Shown piece by piece: positions 1 through 43,052 of a DNA stretch of 43,052 nt; positions within the stretch are counted from its first letter, which is position 1, and the number at the start of each line of letters is the position of its first letter. A program made the position numbers and the translations under genes. Source of the stretch: Lentisphaeria bacterium. GTDB taxonomy: Bacteria; Verrucomicrobiota; Lentisphaeria; Victivallales; Victivallaceae. The DNA lies in assembly GCA_017457065.1 (NCBI GenBank), contig JAFTIE010000218.1, positions 1 to 43,052 of the forward strand. The letters run 5' to 3'. The notes beneath the pieces are model-generated. The model did not search any database. It was not told the DNA's origin and saw nothing but the letters and a program-made list of their open reading frames with translations.

Positions 1-1
1 C

Positions 2-946
2 ACATCCTTACGCCCGACAGGGCGCACTTCACGCATTTTTGACAACAGTCAAAAATGCTCTTCACACCTTCACATCTTCACTCAATCAGCGTTCACGCTG
101 ATTGAACTTTTGGTGAGTGTTACTTGTCAAATAGGTGTTTTACCGTTGTATTACCTCAAGAAACAATCAAAAAAAATGCCTTATAATGCTTGCAAAGCAA
201 GCGCTTCATGCACTGAAAGTGCGCTTCATATTTGCCGCAGGCAAATGCTTCATACGGCGGAGCCGTGCTTCATTCGATCAGCGTTCACGCTGATCGAGCT
301 ATTGGTCGTTATTGCGATCATTGCCATTCTTGCCGCAATGCTGCTGCCCGCTCTGCAGCAGGCACGGGAACGGGGAAAGTCCGCCAGCTGTATCAATAAA
401 CTTAAACAGATCGGTCTTGCCTTGAGCCAGTATTATAATGATCACAAGGTCTTGGTTCCCCGGCGCAAACCCAACTGGTACAGCGATTACCGTGACCGTC
501 CCCATCAGGTTCTGATCAACCAGAAATATATTGATATGATGATGTGGGAGTGCCCTTCAAGAGTCCTTGCCCCCGCCCGGCTCAAGGATTATAAACCCAG
601 TTCCTTCCCCAATTACGGCTTCAACGGTTCAGGGATGCTGGGGGTGAAAGCAGACAACTACGCAAACATCCCCTACCACCGGATCAAACAGCCGGGGAAA
701 CTTGCCTTTTTTATGGATTCTCAAGGCGCTGGGACAGATAATTTCACCTATCTGATCAACACTTACTCATGGATGGTCCGGAGCTGGCGCAGTGCCAATG
801 AAGGCTTTTACGCCACAAGGCACAACCACAATGCCAATGTGCTTTTTGCCGATTACCATGTGACGCCGGTCCATGTCAGAACATTACAGGATCCTGAATA
901 TAAAAAATGGTTCTGGGGCGGAGCGGACTCCGTTCAGAGACCTTGA
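2..946 (+). CDS. Prepilin-type pseudopilin (5' partial) with two stacked hairpin elements in its leader
   Basis: The reading frame is open to the left edge, so the true start lies outside the window; the TTG at 110 is not a credible start. FTLIELLV is encoded twice, at 92-115 and 284-307. Only the second copy is followed by the hydrophobic pilin helix ([16 protein letters not shown]) and the Gln/Ala/Arg-rich continuation typical of type II secretion/type IV pseudopilins. The segment between the copies is a repeat element, and the codons upstream of the first copy form a second hairpin array. Cleavage by prepilin peptidase before Phe at 284 would give a mature protein of about 220 residues with Glu at +5. 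The C terminus carries [15 protein letters not shown], like the H-X9-DG motif of Planctomycetes/Lentisphaerae pseudopilins. It is followed after 12 bp by a LamG protein gene, probably in the same operon. The pseudopilin class is clear; the specific role is unknown. Confidence 0.85.
11..105 (+). repeat. Upstream hairpin array with CTTCAC spacers (truncated by window edge)
   Basis: Three perfect inverted repeats lie in series. CGCCC/GGGCG (11-15 with 20-24) has loop GACA. GCATTTTTGAC/GTCAAAAATGC (33-43 with 48-58) has loop AACA. TCAATCAGCG/CGCTGATTGA (82-91 with 96-105) has loop TTCA. They are joined by spacers rich in CTTCAC. The right arm of the last hairpin is the codon run for TLIE of the first FTLIELLV. 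The array is translated in frame with the pseudopilin. It resembles the element at 92-297 in design but differs in stem, loop and spacer sequence, so it looks like a sister element family inserted at the same codons. Confidence 0.75.
92..283 (+). repeat. 192-bp hairpin-array unit, copy 1 (inside pseudopilin gene)
   Basis: The unit runs from one FTLIELLV coding site to the next, exactly 192 nt (64 codons) apart. After an AT-rich lead encoding [14 protein letters not shown] come four hairpins: GCTTGC/GCAAGC (188-202, loop AAA), GCACT/AGTGC (210-222, loop GAA), ATTTGCC/GGCAAAT (230-246, loop GCA) and ACGGC/GCCGT (254-266, loop GGA). Each is followed by an identical 7-nt spacer GCTTCAT (203-209, 223-229, 247-253, 267-273). 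A fifth hairpin (274-297, 10-bp stem, loop TTCA) uses the downstream TLIE codons as its right arm. Copies 2 and 3 lie at 38850 and 42880. Confidence 0.9.
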
Positions 947-958
947 AGAGAGGAGTTT

Positions 959-2119
959 ATGAAATACACTTTTGTTACTGCTTTTATGTTTCTGGCTCTC
1001 GGACTGCCGGGAGCAAAGTTCGTTCCGGGGATCTCCGGGAAGGCTCTTGACGGACGCTCTCCCCTTGCCTTTGATCCTGCCCGGCTGACCCCTCAGGGGG
1101 GAAGCGCCCTCTTCTGGTTCAAACTCTCAGACGGGGCACTGCCCCTGAAACGGCACGCCATGCTTCTGGGACTGGGGATCAATAAACCGGGATGGTTTTA
1201 CATTTATTTCGGCAGAGGACATTTCGGGGTCAATGTGCGTTCAGCAAAGAGTTCCACCAGAGTGGAGTGTTCCGCCTCAGCGGTCAAGCCGGGCGAGTGG
1301 TATCATGCCGCTGTGGTGTGGGGCAAACGCAAAGAGGGCTTCTGCCGGATCTATCTCAACGGCAAACTCTCTGCCTACCAGCGCCTTGAGATGCCCGAAA
1401 AGTTTTCCTCCTCAAATCTGGCTGTGGGATACAATGCAAGTCATTGGAAATCCCCCTCCTTCCCCGGAGCCATTGACGAACTTGCCCTTTTTGATGTGCC
1501 CCTTTCTGAAGAGATGATACAAAAGATCATGGCAGCAGGGAAAGAGGGGAAACCTTCTCCGGAACTCCCCGGAAGGCTTCTTTATTTCCCCTTTGAGGGC
1601 AATACCGCCGGGATCGCCGGGAAAAGCACGCCCCCTGAGGAGGCAAAAAAGCTCCTCCGTGAAGCCTACCGCAAAGCGAAGATCACAAAGTACCCCGATG
1701 AAGTGGCGTTCAGATACACTTACAGTCAGCCTACCAGAGAAAAGACCCCCGATATCCTCTGCGATGGAAACAACGGCACAGGCGTCAGCTGGCGGCAGCT
1801 CAAAGTGGCTGTCACCGGGGAGTTTGAAACCACTCAAAATGTGACAGAAATAGAGATCGTTACCCGGAAATATACCAAATGGTACCTTCTGAAACAGCTG
1901 CAAGTCAGCTGGGATGACGGTTCAGGGAACTTTGGTGATCCTGTCATCATCAACACCTACGCCTACGGCAAACCCATCAGCAAAAAGCTGATCGACGAAA
2001 GCTGTAAAGAGTATGTCTACACCGTTAAAAATCCCGGCAAGATGTGCCGTTTCAAAATCGCCCTTGTGGGCGACGGTCATTATGGACTGAACGAGATACG
2101 AGTACGCGCCAAGAAATAA
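959..2119 (+). CDS. Secreted LamG-domain (concanavalin A-like) protein
   Basis: A 386-residue protein with an N-terminal signal peptide (MKYTFVTAFMFLALGLPG). Residues about 20-200 read as a laminin-G-like/concanavalin A-like jelly roll: ALFWFKL strand, GEWYHAAVVWGKR, RIYLNGKLSAYQ and the typical ending FPGAIDELALFDVPLSEEMIQ. Residues about 235-386 look like a second beta-sandwich, possibly discoidin-like (EIEIVTRKYTKWYLLKQLQVSWDDG). No catalytic residues are recognised, so glycan binding or adhesion is the likeliest role (inference). The start is supported by GAGAGGAG upstream of ATG 959. It lies 12 bp after the pseudopilin and 22 bp before the GH42-like gene, which suggests a three-gene operon devoted to one extracellular substrate. 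Confidence 0.8.
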   Translation: MKYTFVTAFMFLALGLPGAKFVPGISGKALDGRSPLAFDPARLTPQGGSALFWFKLSDGALPLKRHAMLLGLGINKPGWFYIYFGRGHFGVNVRSAKSSTRVECSASAVKPGEWYHAAVVWGKRKEGFCRIYLNGKLSAYQRLEMPEKFSSSNLAVGYNASHWKSPSFPGAIDELALFDVPLSEEMIQKIMAAGKEGKPSPELPGRLLYFPFEGNTAGIAGKSTPPEEAKKLLREAYRKAKITKYPDEVAFRYTYSQPTREKTPDILCDGNNGTGVSWRQLKVAVTGEFETTQNVTEIEIVTRKYTKWYLLKQLQVSWDDGSGNFGDPVIINTYAYGKPISKKLIDESCKEYVYTVKNPGKMCRFKIALVGDGHYGLNEIRVRAKK

Positions 2120-2141
2120 AAACAGAGAAAGGAAAAGTTTT

Positions 2142-5100
2142 ATGCGGCGTTTTATAATTTTCGCCCTGCTGGCAGCGGTGCTGCCGCTGGGGGCATTTGA
2201 GGTCAAACAGTCCAAGGTGGACAATGTCCTCATGACCCGGGTGGATTCACCCTGGTTCAAGATCACGGTCAACCCTCTGGGTGGAAGATTCTGGAGCATC
2301 TTCAGCAAAGAGATGAAAAGCGAACTCATCGACACCGTCGAGGGGGGCAGCGGCACCGAAAATGTCTGGAACGTGGCGAAATCCCGCTTCTTTCTGCGGA
2401 ACAAACCCTTTGCTGTTTCCACTGAAAAGTTCCCCGACCGGGTGGTGGTGACATCTGTGGGCAACCATGCCGGGGCAGGGATCAACTTTCTCAAGGTGAA
2501 AAAAGATTACATCCTCTGGAAAAATGCCGCCAAGATCACCATCGACTACGATCTGGAAAATATGGACGCCGCCATGTCTCCTCTGGTCTACGGCTTCTGG
2601 TTCCACCACATGATCGGTGAACGCAATGTCAAAAATGACTTTTTCTTCCCCACCATCAACGGGATCGTCCGCATCAAGCCCGACAAACGCCCCACTGACA
2701 CCTGGCAGTTCCGTGCCGCCCGGGGATGGCTGGGCAACGCTGACCCTGTAACGGGAAAAGGTGTGGCGATCACCATGAGCTACCCTGAGCTGCAGCTTCT
2801 CTACTCCTGGTTCGGCGGCTGTGCCGTTCCTTCAACGGAGTGGCGCTTTGAACAAGTCACCATCGACGCGGGCAAATCCTTCAAGACCCGTGCCGAAGTC
2901 CTCCCCTTTACGGGATTGAAAAAGATCTCAGGGGCAGGGAGCGGCCTTGTGGGAGAGCTCCGGGGCAGCGACATCGAAACTGACAAAAGCGCTCTGCCTG
3001 TGGAAGTAAGAGTCCACAACGCCGAAGCCGGTTCCGTTGAGGCGGAGGTCATGGTGCGTAAAGCCCCTGACGGCAAGTGGAAGAGCATTCAGAAAAACAA
3101 ACTTGTTTTCAAGGCTCCCGGCACGGTCGATTCTTTCAAAGTCACCATCCCCGGGGAAGAAGAAACTTTGCAGGAGATCGAAGTCATACTCCGCTCCGGG
3201 AAAAAGGAGATGGCTCGGCTCAACGGATTCGTCAACTTTGACGGCGCCGAAGATAAGTGGAGCATCGCCGCTCTGGAAGAGAAAAAAGTCGATGCCCGCA
3301 GCCGGGTGGAGCTTTTGAATTTTACCAATGTGAACCCCACTCCCCACATCCCCTGGGCAAAACCCCTCCCCGGGGGCAAGATCAAGACCCTTGTCCTCAC
3401 CGACAACGACGCCATTCTGGAAACAGGCGACCTCTCACAGAGATTGGACATGGATTACACCGTCCCCTTCATCATGAATCTGGGGCGTTACCGGACGGCG
3501 ACTCCCATCTATGTCATCGGCAAGTATTTCGGTATGCTTTCTGTGAACAACATCAACGAAAACATCAAGCGTGCCTTCAAGAAAAAGATCGATCTCATCA
3601 TCATCGCAGGTCTTCCCTGGAGCCACTTTACCTCTGAACAGAAAAAAATGATCCTCGACCGGGTCAGCAAAGGCGCAGGACTCATCTACATCGGCACCAA
3701 CAAGGCAGAAAAATTCATGCCCCTCACCGAAGCCAAAGGGAAAAAAGTTTTCAGAGGCGTTCCCAAAGCGGTGCAGAAAAGTTTTGTCACCAGCGGTATT
3801 CCTTTTGAACTTTTCGGCGCTGAGCCCGTTTACCGTTACAACGCCAGAAAAGAAAACATCCTTGCCACCGCCGCAGGGATCCCCTATCTGGTCAAAGGAA
3901 AACTGGGCAAAGGGAAGCTCTATTTCCTCAACTATATGGCGACTTTCGGGCGTTTCGATGCCGCCGGAGCCTTTACCCCTGACTTCAAACCCGAATATCC
4001 CGACCGCAAAGCTCCTTATGAGTTCTACTATTCACTTATTGCCAAACTTGCCCTTTCAGCGGTAAACCGCACTCCTGCGGTGACATTGGAACCCACCTTT
4101 GCCGGGAGCAAATCCACGGTAAAGATCAATGCTCCCGGGGCGCAGAAGGTCACTTTGAAGGCAACGCTCCGTGACAGTTTCATGGAAACACGCTTTGAAA
4201 AAGAGTTCACTGTTGAATTGAAAAAGGGAGTCAACACCGTCAACATTCCCGGTGTATCGGCTCCTCATGCAGATCTGCTCAATTACAGCATCATTCTCCG
4301 CAACAGTAAAAAAGAGGTGCTGAACTGGGGCACATGGAGCGTCAGGAAACCTGCTCAGGCAAAGATCGGAAAGGTCACTGCCGATAAAAAGTTCTACACC
4401 GATGGCAGTACCATGAATTACACTGTTTCCCTCAAAGGGAAAACGGCAGGGCTGACTGTCAAAACCACTCTCATCGACACTTTCAAACGGGCGTTCCCTG
4501 TGAAAACTGTCAAAGGCGCTCCTGAAATCAAAGGCAGCGCCCGGATCACCAACGAACTCTGCTCCCGCTTCGGGTACCTGCGGGTGCAGCTGATGGATGG
4601 CAAAAACGAGATCGACCGCTATGAACTGAGCTTCCCCGTGCGTCCCTCAGACAAGGCGAAAGCGTGGCGGGAGTTTGAGATCGGCGCCTGGGTGGCAGGG
4701 GAACCCCGCAAACACCTGTGGCATCTCTACGGGGAGCTGCTCCACAAATATCAGATCGACACCCTTATTGCCAACTGGGGCGTGCTGCAGACTGCCTTCC
4801 CCATCCGCCACAACATCCACCCCACCCGTCTGCACCATCTGGGCATCACCCGCTGCCCGGAACCTCTGGACTATGCCAAGACCGGCAACAAACTGCTTCT
4901 TGTCCGCAAGCCCTGTCTTTCGGATCCTGCTTTCCTTGACAAATATATCAAAAGCTTCACCAGAACGGGGATTCACGACTATCAGCACGGTATGCGCTTC
5001 TACTGGATGGGGGATGAACAATCCATCACCGGTTACGGCGGAACGCCTGTTGACTTCTGTTTCTCTGAACACTGTCTGAAAGAGTTCCGGAAATTTGCAC

Positions 5101-6662
5101 AGAAGAAATACGGTTCTCTTGCCAAACTCAACAGTGTCTGGAACACCCGCTTTGCTTCATGGGAAAAGGTGATCCCCTTTACCCGGGATGAGGTCTGGAA
5201 AGGGGCTTCCCCCGCCGGATGGGCGGACCACCTGGAATTCATGGACGGCAGATTGGAAAATGTGGCAAAGATCCTGTTCGCCGCCTTGCGGAAACATGAT
5301 CCCGATGCCCGCACCTCTCTTTCCGGCACTCAGCCCTCCACCGCCTACGGCGGCATGGATTGGAGCCGCCTGATGAAGCACTTCAACGGACTCATGAATT
5401 ACGGACTGGGGGGACAGTTTGAGATCCAGCGCTCCCTTCGCCCCGGAGCGGAACTCATGCCCTGGGAGTTCGGTTACAGCCGCAGCAGTCACTACCGCGT
5501 CTGGCGTGCCCTTTTCTGCGGTATGCGGGGGATGTTCGGATTTTCCTGGTACTCCCTGTGCAATCCTGACGGGACTCCTTCACCCCAGCTGGAAATCGTC
5601 CAGCGTCCTTTCAGCATCATCAAATCCGGTCTGGGTGCTCACTGGATCAACAATGTGAAAGAGAAAGCCGATGTGGCTCTGCTCTACTCCCAGAGCTCCA
5701 TCCGTGGCGCTTTCATCGAAAAGCGCCACCGGAGCCGCAACACCAGTTTCGACAAATACAACAAACTGCTGCGGAACTGCGGATACAGCTTCAACTACAT
5801 CACTTCCGAACAGCTGGAAGAGGGGATACTTCTCAAGGACCGGTACAAATATCTGATCCTCATGGATGCCAATGCCATGTCTGACAAAGAGATCTCCGCC
5901 GTTGAAGCCTTTGTGAAAAAGGGGGGCAGAGTCTTTGCCGAAGGGATCCCTGCCCGGCGCTACGCCGACTGCCGTTTGCGCAAAGCTCCCGGACTTGCCC
6001 ACATCTTCAAGATCAAAGGCAATCTCCTCAAAGAGGAGCTTTGCTACAAGTACCTTTCAGCTATTGAGTTTCCCAACACTCCTGCCAATGCGGCACTCAT
6101 CGCCGCTGAGCGCAAACGCCTTTTCAGTGTGCTGGGGGCAAGCGGCTCCCCTGAGATCACCTGCGACGGCAAAGTGGTCACAGATGCGGAGCTCTACCAG
6201 CGCATCGACAAAAACGGAAACAGTTACATCGGCATCACCACACCTTCCCAAAAGCCCCGGGCGGTCAGGATCGCTCTCGGTAAAAAGGCTCATGTCTACG
6301 ATATGATCTCAGGCAAATATTTCGGATACACCGCGCAGCTTGAGATCCCTGTTTTCACTGAAAGCAGCTCTTTGCTGCTGGCGCTTCTGAAAGAGAAGGT
6401 CCGAAAGGGAGTTGTTTCAGCCAAAGGCAATACCGTTACGGTCACTTTCGGCAGCAAAAAATATGCCACAGCCCTGAATGTTCAGCTTTTCGACCCCGCC
6501 GGAAAAGAGGTGAAACATTACAGCAAGCGCCTGCTCCCCGTCAATGGCAAATGCCAATACAGTGTCCCCTTCGCCCCCTCCGACCCTGCCGGAAAGTGGC
6601 GCTGTGCGGTCACTGATGTCACCACCGGAGAAAAAAGTGCCGTGACCCTTTTCCACCGCTGA
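2142..6662 (+). CDS. Very large secreted GH42-like (beta-galactosidase superfamily) protein
   Basis: A 1506-residue protein with a signal peptide (MRRFIIFALLAAVLPLGAF). Approximate layout: an N-terminal beta-rich domain to 300 with SPLVYGFWFHHMIGE; an Ig-like stretch; a ThuA/glutamine-amidotransferase-like domain 410-640 (KTLVLTDND, KKIDLIIIAGLPWSH); further beta domains; a TIM barrel about 840-1170; a GH42-type trimerisation-like domain 1175-1320 (VALLYSQSS, YLILMDANAMSDKE); and a beta C terminus. The barrel contains FCFSEHCLKEFRKFAQKKYGS and NSVWNTRFASWE, typical of GH42-like proteins. Candidate catalytic glutamates are in MGDEQS (near residue 957) and MPWEFG (near 1108). A role in cleaving beta-galactoside-type or related linkages outside the cytoplasm is inferred; the substrate is not deducible. 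AAAGGAAAAG precedes the ATG. The operon ends at the terminator at 6711. Confidence 0.8.
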   Translation: MRRFIIFALLAAVLPLGAFEVKQSKVDNVLMTRVDSPWFKITVNPLGGRFWSIFSKEMKSELIDTVEGGSGTENVWNVAKSRFFLRNKPFAVSTEKFPDRVVVTSVGNHAGAGINFLKVKKDYILWKNAAKITIDYDLENMDAAMSPLVYGFWFHHMIGERNVKNDFFFPTINGIVRIKPDKRPTDTWQFRAARGWLGNADPVTGKGVAITMSYPELQLLYSWFGGCAVPSTEWRFEQVTIDAGKSFKTRAEVLPFTGLKKISGAGSGLVGELRGSDIETDKSALPVEVRVHNAEAGSVEAEVMVRKAPDGKWKSIQKNKLVFKAPGTVDSFKVTIPGEEETLQEIEVILRSGKKEMARLNGFVNFDGAEDKWSIAALEEKKVDARSRVELLNFTNVNPTPHIPWAKPLPGGKIKTLVLTDNDAILETGDLSQRLDMDYTVPFIMNLGRYRTATPIYVIGKYFGMLSVNNINENIKRAFKKKIDLIIIAGLPWSHFTSEQKKMILDRVSKGAGLIYIGTNKAEKFMPLTEAKGKKVFRGVPKAVQKSFVTSGIPFELFGAEPVYRYNARKENILATAAGIPYLVKGKLGKGKLYFLNYMATFGRFDAAGAFTPDFKPEYPDRKAPYEFYYSLIAKLALSAVNRTPAVTLEPTFAGSKSTVKINAPGAQKVTLKATLRDSFMETRFEKEFTVELKKGVNTVNIPGVSAPHADLLNYSIILRNSKKEVLNWGTWSVRKPAQAKIGKVTADKKFYTDGSTMNYTVSLKGKTAGLTVKTTLIDTFKRAFPVKTVKGAPEIKGSARITNELCSRFGYLRVQLMDGKNEIDRYELSFPVRPSDKAKAWREFEIGAWVAGEPRKHLWHLYGELLHKYQIDTLIANWGVLQTAFPIRHNIHPTRLHHLGITRCPEPLDYAKTGNKLLLVRKPCLSDPAFLDKYIKSFTRTGIHDYQHGMRFYWMGDEQSITGYGGTPVDFCFSEHCLKEFRKFAQKKYGSLAKLNSVWNTRFASWEKVIPFTRDEVWKGASPAGWADHLEFMDGRLENVAKILFAALRKHDPDARTSLSGTQPSTAYGGMDWSRLMKHFNGLMNYGLGGQFEIQRSLRPGAELMPWEFGYSRSSHYRVWRALFCGMRGMFGFSWYSLCNPDGTPSPQLEIVQRPFSIIKSGLGAHWINNVKEKADVALLYSQSSIRGAFIEKRHRSRNTSFDKYNKLLRNCGYSFNYITSEQLEEGILLKDRYKYLILMDANAMSDKEISAVEAFVKKGGRVFAEGIPARRYADCRLRKAPGLAHIFKIKGNLLKEELCYKYLSAIEFPNTPANAALIAAERKRLFSVLGASGSPEITCDGKVVTDAELYQRIDKNGNSYIGITTPSQKPRAVRIALGKKAHVYDMISGKYFGYTAQLEIPVFTESSSLLLALLKEKVRKGVVSAKGNTVTVTFGSKKYATALNVQLFDPAGKEVKHYSKRLLPVNGKCQYSVPFAPSDPAGKWRCAVTDVTTGEKSAVTLFHR

Positions 6663-6710
6663 GGGGAAAAGTTATTTGACCTGCCCGTGAAGGGAACAGG
6701 TCCCACAAAA

Positions 6711-6748
6711 AAAGAGTGCTGCGAAAAATCCTGCAGCACTCTTTTTTT
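6711..6748. terminator. Bidirectional intrinsic terminator
   Basis: Perfect 12-bp stem AAAGAGTGCTGC (6711-6722) with GCAGCACTCTTT (6733-6744) and a 10-nt loop. It has a T7 run on the plus strand (6742-6748) and an A-run at 6707-6713 that becomes T's on the minus strand. It sits between convergent genes ending at 6662 (+) and 6757 (-) and can serve both. Confidence 0.9.
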
Positions 6749-6756
6749 CTGCTCTT

Positions 6757-6978
6757 TCAGTGTTTGTGGGGCTTGGGAGCGGGTTTGTAGTGACGGGGCG
6801 GTGCCGGTTTGTAGTGACGGGGCGCCGGAGCCTTTTTGTAGACAGGTCTGGGTGCCGGTCTGTACCGGTGCGGCGGCGGTGCGTTACGCCGCTTGTGATG
6901 GTGGTGGCATCCGGCAAGGGGAAGCATGATACCCGCTGCCAGAAGGATCAAGGTGACCGCACGAAGAATAAGTTTCAT
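6757..6978 (-). CDS. Small His/Pro-rich lipoprotein
   Basis: A 73-residue protein with signal sequence and lipobox LAGC, so Cys about 24 should be lipidated. Everything after the Cys is low complexity: HHHHKRR directly after the anchor, then repeats of the type RHYKPAP and PAPRPVYKKAPAP, ending KPHKH. The mature part has no acidic residues and is rich in His, Pro, Lys and Arg. Metal binding, or electrostatic binding to the cell wall, is plausible but inferred. Its start overlaps the stop of the preceding gene by 4 bp (ATGA), implying translational coupling. It is the last gene of the gatB operon, directly before the bidirectional terminator. The lipobox and coupling make it a credible small gene. 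Confidence 0.75.
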   Translation of the reverse strand: MKLILRAVTLILLAAGIMLPLAGCHHHHKRRNAPPPHRYRPAPRPVYKKAPAPRHYKPAPPRHYKPAPKPHKH

Positions 6979-7430
6979 TTCCGACTCTCCTTTTTGGGGT
7001 TCATATTGCCCGTATTGCCCCTCCGGGGGGAGATACGGTACCGGGACGGACGTTTGCTGAAGTCGAGGACTTCAGGCTGCTTTTTTCTGCTGAAAACAGT
7101 TGAATTCATGTATTTTGTCATCAACTGCCCTTCGTAGTCCACTCCCACCTCGTAGCGGGGGAACTTCCAGGTCACGATGGCTCTGCCGTAACGGTCGCCT
7201 GAGTAGATGAACCGCATCTCCGGCGCAACTGTGTCAATAGTCTTCATATCGCCGGGGGGGATCTTTTTGGAAATGGTCTTCAATGAAAGTCTGGCGTGTT
7301 CCACCAACTCCTGTTCTTCACTTTCGCTGATCATTTCAAACTTTTCCCCCCGCACATCCACATAGCGGGTGTTGCATCCGGCAATCGTTCCCAGCAGAAG
7401 AAAGAGAAAGATCAAAGAAAAAAACTTCAT
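6975..7430 (-). CDS. Lipoprotein of unknown function
   Basis: The start was chosen at 7430 (MKFFSLIFLFLLLGTIAGC), which gives a clean lipoprotein signal with lipobox IAGC and a 4-bp ATGA overlap with the gene upstream; longer frames add only a hydrophilic shadow sequence. The 151-residue product has a mature domain containing EEQELVEHARLSLKTISKKIP, IDTVAPEMRFIYSGDRYGRAIVTWKFPRYEVGVDYEGQLM, and a basic C-terminal tail (KRPSRYRISPRRG). The family is not recognised. The stop overlaps the start of the His-rich lipoprotein, so both are probably translated together. Confidence 0.75.
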   Translation of the reverse strand: MKFFSLIFLFLLLGTIAGCNTRYVDVRGEKFEMISESEEQELVEHARLSLKTISKKIPPGDMKTIDTVAPEMRFIYSGDRYGRAIVTWKFPRYEVGVDYEGQLMTKYMNSTVFSRKKQPEVLDFSKRPSRYRISPRRGNTGNMNPKKESRK

Positions 7431-8053
7431 TGTTTTCTTACTCCGTTGATATCCATGACCGTTCCCAGCCAGTCGTTGAGCTTTGCCCAGTATTCGGCAG
7501 GACATTTGGGCAGAGCGCTGTTGTCGATACCTGCCGCCACCACATTTTCCAGAAAGGCGGAACTTCTCTCATCGGTGCTCTGGGGGAGAAGTCCGTTTTC
7601 ACAGAGGAATGCTGTTTTGAGCACCACGGCGCACTGCATGGGGGTCCAGCGTTCCTCTTCCGGAGTCTCACAGCTCAGATGGGAAAGTACCGAACTGAAG
7701 GAGTCGTATGTATAAGGCATGGGCAGATCGTCCCTGATATTGGCAAGGAGGAATGCCCCCATCTTCCCTGCAAGACGGAAATTGACCGGATTTTCAGGGA
7801 GCTTGTCATTGGTCGATATGATCTCGATCTCCCGGGCGGTCTTCAAGGTGGAGCGACTTTCAGTGAATTCAACTGAAAGCTCTCTGAAAAGATCCACCTG
7901 AACATACTCTTTCCCCGAAATCTTCTGGGCACCGTTGCACACCAGCTGAAGTTTTCCGTAATCGGGGGAGATCCCCACTGCAATGAGGGAGGACTCCCGG
8001 TAGGGACTCTTGGAAAGGACGATCAATGGCGTGGATGTGATCTCAACACTCAT
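7427..8053 (-). CDS. RecO-like DNA repair protein (divergent, no zinc finger seen)
   Basis: A 208-residue protein. The first 80 residues resemble the RecO OB-fold: PLIVLSKSPYRESSLIAVGISPDYGKLQLVCNGAQK, split here by family pattern into an LxxxxYxESS segment and a DYGKLxxVxxGAxK segment. These are the hallmark of RecO, which loads RecA onto SSB-coated DNA with RecR. The C-terminal helical part lacks the CxxC...CxxC zinc motif found in many RecO proteins; only scattered cysteines occur. It lies 17 bp downstream of gatB and overlaps the next gene by 4 bp. RecO is the best reading, but it rests on the N-terminal pattern alone. Confidence 0.55.
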   Translation of the reverse strand: MSVEITSTPLIVLSKSPYRESSLIAVGISPDYGKLQLVCNGAQKISGKEYVQVDLFRELSVEFTESRSTLKTAREIEIISTNDKLPENPVNFRLAGKMGAFLLANIRDDLPMPYTYDSFSSVLSHLSCETPEEERWTPMQCAVVLKTAFLCENGLLPQSTDERSSAFLENVVAAGIDNSALPKCPAEYWAKLNDWLGTVMDINGVRKQ

Positions 8054-8070
8054 AAAAGATCCGTTTGATG

Positions 8071-9510
8071 TTACTGGAGCTGCTTTTTAAGTTCCGCCAC
8101 AGCCATCTGGGGATTGGCTTTGCCCCGGCTGATCTTCATGACCTGCCCCACAAGGAACTGCAGAGCCTTGCCGTTCCCGGCTTTGAACTCTTCCGCAGGT
8201 TTGGGGTTGGCGGCAATGGCTTCAGCCACAAATCCGGCAATGGCGCCGGAGTCGCTGACCTGAGACATGCCTTTGGCTTCCACGATCTTCGCAGGGGCTT
8301 CGCCTGAAGCGAACATCTCGGCAAAGACCTCTTTGCCCTGCTTGCCGCTGATAGCGCCGGAACCGATGAGATCGGTCAGCGCCGCCAGATTTTCAGGAGT
8401 GATCTTGCACTCGGCAATGGCGATCTTTGCATTGGCAAGTTCACGCATCAGTTCAGAAATAAGCCAGTTGGCGACCAGTTTGGGGTTCTTCGCCTTCCCT
8501 GCCGCCTGATCGAACCAGGGGGCAAGGTCACGGTCCGCCACGATGACGTCGGCATCGTAGGCGGTGAGCTGGTAATCCTTCCGGAACCTTTCACGCATGG
8601 CATCGGGCATTTCGGGGAGAGTCTTGCGGATCTCTTCGATCTCTTCATCGCTCAAGGTCACAGGGAGCAGATCGGGATCGGGGAAGTAGCGGTAGTCGTG
8701 AGCGGACTCCTTGGAGCGCAGCACGGTGCTTTCACCGGCTTCATCGTCCCAGCCTCTTGTTTCCTGATGGAGCTCTCTTCCGGCGTTGAGTTCTCCGGTC
8801 TGGCGGTCGATCTCGTATTCAATGGCACGGTGGACGGCACGGAAACTGTTCAAATTTTTAAGCTCCACACGGGTCCCGAATTTCTCAGTGCCTTCAGGTC
8901 TCAGAGAGATGTTCACATCGCAGCGCATCTGACCTTTTTCCATGTCGCAGTCGCTGATGCCGCCGTAGCGCATGATCTCTTTGAGTTTGGTCAGATAGGC
9001 GTAGGCTTCGTCGGCAGAACGCAGATCGGGTTCCCCCACGATCTCAAGGAGCGGCACCCCGGAGCGGTTGAAGTCGGCGCCGCTGACAGCTCCGAAATGG
9101 GTCAGTTTGGCGGGATCTTCCTCAAGGTGGATACGGGTGATGCCCACATCGTGGGGAGCGATCTCAGCGCCGGAAAATCCGGTTCCCCCCAGATGGAGTT
9201 TCCCTTTGATGCAGAAGGGCAGATCGAACTGGGAGATCTGATAATCCTTGGCAAGGTCAGGGTAGAAGTAACTCTTGCGGTCGAACTTGCTGTACCTGGC
9301 GATCTCGCACCCGGTGAGAAGTCCGGCACGGACGGCGGCACGGATGGCTTCACGGTTGGGCACGGGCAGGGCGCCGGGATATCCCAGACACACAGGACAG
9401 GTCAGTGTATTGGGCTCAGCCCCGTAACTATTGGCACAGGCACAGAACATCTTGCTTTTGGTTCTGACCTGAACGTGGACCTCCAAACCGATGACGGCTT
9501 CATATTTCAT
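8071..9510 (-). CDS. gatB: Aspartyl/glutamyl-tRNA(Asn/Gln) amidotransferase subunit B
   Basis: A 479-residue protein, the usual GatB length. It opens with YEAVIGLEVHVQVRTKSKMF and CPVCLGYPGALPVPN, the conserved GatB N-terminal signature. It continues with KSYFYPDLAKDYQISQ, IHLEEDPAKLTH, NRSGVPLLEIV and MRCDVNISLRP. The C-terminal GatB/YqeY tail (about 330-479) ends in the helical domain that contacts tRNA. In the GatCAB complex it converts misacylated Glu-tRNA(Gln) or Asp-tRNA(Asn) to the amidated form in the cytoplasm. gatA and gatC are not in the window. It is first in a four-gene minus-strand operon. The start CAT at 9508-9510 has only a weak ribosome-binding site. Confidence 0.97.
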   Translation of the reverse strand: MKYEAVIGLEVHVQVRTKSKMFCACANSYGAEPNTLTCPVCLGYPGALPVPNREAIRAAVRAGLLTGCEIARYSKFDRKSYFYPDLAKDYQISQFDLPFCIKGKLHLGGTGFSGAEIAPHDVGITRIHLEEDPAKLTHFGAVSGADFNRSGVPLLEIVGEPDLRSADEAYAYLTKLKEIMRYGGISDCDMEKGQMRCDVNISLRPEGTEKFGTRVELKNLNSFRAVHRAIEYEIDRQTGELNAGRELHQETRGWDDEAGESTVLRSKESAHDYRYFPDPDLLPVTLSDEEIEEIRKTLPEMPDAMRERFRKDYQLTAYDADVIVADRDLAPWFDQAAGKAKNPKLVANWLISELMRELANAKIAIAECKITPENLAALTDLIGSGAISGKQGKEVFAEMFASGEAPAKIVEAKGMSQVSDSGAIAGFVAEAIAANPKPAEEFKAGNGKALQFLVGQVMKISRGKANPQMAVAELKKQLQ

Positions 9511-9554
9511 AACAAAAAGATTCCCGGAATTAGTGACTATATGTTGTATTTTAC

Positions 9555-9560
9555 ATTATA
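9555..9560 (-). promoter_or_regulatory. Possible -10 box for gatB operon
   Basis: A perfect TATAAT on the minus strand (ATTATA, 9555-9560), 45 bp before the gatB start, in an AT-rich divergent intergenic region (9511-9697). No convincing -35 at 16-18 bp was found, so confidence is low. The rest of this 187-bp gap holds the plus-strand promoter candidate and nothing else recognised. Confidence 0.35.
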
Positions 9561-9631
9561 TAATTTAACACACCGGAGCCTTCTATTCAAGTCAAATTGA
9601 AAAGAAGGTGGAAAAAATCATGGAAAGCGCC

Positions 9632-9660
9632 TTGAAAATTCCCGGGATACAGTTCATATT
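9632..9660 (+). promoter_or_regulatory. Candidate sigma70-type promoter for the pyrophosphorylase-ftsW-murG operon
   Basis: TTGAAA (9632-9637), 17-bp spacer, CATATT (9655-9660); a shifted TATTAT (9657-9662) with 19-bp spacing is an alternative. It sits 38 bp before ATG 9698. Confidence 0.5.
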
Positions 9661-9697
9661 ATAGAAAAAACAAACCCAACCCATCTCAGAGGAAAAA

Positions 9698-11077
9698 ATG
9701 ATGAATCTTGCGCCTGAACTCCGTGCCGCCATTGAAAAAGCGGGTCAAAGCCACCTTTTGGAATACTCTTCCGAACTTCTTGCCGCCCAGCTCAAAGAGA
9801 TCGACTGGGAGCTGCTCCCGGAACTTATTGCAAACTATGTGGTCAAAAAGCCTCAAATCTCTATCCCCGAGGATCTTCAGCCCGCTCCCTATTTCCCCCT
9901 CGTCCCCCGGAACAAAGAAGAGGAAGAGAAAAAAGCCCGCGCCCAAGCTCTGGGTATTGAACTCCTCAAGTCCGGTAAAGCCGCCTGCCTCACCGTGGCG
10001 GGGGGACAGGGGACCCGTCTGGGATTTGACGGTCCCAAAGGGACCTACCCCATCGGACCTGTTTCCGGACGTACCCTCTTTGAATACTTTGCCCAAAGCA
10101 TCGCCCGTGCCGAAGAAAAGTTCGGTGCCCCCATCCGCTGGTATGTCATGACCAGCGCTCTGAACCGGGAGGCAACGGAAACCTTCTTCCGTGAAAACGG
10201 CAATCTGGGACTGCGTGAAGATCAGGTATTCTTCTTCACCCAGGGCACCATGCCTGCCATCGGTTACGACGGCAAACTGCTGATGAGCTCCCCTGACTCT
10301 CTGGCGCTTTCTCCTGACGGGCACGGCGGCACGCTGCTGGCGCTCCGCAAATCAGGGGCTCTTGAGCAGATGAAAAAGGACGGCGTGGAATACATCTCTT
10401 ATTTCCAGGTGGACAATCCCCTTGTCCCCGTGGTCAACCCCCTCTTCATCGGTATGCACGCTCTGGAAAAGGCGGATATGAGCGCCATCATGCTTGCCAA
10501 AACCAACGCTTTTGAAAAACTGGGCAACTTCTGCGTCACCAACGGACACCTGGAGATCATCGAATACAGCGATCTTCCGGCAGAGCTGGCAGAGTCCCGC
10601 AACCCTGACGGCTCTTTGCGCTTCATTTCGGGGAGTCCTGCCATCCATGTCATCTCCCGTGCCTTTGTGGAGCGCCTCACCGCTTCAGGCAAACTGGATC
10701 TTCCCTGGCACCGTGCCGACAAAAAGATCCCTTCCGTCAGCGACCCCAAACCCGAAGCTCCCAACGGCGTGAAGCTTGAATCCTTCATCTTCGACGCTCT
10801 GGCGCTGGCAGAGAAAACTCTTGTCCTCGAAGGGGATCGGGCGGAAATGTTCGCCCCCACCAAAAACCCCACCGGCGTGGACTCCGTGGAAAGCTGCCGG
10901 GAAATGCTCATTGCCCGTGATCTGCGGCGTCTCCGTGCCGCAGGGGTCAAAGTGGGGGGGGATGTGAAGGTGGAGCTTTCCCCCCGACGGGTCTTTGACG
11001 ATGAAGATGCCATTCAACTTGCCGCCGCTCAGAACCTTGAAGAGATCTCAAGCGGCACGGAAACCGTCATCGGTTAA
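9698..11077 (+). CDS. UDP-sugar pyrophosphorylase (UDPGP type 1 / UAP-like)
   Basis: A 459-residue protein of the UDPGP family. The nucleotide-binding signature is LTVAGGQGTRLGFDGPKG (near residues 97-114), followed by FFTQGTMPAIGYDGKL, the GHGG motif in LSPDGHGGTLLAL, and ISYFQVDNPLVP. This is the eukaryotic-type UDP-N-acetylglucosamine/UDP-glucose pyrophosphorylase fold rather than the GalU/GlmU type. It transfers UMP from UTP to a sugar 1-phosphate in the cytoplasm. Placement 9 bp upstream of ftsW and murG suggests UDP-GlcNAc supply for peptidoglycan, but the sugar cannot be fixed from sequence. AGAGG at 9688-9692 supports ATG 9698; ATG 9701 is equally possible. Confidence 0.88.
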   Translation: MMNLAPELRAAIEKAGQSHLLEYSSELLAAQLKEIDWELLPELIANYVVKKPQISIPEDLQPAPYFPLVPRNKEEEEKKARAQALGIELLKSGKAACLTVAGGQGTRLGFDGPKGTYPIGPVSGRTLFEYFAQSIARAEEKFGAPIRWYVMTSALNREATETFFRENGNLGLREDQVFFFTQGTMPAIGYDGKLLMSSPDSLALSPDGHGGTLLALRKSGALEQMKKDGVEYISYFQVDNPLVPVVNPLFIGMHALEKADMSAIMLAKTNAFEKLGNFCVTNGHLEIIEYSDLPAELAESRNPDGSLRFISGSPAIHVISRAFVERLTASGKLDLPWHRADKKIPSVSDPKPEAPNGVKLESFIFDALALAEKTLVLEGDRAEMFAPTKNPTGVDSVESCREMLIARDLRRLRAAGVKVGGDVKVELSPRRVFDDEDAIQLAAAQNLEEISSGTETVIG

Positions 11078-11086
11078 GGTGGAGCC

Positions 11087-12292
11087 ATGGCTCTGCGTCT
11101 TCACTCTGAAGCTGCCTCTCCGCTCCCCGGAGGAGAGGAAAAACTGCCCGACAGTGCGGTCAGCGCCCTTGGACTTATCATAGTCACCATACTGCTGCTC
11201 TCTTTCGGTCTGACTATGCTTTACTCCGCCAGTTTCACCACCAGCGGCATCAGTTTTTTCAAAAAACAGCTGATTTGGATCGCCCTCGGTATCTCCGGGG
11301 GGCTCTGCATTTTTGACGCCGGATACCAGCGGATCTGCCACTACCGGGGAGTGCTGCTGCTCATCTGCTGGGGAATGCTTATCGCCGCACTCTTTTTTTC
11401 CCCGGTCAACGGCGCCAGACGGTGGATCAGGTTCGCCCTGCCCGCTCTGGGGGAGGTGTCCATCAAGCCTTCGGAATTTGCAAAGATCGCCCTGTGTCTT
11501 TTTGTGGCAGGCTACTGTACCTATTTTTCCCGCTTTTTTTCCCGGTTTTTCCATGTGAACGGCATCATCCCTCTGGGATTTTATGCGGCTGTGACCTGCG
11601 GACTCGTCTGGGCGGGCAAGGATATGGGGACCTGTCTGCTGATCCTCGGTTCAGCGGGCGCCATCATGGTGGCGGGGGGACTTTACATGCGCTACGCCCT
11701 TATAGGGGGAGGCGCCGCACTCTGCTACTTTGTCTGGGAGATCGTTTCCAATCCGGAACGCCTTGCCCGGGTCATGACCGTTTTCGGACCGGTGAAAGAT
11801 ACTCTGGGCGACGGCTATCAGCTTGATCGTTCCCTCATGGCTCTGGGGTCAGGAGGGTGGCTGGGGCTGGGATTCGGTCAGAGCCGTCTCAAGACCCGTT
11901 ATCTTCCTGAACAGCACACCGACTTCATCCTTGCTGTGGTGGGGGAGGAACTGGGACTTGTCGCCATCTGGCTGGTCATACTCCTCTATCTGATGTGGGG
12001 ATTTTTCGCCGTCCGGATCGCTGTCAGCGCCCGTTCCAAACTGGGTATGCTCCTTGCTTTCGGACTTGCCATGGCGATCCAGCTTCAGGCGACCATCAAT
12101 CTGGCAGTCGTTTCAGGGAGTGCTCCCACCAAAGGGATGCCCGCCCCCTTCATCAGTTACGGCGGAAGCAATGTGGCTTCCTCCATCATCGCAGTTTCAC
12201 TGCTTCTGTCAGTGGCAATGGAAACCATCAGACCCGGTTACAGTGATGCCTTCCGGGAAACGATCAGGAACAAATTCAGGAAAAACAAATGA
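11087..12292 (+). CDS. ftsW: Peptidoglycan polymerase FtsW (SEDS family)
   Basis: A 401-residue integral membrane protein with about ten hydrophobic segments. SEDS signatures are FGLTMLYSASF, NGARRWIRF, KPSEFAKIAL, the conserved loop GDGYQLDRSLMALGSGGWLGLGFGQS, HTDFILAVVGEELG, and KGMPAPFISYGGSN near the C terminus. It polymerises lipid II glycan strands with a partner class B PBP at the septum. FtsW is preferred over RodA because murG follows immediately; the partner PBP is not in the window. Its stop overlaps the murG start by 4 bp (ATGA). The start at 11087 follows AAGGTGGAGCC. Confidence 0.9.
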   Translation: MALRLHSEAASPLPGGEEKLPDSAVSALGLIIVTILLLSFGLTMLYSASFTTSGISFFKKQLIWIALGISGGLCIFDAGYQRICHYRGVLLLICWGMLIAALFFSPVNGARRWIRFALPALGEVSIKPSEFAKIALCLFVAGYCTYFSRFFSRFFHVNGIIPLGFYAAVTCGLVWAGKDMGTCLLILGSAGAIMVAGGLYMRYALIGGGAALCYFVWEIVSNPERLARVMTVFGPVKDTLGDGYQLDRSLMALGSGGWLGLGFGQSRLKTRYLPEQHTDFILAVVGEELGLVAIWLVILLYLMWGFFAVRIAVSARSKLGMLLAFGLAMAIQLQATINLAVVSGSAPTKGMPAPFISYGGSNVASSIIAVSLLLSVAMETIRPGYSDAFRETIRNKFRKNK

Positions 12293-13421
12293 AAGTTCAG
12301 CGTGTCTATATCAGCTGCGGCGGCACGGGAGGACACTTTTACCCCGGCTTGAGCATTGCAAGAGAATTGAAAAACCGCTCCTGTGAGGTGGAGCTTCTTC
12401 TTTCCGGAGTCAATTCGGCTGCCCAGAGCAGACAGGCTGCTTTCTGCGGTATCAGGGCTGTGGTCCTGCCCCGTATGCCAAGCCCCGGAAAAAACCCTTT
12501 GCGTCTGCTGCTTTTTCTGCTGGGGCTGGCAGGGGGATTCATCAGGACCTTTGGGCTGTTTCTCTTCCGGCGTCCGGAGTACATCATCATTATGGGTTCC
12601 TTTGCCTCGGCTCCCGGGCGCTGGCGGCAGGGCTCCTTTTCGTTCCCGTCTACCTTCACGACGGCAACGCCCGTATCGGCAAAGCCAACCGGCTTCTGAG
12701 CCGGATGGGGCGTTTTCTCGGAACCGCTTTTCCTGCGGTCAACGCTTCTGCGTGCGGTTGCGAAGTGATCTGCACCGGTATGCCCATACGCCCGGAATTG
12801 GAGCAAAAGTGCCGCATCACCAAAGGTGAAGCCATTTCCCAACTGAACAAAGAGTACAATTCCTCTCTCAGAGAAGATCTTTACACACTTCTGATCTTCG
12901 GCGGCAGTCAGGGGGCGGCGACCTTCAACAAAAATCTGCCCGAAGCTTTGAAACAGCTTTCCGGAGAAAACTTTCAGGTGATCCACCTGACGGGAAAAGG
13001 AAAGCTTGAAGAAACATTGCAGCGCTATGAAAATTTGTCCTTCCCCCGTCTTGTCCTTGAAAGCTCCCCCTTCATGGAGCTTTTTCTGGGGAGCGCCGAT
13101 CTGGTCTTTTCCCGTTCCGGGGGATCCAGTGTGGCGGAGCTGGCTCTTTTCGGGAAAAATGCGGTCCTGATCCCCTATCCCTATGCCGCCGAGGATCACC
13201 AGAACGACAACGCCTCTTTCTATGTTGAAGCAGGGGCGGGGGAAAAGATCAGTGACAGAGAATTCACTTCTGAAAAGGCTCTTGAGATCGTGAAAAAGCA
13301 CATCCGGAATCCCGCTCTGGGCGCTGAACGCAGCCGGAAAGCCCGGCAGGCAGCCTATCCCCATGCGGCGGCGGTTTTTCTTGATCTCATCGCCGGAAGA
13401 GAGAAAAAAAAGGAAAAGTGA
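12289..13421 (+). pseudogene. murG: murG, interrupted by a one-base frameshift (may be a sequence error)
   Basis: UDP-GlcNAc:lipid I N-acetylglucosaminyltransferase (lipid II synthesis, inner face of the membrane). It reads in two frames. 12289-12699 carries SCGGTGGHFYPGLSIARELK and MGSFASAPG, then turns to nonsense. The expected continuation (LFVPVYLHDGNARIGKANRL) is in the +1-shifted frame and leads into 12705-13421, with FGGSQGAATFN, SRSGGSSVAELALFGK and PYPYAAEDHQNDNA. Adding one base in GGG at 12616-12618 restores a 377-residue MurG of normal length with all motifs intact. Both halves look under full constraint, so this is more likely a base-calling error or very recent mutation than an old pseudogene. 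It overlaps ftsW by 4 bp. Confidence 0.85.
12616..12618 (+). other. murG frameshift site (probable missing G)
   Basis: The sequence reads GCT CCC GGG CGC TGG, whereas MurG homology requires SAPG followed by ALAAG, i.e. CCC GGG GCG CTG. One G is missing from a short G run. Nothing nearby looks like a slippery heptamer with a downstream stimulator. Confidence 0.75.
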
Positions 13422-13442
13422 AGACTCTTTTCCGGAGAAAAA

Positions 13443-13471
13443 TTGCAATCTTTCTTCCGGCATGATATATT
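13443..13471 (+). promoter_or_regulatory. Promoter candidate for signal peptidase gene
   Basis: TTGCAA (13443-13448), 17-bp spacer, TATATT (13466-13471), ending 25 bp before ATG 13497. It lies 21 bp after the murG stop, so lepB probably has its own promoter. Confidence 0.55.
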
Positions 13472-13496
13472 AGCTTTATGTTGTTCCGTCAAGTAA

Positions 13497-14678
13497 ATGG
13501 ATTTCAGGATGTTAAATTTTTTCAACAAACGTAAAAAGCGCAAATTTTTAAGCGAATTGCGTGCCAGACGCCATGCCGAAGATGATCTTCTGACTCCGGC
13601 GCAGAAAGAGGAGTTTGACGGCGTCATCGCCGCTTTTGCCGGTTCCGACCCCAAAGATTTCAAAAACGCCGCCGCCGCTGCCCTTGAGAAGACCGGGCGC
13701 ATCGTGCCCGGTTACACCTGGATCAGAAATCTTCTCGATCTGCTCATCGTGGTGGGCGCCGTCGCCTTCGGCATCAGGGGACTCTTTTTTCAGCCCTTCA
13801 AGATCCCCACAGGCTCCATGCAGCCCACACTTTACGGGATCCACTACATGGAAAGCACCCCCCTCGGGAAAAATCTCCCCCCGTTTCTCAATTACGCCCT
13901 TTTTTCCGCCCGGCGCGCCCGTCTGGAGGTGAAGGAGTCAGGCGAAACACTCTTTCACAGCTATAAGAACGGTTTTTTCACTGACAGCGTTCTTTTTTCC
14001 ATCGGCAATGTCCGCTACAGCCTCCCCGGAGCTCCCCAGAAGGTGATGGAGTACTCAGGATTGGAAGAGGGCGCTTCCTGCAGCGCAGGTGAGATCAAAG
14101 CCGACGGATTCCTCTCTCTGGGGGATCATCTGTTTGTGGAACGCTTTTCCATCTATCTTTCCCCCCCGAAACGGGGCGAGGTGATGATCTTTACCACCGA
14201 CGGTCTGACCGTGGGCGGAGAACCCCTGAGCGCTTCATCGGGATTTTATTATGTGAAACGTCTGGTGGCGCTCCCCGGAGATACGGTACGGCTGAAAGAA
14301 AATCAACTCTATGTGAGACCCGCAGGAGAAAAAGAGTTCCGGAAGATCCAGGCTCTTGCTCCCCGGACGGCTCGGCTCTACTCCGGCAAGGGGGGATATC
14401 AGGGACATCTGAGCACCATGGGGGATTACCGGCTTTTCGGGGCGGAAGAGGATTATACAGTGCCCCCTGACCACTATTTCATGCTGGGCGACAACTCCAA
14501 TTTCAGTCAGGACAGCCGCTTTTTCGGCGCCGTCCCCCGGCGGAACCTGGTGGGGCGCAGTCTGCTGATCTTCTGGCCCTTCAGCCGCCGCTGGGGGATC
14601 ACGGACCGACTGGAGCCTCTGGACTATCCCACAGGGAGCCCCGTCAGAGGAACCTTCCCGGTAATGTATAAGCAGTAG
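13497..14678 (+). CDS. lepB: Type I signal peptidase
   Basis: A 393-residue protein. A cytoplasmic basic N terminus is followed by one membrane segment near 80-98 (LLDLLIVVGAVAFGIRGLFF) and box B PFKIPTGSMQPTL with nucleophile Ser107. Box D YVKRLVALPGD supplies general base Lys254, and box E is FMLGDNSNFSQDSRFFGAVPRRNLVGR. It cleaves secretory signal peptides at the outer face of the cytoplasmic membrane. About 147 residues separate Ser and Lys, much more than in short family members, so there is a sizeable periplasmic insert. ATG 13497 is kept although its Shine-Dalgarno is poor; ATG 13509 is an alternative. The stop codon TAG shares its G with the first base of a MITE-like element. Confidence 0.92.
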   Translation: MDFRMLNFFNKRKKRKFLSELRARRHAEDDLLTPAQKEEFDGVIAAFAGSDPKDFKNAAAAALEKTGRIVPGYTWIRNLLDLLIVVGAVAFGIRGLFFQPFKIPTGSMQPTLYGIHYMESTPLGKNLPPFLNYALFSARRARLEVKESGETLFHSYKNGFFTDSVLFSIGNVRYSLPGAPQKVMEYSGLEEGASCSAGEIKADGFLSLGDHLFVERFSIYLSPPKRGEVMIFTTDGLTVGGEPLSASSGFYYVKRLVALPGDTVRLKENQLYVRPAGEKEFRKIQALAPRTARLYSGKGGYQGHLSTMGDYRLFGAEEDYTVPPDHYFMLGDNSNFSQDSRFFGAVPRRNLVGRSLLIFWPFSRRWGITDRLEPLDYPTGSPVRGTFPVMYKQ

Positions 14679-14843
14679 AGGCAATTTCAAAACTCCTCAA
14701 AATTGTCAAAGTGCCCTCTTCTTCGATCTGATAAAGGGAGCGTTTTCAGCTGTTACCCTGCAGGTAGCAGCTTCAAACTACCCTTTCCAGCTCTTTGCGA
14801 ATGGCATCTTTGCCATTTTTTGAATGACTTTTGAAATTACCTC
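14678..14843 (+). mobile_element. MITE-like element, copy 1
   Basis: 166 bp bounded by GAGGCAATTTCAAAA and TTTTGAAATTACCTC, which are inverted repeats with one mismatch; the match continues imperfectly inward for about 35 bp (TCAAAATTGTCAAAG against TCAAAAAATGGCAAAG). Internal palindromes include TACC CTGCA GGTA and AATGGCA TCTT TGCCATT. AGTA flanks both ends, consistent with a 4-bp target duplication. No coding capacity, so non-autonomous. About 90% or more identical to the copy at 24268. Confidence 0.8.
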
Positions 14844-14874
14844 AGTAAATTTGCTGTTTTTTTGATATAAATAC

Positions 14875-14903
14875 TTGACAAAACCGCTGAGTGCGTGTAT
14901 GTT
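14875..14903 (+). promoter_or_regulatory. Strong promoter for the TPR-protein operon
   Basis: Perfect TTGACA (14875-14880), 17-bp spacer, TATGTT (14898-14903), 32 bp before ATG 14936 and just outside the MITE-like element. Confidence 0.7.
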
Positions 14904-14935
14904 AACATGTTGAATCAATCAGGATATGGTATATT

Positions 14936-16339
14936 ATGGAACGGAAAACTTTCAGTAAAGCAAAGATTTATGTCCGGGAAAGTTATAACCGGGCAGGAAA
15001 ATTCGCCGAAAAAGGGGATTACGCCGCAGCTGTTGAAATATTGCTGCCTGTGATCAAAGCCAACCCCGATGTGCCGCAACTTTTTGAGCGGCTCAGAGAA
15101 TATGAGATCGCCTGGTGTAAGAAAAAGAATATTTTTGTCAAGCTGGGCGGTCTGTTGATTTCACTGTTTGTAGCTCCCGTGGCGGTGGTCACGGCATTTA
15201 TCAACCCTGTGACCGCCATGGCGATGTGCGAAGGTCCTCTTGCCATTTTTGTTGACAACCCTATCATGCTCCATGTCATGGCATTTGTTTCCAACCTTGC
15301 CGATGCTCCCTGGGGAACAGTGACGGCGCTGAATGTGATCCGTGTGCTTCACCCCGGCAACAAGATGATCCGTAAAGCTCTTGCCGAAGCCATGCAGAGG
15401 AACAATCAGGCAGGAGAGGCGCTGAGACTCCACAAAGAGATGGTGAGCGACTCCCCCAACGATCTGGCAGCCAAAGAAGAGATGCGTTCAGCCATGGCGC
15501 TTGCCACTTTGGAGCGTGGACGCTGGGAAGAGGGGGGAACCACTCAGGACAAAGCCAAAGACTCCGGCGATGCCGTTATCCAGCAGATGCTTGAAGGAAC
15601 CATCCACGATGCGGAACAGGCACAGATGCTCATCCGCAAGTTTACTGCCGACCTTGCCAAAGCCGACTCAGTGGACATCCGGCGGAAACTTGCCGATGCC
15701 TACATGGTCGCCTGCAAGTACGATGATGCTTTCCGTGAATATGAGACCGTGGCGAAGAAACTGGGCGTGGATGATCCTGTTCTTGACAAACAGATGGAAA
15801 AGGCGCACTGCGCCAGCCTTGAAAGTCAGGCTGAACAGGCGGAAAACAGCGGAAACACCGAACAGGCTGTCGCTTTGCGGAACGCCGCTGCCCAGTACCG
15901 TGCCGACCACATCCGCAGCCGTGCGGTCAAGTTTCCCAACGATGCCCAGCTGCAGTTCGATCTGGGGGAACTTTCCTTTGAGCTGGGCGAAGTGGAGGAA
16001 GCTCGCAATATCTTCCTCAAAACTATGGATTTTGCTCAAAAACGCCGTGCCTGTCTGGTCTATCTGGGGCGCTGTGCACTTCACTTCAATGAGCCCGATC
16101 AGGCCATTGAAAATCTGCAGACCGCCATCAAAGAGATGTACCGCATGGACAAATACAAAAGGGAAGCTCTCTACTATCTCGGTAACGCCTACGAACTTGC
16201 CGGGCAGAATAATGAGGCGGTGGAGTGCTACACAAAAGTAAGGGCAAGCATGGAAAATTATCGTGATATTCCCCAACGTTTGGCTCAGCTCGTTCCCGCC
16301 GAAAGCAGTGATGATGCCGCTGTTGAACAAGCACAATAA
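14936..16339 (+). CDS. Membrane-associated TPR protein
   Basis: A 467-residue protein. Residues 17-60 read as a first helical repeat (GKFAEKGDYAAAVEILLPVIKANPD). A hydrophobic stretch at about 67-90 (LGGLLISLFVAPVAVVTAFI) may anchor it. Alpha-helical tetratricopeptide-like repeats fill about 140-450, e.g. KALAEAMQRNNQAGEALRLH, FDLGELSFELGEVEEARNIF and ALYYLGNAYELAGQNNEAVE. It has no signal peptide. TPRs mediate protein-protein contact; the partner is unknown. It is followed after 20 bp by the TRKT-repeat protein, so the two probably form an operon and may act together (inference). Confidence 0.75.
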   Translation: MERKTFSKAKIYVRESYNRAGKFAEKGDYAAAVEILLPVIKANPDVPQLFERLREYEIAWCKKKNIFVKLGGLLISLFVAPVAVVTAFINPVTAMAMCEGPLAIFVDNPIMLHVMAFVSNLADAPWGTVTALNVIRVLHPGNKMIRKALAEAMQRNNQAGEALRLHKEMVSDSPNDLAAKEEMRSAMALATLERGRWEEGGTTQDKAKDSGDAVIQQMLEGTIHDAEQAQMLIRKFTADLAKADSVDIRRKLADAYMVACKYDDAFREYETVAKKLGVDDPVLDKQMEKAHCASLESQAEQAENSGNTEQAVALRNAAAQYRADHIRSRAVKFPNDAQLQFDLGELSFELGEVEEARNIFLKTMDFAQKRRACLVYLGRCALHFNEPDQAIENLQTAIKEMYRMDKYKREALYYLGNAYELAGQNNEAVECYTKVRASMENYRDIPQRLAQLVPAESSDDAAVEQAQ

Positions 16340-16359
16340 GCCGGAAAGGATAAACTCTC

Positions 16360-17841
16360 ATGTCAGACGAAAACAAACCTTTGGATGCTGCGGACAGTCA
16401 GGATACCAGAACACGGAAAACTCTCAAGCTCCGTTCTGCTGCGCCAAGTACTCAGGATATCCCTGTAGCTGACCCTTTGACCAGCCGTGACACTGACACC
16501 GGCAATCTGGAGATCCTTGACGATACCCAGACCCGTAAGACTTTGAAACTCAAACCTATGTCCGCCAACGCCCCCTCCGCCGGACCCAAACTGAATCTGG
16601 GCGACACCAATACCCGGAAGACCGTTGTGCTGCGTCCTGCCTCAGCTTCAGTTGCTCCTCAGGCTCAAGCCAAACCGGGGCTTTCCATTCCGGGGGGTGT
16701 CAGTGTTGCCGCACCTGTGAATCAGGCTCCGGCTTCAGCGGTTTCCGCTCCCAAAGTTGCCGTGGACGATCAGACGGCGGCAGTGCCCCGTCCGGCAAAT
16801 GCTCCTGCGGCACTCAAGATCGAAGTTGACGATCAGTCGGGTGAAGTTCCCCGTTCTGCAGATACCTCTGCCGCACCTTCGGCAGCTCCTAAAGTCGCCG
16901 TGGACGATCAGACAGCGGCAGTGCCCCGTCCCGCCGTTGCAGCGGGGGGTGTCAAACTCTCCGGAGCGGCTCCTGCCCCTGCTGCCGATGAGGATGATCA
17001 GACCGTCAAACTTAAACGCCCCCCCCGGCTGGCACCGCCTCCTCCCCCTTCAGGAGCGGCACGTCCCCCTCTGGGCGGCGATCAGAAAGCAACAGTCAAG
17101 CTCTCAGTGAGACCCGGTACCGCCGCCGCCATGCCGGCGCCCGCCACTGTGGTTCTCGGAACTCCCCCTGCCGCTAAAACGCCTCCCGGTACGCTGCCTC
17201 TTGCGGCACCCGGAACTCCTGCCACCAAGCCCCCCGCCGGCGCTCAAGCTCCGGCAGTTACTGTGGCTCTTGCGGCACCCGGAACTCCTGGTGCCAAGCC
17301 CACCGCATCTGCCAAGGCTCCGGCACCTACTGTGGTCCTTGCTGCCACTCCCGATGCCCCCGATGCCCCCGATGCCCCCGCTGCCAAACCCTCTGCGGCA
17401 GCTGCGCCCAAGCCCCCTGCTGCAACTATTGCAGCGGCAGCACCCAAGCCGCCTACTGCGGCAGCACCCAAGCCCCCTACCGCAGCACCCAAGCCGCCTA
17501 CCGCGGCAGCACCCAAGCCCCCTGCGACCGTTGCAGCGGCAGCTGCGCCCAAAGACAAAGATAAGGACGACGATGTTGAAATTTCACTGGCTCCCAGTGC
17601 AAGGCGCAAAGAGACGGAATCTGAGGATGAAAAATCCGCTGTCGCCAAGGATGCTTCTCAGTCAAAGCTGCTGGCAAAGGAAGATGAGGAAAACAAACCC
17701 TCTGTGTTCTATCTTGCCATCGCTGTTCTTACCTTTTTGTGCGTTGCTGTCGCCGGTGTGATCACAACGGTCCATTATCTGGATTTTGAACAGCAGATCA
17801 AGATTTACGATCAGGTACCTTTCCTTCCTGTTGCGAAGTAA
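16360..17841 (+). CDS. Ala/Pro-rich repeat protein with C-terminal membrane anchor
   Basis: A 493-residue low-complexity protein. The N-terminal part has three copies of a short motif, D-T-x-T-R-K-T-(L/V)-x-L (near residues 15-24, 52-62 and 81-91). Next come copies of VDDQTAAVPRP and related VDDQSGEVPR, then a long Pro/Ala tract with KPPTAAA units (about 215-400). An acidic/basic linker and a single transmembrane segment (FYLAIAVLTFLCVAVAGVITT) lie near the C terminus. It has no signal peptide, so the long N-terminal part is probably cytoplasmic with a short C-terminal tail outside. The conserved TRKT boxes could be phosphorylation or binding sites (speculative). No known family is recognised. 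GGAAAGGA precedes ATG 16360; a terminator follows. Confidence 0.75.
   Translation: MSDENKPLDAADSQDTRTRKTLKLRSAAPSTQDIPVADPLTSRDTDTGNLEILDDTQTRKTLKLKPMSANAPSAGPKLNLGDTNTRKTVVLRPASASVAPQAQAKPGLSIPGGVSVAAPVNQAPASAVSAPKVAVDDQTAAVPRPANAPAALKIEVDDQSGEVPRSADTSAAPSAAPKVAVDDQTAAVPRPAVAAGGVKLSGAAPAPAADEDDQTVKLKRPPRLAPPPPPSGAARPPLGGDQKATVKLSVRPGTAAAMPAPATVVLGTPPAAKTPPGTLPLAAPGTPATKPPAGAQAPAVTVALAAPGTPGAKPTASAKAPAPTVVLAATPDAPDAPDAPAAKPSAAAAPKPPAATIAAAAPKPPTAAAPKPPTAAPKPPTAAAPKPPATVAAAAAPKDKDKDDDVEISLAPSARRKETESEDEKSAVAKDASQSKLLAKEDEENKPSVFYLAIAVLTFLCVAVAGVITTVHYLDFEQQIKIYDQVPFLPVAK
17353..17379 (+). repeat. Tandem 9-bp repeat GATGCCCCC x3
   Basis: Three perfect consecutive copies encoding Asp-Ala-Pro, inside the Ala/Pro-rich gene. 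Similar imperfect repeats encoding KPPTAAA follow at about 17440-17530. Likely to vary in copy number between strains. Confidence 0.85.
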
Positions 17842-17867
17842 CTCTTTTCAACCAGATGTCTGTACAC

Positions 17868-17902
17868 AAATACGCCGGAAAATAAAACTCCGGCGTATTT
17901 TT
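17868..17902 (+). terminator. Intrinsic terminator after the TRKT-repeat gene
   Basis: Perfect 12-bp stem AAATACGCCGGA (17868-17879) with TCCGGCGTATTT (17889-17900), a 9-nt loop, and T's continuing to 17902. It lies 26 bp past the stop at 17841 and separates this operon from the ABC importer. Confidence 0.85.
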
Positions 17903-17935
17903 ACTCAATGTTTTAAATAAAAGCTGACAGTGATC

Positions 17936-18904
17936 ATGGCAGAAGTAATAATCGAAAAACTTACCAAAAGTTATGACGGTTCCGTTAAAGTCCTTGACGG
18001 AGTTGATCTGCGTATAAATCAGGGCGAACTGGTCTTTTTGCTGGGACCTTCAGGGTGCGGAAAATCCACTTTGCTCAGGATCCTTGCCGGATTGGTCGCT
18101 CCGGACAGCGGCACCATCTCTTTTGACGGCAAAAACATCATCTCCCTTCCCCCTGAGAAGCGGCGTGCCGCCATGGTGTTCCAGAACTACGCCCTCTGGC
18201 CCCACCTCAACGTTTTTGAAAATGTCGCCTTCGGACTGCGTATGGAAAAATGCTCCCGGCAGGAGATCGGAAAAAAGGTCATGGAGGCTCTGGAACAGGT
18301 CCGCATGAGCAGTTTTGCCAAAGGTTCCGTCACTCAGCTTTCAGGCGGACAGCAGCAGCGGGTCGCTCTGGCAAGGGCGCTGGCTGTTGAACCGGCTCTT
18401 CTGCTCCTGGATGAACCCCTTTCCAATCTGGATGCCAACTTGCGGGACACCATGAGACGGGAGATCAAACGCATCTGCACCGAAAGAAAACTTACCGCTC
18501 TCTATGTGACCCATGACCGCAGAGAGGCTCTGAGCATGGCGGACCGTGCCGGGGTCATGCACAAAGGGAAACTTTCTCAGATCGGTACTCCGGATGAGAT
18601 CTATAATCACCCATCTGACAGTTTTACCGCCCGGTTTCTCGGTGACGTGAACCGTCTGCCCTGCGGCGGAGGGATACGTCCTGAGCGGCTCAGGATCTCT
18701 GAAACTCAAGGCAAATTCCGTGCCCGGCTTCTGGAAAGGAGCTTTTTCGGCGACAGTTGCGAATGGCTCTTTGAGATCTCCAGCGGTGAAAAAGTTCTGG
18801 TCCGGGAGCTGGGCGCCCCCGAAAGAAGTGCGGGCAAAGAGTATTTCCTTGATTACGATGAGGCTTTTCTGATCCCTGCGCCGGAGTCCGATGATGAAAA
18901 ATAA
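17936..18904 (+). CDS. ABC transporter ATP-binding protein (Fe3+/spermidine-type importer)
   Basis: About 322 residues from ATG 17936 (GTG 17930 is possible; neither has a strong ribosome-binding site). Walker A is GPSGCGKSTLL, the Q-loop is MVFQNYALWPHLNVFENVAFGL, the signature is QLSGGQQQRVALARAL, Walker B is LLLLDEPLSNLD, and the H-loop is YVTHDRREAL. The order and the following VMHKGKLSQIGTPDEIYNHP match the FbpC/PotA/CysA class of importer ATPases. The C-terminal TOBE-like region (about 230-320) is short. It energises the fused permease encoded two genes downstream. It overlaps the binding-protein gene by 14 bp. Confidence 0.92.
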   Translation: MAEVIIEKLTKSYDGSVKVLDGVDLRINQGELVFLLGPSGCGKSTLLRILAGLVAPDSGTISFDGKNIISLPPEKRRAAMVFQNYALWPHLNVFENVAFGLRMEKCSRQEIGKKVMEALEQVRMSSFAKGSVTQLSGGQQQRVALARALAVEPALLLLDEPLSNLDANLRDTMRREIKRICTERKLTALYVTHDRREALSMADRAGVMHKGKLSQIGTPDEIYNHPSDSFTARFLGDVNRLPCGGGIRPERLRISETQGKFRARLLERSFFGDSCEWLFEISSGEKVLVRELGAPERSAGKEYFLDYDEAFLIPAPESDDEK

Positions 18905-20474
18905 GCCTCTTGTTTTCGTACTGGTGTTTCTGGCTCTTCTGCTGGCACTGCCCTTTTTGCTTGCTCCCCGGCAGGAGACGGAAAAACTTCCGGGGGGCAA
19001 TGAGTGTGAAACTCTTGTGGTCATCACTGCTCACAACAAATCTGTCAGGGACGAATACCAGAGGGTGTTCGCTTCATGGTACAAGCAGAAATACAACAAA
19101 GATATCAAAATTGATTTCCGCAATCCCGGGGGCACCAGCGATATCATCCGCTACATCGCCGACCGTTACGAAACGGAGTTCCGCCGCCGGTATGAGGCAA
19201 ATCCCCAATGGGGCAGATGGAACGATGCCATCCGCACCTCTTTCACCGACTCCAGAGCCTGCCGCACCCCTGAGCAGAAGGCGGCACGGCAGCGGTTCCT
19301 GAACTCCGATGTGGGTATCGGCATCGACATTTTTGCCGGGGGGGGCGTCTTCAATCACGAACAGACTGCCGCAAGGGGGTACGCTGTTGACGGGCGTATC
19401 GCACAGGAGCACCCTGAGTGTCTGAAACATATCCCCCCCACCTTCGGCGGCGACAAGCTTTACAGTCCGGAAGGCAAATATTACGGGGTGGTCCTTTCCA
19501 CCTTCGGGATCCTCTACAACACCCGCCGTCTGGCGGAAATGAAGGGCTTCATGCCCCCGCAGCGGTGGGAGGAACTGGGAGAAGGAAGATATTTCAACAC
19601 CCTTTCAGTGGCGGACCCCACCAAATCCGGCTCCGCCAACAAGTGTTATGAGATCATGATCCAGCAGTGCATGGCAAAGGCAAAGGATCCCGGCAAAGGA
19701 TGGTATGACGGATTCGCTCTGCTTAAAAGGATCTTTGCCAACGCCCGGAGCATCTCTGAATCCGCAAGTCAGGTGGTCCGTGATGTGGCTTCAGGCGAAG
19801 CCGCAGCAGGGACCGCCATCGACACCTACGGCATCAGTGAGATGCTCTGGAGCGCAAGAGTTTACGGTTCCCCCCGCTGTATCTATGTGACCCCGAAAGG
19901 GGGAACCGCCGTTTCCGCCGACCCGGTGCAGATGCTCCGTGGCGCCCCCAACCCCCGGGCGGCAAAAGCCTTTATCGCCTTTCTGCTTTCCCGTGAAGGA
20001 CAGCTGCTCCACTGTCTGAAACCCGGACTCCCCGGCGGTCCCGGCAGGAACGGCATCAACCGCCCCCCCATCCGGCGGGACCTCTACACTCCTGAACTGC
20101 AGAAAAACTTCTTTCTGCCTGACTATGACCCCTACACCTCCGGTGCGGACTTTGTTTACCGGCCCCGGTGGACAGGGAGATACTACTCTCTTATCCGTGT
20201 ATTGCTGCGGACCATTGTGCTGGAACCCCATCAGGAGCTGAAAAGCGCTTACGCCGCCATTCTTGCCGCAGGAGGTCCCGCCAAAGTTCCCCGGGCGATG
20301 GAAAAGTTCAACGCCCTGCCCTTTGAGTACAAAGATGCCGGCAAAGCAAGAGCGCTTCTGAGAGTTACTCCTGAACGCTCCGCCGCCATGGTCAGCGCCA
20401 CTTTGAGAGAGTGGAGCGATCAGGCAAGAGCCAACTACAAAGAAGCTGAACGTCTGGCAAAACAGGGATCGTGA
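18891..20474 (+). CDS. ABC importer substrate-binding protein (Fe3+-type, long form)
   Basis: A 527-residue protein with an N-terminal hydrophobic segment (LVFVLVFLALLLALPFLLA) acting as signal or anchor; no lipobox Cys follows. The body has the type II periplasmic binding-protein pattern: ETLVVITAHNKSVRDEYQRVFASWYKQK, DFRNPGGTSDIIRYI, VGIGIDIFAGGG, VVLSTFGILYNTRRL, and AKAFIAFLLSREGQ near the interlobe end. It is considerably longer than common FbpA proteins because of an N-lobe insertion and a C-terminal extension (about 400-527). The ligand (iron, thiamine, phosphonate or other) cannot be told. The start overlaps the ATPase gene; ATG 18894 is an equal alternative. Confidence 0.82.
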   Translation: MMKNKPLVFVLVFLALLLALPFLLAPRQETEKLPGGNECETLVVITAHNKSVRDEYQRVFASWYKQKYNKDIKIDFRNPGGTSDIIRYIADRYETEFRRRYEANPQWGRWNDAIRTSFTDSRACRTPEQKAARQRFLNSDVGIGIDIFAGGGVFNHEQTAARGYAVDGRIAQEHPECLKHIPPTFGGDKLYSPEGKYYGVVLSTFGILYNTRRLAEMKGFMPPQRWEELGEGRYFNTLSVADPTKSGSANKCYEIMIQQCMAKAKDPGKGWYDGFALLKRIFANARSISESASQVVRDVASGEAAAGTAIDTYGISEMLWSARVYGSPRCIYVTPKGGTAVSADPVQMLRGAPNPRAAKAFIAFLLSREGQLLHCLKPGLPGGPGRNGINRPPIRRDLYTPELQKNFFLPDYDPYTSGADFVYRPRWTGRYYSLIRVLLRTIVLEPHQELKSAYAAILAAGGPAKVPRAMEKFNALPFEYKDAGKARALLRVTPERSAAMVSATLREWSDQARANYKEAERLAKQGS

Positions 20475-20490
20475 AAGGAAGATACAGATA

Positions 20491-22164
20491 ATGAAAACTC
20501 AAATGATCTTGCGATACCTTCTGCTGGCACTGCTCCTGATCTTTCTGGGAGTCTTTCTGCTGCTGCCCATCGGTACCGTGCTGGGAGTGGGGTGCGACTG
20601 GCAGCTCATCGCCGAACTTTTCCGCAACCGCATATATGTGGAAGGTCTCTGGAACAGTTTTGCCATCGCTGTATGTACCACCGGCATGGTCTTTCTCATC
20701 TCTCTGGGATTGGCTCTGCTCTATGACCGCTACGATTTTCCCGGCAAGGCTTTTGCCAACACGGCACTGCTGATCCCCATGGTACTGCCCCCCTTCGTGG
20801 GCGCTCTGGGATTCAAACAGCTTCTGGGATATCACGGCGTCTTCAATGCACTTCTGGGACATCTGGGGATCGCTCCCATAGATTTCCTCAGCGGCAGCGG
20901 CGTTTTCTGGGCGGTCTGCTTTATTGAAGCGCTCCACCTTTTCCCCATCTGCTACCTCAATCTGGTGACGGCTCTGGGGAACATCGACCCTGCCATGAGT
21001 GAAGCCGCCGCCAATCTGGGGGCAACTCCCTGGCAGCGTTTTCTGAAGGTCCGGCTGCCCCTTATGCGTTCAGGGATCCTTGCGGGGTGCTCCATCACAT
21101 TGATCTGGAGCTTTACGGAACTGGGAACGCCCCTCATGTTCGGATTCACCCGTACCACGGCGGTGCAGGTTTTCAACGGACTTACCGAACTTGAAAGCAA
21201 CCCCATCCCCTACGCGCTGGTGGTCATCATGCTGGCGGTGTCGGCGCTTCTTTACCTCATTGCCAAGGCGGCGCTCAAAAGTTCCCCTGCCGCTTCGGGG
21301 GGCAAAGGGATCATCAACTCAGGGTGCATCCCTTTACATTCGTGGCGCAAATTTCTCCCCGGGACCGCCTTCGGTGTGGTGACGCTCCTTGCGGGACTGC
21401 CCCACATCGCTCTCATCTGCTGTGCCTTTTCAACAAGGTACAGCGGAACGGTCTTTCCTGAGAACTTTACTTTGGAAAACTTTCAGCTGGCTCTTTCAAA
21501 CGCTCTGGTGCTGCCCTCCATCGCCAACAGTTTGAAATACTCCTTCCTCGCCATGTTCATCGCCTGTGCCGCAGGACTTCTGGTGGCTCTTGCGGCGGTG
21601 CGCTGGCGCCTCAAAGGCAGCGGTATCGCCGACATGCTTGCTATGCTGCCTCTGGCGGTGCCGGGAGTGGTCTTTGCCTTCGGATTTCTGGGCATGTCGG
21701 TGAAATTCAGCTGGGCGTCACTCCTCTTTGATCCGGTGAACGATCCGGTGTGGCTTTTGAGTATCGCTTACGCCGTGCGCCGCATCCCCTACGTTGTCCG
21801 TGCAGTCTCCTCAGGGCTGGAGCAGACTCCTGAAGAGCTTGAAAACGCCGCCAGAAACTTCGGGGCAGGTCCTTTCAGGACTCTTGTGAAGATCACACTG
21901 CCTCTGGTGACGGCAAATCTGATCGTGGGAGGGCTCTTTGCTTTCAGCTTTTCCATGCTCGAAGTGTCGGATTCACTGATCCTTGCTCAGAAACAGGAGT
22001 TCTTCCCCATAACCAAGGCCCTCTTTGAACTTTCCCAGATCCTCGGATACGGCACCGGCGCCGCCAGCGCCTTCGGCGTCTGGGCAATGTTCTTCCTGGG
22101 AGCCACATTATGCGCCGGAGCTCTGCTTCTCGGGAAAAAAATCGGAGCAGTCTTCAAATTTTAA
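20491..22164 (+). CDS. ABC importer permease, two-domain fused (FbpB-like)
   Basis: A 557-residue membrane protein with about 12 transmembrane segments, built from two homologous halves. Each half has the cytoplasmic EAA loop that docks on the ATPase: SEAAANLGATPWQRFLKVRLP near residue 170 (split by Leu-rich helices) and ENAARNFGAGPFRTLVKITLP near 450. Fused permeases of this type go with Fe3+ or related importers. It completes the three-gene transporter (ATPase, binding protein, permease), with 16 bp from the previous stop and AAGGAAG as ribosome-binding site. Confidence 0.9.
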   Translation: MKTQMILRYLLLALLLIFLGVFLLLPIGTVLGVGCDWQLIAELFRNRIYVEGLWNSFAIAVCTTGMVFLISLGLALLYDRYDFPGKAFANTALLIPMVLPPFVGALGFKQLLGYHGVFNALLGHLGIAPIDFLSGSGVFWAVCFIEALHLFPICYLNLVTALGNIDPAMSEAAANLGATPWQRFLKVRLPLMRSGILAGCSITLIWSFTELGTPLMFGFTRTTAVQVFNGLTELESNPIPYALVVIMLAVSALLYLIAKAALKSSPAASGGKGIINSGCIPLHSWRKFLPGTAFGVVTLLAGLPHIALICCAFSTRYSGTVFPENFTLENFQLALSNALVLPSIANSLKYSFLAMFIACAAGLLVALAAVRWRLKGSGIADMLAMLPLAVPGVVFAFGFLGMSVKFSWASLLFDPVNDPVWLLSIAYAVRRIPYVVRAVSSGLEQTPEELENAARNFGAGPFRTLVKITLPLVTANLIVGGLFAFSFSMLEVSDSLILAQKQEFFPITKALFELSQILGYGTGAASAFGVWAMFFLGATLCAGALLLGKKIGAVFKF

Positions 22165-22187
22165 AACCTCAAACGAAAGGTATGAAA

Positions 22188-23102
22188 ATGAAAAAACTCT
22201 TTATCCTCTCTGCCGCACTCTTTTGTGCGGTCTCCCTTTCAGCCAAAGAGCTGAAGGTCCTCATGATCGGCAACAGCTTTTCCAACAGCGTCCAGGTCCA
22301 TTTGCCCAAAGTTGTAAAAGCCTCAGGAAAGCACAGACTGATACTGGGGAGCGCCTCCATCGGCAGCTGCACTTTTGAGCGCCACTGTGCCAACATCGAC
22401 AAAGAGCAGAAGGATCCCAAATTCAAAGCCTACCGTTTCGCCTGTACCGGGGAAAAGAGCCGCCCGGAAAGTGTGACCTTTGCTCTCAAATACAAAAAGT
22501 GGGACATCGTCACCATCCAGCAGGCAAGTGGCTACAGCTACCTGAAAGAAAAGACCCTTGCTCCTGCGGCAAAACTTATTGCCTACATCAAAAAACTTGC
22601 TCCTCAGGCGGAGATCGTCATCCAGCAGACCTGGGCATGGCGTACTGACTTCAGGAAATTCCACTCCCAAAAGGAAAAGCTCACTCAGGAAATGATGTAC
22701 AAAGGTCTGGTGGAAAACTACAACGAGCTTGCAAAGATCCACAAACTGCGTATCATCCCTGTGGGGACTGCGGTCCAGCTCTTCCGTCAGAAACTTCCCG
22801 TCAAGAGTGTGAAGTACACCCAAGAGCAGATCGATGCCCTCAAAGAGCCCAGGGTCATGGATCTTACCGGCGGCGATGTGGTGGGCTGGATGCGCTGGGT
22901 GAAAAACAAAAAGAAACCCGGAAAATCCATCTACATCGACGCCGCTCACCTCAACAACAAAGGAACATACTTGCAGGGATGTGTCTGGTACATGGTTCTT
23001 TTCGATGAACCTGTCAGCTCCATCAAACTGCCCTTCAAAGATAAAAGCCGTGCTCTGCTCCTTCAGTGCGCTGACGAAGCGGTCAAACAATACAAAAAAT
23101 AA
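22188..23102 (+). CDS. DUF4886 (SGNH-like) secreted protein A
   Basis: 304 residues from ATG 22188, chosen because GAAAGG (22175-22180) lies 7 bp upstream and the sequence starts with a clean signal peptide (MKKLFILSAALFCAVSLSA); ATG 22182 is possible. The mature part begins KELKVLMIGNSFSNS, the block I Gly-Asn-Ser of SGNH-fold hydrolases (Ser as nucleophile). It contains WDIVTIQQASG and ends with YIDAAHLNNKGTYLQGC, giving the Asp-x-x-His pair. DUF4886 proteins are putative esterases acting on glycans; the substrate is unknown. It is the first of two tandem paralogues, 23 bp after the permease gene and possibly co-transcribed with it. Confidence 0.82.
   Translation: MKKLFILSAALFCAVSLSAKELKVLMIGNSFSNSVQVHLPKVVKASGKHRLILGSASIGSCTFERHCANIDKEQKDPKFKAYRFACTGEKSRPESVTFALKYKKWDIVTIQQASGYSYLKEKTLAPAAKLIAYIKKLAPQAEIVIQQTWAWRTDFRKFHSQKEKLTQEMMYKGLVENYNELAKIHKLRIIPVGTAVQLFRQKLPVKSVKYTQEQIDALKEPRVMDLTGGDVVGWMRWVKNKKKPGKSIYIDAAHLNNKGTYLQGCVWYMVLFDEPVSSIKLPFKDKSRALLLQCADEAVKQYKK
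22242..22293 (+). repeat. 52-nt perfect direct repeat shared by the DUF4886 paralogues
   Basis: Identical to 23172-23223; both encode the start of the mature domain around KELKVLMIGNSFSNS, while flanking codons have diverged. Consistent with duplication plus local gene conversion. Confidence 0.85.
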
Positions 23103-23114
23103 GGAAACAACAGG

Positions 23115-24032
23115 ATGAAAAAAATTTCTGCCGTCGCTCTTCTCCTTTGCTGCGGGTTTTTCACTCTCAGCGCCAAAGAGCTGAAGGTCCTCATGATCGG
23201 CAACAGCTTTTCCAACAGCGTCCTCCGGTATTTACCCAAACTGGTGGAAGCCGGGAAGGTTCACAAACTCAAACTCGCCAACGCCTACATCGGCGGATGC
23301 ACTCTGGAGCGCCACTGCTCCAACATCGATGCCGAAAAAAGCAAACCTGATTTCAAGCCCTACTCCTATGTCATCGTGGGCGCCAAAGGCCGCAAAGCCA
23401 AGCTCTCTGAAATGATCAAAGACGACAAGTGGGACATCATCACCATCCAGCAGGGCAGCCGCCACAGCCCCTATAAGGAGAAAACCCACGATTACGCCAA
23501 AAAACTTATCGCTTTTGTGAAAAAGCTTGCTCCCCAGGCGGAGATCGTGGTCCATCAGACCTGGGCATACCGTGCCGATCACCCCTGGTTCACCGGAAAA
23601 GATGCCAAACTCACCCGTCAGAAGATGCACGAAATGCTCACTGCCAACTACACCGGACTTGCCAAAGCCCACAAGTTCCGTATGATCCCCGTGGGCAATG
23701 CGGTGCAGCTTTTCCGTGAAAAGCTCCCCGTCAAGGAGGTAAAGTACACCCCTGCCGATCTGAAAAAGCTCAAACAGCCTGCCGTCATTGATGTCACCGG
23801 CGGCGATGTGGTGGGCAAGATGAGCTGGAAAATAAACCGCAATACCAAAAAAACTGCTCTTTCCAACGACCGTATCCACCTCAACGACAAGGGAGCATTC
23901 CTCCAGGGATGCGTCTGGTACATGGTTCTCTTTGATGCCAAAGCTTCTGATATCAAACTGCCCTGCCAGAGCCCTGACGCCAAACTGCTCATCAAATGCG
24001 CCGAAGAAGCTGTCACAGCTTTGAAAAAATAA
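23115..24032 (+). CDS. DUF4886 (SGNH-like) secreted protein B
   Basis: A 305-residue tandem paralogue of the preceding gene, 12 bp downstream. It has a signal peptide (MKKISAVALLLCCGFFTLSA), KELKVLMIGNSFSNSVLRYLP with the GNS block, WDIITIQQGSRHS, VVHQTWAYR, and C-terminal DRIHLNDKGAFLQGCVWYMVLF with Asp and His of the presumed triad. By eye a little over half the residues are shared with copy A. AAGGAAACAACAGG precedes the ATG. The 3' end is followed 3 bp later by a MITE-like element. Confidence 0.82.
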   Translation: MKKISAVALLLCCGFFTLSAKELKVLMIGNSFSNSVLRYLPKLVEAGKVHKLKLANAYIGGCTLERHCSNIDAEKSKPDFKPYSYVIVGAKGRKAKLSEMIKDDKWDIITIQQGSRHSPYKEKTHDYAKKLIAFVKKLAPQAEIVVHQTWAYRADHPWFTGKDAKLTRQKMHEMLTANYTGLAKAHKFRMIPVGNAVQLFREKLPVKEVKYTPADLKKLKQPAVIDVTGGDVVGKMSWKINRNTKKTALSNDRIHLNDKGAFLQGCVWYMVLFDAKASDIKLPCQSPDAKLLIKCAEEAVTALKK

Positions 24033-24035
24033 GTT

Positions 24036-24265
24036 GAGGCAATTTCAAAACTCCTTAAAATTGTCAAAGCGCTCTCTTCTTCGATCTGATAAAGGGAGCG
24101 TTTTTCCGCCTTCCCATAAAGCTGCGGCGGGACAAGCACCTGTTACCTTTCCCCCTCCGCATAAAGCTACGGCGGGACAAGCCAGGCAGCATGTGCAAAC
24201 TACCCTTTACAGCTCTTTGCGAATGGCATCGAAAGCCATTTTTTGAATGACTTTTGAAATTACCG
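24036..24265 (+). mobile_element. MITE-like element, copy 2 (expanded)
   Basis: About 230 bp. It has the same left end (GAGGCAATTTCAAAA) and a right end TTTTGAAATTACCGC. The middle is replaced by two near-identical 23-bp units, at 24115-24137 and 24160-24182 (CATAAAGCT-R-CGGCGGGACAAGC), each closing a GC-rich stem. Near the right end, AATGGC ATCGAAA GCCATT keeps a stem while its loop differs from copy 1. It abuts copy 3 in the same orientation, and it starts 3 bp after the DUF4886 stop. Confidence 0.78.
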
Positions 24266-24267
24266 CT

Positions 24268-24432
24268 GAGGCAATTTCAAAACTCCTCAAAATTGTCAAA
24301 GCGCCCTCGCTTCGATCTGTTAAAGGGAGCGTTTTCGGCTGTTACCTTGCAGGTAGCAACCTCAAACTACCCTTTACAGCTCTTTGCGAATGACATCTTT
24401 GCCATTTTTTGAATGACTTTTGAAATTACCTC
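24268..24432 (+). mobile_element. MITE-like element, copy 3
   Basis: 165 bp, complete with both terminal inverted repeats (GAGGCAATTTCAAAA and TTTTGAAATTACCTC), closely matching copy 1 at 14678. It lies directly after copy 2 in the same orientation, so the pair is a tandem array. The outer flanks of the pair share GTT (24033-24035 and 24433-24435). Confidence 0.8.
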
Positions 24433-24626
24433 GTTCATCTTTGATTACAGCCCCCCGGGACAGCCTCCGGCTGATTGCCGGAGAGCTCAGTTGTTCGCAC
24501 TTTCACTCCATTTGCGCCTTGGGGCGCCCCCCCGCTGACCGAAACGTCGGCTCCGATGTACGCAGCGGCTTATTCTGTTCCACCTCTCATAACATCTTTT
24601 TTCTTTTGTATCTTGGAACGGGTATC
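24433..24626. other. Intergenic stretch without recognised gene
   Basis: GC-rich first half with one clear stem, CTCCGG (24465-24470) and CCGGAG (24478-24483), not followed by a T run. GCGCC/GGCGC around 24515 is a second small stem. Six-frame translation shows nothing resembling a protein. The function is unknown; it may be a remnant of further inserted repeats. Confidence 0.5.
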
Positions 24627-24655
24627 TTGAAAAATCCTTTTTCCTGTTGTATCTT
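24627..24655 (+). promoter_or_regulatory. Promoter candidate for GHL10 gene
   Basis: TTGAAA (24627-24632), 17-bp spacer, TATCTT (24650-24655), 22 bp before the TTG start at 24677. Confidence 0.55.
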
Positions 24656-24663
24656 ATGTAAAA

Positions 24664-24670
24664 GGGAGGA
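24664..24670 (+). promoter_or_regulatory. Ribosome-binding site fixing a TTG start
   Basis: GGGAGGA lies 6 bp upstream of TTG 24677. No ATG or GTG in frame nearby has comparable spacing, and the signal peptide begins right after the TTG. Confidence 0.7.
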
Positions 24671-24676
24671 TCTGTA

Positions 24677-25954
24677 TTGAAAACATTGGCTGTATCGCTT
24701 TTCATTTTTGCGGCGTTTTTTCACTCTCTGCAGGGGGAAATACTGAGAAATGCCAAAGGGGTGCCTGTGCGTTACGCCGGGATCTATGCCAAAACTCCTG
24801 TGGATCTTCCTGCGCTGCGGTTCCGGAGCGTCCAGTTCCGTGCCGTCTGGTGTGCTGTGGTGGAAAATCTGGACTTCCCCAAATGTGCCGATGCCGCCCA
24901 ATTCAAAAAGCATTTTTCTTCTGTTTTGCACCTGCTGCGGAAAAACAACTGCAATGTGTTGATCTTCCAGGTGCGTGCCAATGCTGATGCGGTCTACCTT
25001 TCACGCTACAACCCCTTCAGCGCCTGGATCAGCGGCAAGATGGGCGGAACATTGGGGAACTTCGATCCTCTGCCCTATATGGTGAAAGAGTGCCACCGCA
25101 AGGGCATCGAGTTCCACGCCTGGCTCAATCCCTACCGGATCACCGGCAAGACGCCCCTGAGCAAAAAAAGCTACCTGAAAACCCTTCCTGAGCGCCACAT
25201 CGCCCGGCTGCGGAGCGATTTGGTCCTTGCCTCACGGAACCCCGACGGCACAACGGCACTGCAATTCGATCCCGGCAGGGTGGAGGTCATCAACCACATC
25301 CTCCACACAGTGAAGGAGATCATTGAAAAAGCTCCCGTTGATGCCATCCACTTTGACGATTACTTCTACCCTTACAATCCTCTGCCCCCCGGAGCGGATC
25401 AATACTCCTTCAGCCGTTTCAATCCCCGCCGTCTCTCCCTTGAGGATTGGCGCAGAAACAATGTGAATGCCCTTGTCAGTCAGGTTTCCCGCCTCTGCCG
25501 CTCCCGGGGAGTCAGATTCGGCATCAGCCCCTTCGGCATCTGGGGGAACGCCAAAGATGTGAAAGGGGGCTCTCTCACAGGGGGGACACAATCCCGGAGC
25601 GACCTTTATGCCGATTCGCTCCATTGGATCCGGCAGGGATATCTGGACTATATCATCCCCCAGATCTACTGGTCCTTTGACCACCCCAAAGCCGCTTACG
25701 CCGCATTGACCGACTGGTGGATCCGGGTGATGCGCCGTTATCCGGGAACCGCACTCTACATCGGTCACGGACTCTACAAGATCAGCGGCAGGGAGTTTTA
25801 CGATCAGCTGCGCTACAACGCCGTCCACCGGGAGATCGGAGGGGAGGCGCTCTATGCCCTGCGCCATCTGCGTTCTGAAAAGTTTTCCAATGTCCTGAAA
25901 AAATGCTGGCCCCGTCCGGTGCCCGCCGGACTTTATCCACAGAAGGGAAGGTGA
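24677..25954 (+). CDS. Secreted glycosyl-hydrolase-like GHL10 family protein
   Basis: 425 residues from a TTG start. Signal peptide is MKTLAVSLFIFAAFFHSLQG (first codon TTG). The mature protein is a TIM barrel of the GHL10 (YngK/DUF187) family: QFRAVWCAVVENLDFP, NVLIFQVRANADAVYLSRYNPFSAW, IEFHAWLNPYRITGK, AIHFDDYFYPY near residue 225, RFGISPFGIWGN, and YIIPQIYWSFDHPKAAYA. The Asp pair in FDDYFYP and the Trp-rich C-terminal strands match the family. Members act on polysaccharides or peptidoglycan-like substrates; the exact bond is unknown. It is followed 3 bp later by asnB. Confidence 0.85.
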   Translation: MKTLAVSLFIFAAFFHSLQGEILRNAKGVPVRYAGIYAKTPVDLPALRFRSVQFRAVWCAVVENLDFPKCADAAQFKKHFSSVLHLLRKNNCNVLIFQVRANADAVYLSRYNPFSAWISGKMGGTLGNFDPLPYMVKECHRKGIEFHAWLNPYRITGKTPLSKKSYLKTLPERHIARLRSDLVLASRNPDGTTALQFDPGRVEVINHILHTVKEIIEKAPVDAIHFDDYFYPYNPLPPGADQYSFSRFNPRRLSLEDWRRNNVNALVSQVSRLCRSRGVRFGISPFGIWGNAKDVKGGSLTGGTQSRSDLYADSLHWIRQGYLDYIIPQIYWSFDHPKAAYAALTDWWIRVMRRYPGTALYIGHGLYKISGREFYDQLRYNAVHREIGGEALYALRHLRSEKFSNVLKKCWPRPVPAGLYPQKGR

Positions 25955-25957
25955 AAA

Positions 25958-27847
25958 ATGTGCGGGATCGCCGGCATCATCAACAGCCGTGAAAACCATA
26001 ACGGCAGGGAGCTTCTCAACGCCATCTGCGGTGCCATGCGCCACCGGGGACCCGACGGTTACGGGGTCCACGACGCTCCCGGTGTGCTCCTGGGACACCG
26101 CCGTCTGGCGGTCATCGACCTTGAAACAGGGGATCAGCCCCTTTACTCTGAAGACCGGTCCGTCGTGCTGGTCGTCAACGGGGAGATCTACAACTATCAG
26201 GAGCTGAGGAGAGAACTTGAGTCCAAAGGACACATTTTTGGTACCCGTTCAGATTCAGAGGTGCTGATCCACCTTTACGAAGAACAGGGGGAAGGTTTTG
26301 TTTCCCGCCTTGACGGTATGTTTGCCTTTGCCCTCTTTGACAGCAGAAAGAAAAAGCTCTTTCTGGGCAGGGATATCATGGGGAAAAAGCCTCTTTACTA
26401 CTTCTGCTGCGGCAAGGAACTGGTCTTTGCCAGCGAACTGGGAGCGTTGAAGTATCACAGGGATTTCCCCGAAACTTTGGACTGCGATGCTCTTGCGGAT
26501 TACTTTTCTCTGCTCTATATCCCCCAGCCGGGAACGGTCTATAAAGATGTGTTCCATCTGCCCTGTGCCCACATCATGAGCTTTGACTGCACCACGGGGA
26601 AAAAGGAGCTCCGTCCCTACTGGCGTTTGGAGTTCTCTGAGAAAGTGACAGGCTCCCCTGAGGAGCTGGGGGGGGAACTCCGCCGTCTTTTCTTCAAGGC
26701 AGTGGAAAAAAGACTTGTTGCAGATGTGCCCCTCGGCGTCTTTCTCTCAGGAGGGATCGACTCCAACATCACCGCTGCCGCCGCCGCAGAGCTTTCAGGC
26801 GCAAAGGGGTGCAGTGCTTATACGGTGGGATTTGCTGAAAAGTGCTACGATGAACGTTTTCTTGCGGCACAGGGAGCCGCCTTCATCAACGCCCGCTGCG
26901 GCGGGAATTTGCGCCATAAGGTGCAGGAAGTGGAGACATTGGACTTTTCACTTGTTGAAGAGCTGGTCCGTCATTGCGGACAGCCTTATGCCGACAGCTC
27001 CATACTGCCCACGGCGCTTCTGAGTCACTTCGCCCGGCAGGAGCTCACCGTTGCCCTTTCAGGGGACGGTGCCGACGAACTTTTCGGCGGATATGAACGT
27101 TATCTTGCCATGGCAATGGCGGAAAAATTCACCCGGATACCCGTTTTTTTGAGAAAAAGCGCTCTGAAAACCCTCTCTCTCTTTCCCGAAGGGGGCGAGA
27201 GAACTTTTGCCGGACGTCTGCGCCGTTTTCTCAAAATCAGCTGTGTTCGTTTTGATGAGCGTTACTTTGCCATCCTTGACCGCTGCCCGGAAACACTGCG
27301 GCAGAGGCTTTTTACGCCTGAGTTCAGAAGTGCCCTGAGTGCTTCAGGATCTGAAAGGTTCCGCCGTCACTGCGGAATGCTCACGACGCCATGCAGGGGG
27401 GAGATCTACTCTGAGATGGATATACACTCCTATCTGGGGGGGGATATCCTGGTCAAGGCGGATATCAGTTCCATGGCAAGCGCCCTTGAAGTGCGCTCGC
27501 CCTTCCTTGACCGGCAGGTGGCGGAGTTTGCCGCCGCACTCCCCTGGGAAATGAAACTCAAGGGCAGAGAGCGCAAAAGTCTGCTCAGACACGCCTTTGG
27601 AGATATGATCTCCCCTGAGGTGCTCCACGCTCCCAAGAAGGGGTTCGGCGTTCCCGTGGCGCATCTGCTGCGTACCAAATGGCGCCGCCCCGCAGAAGAG
27701 CTGCTTTTTGAAGGAGCGCTCCCCGGTTCCTCCTTCCTGCGTCCCGACACAGTGAGAACTCTCTGGCAGGAACACCAGTCCGGCAGAAAAGACAACAGTT
27801 ACTCCCTCTGGAGTTTTTTGATCTTCGCCCTCTTCCTGCGCAGGTGA
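25958..27847 (+). CDS. asnB: Asparagine synthetase (glutamine-hydrolysing)
   Basis: A 629-residue protein. Cys2 of MCGIAGIIN is the class II glutaminase nucleophile (domain about 1-200, with RHRGPDGYG and NGEIYNYQELR). The synthetase domain follows, with PP-loop FLSGGIDSN near residue 260 and ALSGDGADELFGGYERY near 365. It amidates Asp (or a related acid in biosynthetic clusters) with Gln and ATP. The C terminus has RSPFLDRQVAEFAAALP and APKKGFGVPV, typical of AsnB. It is adjacent to GHL10 with a 3-bp gap, so probably co-transcribed. Length and motifs are canonical. Confidence 0.93.
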   Translation: MCGIAGIINSRENHNGRELLNAICGAMRHRGPDGYGVHDAPGVLLGHRRLAVIDLETGDQPLYSEDRSVVLVVNGEIYNYQELRRELESKGHIFGTRSDSEVLIHLYEEQGEGFVSRLDGMFAFALFDSRKKKLFLGRDIMGKKPLYYFCCGKELVFASELGALKYHRDFPETLDCDALADYFSLLYIPQPGTVYKDVFHLPCAHIMSFDCTTGKKELRPYWRLEFSEKVTGSPEELGGELRRLFFKAVEKRLVADVPLGVFLSGGIDSNITAAAAAELSGAKGCSAYTVGFAEKCYDERFLAAQGAAFINARCGGNLRHKVQEVETLDFSLVEELVRHCGQPYADSSILPTALLSHFARQELTVALSGDGADELFGGYERYLAMAMAEKFTRIPVFLRKSALKTLSLFPEGGERTFAGRLRRFLKISCVRFDERYFAILDRCPETLRQRLFTPEFRSALSASGSERFRRHCGMLTTPCRGEIYSEMDIHSYLGGDILVKADISSMASALEVRSPFLDRQVAEFAAALPWEMKLKGRERKSLLRHAFGDMISPEVLHAPKKGFGVPVAHLLRTKWRRPAEELLFEGALPGSSFLRPDTVRTLWQEHQSGRKDNSYSLWSFLIFALFLRR

Positions 27848-27871
27848 GCAAAAAAGCTGTTTAAACGAAAA

Positions 27872-27910
27872 GGGCTGCAGCTCACCTTTTTCAAGGTTTT
27901 GCAGCAGCCC
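27872..27910 (-). terminator. Terminator between convergent asnB and Gfo/Idh genes
   Basis: GGGCTGC (27872-27878) pairs with GCAGCCC (27904-27910), with an inner stem ACCTT/AAGGT. On the minus strand the stem is followed by TTTTCG, so it serves the minus-strand gene best; asnB ends 25 bp away. Confidence 0.65.
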
Positions 27911-27931
27911 CCTGTTTGGGAAAACTGTTTT

Positions 27932-29074
27932 TCAGAGCTGCTTCAGAGGCAGCCAGGCACCGTTCTGTTTGGAACTTGCCACAACAGTTTCAATAAAATT
28001 CATACCTCTGACACCGGTCTCTTCATTGGGGAAGAGTCCGGCATAGGGACGGTTTTCCATCTTTGCAGCAATGGCGGCGGCAAAGTCGGTGTAGATGTTG
28101 GCAAAGGCTTCGATGAATCCTTCGGGGTGTCCCGCAGGGAGACGGAGCAGACCTTTGACGCTCTCATCCAGTTCCGCCCAGCCCCTGCGGAGCGTTTTCA
28201 TGGCGGTGTCGTTGGTCTTGAGGAGCAGATTTTCAGGCTCCTGCTGGGACCATTCGAGGCATCCTTCAGAACCGTAGACTCTGAGCTTGAACTGGTTTTC
28301 TTCGCCGCAGGCGACTTCGCTCAATTCAATGACACCCTTGGCGCCCTTGTCAAAGCGCAGCATGATGGTGGCATCGTCATCCAGTTCACGTCCTTCCACA
28401 AAGGTGGCAAGATCAGCTGAAAGTTCGGTGATCTTCAAGCCGGTGGTAAACTCAATGAGCTGCTCGGCATGGGTGCCGATATCCCCCACACAGGCGGCGG
28501 CGCCGGACATCTTGGATTTGACACGCCAGGTGGCTTGTTTGCCCGCATTGGGGGCGGCGAGCCATCCCAGATCGTAGGTCGCCACGATCTTTCTGAGATC
28601 ACCCAGAACGCCGTCAGCGATCATCTTGCGCATCTGGCGCACCATGGGATAGGCGGAGTAGTTGTGCATCAGAGCGAAAAGGAGTCCTGTTTCCTGCACC
28701 TTGGCACGGAGCTTGAGAGCTTCGTCCAGAGAGAGGGTCATGGGTTTTTCGCAGAGCACATGGAACCCGTGTTCCAAAGCAGCCATGGCAATGGGGAAAT
28801 GGGTGGAGTTGGGGGTGGTGACCGCCACAAAGTCCATTCTTTCGCCCTCAGGGAGAGTTGCTTCTTTTGCGAACATCTCCATATAGGTGTCATAGCACTT
28901 TTCCACGGGGATGAAAAGTTCATCCGCCATGGTTTTGTTGGCTTCGGGATCGGTACAGAATGATCCGCAAACCAGTTCGATCTTCCCGTCAAGACGGGAG
29001 GCTGCCCGGTGGACGCCGCCGATAAAAGCGCCGGGTCCGCCGCCGACCATACCCATTCTGATCCTGCGTTTCAT
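27932..29074 (-). CDS. Gfo/Idh/MocA family oxidoreductase
   Basis: A 380-residue cytoplasmic NAD(P)-dependent sugar dehydrogenase-type protein. The Rossmann dinucleotide motif is MGMVGGGPGAFIGGVHRAA (residues 7-25). The conserved CEKPMTLSLDEA has Lys110 of the EKP triad. The C-terminal beta sheet domain contains AACVGDIGTHAEQLIEF, and GTHA is the usual active-site histidine region. These enzymes oxidise or epimerise sugars, inositols or sugar acids. It lies 8 bp downstream of the xylose-isomerase-like gene in the same operon, so both probably act on the same sugar. Confidence 0.9.
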   Translation of the reverse strand: MKRRIRMGMVGGGPGAFIGGVHRAASRLDGKIELVCGSFCTDPEANKTMADELFIPVEKCYDTYMEMFAKEATLPEGERMDFVAVTTPNSTHFPIAMAALEHGFHVLCEKPMTLSLDEALKLRAKVQETGLLFALMHNYSAYPMVRQMRKMIADGVLGDLRKIVATYDLGWLAAPNAGKQATWRVKSKMSGAAACVGDIGTHAEQLIEFTTGLKITELSADLATFVEGRELDDDATIMLRFDKGAKGVIELSEVACGEENQFKLRVYGSEGCLEWSQQEPENLLLKTNDTAMKTLRRGWAELDESVKGLLRLPAGHPEGFIEAFANIYTDFAAAIAAKMENRPYAGLFPNEETGVRGMNFIETVVASSKQNGAWLPLKQL

Positions 29075-29082
29075 GATCTTAC

Positions 29083-30117
29083 TCAGCCTTTCAGCATGGC
29101 GTTGAGGATGTAGTAGTTCAGCTCTTCGTAGTCACGTTCAGCGATCATCTGATCCATGACCTTGTCGTCCAGAGAGCGGGAGATCTCAAGAAGCTTCATA
29201 AAGATGCGGCGGCTGTATTCCAGATGTTTCATATCCACACCGGATTTCTGGGTGCGCATGACTTTGACGTCAAGACCGACCCATTCGCCGTTGTTTCCGA
29301 AACCGTGACGGTCGAGGACACGGACCTGATTCAGAGCGCGGCGGGGATCCACGGCGCCGAAGGTCAGATCCTGGTCGAACTTCAAACTGTTCTGGTCGTT
29401 GAGGTGGACGCTCCACAGTTTCTTGTGCGCCAGAGCAAAGCCCATTTCATCGGAGGGTGAAAGATTGGCAAGGAGCGCATGTGCCGTCTCAATGAGACAG
29501 CCCACACGGGAGGGATCACTGGTCATAAGTCCCATGGCGATGGCGTGACCGATGGTGGGGATATAGGTGTGATCCATGGGTTCGTTGGGCTTGGATTCGA
29601 TCATCACACGGATGTTCTTGTCATAGTCCAGCATCATCTGCAGAGCATCTGCGATGCGCTCAGTGGCGACCACAGGGTCTTTGGCTTCACGGATATAGGT
29701 ACCTTCACGGGCAAGCCACAGCACGATGTTACGGGTCCCCAGAGCATTGGCGATATCGATGGTGCGTTTGGTGCGTTCCAGAGCATATTCCCGGCATTTG
29801 GGGCAGTTGTTGGTGTATCCGCCGTCGATGGTCTCGGGGGCGAACCACATACGGGGAGCCACAAACTCAGCGGTCAGACCGTGATCGTCCAGGACCTTCT
29901 TCAGTTCAGTGGCTTCTTTGATGATCTGATCGGGAGTCAGATCTGCCATGTTGGGCACAGCATCATCATCGTGGAACTGGATACCGTCAAAGCCCATCTT
30001 CTTGTAGGACTCCAGCTTCTTGTTGAAGGGGATGGTGTTGCGGACTTCAGGACCGAAAGGGTCAGCTCCTTCGTGGATGTTCCACGGACCGAAAGAAAAA
30101 CGGAATGTTCCCTGCAT
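29083..30117 (-). CDS. Xylose-isomerase-like TIM-barrel sugar isomerase
   Basis: A 344-residue protein. FRFSFGPWNIHEGADPFGP, KKMGFDGIQFHDDD, NIVLWLAREGTY, MIESKPNEPMDHTY and HLNDQNSLKFDQDLTFG follow the order of metal and substrate sites in xylose isomerase (FxxW, FHDxD, WxxREG, ExKPxEP, NDQ). It is shorter than typical XylA (about 390-440), so the true substrate may be another aldose. AAAGGAG lies 8 bp before the ATG. It is transcribed divergently from an AraC-family regulator. Confidence 0.82.
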   Translation of the reverse strand: MQGTFRFSFGPWNIHEGADPFGPEVRNTIPFNKKLESYKKMGFDGIQFHDDDAVPNMADLTPDQIIKEATELKKVLDDHGLTAEFVAPRMWFAPETIDGGYTNNCPKCREYALERTKRTIDIANALGTRNIVLWLAREGTYIREAKDPVVATERIADALQMMLDYDKNIRVMIESKPNEPMDHTYIPTIGHAIAMGLMTSDPSRVGCLIETAHALLANLSPSDEMGFALAHKKLWSVHLNDQNSLKFDQDLTFGAVDPRRALNQVRVLDRHGFGNNGEWVGLDVKVMRTQKSGVDMKHLEYSRRIFMKLLEISRSLDDKVMDQMIAERDYEELNYYILNAMLKG

Positions 30118-30148
30118 GATTTCAACTCCTTTGCTTTGTTTTGAGGAA

Positions 30149-30177
30149 ATAATGGGATTTTGTAAGAACTATTTCAA
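30149..30177 (-). promoter_or_regulatory. Promoter candidate for the isomerase-oxidoreductase operon
   Basis: On the minus strand: TTGAAA (30172-30177), 17-bp spacer, CATTAT (30149-30154). It lies back to back with the AraC-gene promoter, with only 9 bp between the two -35 boxes, so one bound regulator could affect both. Confidence 0.55.
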
Positions 30178-30186
30178 ATATACCTC

Positions 30187-30215
30187 TTGAAAAGTCAAAA
30201 AACCTTGATTATATT
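30187..30215 (+). promoter_or_regulatory. Promoter candidate for the AraC-family regulator
   Basis: TTGAAA (30187-30192), 17-bp spacer, TATATT (30210-30215), 39 bp before ATG 30255. Confidence 0.6.
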
Positions 30216-30254
30216 ATGAATTGATAGCACAATCTTACGATTTGAAGGAGCATT

Positions 30255-31142
30255 ATGAAAACCGTCATCGCCAACCGTTCGGATTTCTTCCCTGAGGACG
30301 GGTGCCCCGTGGCACTGAGGACCATCCAGGGGGATCAGCACATCCAGCACGAAGGCGACCTGACCGACATCCGCCATACGCACGATTTTTCGGAGCTCAT
30401 CATCATCACTGCCGGTGACGGTACACACTGGATCAACGGCGAAAGTTACTGTGTCCGTGCCGGGGATATCTTTCTCATTCAGGGCAACACGGAGCACTAC
30501 TTTGAAAAAAGGTGCCGTCTGGGGATGTTCAACATCATGTTTGACGACTCCTACTTGAGAGAACATCTGCGGAGCTTGCGCAGTCTTCCGGGGTTCAACG
30601 CCTTCTTCCTTTTTGAACCCACCTACCGCCGCAGTCATAAATTCAAAAGCCATCTCCACATTTCTCCTGAAGCCATGCGCCCATTGATGACTCTGCTGCA
30701 GAACATGGCGGAAGAAGCTTCGCAACAGCGTCCGGGGCGGGATCTGCTGCTTCTTGCCAAAGCTCTGGAAATATTCGTATTCATTTCAAGAGAGTACACC
30801 AGAGAACACAATCCCATGGTGACCACCCTCTGCCGTCTGGGGGATGTTATCAGTATGCTTGAAAACAACTACACCGAGCACTGGACCATCTCACGGATCT
30901 CACGCATCGCTTCCATGGCGCCCAGCACTCTGCTGCCTGTGTTCCGCAAGGTGACGGGGTACTCCCCCATAGATTATCTGATCCAGCTCCGCCTTGCCAA
31001 AGGGGCGGAACTTTTGTTGAAAACGGAAATGGCTGTCTCTGAGATCGCTTTGAAGTGCGGGTTCCCCGACTCAAACTACTTCTCACGGCAGTTCCGCAAA
31101 CGTTACAATCTGTCGCCCAAAGAGTATCGGGCGCAGCAGTAA
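30255..31142 (+). CDS. AraC-family transcriptional regulator
   Basis: A 295-residue protein. The N-terminal cupin-type sensor (about 35-90) has HDFSELIIITAGDGTHWINGE and AGDIFLIQGNTEHYF. The C-terminal DNA-binding domain (about 195-295) has two helix-turn-helices: WTISRISRIASMAPSTLLPVFRKVTGYSP and ALKCGFPDSNYFSRQFRKRYNLSPKEYR, the AraC signature. It probably senses a sugar and controls the divergent isomerase/Gfo-Idh operon and perhaps the downstream epimerase gene, which begins 28 bp after its stop. GAAGGAG gives a strong ribosome-binding site. Confidence 0.92.
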   Translation: MKTVIANRSDFFPEDGCPVALRTIQGDQHIQHEGDLTDIRHTHDFSELIIITAGDGTHWINGESYCVRAGDIFLIQGNTEHYFEKRCRLGMFNIMFDDSYLREHLRSLRSLPGFNAFFLFEPTYRRSHKFKSHLHISPEAMRPLMTLLQNMAEEASQQRPGRDLLLLAKALEIFVFISREYTREHNPMVTTLCRLGDVISMLENNYTEHWTISRISRIASMAPSTLLPVFRKVTGYSPIDYLIQLRLAKGAELLLKTEMAVSEIALKCGFPDSNYFSRQFRKRYNLSPKEYRAQQ

Positions 31143-31170
31143 TAAATCTTAATGAAAGGCTGATTCTTTT

Positions 31171-31956
31171 ATGAAAACAATTGAACTTGTCCATTTCATC
31201 GAGTGGAAGAAGATCCCCGATGAAGAAGTTGAAAAGACCATGGAGCAGGCTGCTTCATGGGGAGTAGACTCTCTGGTCGCCCACCCCTGCTGGGGCATGA
31301 AAGATGAAAGCGCTCCCGGATACTTTGAGAAGTGCGCCAGACTGCTCAAAAAGTACGGATTCAAAACCCCTGCCTGCCATGCTTACTGGGGCAAAGAAAA
31401 TGACATTTCTCCTGCGGATCCTGCGGCACTTGAGACCATCGTTCCCCGGCATGCAGCTTTTCTGGAAAAACTTTCCACCATCGGCGTCAGAAGCTACACC
31501 ATGCACATCGCCATGGAGTCCGACGGTTCGACACCGTGGAAAACCATCGCTCAGGCGGTGGAGTCTCTGCTCCCTGCGGCACGGAGAGCCAATATCATCC
31601 TCGCTCTGGAAAACGGACACGAAAACTGCGCCGAACAGAAACGTCTGGCAGAGTTCGTTTCATCTTACCGTGACCCCTTTCTGGGGGTCTGTTACGACAC
31701 GGGCCACGCCCACTGTTACGGAGACAGAGAGTGGAAACGCACTCTTGATATCCTTGCCCCCCACATCGTCACTTGCCATCTTCATGACAACAACGGAACC
31801 TTTGACGACCACAATCCCCCCGGTGAAGGCACTATCAACTGGGGGGAAATGAGCAGTGCTTTGAAACAGCTCCCCCGCCTGCTCCACGCTGAGACCGAAT
31901 CGGGCAACTGGGGCAGGGAGTCCTGGGAAAAGTTCGTTGAGATGTGGAACAGCTGA
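31171..31956 (+). CDS. Sugar phosphate isomerase/epimerase (AP endonuclease-like TIM barrel)
   Basis: A 261-residue protein of the xylose isomerase-like TIM-barrel superfamily: ELVHFIEWKKIPDEEVEKTM, GVDSLVAHPCWG, NIILALENGHENC (metal Glu), VCYDTGHAHCYGD (Asp/His), VTCHLHDNNGTFDDHNPPGEG (His/Asp) and LLHAETESG (Glu). The metal-ligand set is complete. It interconverts sugar or polyol epimers in the cytoplasm; the substrate is unknown. It is probably co-transcribed with the AraC gene. Its stop is 3 bp from the stop of the convergent phosphoesterase gene, within a small palindrome (GCTGAA/TTCAGC). Confidence 0.85.
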   Translation: MKTIELVHFIEWKKIPDEEVEKTMEQAASWGVDSLVAHPCWGMKDESAPGYFEKCARLLKKYGFKTPACHAYWGKENDISPADPAALETIVPRHAAFLEKLSTIGVRSYTMHIAMESDGSTPWKTIAQAVESLLPAARRANIILALENGHENCAEQKRLAEFVSSYRDPFLGVCYDTGHAHCYGDREWKRTLDILAPHIVTCHLHDNNGTFDDHNPPGEGTINWGEMSSALKQLPRLLHAETESGNWGRESWEKFVEMWNS

Positions 31957-31959
31957 ATT

Positions 31960-33285
31960 TCAGCGGAGCGAACTGCTTAAAAAAGAGATGACCGCTTCTC
32001 TTTCGACGATCCCTGTGTGGTGCCAGCGGGGGAGTTTTTCGTAAAGTATGCGCCGCAGAACAGGGGAACTCACCATCATATAGGAACTGACGGTCAAAGT
32101 GATCCGGGGAGGCGCCTTCAAAACTCCCCGGTGCCATGAAAACCCGGAAAAGCCGATGATCTTTTTGAACTTTGGGGCGTTCTTTTGCAGATCCTCAAGA
32201 AGTGCTTTCAGTTCGCCCCGGGTCACGGTCACAGTGCAAAGGGTGGTCCGGTAGGGCATGAGACGGAAAAGATCCCTGTATTGTCTGTAATGGGCACTTT
32301 TCCCGTGGGGGATATTTGCCGAAAAGAGCGCTCCTTGAGTTTTTCCGGCAAGGCGCAAAGCTGCGGCACCCAGACGGGGAAAGTTCCTTGCGCTCAGATC
32401 ACCTCTGCGGCAGACGGGGCGGTATATGAAGGGATAAAAGGGCTTGACGGCGTTTTTTCTCAAGGTTTCGATGTCAGAATCTTTCCTGCCGGGAACGCCC
32501 CGGAGCAAGGTGGACTCCACCTTTTCAACTTCAAGACTCCTGTCGTTGTATTGAAGTGTCACCAGCGCCGCAGAACTACCGTATGCGCCCGGCTGGACCA
32601 TGTAAACAGTGCCGTTCCGGGAACCTGAGTGTTCCTGATGTGAGTGGGCGCCTATAACAAGGTCGATGCCGCGGATGTTCCTGAGAAGTTTTTTTGCGCT
32701 GAAACTGCCTTCTTCAACGCCGTTGTGCCAGAGAAGGATGGTGAAGTGGACCTTTTCCTCTTTCAACGCCTTGAGCTGTGCCCGGAGTACCTTTTCCCAG
32801 TGTTCAAAAACGGGACCTTCTGCCAGAGGCAGATGACGGCGGCTGATATTGGGTTCAGTCAGACCGATGACCCCCACACGGAATCTGCCTTTGGTGACGA
32901 TCTTCCGGGGGACCCCAGCGGCACTGCCCCAGCGCCAGTCGCCCCCCAGGGTGACGCCTTTGAAATCCCTGCAGCGCTGTGCAAGATCCTTCTGCGGCAG
33001 GTCGAAGTCATGGTTTCCGGGGACCATGAAGTCATATTTAAGCAGATTCAAGGCGGCGATCATGGCTCTGCCCCCATCCAGTTCCGCCGGCAGATTTCCC
33101 CCTGTCAGGTCTCCTGCGTCAAGGAGCAGATCAGGCGCCGCACGGCGGAGCTGAACTGCCAGAAGAGAGAGATTATGCAGATTCCCGTGAAGATCCGCCG
33201 TTGCAGCGATGCGGAACTCTCCGCCATGGAGCACGCACAGAAGAAAAACAAAAATGAAAAGAGCCGATTTCAACCTTGTACACAT
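31960..33285 (-). CDS. Secreted 5'-nucleotidase/UshA-type metallophosphoesterase
   Basis: 441 residues from ATG 33285, chosen because GGAGG (33293-33297) precedes it and a signal peptide follows (LKSALFIFVFLLCVLHGG); a longer in-frame start at 33369 has neither. Metallophosphoesterase motifs in order: ATADLHGNLHN, LLDAGDLTGG, MVPGNHDFDLP, ILLWHNGVEEG and IGAHSHQEHSG. The C-terminal 5'-nucleotidase domain (about 280-441) includes FSANIPHGKSAHYRQYRDLFRLMPY and TVTRGELKALL. It releases phosphate from nucleotides or related esters outside the cytoplasm. It is a single gene, convergent with the epimerase and divergent from the DegT gene. Confidence 0.88.
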   Translation of the reverse strand: MCTRLKSALFIFVFLLCVLHGGEFRIAATADLHGNLHNLSLLAVQLRRAAPDLLLDAGDLTGGNLPAELDGGRAMIAALNLLKYDFMVPGNHDFDLPQKDLAQRCRDFKGVTLGGDWRWGSAAGVPRKIVTKGRFRVGVIGLTEPNISRRHLPLAEGPVFEHWEKVLRAQLKALKEEKVHFTILLWHNGVEEGSFSAKKLLRNIRGIDLVIGAHSHQEHSGSRNGTVYMVQPGAYGSSAALVTLQYNDRSLEVEKVESTLLRGVPGRKDSDIETLRKNAVKPFYPFIYRPVCRRGDLSARNFPRLGAAALRLAGKTQGALFSANIPHGKSAHYRQYRDLFRLMPYRTTLCTVTVTRGELKALLEDLQKNAPKFKKIIGFSGFSWHRGVLKAPPRITLTVSSYMMVSSPVLRRILYEKLPRWHHTGIVEREAVISFLSSSLR

Positions 33286-33404
33286 CTGAAAACCTCCATA
33301 TTTCAACCCTAATATAACACCGGTGCGGAAAAATTCAACAGAAGCTGCGGAAAATTTTTTTGTGTTCAATCTCTGTTTTTGATAACTTTTCTATGAATTT
33401 ACTA

Positions 33405-33433
33405 TTGAATTAGACGCTTTTTTGTTGTATGGT
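33405..33433 (+). promoter_or_regulatory. Promoter candidate for the DegT aminotransferase operon
   Basis: TTGAAT (33405-33410), 17-bp spacer, TATGGT (33428-33433), 48 bp before ATG 33482. It argues against the upstream in-frame start at 33422, which would lie inside the promoter. The 33286-33481 gap holds nothing else recognised. Confidence 0.6.
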
Positions 33434-33481
33434 AAAAAAAGAGTAAACCATACATTCATGATATTAAGGAAAGTGCATAAG

Positions 33482-34690
33482 ATGAATACTTTGGCGATCA
33501 ATGGCGGAACACCGGTCTTCGGCGGCAAACAGATGATGGATCTCATCCCCCCCTGGCCTCCCCGTTATCCCGAAACGGAAGAAAAACTCCTTGAGGTCTA
33601 CCGCTCCGGCAAATGGGCGGGTGTGGGACCCTACGAACAGAAACTCATGACGGAATTTGCTGAATTTCAGAGTGCCGGACACTCCGTCTGGATGGTCAAC
33701 GGTACCGTGACCCTTGAGTGTGCTCTGCTGGCTCTGGGCGTGGGTCCCGGCGATGAAGTCATCGTCCCCGGCGTTTCGTGGATCGCCACTGCCGAAGCTC
33801 CCATCTATGTGGGCGCAACTCCTGTTATCGTTGACATCGACCCCGCAACCTGCTGTATCGACCCCAAAAGGATCGAAGAAGCCATTACCCCCCGCACCCG
33901 TGCCATCATTCCTGTGCACCTTTTCTCATCGGTTGCGGATATGGATGCCATTACAGCCATCGCCCAAAAACACGGTATCGCCGTAGTGGAAGACTGCGCC
34001 CATGCCCACGGTGCCGCCCAGCACGGCAAAGGCGTGGGCAGTATCGGCGAAGTCGGGAGCTTCTCTTTCCAGCTTTCCAAGCTCATGACTGCCGGTGAAG
34101 GGGGATGCTGCACCACCAATTCCGATGAACTTTGCGACAAGATCTTCCGTGCCAGCCACATCGGCAACTCCCGGCTCTACCCCAAAGAACCTTTGGCTGA
34201 GGGCTTCATCTGCCACCAGTACCGTTTCACCGAATTTCAGGCGGCGGTGATCTATGACCAGATGCTCCATGAAAAAGAGCTCCGCGCCAAACGCAAGGAG
34301 GGTATGGCACGGCTCAACGGACTCCTCAAAGATACCCCTGCCATCATCCAGCAGCAGAGCTCTTATGCCGACGATGAACGCGCCTACTACTTCCCCACCT
34401 TCCTTTTGCAGTATGAGAAGCTCAAACCCGGTGTCACCAGAGCCGACATCTACGCCGCTCTCCGTGCCGAAGGAGTCCTTTTCCACGAAGGCTGGGGTGC
34501 CCCCCTCTATGAGTTCCCCGCCTGGAACGTCCCCAAAAAAGATTACATCAAGCACGACACCCCTGTCTGCGGCGACATCATGTACAACCGTGTCCTCATT
34601 ACCCACAACGCCGTGCTGTTGACGGAAAACGCCATCATCGACAAGGTGGCAGAAGCCCTTGACAAGGTCATGAGATATTACACTGCCTGA
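33482..34690 (+). CDS. DegT/DnrJ/EryC1/StrS family PLP-dependent aminotransferase
   Basis: 402 residues from ATG 33482 (AAGGA 11 bp upstream; MILRKVHK at 33458 is an alternative). Fold-type I sugar aminotransferase: VNGTVTLECALLALGVGPGDEVIVP, WIATAEAPIYVGATPVIVDID, AVVEDCAHAHGA and the PLP lysine in SFSFQLSKLMTAGEGG (Lys200). This family transaminates keto-sugars for amino-sugar synthesis, or works in reverse in sugar catabolism. The surrounding genes here (ceramidase-like and GH proteins) favour a role in handling amino sugars (inference). It is the first gene of an operon with the next two. Confidence 0.9.
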   Translation: MNTLAINGGTPVFGGKQMMDLIPPWPPRYPETEEKLLEVYRSGKWAGVGPYEQKLMTEFAEFQSAGHSVWMVNGTVTLECALLALGVGPGDEVIVPGVSWIATAEAPIYVGATPVIVDIDPATCCIDPKRIEEAITPRTRAIIPVHLFSSVADMDAITAIAQKHGIAVVEDCAHAHGAAQHGKGVGSIGEVGSFSFQLSKLMTAGEGGCCTTNSDELCDKIFRASHIGNSRLYPKEPLAEGFICHQYRFTEFQAAVIYDQMLHEKELRAKRKEGMARLNGLLKDTPAIIQQQSSYADDERAYYFPTFLLQYEKLKPGVTRADIYAALRAEGVLFHEGWGAPLYEFPAWNVPKKDYIKHDTPVCGDIMYNRVLITHNAVLLTENAIIDKVAEALDKVMRYYTA

Positions 34691-34746
34691 AGTTTGAAAA
34701 CACGCTTTTGTAAAACCGGCAAAACTTTTTGAAAGGAAAAAATAAA

Positions 34747-36066
34747 ATGTTCAAGATCGGCTGTGCGGAAATCCAACTGGAGGTCCCTCTTTTTACAGAA
34801 CTTTACGGATACGGTCATTTCGCCTCAAGGCGGAACACCGGCGTCTATGAACCCCTTTACTGCCGTGCCTTCACCTTTTACGACGGCAAACACCGCGCGA
34901 TGATCGTTTACTCCGATCTCTGCACCACCGACGACCAGTTCGCCCGTGAACTGCGGGCGCAGATCTCAACCAGACTGCGTATCCGCCCTGAGGGCATCGC
35001 CTTTACCGCCACCCATACCCACTCCGGACCTGCTGTCAGCGCCGAAAGTCCTGACACTTCCGGTATCCGTAACGCACAGTTCATCGCCTATTGGAAGAAC
35101 ACTGTCCTTCAGGTCGTCCAGCGTGCCTTTGACAACGAGGAAGAGATCCTTTCTGCGGAAACAGGCAAAGCCCCCCTTGAACGCCCCATCGGTACCAACC
35201 GGGTGGAGCCTGACAGAAATGTGACCGATCCTGCGATCCGCTGGATCCGTTTCAAACGTGCCGACGGCTCTGTCAAACTGCTGCTCCACAACCACGCCGC
35301 CCACGGCATTGCCGACAACGGTCCCTTGGGGACCAAAGTTTCCTCTGACTGGATGGGCGCCGCCAACCGTATGCTCAAGGAGCAGAAATGCGCCGACTTC
35401 ATTCTCTATCTGCAGGGGGCGGCGGGGGATATCAATACCCGCACTGCCTGCAACATGGAAAAACGTCCCGGCGTAGGCAGAGAACTGGGGGAAGAGTATG
35501 TCAAATACCTCACTTCCGACCTTGAAAATGGCACTCCCCTTGCTCTGGGTGAGATCAGTTTCGTGCTGCGGACCTTTGAGTTCCCCATGGTGGAACAGAC
35601 CCCCGCCCAGCTGCGTAAAGATGCGGAGTTCCTGCGGAACAAGGGCAGAAACGACCGGGAGCGGGATTACTGGGGCATCAACGCTCTGCGCCTTGAAGAG
35701 ATGGCGCTGCTCCTTGAAAAAGGATACGATCTGGGTGAGGATCACGATCTGCAGATCATCCGCATGGGGGATGCGGCATTTTACTTTGTCCCCGGAGAGC
35801 TTTACATCGAACCCGGATGTGAACTGCTGGAAAACTCCACTGCCAAACATCCCTTCATTTCCACCGTTTCCAACGGCAACGGACAGTATTACTTCACCGA
35901 AAAAAGCGGCGAACGTTACCCCGCTATCGACTGCAAGCCTGAGAAACTTTTCGGATTCTATGAGATCTACAGCTACATGCACCAGCAGCGGTTCAAATAT
36001 CAGAACTGCATCGCCTCTTTCATCCTGGAAAGGATGCGTATGCTGGAAAATGAAAAAGAGATGTGA
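34747..36066 (+). CDS. Neutral/alkaline ceramidase N-terminal-like hydrolase
   Basis: 439 residues from ATG 34747, with GAAAGGA (34731-34737) upstream; a TTG at 34729 would put that site inside the gene. The family pattern is MFKIGCAEIQLEVP, GYGHFASRR, YCRAFTF and, most telling, IAFTATHTHSGPAVSAESP. The HTH pair (near residues 90-92) is a zinc-ligand region of neutral ceramidase. HNHAAHGIADNGPLGTKVSSDWMG and LYLQGAAGDINTRT supply further conserved sites. There is no signal peptide and the C-terminal domain is missing, unlike true ceramidases, so the natural substrate is probably a cytoplasmic amide or ester, perhaps N-acyl sugar (inference). It overlaps the next gene by 4 bp. Confidence 0.82.
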   Translation: MFKIGCAEIQLEVPLFTELYGYGHFASRRNTGVYEPLYCRAFTFYDGKHRAMIVYSDLCTTDDQFARELRAQISTRLRIRPEGIAFTATHTHSGPAVSAESPDTSGIRNAQFIAYWKNTVLQVVQRAFDNEEEILSAETGKAPLERPIGTNRVEPDRNVTDPAIRWIRFKRADGSVKLLLHNHAAHGIADNGPLGTKVSSDWMGAANRMLKEQKCADFILYLQGAAGDINTRTACNMEKRPGVGRELGEEYVKYLTSDLENGTPLALGEISFVLRTFEFPMVEQTPAQLRKDAEFLRNKGRNDRERDYWGINALRLEEMALLLEKGYDLGEDHDLQIIRMGDAAFYFVPGELYIEPGCELLENSTAKHPFISTVSNGNGQYYFTEKSGERYPAIDCKPEKLFGFYEIYSYMHQQRFKYQNCIASFILERMRMLENEKEM

Positions 36067-38735
36067 TAACTAAGCATTTAAAGACGGAATTTCACAAAGT
36101 GACAGAAAATATACTCAAGGAGAAGATGGCGGCATACTTCGCCGCTCCTGAACAACATGTTTGCAGGAGATGCCGCCCCGTTCTCCCGAAAGAAACGGAA
36201 CTCTCCGGAGGAGCAGCTCTTGATCTGCGTTCTCCCCTGGTGCCTGAAACAGCTCTTGAAGAACTCAAATGTGTTCTGAAAGCATGGGATATCCCCCTGA
36301 AAAAAGAGGGATATCCGTTGATCTTTGAGGAAGATCCCGCCCTTGAACACGAAGAGTTCCGTCTTGAGACCACCTCCGCAGAGACCCGGCTGAGCGCATC
36401 TGACAGCGAAGGGTTCCGCCGGGGACTCTATTTCCTTGCCGCCCGGCTGGAACACGGCAGCGGTCCCTACCTTGCCTGTGAGAGCGTCAGCCGGAAACAG
36501 AAGATCAAAAACCGCATCTCCCGCAGTTTCTACGGCCCCACCCACCGGCCGCCCTTCAACATCGATGAGCTGATGGATGATGTGGACTACTACCCTGAAC
36601 CTTATCTCAACCGTCTGGCAAGAGAGGGCATCAACGGCCTCTGGCTGACGGTGCTTTTCAATGAAGTGACCTTCAGCTCCATCCAGGCCCCTGACCCCTT
36701 CATGGAAAAGAGGCTCGCCAAACTGCGTTCCGTCGTTGACAAGTGCAAACGCTACGGCATCAGGATCTTTGCGTTCTGCATCGAACCTCAGGGATTTGTG
36801 GGACACTCCCCTCTGGCTGAAAAGTACCCCGTTCTGGCGGGCATCACCAACTGGGGATTTGACATGGTGGGCTTCTGTCCCTCAAGCGAAACGGCGCAGA
36901 AACATTTTTACGAACAGACCCGCAACCTTTTTTCCCGGGTGCCGGGTCTGGGCGGGCTTCTGAATATCACCAGCGGCGAACAGCTTTCAAGCTGTTTCTT
37001 CAATCCCATCCCCGGATTCAGCTGCCCCAGATGTTCAAAACTGCCGGCGCCGCAGATACTGCGCAACCTTCTTGACCCCATGGTCAAGGGGATGAAAGAG
37101 GCTGCTCCCGAAGCGGAAATGATCTCATGGTTCTACCATTCAAGTCCGGCAAAGGAGTGCGCCCCCTGGGTCTGCGACAGCGCCGCAGGAGTTCCCGAAG
37201 GAGTGGTCAACCTCTATAACTTTGAATCCGGTATTTCCGTCAGACAACAGGGCGTCGCCCTGAGGGGCGGCGATTACTGGAACTCCAAAAAAGGACCTGC
37301 CCCCCGGTTCAGCAAGCTGGCAAAACACCTTGAGAAAAGGGGTGTCCGCTGCGGCGCCAAACTGCAGATCTCTAACGGACACGAACTTGCCACAGTGCCG
37401 GTGATCCCGGTGCCGGGACTCCTTTATGCAAAGTACAAGTTCCTGACGGAACACCAGGTGGACACCGTCATGTACTGCTGGTATTTCGGCTCCTTCCCCG
37501 GCGTGATGAACCGCGCCGCCGCCCTTCTGGGCTCATGGGATTTCAAACGCTCAGAGCAGGAGTTCCTCACCGCTCTTGCGGAAGAGGAGTGGGGCGAAGA
37601 TGCCCCCGTTGCGGCAGAGGCGTGGAAATACTTTTCCAAAGGCTACTACTGCTATCCCTTGTGTACTGACATCCAGTACAACGGACCTTTCCACCACGGC
37701 ATCACCTGGCCCCTCTATCCGGAAGTCCGTTTCGGGGAGCTCTACGCCTCATGGAAACCCTACCCCGTCAGCGGCGACAGCATCGGCAGATGTCTCGGAA
37801 CATTCACCCTTGAGAAAATGGAAAAACAAGCCGCCCTCATGGCAAAGACCTACCGCAAAGGTCTGGAGCATCTGCTCCCCCTGAGAGAAAAGTATGCAGA
37901 GATCCCCTCCAAACTCACCGAGATCGACTACGCTCACGCCGTGGGTCTGCTCCTTGAGTCCGGATGGCACATCGCACGGTTCTATCTGCTGCGGAGGAAA
38001 CTGTATGAGGGCAGCAGCAACGTCCTTAAAGAGATGGAAAAGATCATCCGTCAGGAGATCGAAAACAGCAGAACCATGATGGAAATCTGCCGCAGAGAGT
38101 TTCTCATCGGCTACCACTCTGAATCGGAAAATATGAAGTTCACCCCGGAAACACTGGCTGAAAGGATCACACTCCTTGAAAAAACTCTTGCAGAAGAGCT
38201 CCCCGATCTGCGCCGCCGTCTGGCTGCGGGAGAGTCCCCCCGGTTCCCCGAAGGCTCCTTTGCCCTGACCTGCCGTCCGGGGGAACTCCATGATCAGAAG
38301 AGTTTCAGCTGGACCATGAAAAGTACCGGGAAATATCTCCATTTCACGGCGGAGTGCCGTCCTCTTGAAAATCCTTCGGCGGACAGGATCTACTTCATCT
38401 TTTGCGATGAACTGTACTCCTCCATGCCTCAGGTGGCGGCATTTTCCTCAGCAGGGCAGATGAAAATAAACAACCGTTTTCTGATCCCTGAAAAGGTGAA
38501 GTTCCAAGCCTTCAAAGACGGCTCCTGGCGCGCCGGATTTTCCGTGCTCCGCAGTCAGCTGGAATCCAAACCCACCTTTAACGTATTCCGTCAATCTCAG
38601 GTCAACGGCAAGACCGTCGTTGACTCCTGGTACCCTGAGCCGGGACTTTTCGGCATCGGCTCAAGTCACGAAGTCATGCGCTCTGCCGCCATGGGAAGGC
38701 TTGCGGCAGAGAAGGAAAAAGGAAAAAAGAGTTGA
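36063..38735 (+). CDS. Cytoplasmic GH20/GH84/GH67-like glycoside hydrolase
   Basis: An 890-residue protein starting with GTG inside the stop of the preceding gene (GTGA, 4-bp overlap), so translation is coupled. No signal peptide. Residues about 50-140 form a small alpha/beta domain like the N-terminal domain of GH20, GH84 and GH67 enzymes (FRLETTSAETRLSASDSEGFRRGLYFLAARL). A TIM barrel follows (about 160-560): RISRSFYGPTHRPPF, YLNRLAREGINGLWLTV, YGIRIFAFCIEP, LLNITSGEQLSSCF and MISWFYHSSP. A helical region (about 560-720) and a C-terminal beta domain complete it. The family cannot be fixed; activity on hexosaminides or uronides is the best guess. Clustering with an aminotransferase and a ceramidase-like amidase suggests an amino-sugar oligosaccharide. 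Confidence 0.65.
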   Translation: MITKHLKTEFHKVTENILKEKMAAYFAAPEQHVCRRCRPVLPKETELSGGAALDLRSPLVPETALEELKCVLKAWDIPLKKEGYPLIFEEDPALEHEEFRLETTSAETRLSASDSEGFRRGLYFLAARLEHGSGPYLACESVSRKQKIKNRISRSFYGPTHRPPFNIDELMDDVDYYPEPYLNRLAREGINGLWLTVLFNEVTFSSIQAPDPFMEKRLAKLRSVVDKCKRYGIRIFAFCIEPQGFVGHSPLAEKYPVLAGITNWGFDMVGFCPSSETAQKHFYEQTRNLFSRVPGLGGLLNITSGEQLSSCFFNPIPGFSCPRCSKLPAPQILRNLLDPMVKGMKEAAPEAEMISWFYHSSPAKECAPWVCDSAAGVPEGVVNLYNFESGISVRQQGVALRGGDYWNSKKGPAPRFSKLAKHLEKRGVRCGAKLQISNGHELATVPVIPVPGLLYAKYKFLTEHQVDTVMYCWYFGSFPGVMNRAAALLGSWDFKRSEQEFLTALAEEEWGEDAPVAAEAWKYFSKGYYCYPLCTDIQYNGPFHHGITWPLYPEVRFGELYASWKPYPVSGDSIGRCLGTFTLEKMEKQAALMAKTYRKGLEHLLPLREKYAEIPSKLTEIDYAHAVGLLLESGWHIARFYLLRRKLYEGSSNVLKEMEKIIRQEIENSRTMMEICRREFLIGYHSESENMKFTPETLAERITLLEKTLAEELPDLRRRLAAGESPRFPEGSFALTCRPGELHDQKSFSWTMKSTGKYLHFTAECRPLENPSADRIYFIFCDELYSSMPQVAAFSSAGQMKINNRFLIPEKVKFQAFKDGSWRAGFSVLRSQLESKPTFNVFRQSQVNGKTVVDSWYPEPGLFGIGSSHEVMRSAAMGRLAAEKEKGKKS

Positions 38736-38760
38736 ACTTATTCCGGAAAAAACATACCTT
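38732..38760 (+). promoter_or_regulatory. Promoter candidate for the second pseudopilin gene
   Basis: TTGAAC (38732-38737), 17-bp spacer, TACCTT (38755-38760), 26 bp before ATG 38787. The -35 box covers the stop codon of the GH gene upstream. Confidence 0.45.
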
Positions 38761-38786
38761 TCAAAAACAAAAGAAAGAACCTGTGT

Positions 38787-39680
38787 ATGAAACATTTCTC
38801 GAAAAGATCCCTCTCTGACGGTCTGCAGAGCAGTAAACGCTCCGGCAGATTCACGCTGATCGAACTTCTGGTGAGTGTAACTTGTCAAATAGGTGTTTTG
38901 CCGTTGTATTACCTCAAGAAACAATCAAAAAAAATGCCTTATAATGCTTGCGAAGCAAGCGCTTCATGCACTGAAAGTGCGCTTCATATTTTCCGCAGGA
39001 AAATGCTTCATACGGCGGAGCCGTGCTTCATTCGATCAGCGTTCACGCTGATCGAACTATTGGTTGTGATCGCAATAATTGCCATTCTTGCCGCCATGTT
39101 GCTGCCCGCTCTGCAGCAAGCACGGGCAAGAGCCCGGGAAACCGCCTGTATGAACACCCTTTCCCAGCTGGGGAAATACTGGACCATGTATATTGACCAG
39201 TACCACAATGTTCCCAAATACAACCCTTCCAATGATACCAGCTGGTCTGTCAAGATCGGTGAATACATCGAACCCAATAGCAACAACAGCTTTTTCCGGA
39301 TCTACAAGACGGGAAAGCGGGGGAAATTCACCTGCAGTGACTGGATCACCTGGCGTCCTCCGTCAAGCATGACTTACGATTATGAGACCGGCTGGGGGTA
39401 CAATGTGACCATCAACTCATCTACTACCTCAAGTTATTACAGAAAATGCACCTTCCCCACCCGTCTCATGCTCATGAGCGACGGCCGTGCCAATATCAAC
39501 GGCGTGGAAACCGCGACCATGACCAATTTTTTCTATCTTCACAGCGGCAAGGCAAATATGCTTTTCTTTGACGGTCACGCCGCCGCCCGCCGTCCGGGAA
39601 CATTCCGCACCAACGGGGGACTTTCACCCTTCTGGATCCCCACGCTCCCCGGGAACTACTACCACAACAGAACAGATTGA
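38787..39680 (+). CDS. Prepilin-type pseudopilin with hairpin element in its leader
   Basis: A complete 297-residue gene. The native N terminus is [21 protein letters not shown], followed by FTLIELLV (38850-38873). The inserted 64-codon unit comes next, then a second FTLIELLV (39042-39065) that leads into [23 protein letters not shown], the genuine pilin helix. Cleavage before Phe at 39042 (context RSA/FTLIE) gives a mature protein of about 212 residues; cleavage at the first site would leave [16 protein letters not shown] instead of a helix. The C terminus has [20 protein letters not shown] (H-X9-DG type). It probably forms part of a type II secretion-like pseudopilus. It lies 62 bp upstream of the DUF4838 protein and may be dedicated to its export or display (inference). 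Confidence 0.88.
38850..39041 (+). repeat. 192-bp hairpin-array unit, copy 2
   Basis: Same length and register as copy 1. Hairpins: GCTTGC/GCAAGC (38946-38960, loop GAA), GCACT/AGTGC (38968-38980, loop GAA), ATTTTCC/GGAAAAT (38988-39004, loop GCA), ACGGC/GCCGT (39012-39024, loop GGA). Each is followed by GCTTCAT. The fifth hairpin (39032-39055) uses the downstream TLIE codons. The third stem has T-A where copy 1 has G-C, changed on both arms. Confidence 0.9.
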
Positions 39681-39681
39681 T

Positions 39682-39696
39682 GAGGCAATTTCAAAA
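39682..39696 (+). mobile_element. Solo terminal repeat of the MITE-like element
   Basis: An exact 15-nt match to the left end (GAGGCAATTTCAAAA), one base after the pseudopilin stop (39678-39680). No right end follows before the next gene, so it is a deletion remnant. A TTGACA at 39703 follows, but no good -10 accompanies it. Confidence 0.65.
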
Positions 39697-39742
39697 AACT
39701 GCTTGACACATAAAACAACATAACACAAGGAATCAAAGCAAA

Positions 39743-42658
39743 ATGAAAAAAAGTTTACTGCTTCTGCTTTGCGGTGCCTTTGCCCTGCTCCACGGGGCGG
39801 GAGTGCCCGATTCAGAGCTGCGTCCTGAACGGTACGCAAAAATCAACGCCAAAAAGAAGATCACCGCAACAGCGGGGAACACTCAGATCGTCATTGCCCC
39901 CAAAGCCCCAAGCACAGTGCGCTTTGCGGCTCAGGAGCTCCAGTACTTCCTCTCTGAGATCTTCGGCAAAAAAATCCCCATCGTCAACAAGGTGACGCCG
40001 GGGAAGGTTTCCATCATTCTGGGGGACAACACCTGGAGCCGTCAGGCAAAGCTGGATTTCAAAAAGCTCTGCAAAGAGGGATTCTACATCAAGACCTTGA
40101 ACAACAACATCTTCATCGCAGGTCTCGATGACCCCAAAGCCAACGCCTTCTACGCCGTTGAAAAAGGCGGCGCCGCCACCCAGCGGTACAACCGGGGCAC
40201 AGAAATGGGTGTCTACGCCTTTCTGGAAAAGTTCGCCGGAGTGCGCATGTATTTCCCCGGAGAAATGGGGACCATCATCCCCAAAAAGGCGGCACTGGAG
40301 ATCCCCGCTATCGACCTCTTTGACCGTCCGGACTACACCATCCGCCGGGTCTACACCTGGCATGACGGAGAGTGGTTCGACAAGGTGACTCCCGCCAAGC
40401 GCCTTGCCCTTAAAAATTTGAATCTCCACCGTCTGCGCCTGGGCAGCGACAATTACATCGTCTGCCACGGATTGAACCACTTCAAATACATCCAGCGTTT
40501 CGGCAAGAGTCATCCTGAATACTTCGCCGTCAGCAGCAACGGCACCCGCAGCAATGTGGCGGGCTCACACTTTGCAGGTCAGCTCTGCTTCAACAGCGGC
40601 GTCACTGAGGAGATCTATCAGGATGTGCGTTCCTTCTTCAAAGGGGAACCCGCCTCAAAGCGCAAGATCCTCAACTACCGCGGCACCGCCTACGGATGGG
40701 GTCCCAATGTCAACGTTTCAGGCAACATCATCGACGTCATGCCTCAGGACTCCATGGAGGGCTGCCGCTGTCCCAAATGTCTCCCTCTGGTCAGCACTAA
40801 AGGCAAAAATCCCCAGTATGCCACCGACTTCATCTGGAACCATGTGATCTCATGGGCGAACCGTCTGAAAAAAGAAGGTCTCGACGGCAAACTGGGCATG
40901 ATGTCCTACACCCCCTACGGCGGCATCCCCGCAGCGAAAGTCCCCGACAACATCAAAGTCCAGGTCGCTACCGGCGGCCCCTGGTACAAGAGCAGCTTGG
41001 AGACAGACAAAAAACGGCTCAAGGCATGGGGCAAAAAGCTCAACCACAAGGTCTTTTTGTGGAACTACATCAACGTGGGATTCAGCATCAGGATCTACGA
41101 TGTGCCCTACATGACCCCCGTGGCAATGGGGGACTACTACAAAGCCGTTTCCCCCTGGGTAGATGGGGCTTTCGGCGAATCTGAAGGCAAACACTTCCTT
41201 TTCCACTACCTCAACTACTACATCATGAGCCGGGTCACCTGGGACACCAAAGCCGACCACCGCGCCATACTCAAGGAGCACTACCTTCTCATGTTCGGCA
41301 AGGGCGCTCCCTTTATGGAAGAGATCTACACTACTTTTGAACGCAAATGGCTGAAAGAGATCGCCGGACGCACCGTGGATACGGCACTGGGACCTGTGAC
41401 CTCCGTGCCCTCAGACTACGATCTGTGGAACAAAGTCTACTCACCCGCTGAGCTGAAACGGCTTAAAGGACTCTTTGACAAAGCCCTCAAAGCTGTCCCG
41501 AAAAACAGCATGGAGTCCAAACGCATCGCCTTCATGGAAAAGAATCTGTACGCCCCCATGGTCAGGGCTTCTGAAGCCTACCGTGCCTACTCCAACGCTG
41601 TGCGGGGATTCAAGTTCTACGCTGAAAAGGGGGGCGAACTTTTCCTGCGTCCTCTGCTTCTCAACAACAGGACCAAAAAGAAAACCACCGTCACCACCGG
41701 GGTGAAGTTCGCTGTGGACAAGGAAAATCTGGTGGTCACGTTCCGCTGTGAAGAGCCCCGTCTTGCCGATCTTCTTGCTGTCAAGCGCAAACACGACGAT
41801 ATTGAGGTCTGGAAAGACAACGGCATCGAACTTTTCCTCAACCCCTCCTGCGACCGCAAGACCTTTTACCAGATCATCATCAACTCCAACGGCGACTTTT
41901 TCGACCAGAAAGAGATCTCCTGGGGCGGCAAAAAGGTGGGGACTCCCGCCTGGGAGTCAGGCGCAAAGGTCAAGATCACCAAAGGAACAAAAGAGTGGAC
42001 CGCCGTGGTGACTCTGCCTTTGAAAAATCTCCCCGGATTCAAGGGGCAGCTGGTGGGGAACTTCTGCCGCAACCGCATCCTCAAGTCCGGGAACGATTAC
42101 GAACAGTACTACTGCTGGGGTCCCTTTGTCAAAGGGTTCCACGATGTTGAGAACTTTGGCACCGTCACCTTTGAAAAGGACCGCAACATCCTTGTCAACA
42201 GCGACTTTTCACTCCCCAAAAGCCCCAACGGCAACTACGGGCTCTATTTGAACGGCAAGTGGGCTGGGGGCTGGCACGGCAGCAAAAAGATCAAGCTGGA
42301 CTTTGATAACTTTGTTTCCGCGCCCTGCAGTATGCAGATCTTCGGCAAAGATCCCCTCGTTGCACAGACCATCTATAAAAAGCTCATCCCCGGGAAAAAG
42401 TACCGTCTTTCCTTCTTTGTAAAGACCGAAAACGTGGCTATTTCCAAACGCAGCGGGGGCGTCTGTGCCAACTTTGCCAACATGGGCAACAACTGGTACC
42501 CCGTCAGAAAGCCCTCGGGCACTCTGCCCTGGATCTTCCACGAAACCGTCTACACCGCCAAACCCCAGACTAAGGGCAACCCCTATTTGTGGATGCGTAT
42601 TCTTTACGGCACCGGCAAAGCCTGGTTCGACGATGTCAGACTGGAGGAACTTCCCTGA
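39743..42658 (+). CDS. Secreted DUF4838 protein with C-terminal carbohydrate-binding domains
   Basis: A 971-residue protein with a signal peptide (MKKSLLLLLCGAFALLHGAG). Residues about 45-190 resemble the alpha-glucuronidase (GH67) N-terminal domain (VRFAAQELQYFLSEIFGKKIP, EMGVYAFLEKFAGVRMYFPGE). A DUF4838 TIM-barrel-like region follows (about 195-500) with YTWHDGEWF, CHGLNHF, DSMEGCRCPKCLPL and NHVISWANRLK. A CBM9-like domain lies near 640-800 (VTFRCEEPRLADL, DIEVWKDNGIELFLNPS), and a CBM4/9-like sandwich fills 805-971 (NILVNSDFSLPKSP, GKKYRLSFFVKTENV, KAWFDDVRLEELP). It probably binds and attacks a uronic-acid- or hexosamine-containing glycan outside the cytoplasm; catalysis is not proven for DUF4838. 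AAGGA at 39727-39731 precedes ATG 39743. A hairpin terminator follows. Confidence 0.83.
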   Translation: MKKSLLLLLCGAFALLHGAGVPDSELRPERYAKINAKKKITATAGNTQIVIAPKAPSTVRFAAQELQYFLSEIFGKKIPIVNKVTPGKVSIILGDNTWSRQAKLDFKKLCKEGFYIKTLNNNIFIAGLDDPKANAFYAVEKGGAATQRYNRGTEMGVYAFLEKFAGVRMYFPGEMGTIIPKKAALEIPAIDLFDRPDYTIRRVYTWHDGEWFDKVTPAKRLALKNLNLHRLRLGSDNYIVCHGLNHFKYIQRFGKSHPEYFAVSSNGTRSNVAGSHFAGQLCFNSGVTEEIYQDVRSFFKGEPASKRKILNYRGTAYGWGPNVNVSGNIIDVMPQDSMEGCRCPKCLPLVSTKGKNPQYATDFIWNHVISWANRLKKEGLDGKLGMMSYTPYGGIPAAKVPDNIKVQVATGGPWYKSSLETDKKRLKAWGKKLNHKVFLWNYINVGFSIRIYDVPYMTPVAMGDYYKAVSPWVDGAFGESEGKHFLFHYLNYYIMSRVTWDTKADHRAILKEHYLLMFGKGAPFMEEIYTTFERKWLKEIAGRTVDTALGPVTSVPSDYDLWNKVYSPAELKRLKGLFDKALKAVPKNSMESKRIAFMEKNLYAPMVRASEAYRAYSNAVRGFKFYAEKGGELFLRPLLLNNRTKKKTTVTTGVKFAVDKENLVVTFRCEEPRLADLLAVKRKHDDIEVWKDNGIELFLNPSCDRKTFYQIIINSNGDFFDQKEISWGGKKVGTPAWESGAKVKITKGTKEWTAVVTLPLKNLPGFKGQLVGNFCRNRILKSGNDYEQYYCWGPFVKGFHDVENFGTVTFEKDRNILVNSDFSLPKSPNGNYGLYLNGKWAGGWHGSKKIKLDFDNFVSAPCSMQIFGKDPLVAQTIYKKLIPGKKYRLSFFVKTENVAISKRSGGVCANFANMGNNWYPVRKPSGTLPWIFHETVYTAKPQTKGNPYLWMRILYGTGKAWFDDVRLEELP

Positions 42659-42667
42659 CAGAGTATT

Positions 42668-42703
42668 GGGGCGGAAAGTTGAAAAAAATCAACTTTTCGC
42701 CCC
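42668..42703 (+). terminator. Terminator-like hairpin after the DUF4838 gene
   Basis: GGGGCGGAAAGTTGA (42668-42682) pairs with TCAACTTTTCGCCCC (42689-42703), with one mismatch and an A6 loop. There is no immediate T run (T's start at 42717), so termination may be partial or the stem may mainly protect the 3' end. Confidence 0.6.
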
Positions 42704-42711
42704 GTCAGGGC

Positions 42712-42740
42712 TTGACTTTTTTGCTGTCAGGGAGTATTCT
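42712..42740 (+). promoter_or_regulatory. Promoter for the third pseudopilin gene
   Basis: TTGACT (42712-42717), 17-bp spacer, TATTCT (42735-42740), 64 bp before ATG 42805. The spacer contains CTGTCAGGG (42724-42732), the inverted partner of CCCTGACAG at 42653-42661. Confidence 0.65.
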
Positions 42741-42804
42741 ATCAGAAGACAGATCGTATTCTTTACAATAACAGTAACTTGCACCCCTTCAGGAGTATGA
42801 TGGA

Positions 42805-43052
42805 ATGAGTAGAATTTTCCGGAAAGATGTTTCCCTGACGGTTCCGGCTGCCCGCAGCGGGCGCCCTGCCGGAAAAGCGTTTACGTTGATCGAACTGCTG
42901 GTGAGTAAAACTTGTCAAACAGGTGTTTTTCCGTTGTATTACCTGAAAAAAGAGAACAAAAAAATGCCTTATTATGCTTGCGAAGCAAGCGCTTCATGCC
43001 CCAACGGGGCGCTTCATATTTTCCGCAGGAAAATGCTTCATACGGCGGAGCC
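42805..43052 (+). CDS. Prepilin-type pseudopilin (3' partial) with hairpin element in its leader
   Basis: ATG 42805 is 9 bp after AGGAG (42791-42795). The encoded start is MSRIFRKDVSLTVPAARSG, then RPAGKA and FTLIELLV (42880-42903), then the repeat unit (KTCQTGVFPLYYLKK...) up to the window edge. By analogy with the complete gene at 38787, the genuine pilin helix should begin at about 43072, outside the window. It has its own promoter and follows a terminator-like hairpin, so it probably begins another pseudopilin-CAZyme operon. Confidence 0.85.
   Translation, partial: MSRIFRKDVSLTVPAARSGRPAGKAFTLIELLVSKTCQTGVFPLYYLKKENKKMPYYACEASASCPNGALHIFRRKMLHTAE
42880..43052 (+). repeat. 192-bp hairpin-array unit, copy 3 (truncated by window edge)
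   Basis: Most diverged copy. Hairpins: GCTTGC/GCAAGC (42976-42990, loop GAA), GCCCC/GGGGC (42998-43010, loop AAC), ATTTTCC/GGAAAAT (43018-43034, loop GCA), and the start of ACGGC/GCC (43042-). The GCTTCAT spacers at 42991, 43011 and 43035 are identical to the other copies. The second stem differs from copies 1 and 2 at three positions of each arm, with pairing kept. Confidence 0.88.

Follow-up and report, generated by a model that had tools for sequence, protein, structure and literature searches.

Why a short repeat should begin inside the stop codon of a signal peptidase gene, and why similar repeats should recur close to the ends of other genes nearby, is the question raised by this stretch of contig JAFTIE010000218.1 (the window, 43,052 nt in full). 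The features needed for the argument are the following.

13497..14678, + strand: lepB-like signal peptidase gene (Peptidase_S26), with the insertion point of copy 1 within its stop codon
14674..14677, no strand: left target duplication AGTA of MITE copy 1, 4 bp
14678..14843, + strand: MITE copy 1 (166 bp) with ends GAGGCAATTTCAAAA / TTTTGAAATTACCTC; the G of the lepB stop TAG is the first base of the element
14844..14847, no strand: right target duplication AGTA of MITE copy 1, 4 bp
14936..16339, + strand: TPR-repeat protein gene, downstream of copy 1
23115..24032, + strand: DUF4886 protein gene, upstream of copy 2
24036..24266, + strand: MITE copy 2, 231-bp long form, right end altered to TTTTGAAATTACCGC
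roughly 24105-24136 and 24150-24182: the two extra palindromic modules of copy 2
24268..24432, + strand: MITE copy 3, 165 bp, head-to-tail with copy 2
38787..39680, + strand: pseudopilin-like gene (N_methyl), upstream of the lone end at 39682
39682..39696, + strand: lone 15-bp left terminal repeat, 1 bp past the pseudopilin stop, with interior and right end missing

Within the window, GAGGCAATTTCAAAA is found at 14678, 24036, 24268 and 39682, and its partner end at 14829-14843 and 24418-24432; a third occurrence of the partner end, at 24252-24266, carries one change. When up to three mismatches are allowed, the window holds 13 ends against 2.5 expected, a count reached in none of 100 shuffles. 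The sequence-only reading of this locus had described a MITE-like family with shared ends, of three full copies and a remnant, invariably located at gene ends. The shared ends were borne out by exact 15-nt matches, and the distances given for the left ends (-1, +3 and +1 relative to the lepB, DUF4886 and pseudopilin stops) are correct: the lepB TAG occupies 14676-14678 and its last base is the first base of copy 1, the DUF4886 stop ends at 24032, and the pseudopilin stop ends at 39680. All the copies exist as described, but that at 24268-24432 had been omitted from the distances, and its left end is separated by 235 bp from the closest upstream stop. Downstream of copy 1, the start of the TPR gene is preceded by a TTGACA box that relatives retain.

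The repeats are MITEs, that is, a family of non-autonomous transposons, and the explanation developed below is, taken as a whole, very probably correct. In the source assembly (3.52 Mb, 272 contigs, 90% complete), the exact 15-nt end occurs 353 times and a reversed control 0 times. With up to three mismatches there are 178 left-type ends, and with up to two there are 182 of the right type, which indicates about 180 copies; the 43 matches of a BLAST-type search were set aside as a measure of copy number, just 40 of 325 candidates having been scored. Across 80 stretches and the window, 73 full copies carry paired 15-bp terminal inverted repeats, 15 ends are right-only and 10 are left-only, and lone ends like that at 39682 occur elsewhere in the genome. 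The paired copies are short and non-coding (about 164-260 bp, leaving no room for a transposase gene), and 44 of the 71 copies with both flanks are bordered by an exact target-site duplication, of 4 bp in 32 and 5 bp in 12, against 1.75 and 0.3, respectively, in a shuffle control. They are dispersed, they are missing from the orthologous lepB site in relatives, and related genomes contain an autonomous element with the same ends. The ends, the duplications, the copy number, the empty sites and the matching insertion sequence (IS) thus support the MITE-like character first proposed.

The copies fall into size classes near 165, 198 and 230 bp. The two longer classes arise from additional palindromic modules, each about 32 bp long (CCGCC...GGCGGGACAAGC) and present once or twice, as at 24036-24266 in the window, L241 1501-1697 and L262 1610-1807. 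Mini-derivatives of about 32-51 bp, which contain little beyond two back-to-back ends, were also seen (L233 1501, L272 1645, L285 1597, L012 about 1484-1515). A set of 37 copies measuring 164-166 bp shows 95.8% identity on average and 99.4% at most; since no pair is identical, a very recent burst is not indicated. One insertion is common to the source genome and the related genome G048 (L039 and L257 have the same flank). Of 100 listed left ends, 26 give a match that starts 104-107 bases from a contig start (e.g. C3, C8, C15 of G000), which suggests that the repeat breaks assembly.

The family is widespread among relatives. The 15-nt end is present in 46 of 78 family genomes and in 88 of 197 class genomes, at 1 to 353 per genome, and four of the family genera inspected contain elements of 164-167 bp whose interiors are related. 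Other members of the class (G166, G171, G172, G170, G123) have 121 to 241 ends. The host lepB is closest to lepB genes of Lentisphaeria / Victivallaceae gut MAGs. A search of the genus found the TPR gene in 33 of 34 genomes and returned 30 loci; lepB lies upstream of it in five of these, the source and four others, and in the remaining 25 the stretch available contained no lepB match. In all four other syntenic genus members the lepB-TPR gap is 100-153 bp and element-free, against 257 bp in the source. Copy 1 is thus an insertion specific to this lineage, made within the lepB stop codon.

A candidate for the element that moved these copies is found in low-copy relatives, as an IS of 1.3-1.4 kb whose ends (GAGGTAATTTCAAAA / GAGCCAATTTCAAAA) match those of the MITE. 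Its transposase (371 aa in L187) contains DUF772 (E 2.5e-11) and DDE_Tnp_1 (E 7.8e-15) domains, both above the Pfam cut-offs. The best NCBIfam matches are IS1182 (E 4.3e-29, 101.8 bits) and IS5_4 (E 3.2e-18, 66.1 bits), short of the curated cut-offs (270 and 140 bits), so that the transposase is placed no closer than IS5/IS1182-like. Matches to it occur in 22 of the 78 family genomes, with near full-length, stop-free IS copies in G067, G063 (three), G065, G012 and G003. A clean 4-bp target duplication borders two of the five IS copies that have both ends and flanks (ACTA in L203, ATGT in L224; not L202, L204 or L208). The source assembly, 90% complete, yielded no transposase except a decayed IS4-like fragment. 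From the shared ends and the duplication length, the IS is the likely mobiliser of the MITE: a DDE transposase of the IS5/IS1182-like element would act in trans on the 15-bp ends, and copies would be inserted at AT-rich sites, leaving 4-5 bp target duplications. The IS4-like fragment, the sole PF01609 match in the source genome, was rejected as mobiliser; it is decayed and has an element inserted inside it. That element lies at L171 1431-1660, next to a gene that is presumably an alanyl-tRNA synthetase. The lone ends at L005 and L008 and the 32-bp derivative at L012 were likewise rejected as transposase sites, no transposase appearing among the ORFs inspected there.

Placement relative to genes was scored in a source-genome sample of 140 stretches and the window, with genes called by a codon-usage script in which stops are sure within the frame and starts less so. 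Flanks shorter than 300 bases, or with another element within 60 bp, were dropped from the flank test; the counts include the window copies, which prompted the hypothesis. Of 63 copies with both flanks, three lie inside genes, three have a neighbour on one side only, and 57 are scorable: 20 between divergent, 28 between tandem and nine between convergent neighbours. A stop is the closest gene boundary for 29 of these 57, and a start for 28. The 216 source flanks comprise 74 facing a stop, 125 facing a start, 13 inside genes and four unassigned, and 77.9 stops and 121.1 starts are expected. G048 (49 flanks) gave 16 stops, 31 starts and two unassigned, and G034 (37 flanks) 18 stops, 18 starts and one inside. 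The elements do not, then, always sit at a gene end: more than a third of the scorable copies (20 of 57) separate divergent genes, and stops are faced about as often as expected. The genome-wide measurement of stop distances that had been proposed as a check largely gave the outcome named as contrary to that claim, copies scattered relative to genes.

An excess does exist at short range. Stops within 10 bp number 19 against 6.7 expected in the source, five against 1.2 in G048 and five against 0.7 in G034 (Poisson P 7e-5, 0.008 and 0.0008, uncorrected), and starts within 10 bp number 0, 0 and 0 against 7.3, 1.5 and 0.7. If only distances of 0-10 bp are counted and one shared insertion is removed, 18 near-stop cases stand against 8.6 expected (uncorrected P 0.003). 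Orientation contributes as well: in two genomes left ends lie within 10 bp of a stop in 17 of 124 cases and right ends in 6 of 116, a modest difference (Fisher, uncorrected P 0.029), and a stop is faced by 55 of 124 left ends against 34 of 116 right ends (uncorrected P 0.017). In several near-stop cases the stop is made by the element's own T/GA or TA/G junction; at L048 and L104 the gene has been cut short by such an element-made stop, and the lepB stop pre-existed. The association between element and stop is a statistical preference, not a rule. What is left of the consistent placement at gene ends suggested earlier is an excess in the 10 bp next to stops, seen in three genomes; it is no rule, the overall share of stops being as expected.

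The excess probably reflects what the host tolerates. Copies would persist where they are harmless, in intergenic DNA away from ribosome-binding sites. A copy inserted in or directly past a stop codon would be harmless, because both ends start with GAG, so that a T/GA or TA/G junction is itself a stop, and because the duplication restores the local bases. Such tolerance, perhaps with a mild orientation-dependent preference, may account for the stop-codon excess. Pure tolerance is unproven, because neither target preference nor exclusion from starts explains the excess. A target matrix (39 sites) lowers the left-end expectation within 10 bp (0.021 vs 0.035) and leaves that of the right end about equal (0.037 vs 0.035), and it was rejected as a sufficient cause; loss near starts was rejected too, since dropping positions up to 40 bp from starts, a simple form of this model, gives 7.3-7.9 expected against 19. 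Pure tolerance, moreover, would predict no left-end bias, since both ends start with GAG. Survival of the stop-codon excess after both corrections, and its presence in three genomes, would suit a transposase, or its complex, that actively favours the surroundings of stop codons or the 3' ends of transcribed genes. The overall stop/start ratio nevertheless matches expectation, some near-stop cases are truncated genes with element-made stops, the excess shrinks to 18 against 8.6 under the stricter count, the matrix is based on only 39 sites, and surviving copies look alike under targeting and tolerance; active targeting is accordingly judged unlikely. A narrower conjecture, offered as a long shot, is that the left end docks at stop codons, so that insertion itself, beyond survival, would target the ends of translated genes in a single orientation, with the GAG terminus remaking the stop. 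Were this true, the family would be a low-harm passenger able to attain hundreds of copies.

The palindromic structure admits two further readings. Copy 1 is predicted to fold into one long hairpin over its full length (-57.4 kcal/mol, z -6.25). In an alignment of 19 elements of 164-167 bp from eight genomes, the consensus hairpin has 44 pairs, 12 of which show changes on both sides; cells with both-side changes number 71, against 27.6 in shuffled alignments and 4-10 when the partners are slid, and since the rows form few related groups, the independent events are fewer than the cells. Judged from this alignment, the full-length hairpin appears to be maintained by compensatory changes across subfamilies. 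Template-switch repair of palindromes could also yield paired changes. The strong hairpin and its compensatory changes, like the more frequent facing and close approach of stops by left ends, could be taken to mean that the element acts at the 3' ends of transcripts, as an intrinsic terminator or as a hairpin that blocks RNases, and is selected downstream of genes in one orientation. A simple consensus scan for a GC-rich stem followed by a T run, however, found no intrinsic terminator in 14650-14900 or 24000-24480, and Rfam 15 gave no match at gathering score in the window. Minority pairs among the 37 source copies comprise one G-U and six A-C, the opposite of what RNA-level constraint would leave, and such constraint on the hairpin was set aside as unsupported. 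The 20 copies between divergent genes have no neighbour that ends at the element, and the excess hardly reaches beyond the first 10 bp, although a terminator could do its work anywhere in the 3' region. The terminator or transcript 3'-end role once suggested for the folded element consequently finds no support here, and we think it quite unlikely. The hairpin is most likely kept for a DNA-level role, or by palindrome-perfecting mutation, rather than as a terminator. Repeats that are palindromic, intergenic and of high copy number could also be REP/BIME-like or ERIC-like extragenic palindromes, dispersed by another route and not MITEs; their 15-bp terminal repeats, common to an IS, and their 4-5 bp target duplications make this highly improbable.

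The preferred reading, a MITE family moved in trans, describes an apparently unreported family within the known class of bacterial MITEs. No description of this element's sequence or of its host group was found in the open-access literature searched, and the part of PMC5771137 available names Lentisphaerae solely in a reference. The nearest parallel in the literature consulted is QMITE2 of Coxiella burnetii, which, in the portion of that report available, is found mainly in 3' untranslated and intergenic regions and has an in-frame copy at a gene 3' end that changes the stop (PMC5896051). The likeness is one of description: QMITE2 duplications are 7-11 nt there, against 4-5 bp here, and 3'-end placement here is only a local excess. 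The IS1182 and IS5 families have DUF772 and DDE_Tnp_1 in common with the partner transposase, at scores below the curated cut-offs. Correia, RUP and BOX are small interspersed repeats in bacterial genomes, a descriptive feature that they share with this family.

For a MITE family in a little-studied gut phylum, these results supply a likely mobiliser, the measured length of the target duplication, and a distribution that takes in 88 of 197 class genomes; the repeat also accounts for many contig breaks in such assemblies. The stop-codon excess in three genomes provides a testable case of a mobile element coexisting with a gene-dense genome. Overall, the element is of an ordinary kind, a MITE of high copy number with a likely mobiliser and a measurable, non-exclusive excess at stop codons, and it resembles other bacterial MITEs in being short and non-coding, in its terminal inverted repeats, target duplications, many copies and full-length hairpin, and in having an autonomous IS with the same ends.

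Follow-up and report, generated by a model that had tools for sequence, protein, structure and literature searches.

A chain of hairpins inside prepilin-like genes of a gut Lentisphaeria bacterium, probably the body of a short site-specific mobile element

Four described systems come closest to the hairpin array analysed here. The Gut-1 RNA (Rfam RF01706), which Weinberg et al. (2010; PMC2864571) reported from the human gut, has been described only as an orphan, intergenic noncoding motif, and within the open-licence papers that we searched it does not reappear beyond that 2010 description. Rickettsia palindromic elements (RPEs; Ogata 2000, 2002) are selfish palindromic DNA of about 150 bp found in frame within protein genes, where they are translated (PMC10969869). 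Intervening sequences of 23S rRNA genes with S23/IVP, such as the Coxiella IVS (PMC4990558), place an S23 gene beside hairpin DNA at a structural RNA gene. REP/BIME sequences and MITEs are short, non-autonomous, hairpin-rich repeats.

The array resembles each of these systems in part. Like Gut-1, it consists of short hairpins, three of which are joined by a conserved 7-nt linker; however, the Gut-1 consensus linker GUGAAAU differs by at least two letters from the AUGAAGC found on the same strand of the array, and the arrays also lie inside protein genes. Compared by description only, it is like an RPE in lying in frame and open within protein genes (30 of 30 inserts). RPEs enter many unrelated genes, whereas this element targets one codon motif in one gene class (39 of 40 interior copies precede FTLIE codons), carries a replacement for that motif and has a multi-hairpin array as its body. 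S23 genes beside hairpin DNA at a structural RNA gene are also found here, but at the 3′ ends of tRNA genes, with an array of repeated hairpins and with prepilin copies that have no S23 gene. Unlike REP/BIME sequences and MITEs, which it matches in being short, non-autonomous and rich in hairpins, the element yielded neither a matching transposase nor terminal inverted repeats accompanied by a target duplication, and its target is coding and motif-specific. Inserts in prepilin genes were absent from the open-licence literature searched, and a 2026 paper on reverse-complement triplets, which included Victivallis, did not describe a prepilin hairpin-array element.

The window, 43,052 nucleotides in length, is contig C188 of a 3.5-Mb genome (272 contigs, 90% complete) from a gut Lentisphaeria bacterium, hereafter the source genome, and was compared with Lentisphaeria/Victivallis MAGs, hereafter relatives or genus mates. 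It holds three copies of the element (115-297, 38873-39055 and 42903-43052), all on the + strand and each in a prepilin-like gene of the same orientation. Gene 1 (2-946) runs past the contig start. Its translation matches Pfam N_methyl (PF07963) at residues 93-115 and contains two stacked insertions ahead of its last FTLIELLV-type motif. The downstream insertion is copy 1, delimited by codon entropy. It adjoins 5′ FTLIELLV codons at 92-114 and comprises a 5′ module (115-187), four hairpins (188-202, 210-222, 230-246 and 254-266) and a terminal hairpin (274-297) whose right arm consists of FTLIE codons. The upstream insertion, of which the window has the 3′ end (1-105, + strand), belongs to a second array class with ACTTCAC/TCTTCAC spacers and shows a hairpin at 33-58 and a terminal hairpin at 82-105; this spacer class is that of arrays in the tRNA-Ser/S23 type-B elements. 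Gene 2 (38787-39680, 297 aa) hosts copy 2, with host 5′ FTLIELLV codons at 38850-38872, hairpins at 38946-38960, 38968-38980, 38988-39004 and 39012-39024 and a terminal hairpin at 39032-39055. Gene 3, which starts at the ATG at 42805, and its copy 3 are both truncated by the contig end at 43052. Copy 3 retains hairpins at 42976-42990, 42998-43010 and 43018-43034, and a fourth begins at 43042. The region at 42998-43034 that drew attention to the array spans hairpin 2 (GCCCCAACGGGGC), the spacer GCTTCAT and hairpin 3 (ATTTTCCGCAGGAAAAT) of this copy. Neither the translation of the array inside prepilin genes nor its probable nature as a mobile insertion featured in the preliminary description of this DNA.

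Every copy in a prepilin gene sits within the codons for FTLIELLV, the prepilin-peptidase cleavage motif, and both Pfam N_methyl and TIGR02532 match the second such motif, downstream of the insertion. The source genome has 127 prepilin-motif sites. In a sample of 30 prepilin genes, inserts of one class or another were seen in 21, some of them stacked (L147, L153 and L068). All 30 inserts measured from FTLIELL to FTLIELL are open and multiples of 3 in length (108, 156, 177, 189 or 192 nt). Interior copies run into FTLIE codons in 39 of 40 cases, the exception being an array at tRNA-Pro. The downstream TTCACGCTGATYGA is nearly uniform (codon entropy 0.97 bits), whereas the host 5′ copy (5.0 bits) is as varied as the motif in uninserted genes (5.1 bits); the element therefore brings its own FTLIE codons, which double as the right arm of the terminal hairpin. 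Gene 2 has orthologues in two genus mates, at 79% identity and with the upstream gene conserved; these contain one intact motif and no insert, and thus represent the empty site in synteny. At the 3′ junction a clean target duplication was not found, the LLV codons of the two motif copies being equal, by eye, in about 2 of 15 cases. The source genome contains 55 array-start matches and 100 GCTTCAT triplet matches, the latter against 0 for a reversed-pattern control. We put the element at roughly 40-55 copies there, both near-identical and diverged, an approximate figure with many copies truncated by contig ends.

We consider it probable that the array forms the body of a mobile element of ~183 bp that is non-autonomous and site-specific and is selected for a folded strand. 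In prepilin genes, such an element would insert behind the FTLIELLV codons with the reading frame kept, and the FTLIE codons in its terminal hairpin would rebuild the prepilin-peptidase motif downstream. Judging from the position of the rebuilt motif, the peptidase would remove leader and insert together, and the mature pilin should stay unchanged. The host would tolerate the element, and the rebuilt site would be open to further insertions, which would explain the stacked copies. Propagation would involve the folding of one strand into a chain of small hairpins joined by the conserved 7-nt linker, which reads GCTTCAT or, on the opposite strand, ATGAAGC. We infer that folding is needed for movement, in which case sequences would be expected to drift while stems stay paired. 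If this is true, a selfish insert is in effect excised at the protein level, and an element can persist within protein genes because its landing site is one at which a protease would cut it off.

The open and in-frame state of all 30 inserts would also fit selection on the translated leader peptide, with the pairing in the DNA as a by-product. This is very unlikely. The paired changes turn SCTES into SCPNG and HICRRQ into HIFRRK in the peptide, a copy at L061 that lacks one whole hairpin unit has its array read in a different frame and is still open, and arrays also occur in noncoding DNA beside tRNA genes.

The preliminary description had reported paired changes in the stems of the hairpin array, and its three examples are all present in the window. 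Hairpin 2 reads GCACTGAAAGTGC at 210-222 and 38968-38980 versus GCCCCAACGGGGC at 42998-43010, and hairpin 3 reads ATTTGCCGCAGGCAAAT at 230-246 versus ATTTTCCGCAGGAAAAT at 38988-39004 and 43018-43034. The terminal hairpins do have the arms TCAATCAGCG/CGCTGATTGA at 82-105 and TCGATCAGCG/CGCTGATCGA at 274-297, but they belong to different array types and their right arm also encodes FTLIE (CTG ATC/ATT GAA, with a synonymous Ile change), so this example is weak on its own. The accompanying statement that the 7-nt spacers never vary proved incorrect: GCTTCAC, ACTTCAT and TCTTCAC occur elsewhere, and the array at 1-105 has ACTTCAC/TCTTCAC. Every one of the quoted examples goes back to a single evolutionary event, not several, in close copies, as would be expected if a few chance double changes had been inherited by many related copies.

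An alignment of 56 homologous arrays (44 distinct) from the source genome and genus mates covers five hairpins in 112 nt and is gapless. Pairing is kept in 98.1% of 1452 stem cells; shuffling the columns lowers this to 93.0 ± 0.4%, and sliding the arms by 1-3 lowers it to 27-46%. Cells changed on both sides number 87 (shuffles 34, slid arms 0-8), with two-sided changes at nine stem pairs, and the covariation score is 0.168 (shuffles 0.078, slid arms 0.017-0.045). Against a null that holds the tree and the substitutions per column (100 runs), both arms changed on the same branch 9 times versus a null mean of 1.7 and a maximum of 6, and 96.8% of cells are Watson-Crick versus a null mean of 84.9% and a maximum of 89.6%. 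With these values, and with many different stems involved across genera, an artefact of relatedness is highly improbable. Among 990 pairs of variable columns the top two are the stem pairs 26/34 (E 0.04) and 48/56 (E 0.06; 0-based columns), and stem pairs hold ranks 1, 2, 4, 8, 9 and 11. The covariation check that had been proposed thus returns an excess of paired changes over the tree null, but the closeness of the copies leaves a single column pair at E < 0.05.

The preliminary description also held that each arm change is matched on the other arm, and named one-arm changes as frequent as two-arm changes as the finding that would speak against it. Matching is indeed usual, but only half of the expectation was borne out: of 51 branch events at stem pairs, 9 changed both arms and ~42 one arm. 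Since one-arm branches outnumber same-branch doubles, the arms of a stem do mutate singly, and the change is later compensated or lost. The folded shape is kept rather than the sequence, and it is the folded strand that is conserved. Of the earlier proposal of selection on, or copying through, a folded strand, the retention of pairing beyond relatedness stands; these data do not separate selection from templated copying, or RNA from ssDNA.

Among individual hairpin units, we catalogued 145 distinct ones bounded by GCTTCA(T/C). Where two units differ at two stem positions, the positions fall on one base pair in 75/103 comparisons of 13-mers, 45/45 of 14-mers, 22/24 of 17-mers and 18/18 of 23-mers, against 5-11% by chance. 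The excess persists in disjoint comparisons (about 25 paired versus 8 unpaired). Palindromes might be maintained at the DNA level without selection, by template switching at hairpins or by gene conversion or swapping of hairpin cassettes. Stem and loop often change jointly (GCACTGAAAGTGC versus GCCCCAACGGGGC), prepilin and tRNA arrays have hairpin units in common, and in units with one defect G.T (11) and A.C (7) are about equal, next to 9 transversions, all of which would agree with such upkeep. We nevertheless regard it as unlikely, given the stepwise intermediates within one stem: GCACTGAAAGTGC, GCACTGAAAGTAC and GTACTGAAAGTAC form a series with a one-arm intermediate and the completed pair, and the sets ACACTGAAAGTGC and ACACTGAAAGTGT, and TCGATCAACG/CGCTGATCGA and TCGATCAACG/CGTTGATCGA, likewise show intermediates next to completed pairs. 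Moreover, loop letters vary within a stem class while G..A is kept, which templating alone would not predict; with the stem ACGGC, the middle letter of the loop is any of the four bases (GAA, GCA, GGA, GTA).

The loops also bear on which strand folds. On the sense strand, GNA makes up 26 of 53 clean triloops and GNNA 19 of 26 tetraloops, mostly with a C-G closing pair, and loops of these kinds give exceptionally stable DNA mini-hairpins (PMC4686876). This preference points to the coding strand, without proving DNA. With DNA parameters the + strand folds better in 42 of 44 arrays, but half of the effect is present in stem- and loop-shuffled controls. The contrast between DNA and RNA folding was dropped as a decisive argument, as these controls show much of the difference to be generic.

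If the array were instead a structured RNA, either a noncoding RNA of the Gut-1 kind or an mRNA leader, its pairing would be selected as RNA and its spread in prepilin genes would be secondary. The reverse strand of the array aligns with Gut-1 over its full length (model positions 1-77, all stems), with a common layout of hairpin, linker and hairpin, and the arrays directly 3′ of tRNA genes are probably co-transcribed with them. Scores are highest in a genus mate (39.0 bits), followed by L281 (33.8), L280 (30.1) and the window copies (25.2 and 24.9). All of them lie below the gathering score of 50, and the arrays are therefore Gut-1-like rather than members of the family. Selection as RNA should favour G.U, yet G.U-type defects (11) do not clearly exceed A.C (7). 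The preferred GNA/GNNA loops belong to the opposite, coding strand. Under RNA parameters the minimum free energy (MFE) fold contains just 0.69 of the supported pairs, with pair probability below that of stem-shuffled controls. We thus consider a structured RNA rather unlikely.

Beyond prepilin genes, GCTTCAT arrays lie directly 3′ of genes for tRNA-His, Pro, Gln, Phe, Leu, Ser, Arg, Val and Asp. On the tRNA side, a TTTTTTTGCC...GGCAAAAAAA palindrome follows immediately after CCA, and then come the array and an S23 gene (PF05635, E 2.5e-25; TIGR02436). A tRNA gene is found just upstream in 15 of 20 S23 loci of the same genus, while S23 genes of other genera show no spacer-type arrays and little tRNA linkage. 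S23 proteins of the MEKSSNKLVDLSV type accompany GCTTCAT arrays and those of the MAESKLRTLSV type accompany TCTTCAC arrays; these two spacer classes are those found in prepilin inserts, including the one at 1-105 of the window. No S23 gene was found in prepilin inserts (108-192 bp), only in the tRNA-side elements. These tRNA-side elements with their S23 (IVP, four-helix) genes may be present or past autonomous partners of the prepilin copies.

In full, the tRNA gene is followed by the TTTTTTTGCC palindrome, the hairpin array, an ATGAAGC array opposing it and the S23 four-helix gene, as seen at L280:251-1000, at L114 and L347 (both source genome contig C106) and at L346 (source genome contig C191).

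Three candidate mobilisers (PF00078, PF01797 and PF05635) were profiled in 100 relatives, and no mobilising enzyme was found. Within the genus, genomes with arrays tend to have S23 as well (16/5/3/9, Fisher p 0.009, uncorrected for kinship and MAG incompleteness), yet both S23 copies of the source genome are broken, which counts against S23 as a mobiliser there. Reverse transcriptase (PF00078) has no match in the source genome, which is 90% complete, and is missing in 14 of 21 array-bearing genus mates. The Y1 transposase (PF01797) is present in 9 of these 21. Neither family tracks the arrays significantly in the 100 relatives, and both were set aside. The presence of Y1 in those nine genomes, together with a fixed motif at the hairpin foot that resembles the REP layout, would suit a REP/RAYT-type element with a Y1 (TnpA-REP) transposase as its mobiliser. 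Such an element is quite improbable, as Y1 is missing in the other 12 genus mates, the source genome, which has most copies, gives a weak match only (E 2.7e-5), and the insertions go into one particular protein motif, not into intergenic space. Searches of phages and plasmids gave no match to the element; a pattern scan of viral contigs returned 80 loci, none with palindromic units, and these were taken as chance matches.

Taking the site-specific element as the preferred reading, we suggest tentatively that it may represent a new class of mobile element, with an array that folds as ssDNA or RNA and is related to Gut-1 and S23 elements, that homes to the prepilin-peptidase motif and whose translated insert is removed with the leader by a host protease. 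If right, this would join the orphan Gut-1 motif, the S23/IVP proteins and in-frame selfish DNA, which are unlinked in the open-licence papers searched. With roughly 40-55 copies and a clean covariation signal, the role of a Gut-1-like array becomes directly testable.

Other insert classes occur at the same motif. A 108-bp class (KRSHLCCDR...GQVKLYS) has its own terminal hairpin ahead of FTLIE and seven distinct copies (L098, L134, L141, L142, L145, L153 and L155). Genus mates (L070, L071, L076-L078 and L091) have further FTLIELLV insert classes (VVIAQYCRNHVKVL..., VVTSQHCRDFFKRF... and PAARTAARTAGRGE...IPLFLKEKGG), often stacked.

The window also contains repeats of other kinds. A dispersed repeat unrelated to the element (AGTAGAGGCAATTTCAAAACTCC... 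with GCCATTTTTTGAATGACTTTTGAAATTACC) is present in three window copies, within 14674-14843 and 24032-24432. Tandem gene duplicates 930 bp apart, with stretches 75-86% identical, occupy 22110-24032, and tandem repeats (GCAGCACCCAAGCCNCCT units) at 16747-17547 lie within a gene that encodes an Ala/Pro/Lys-rich protein.
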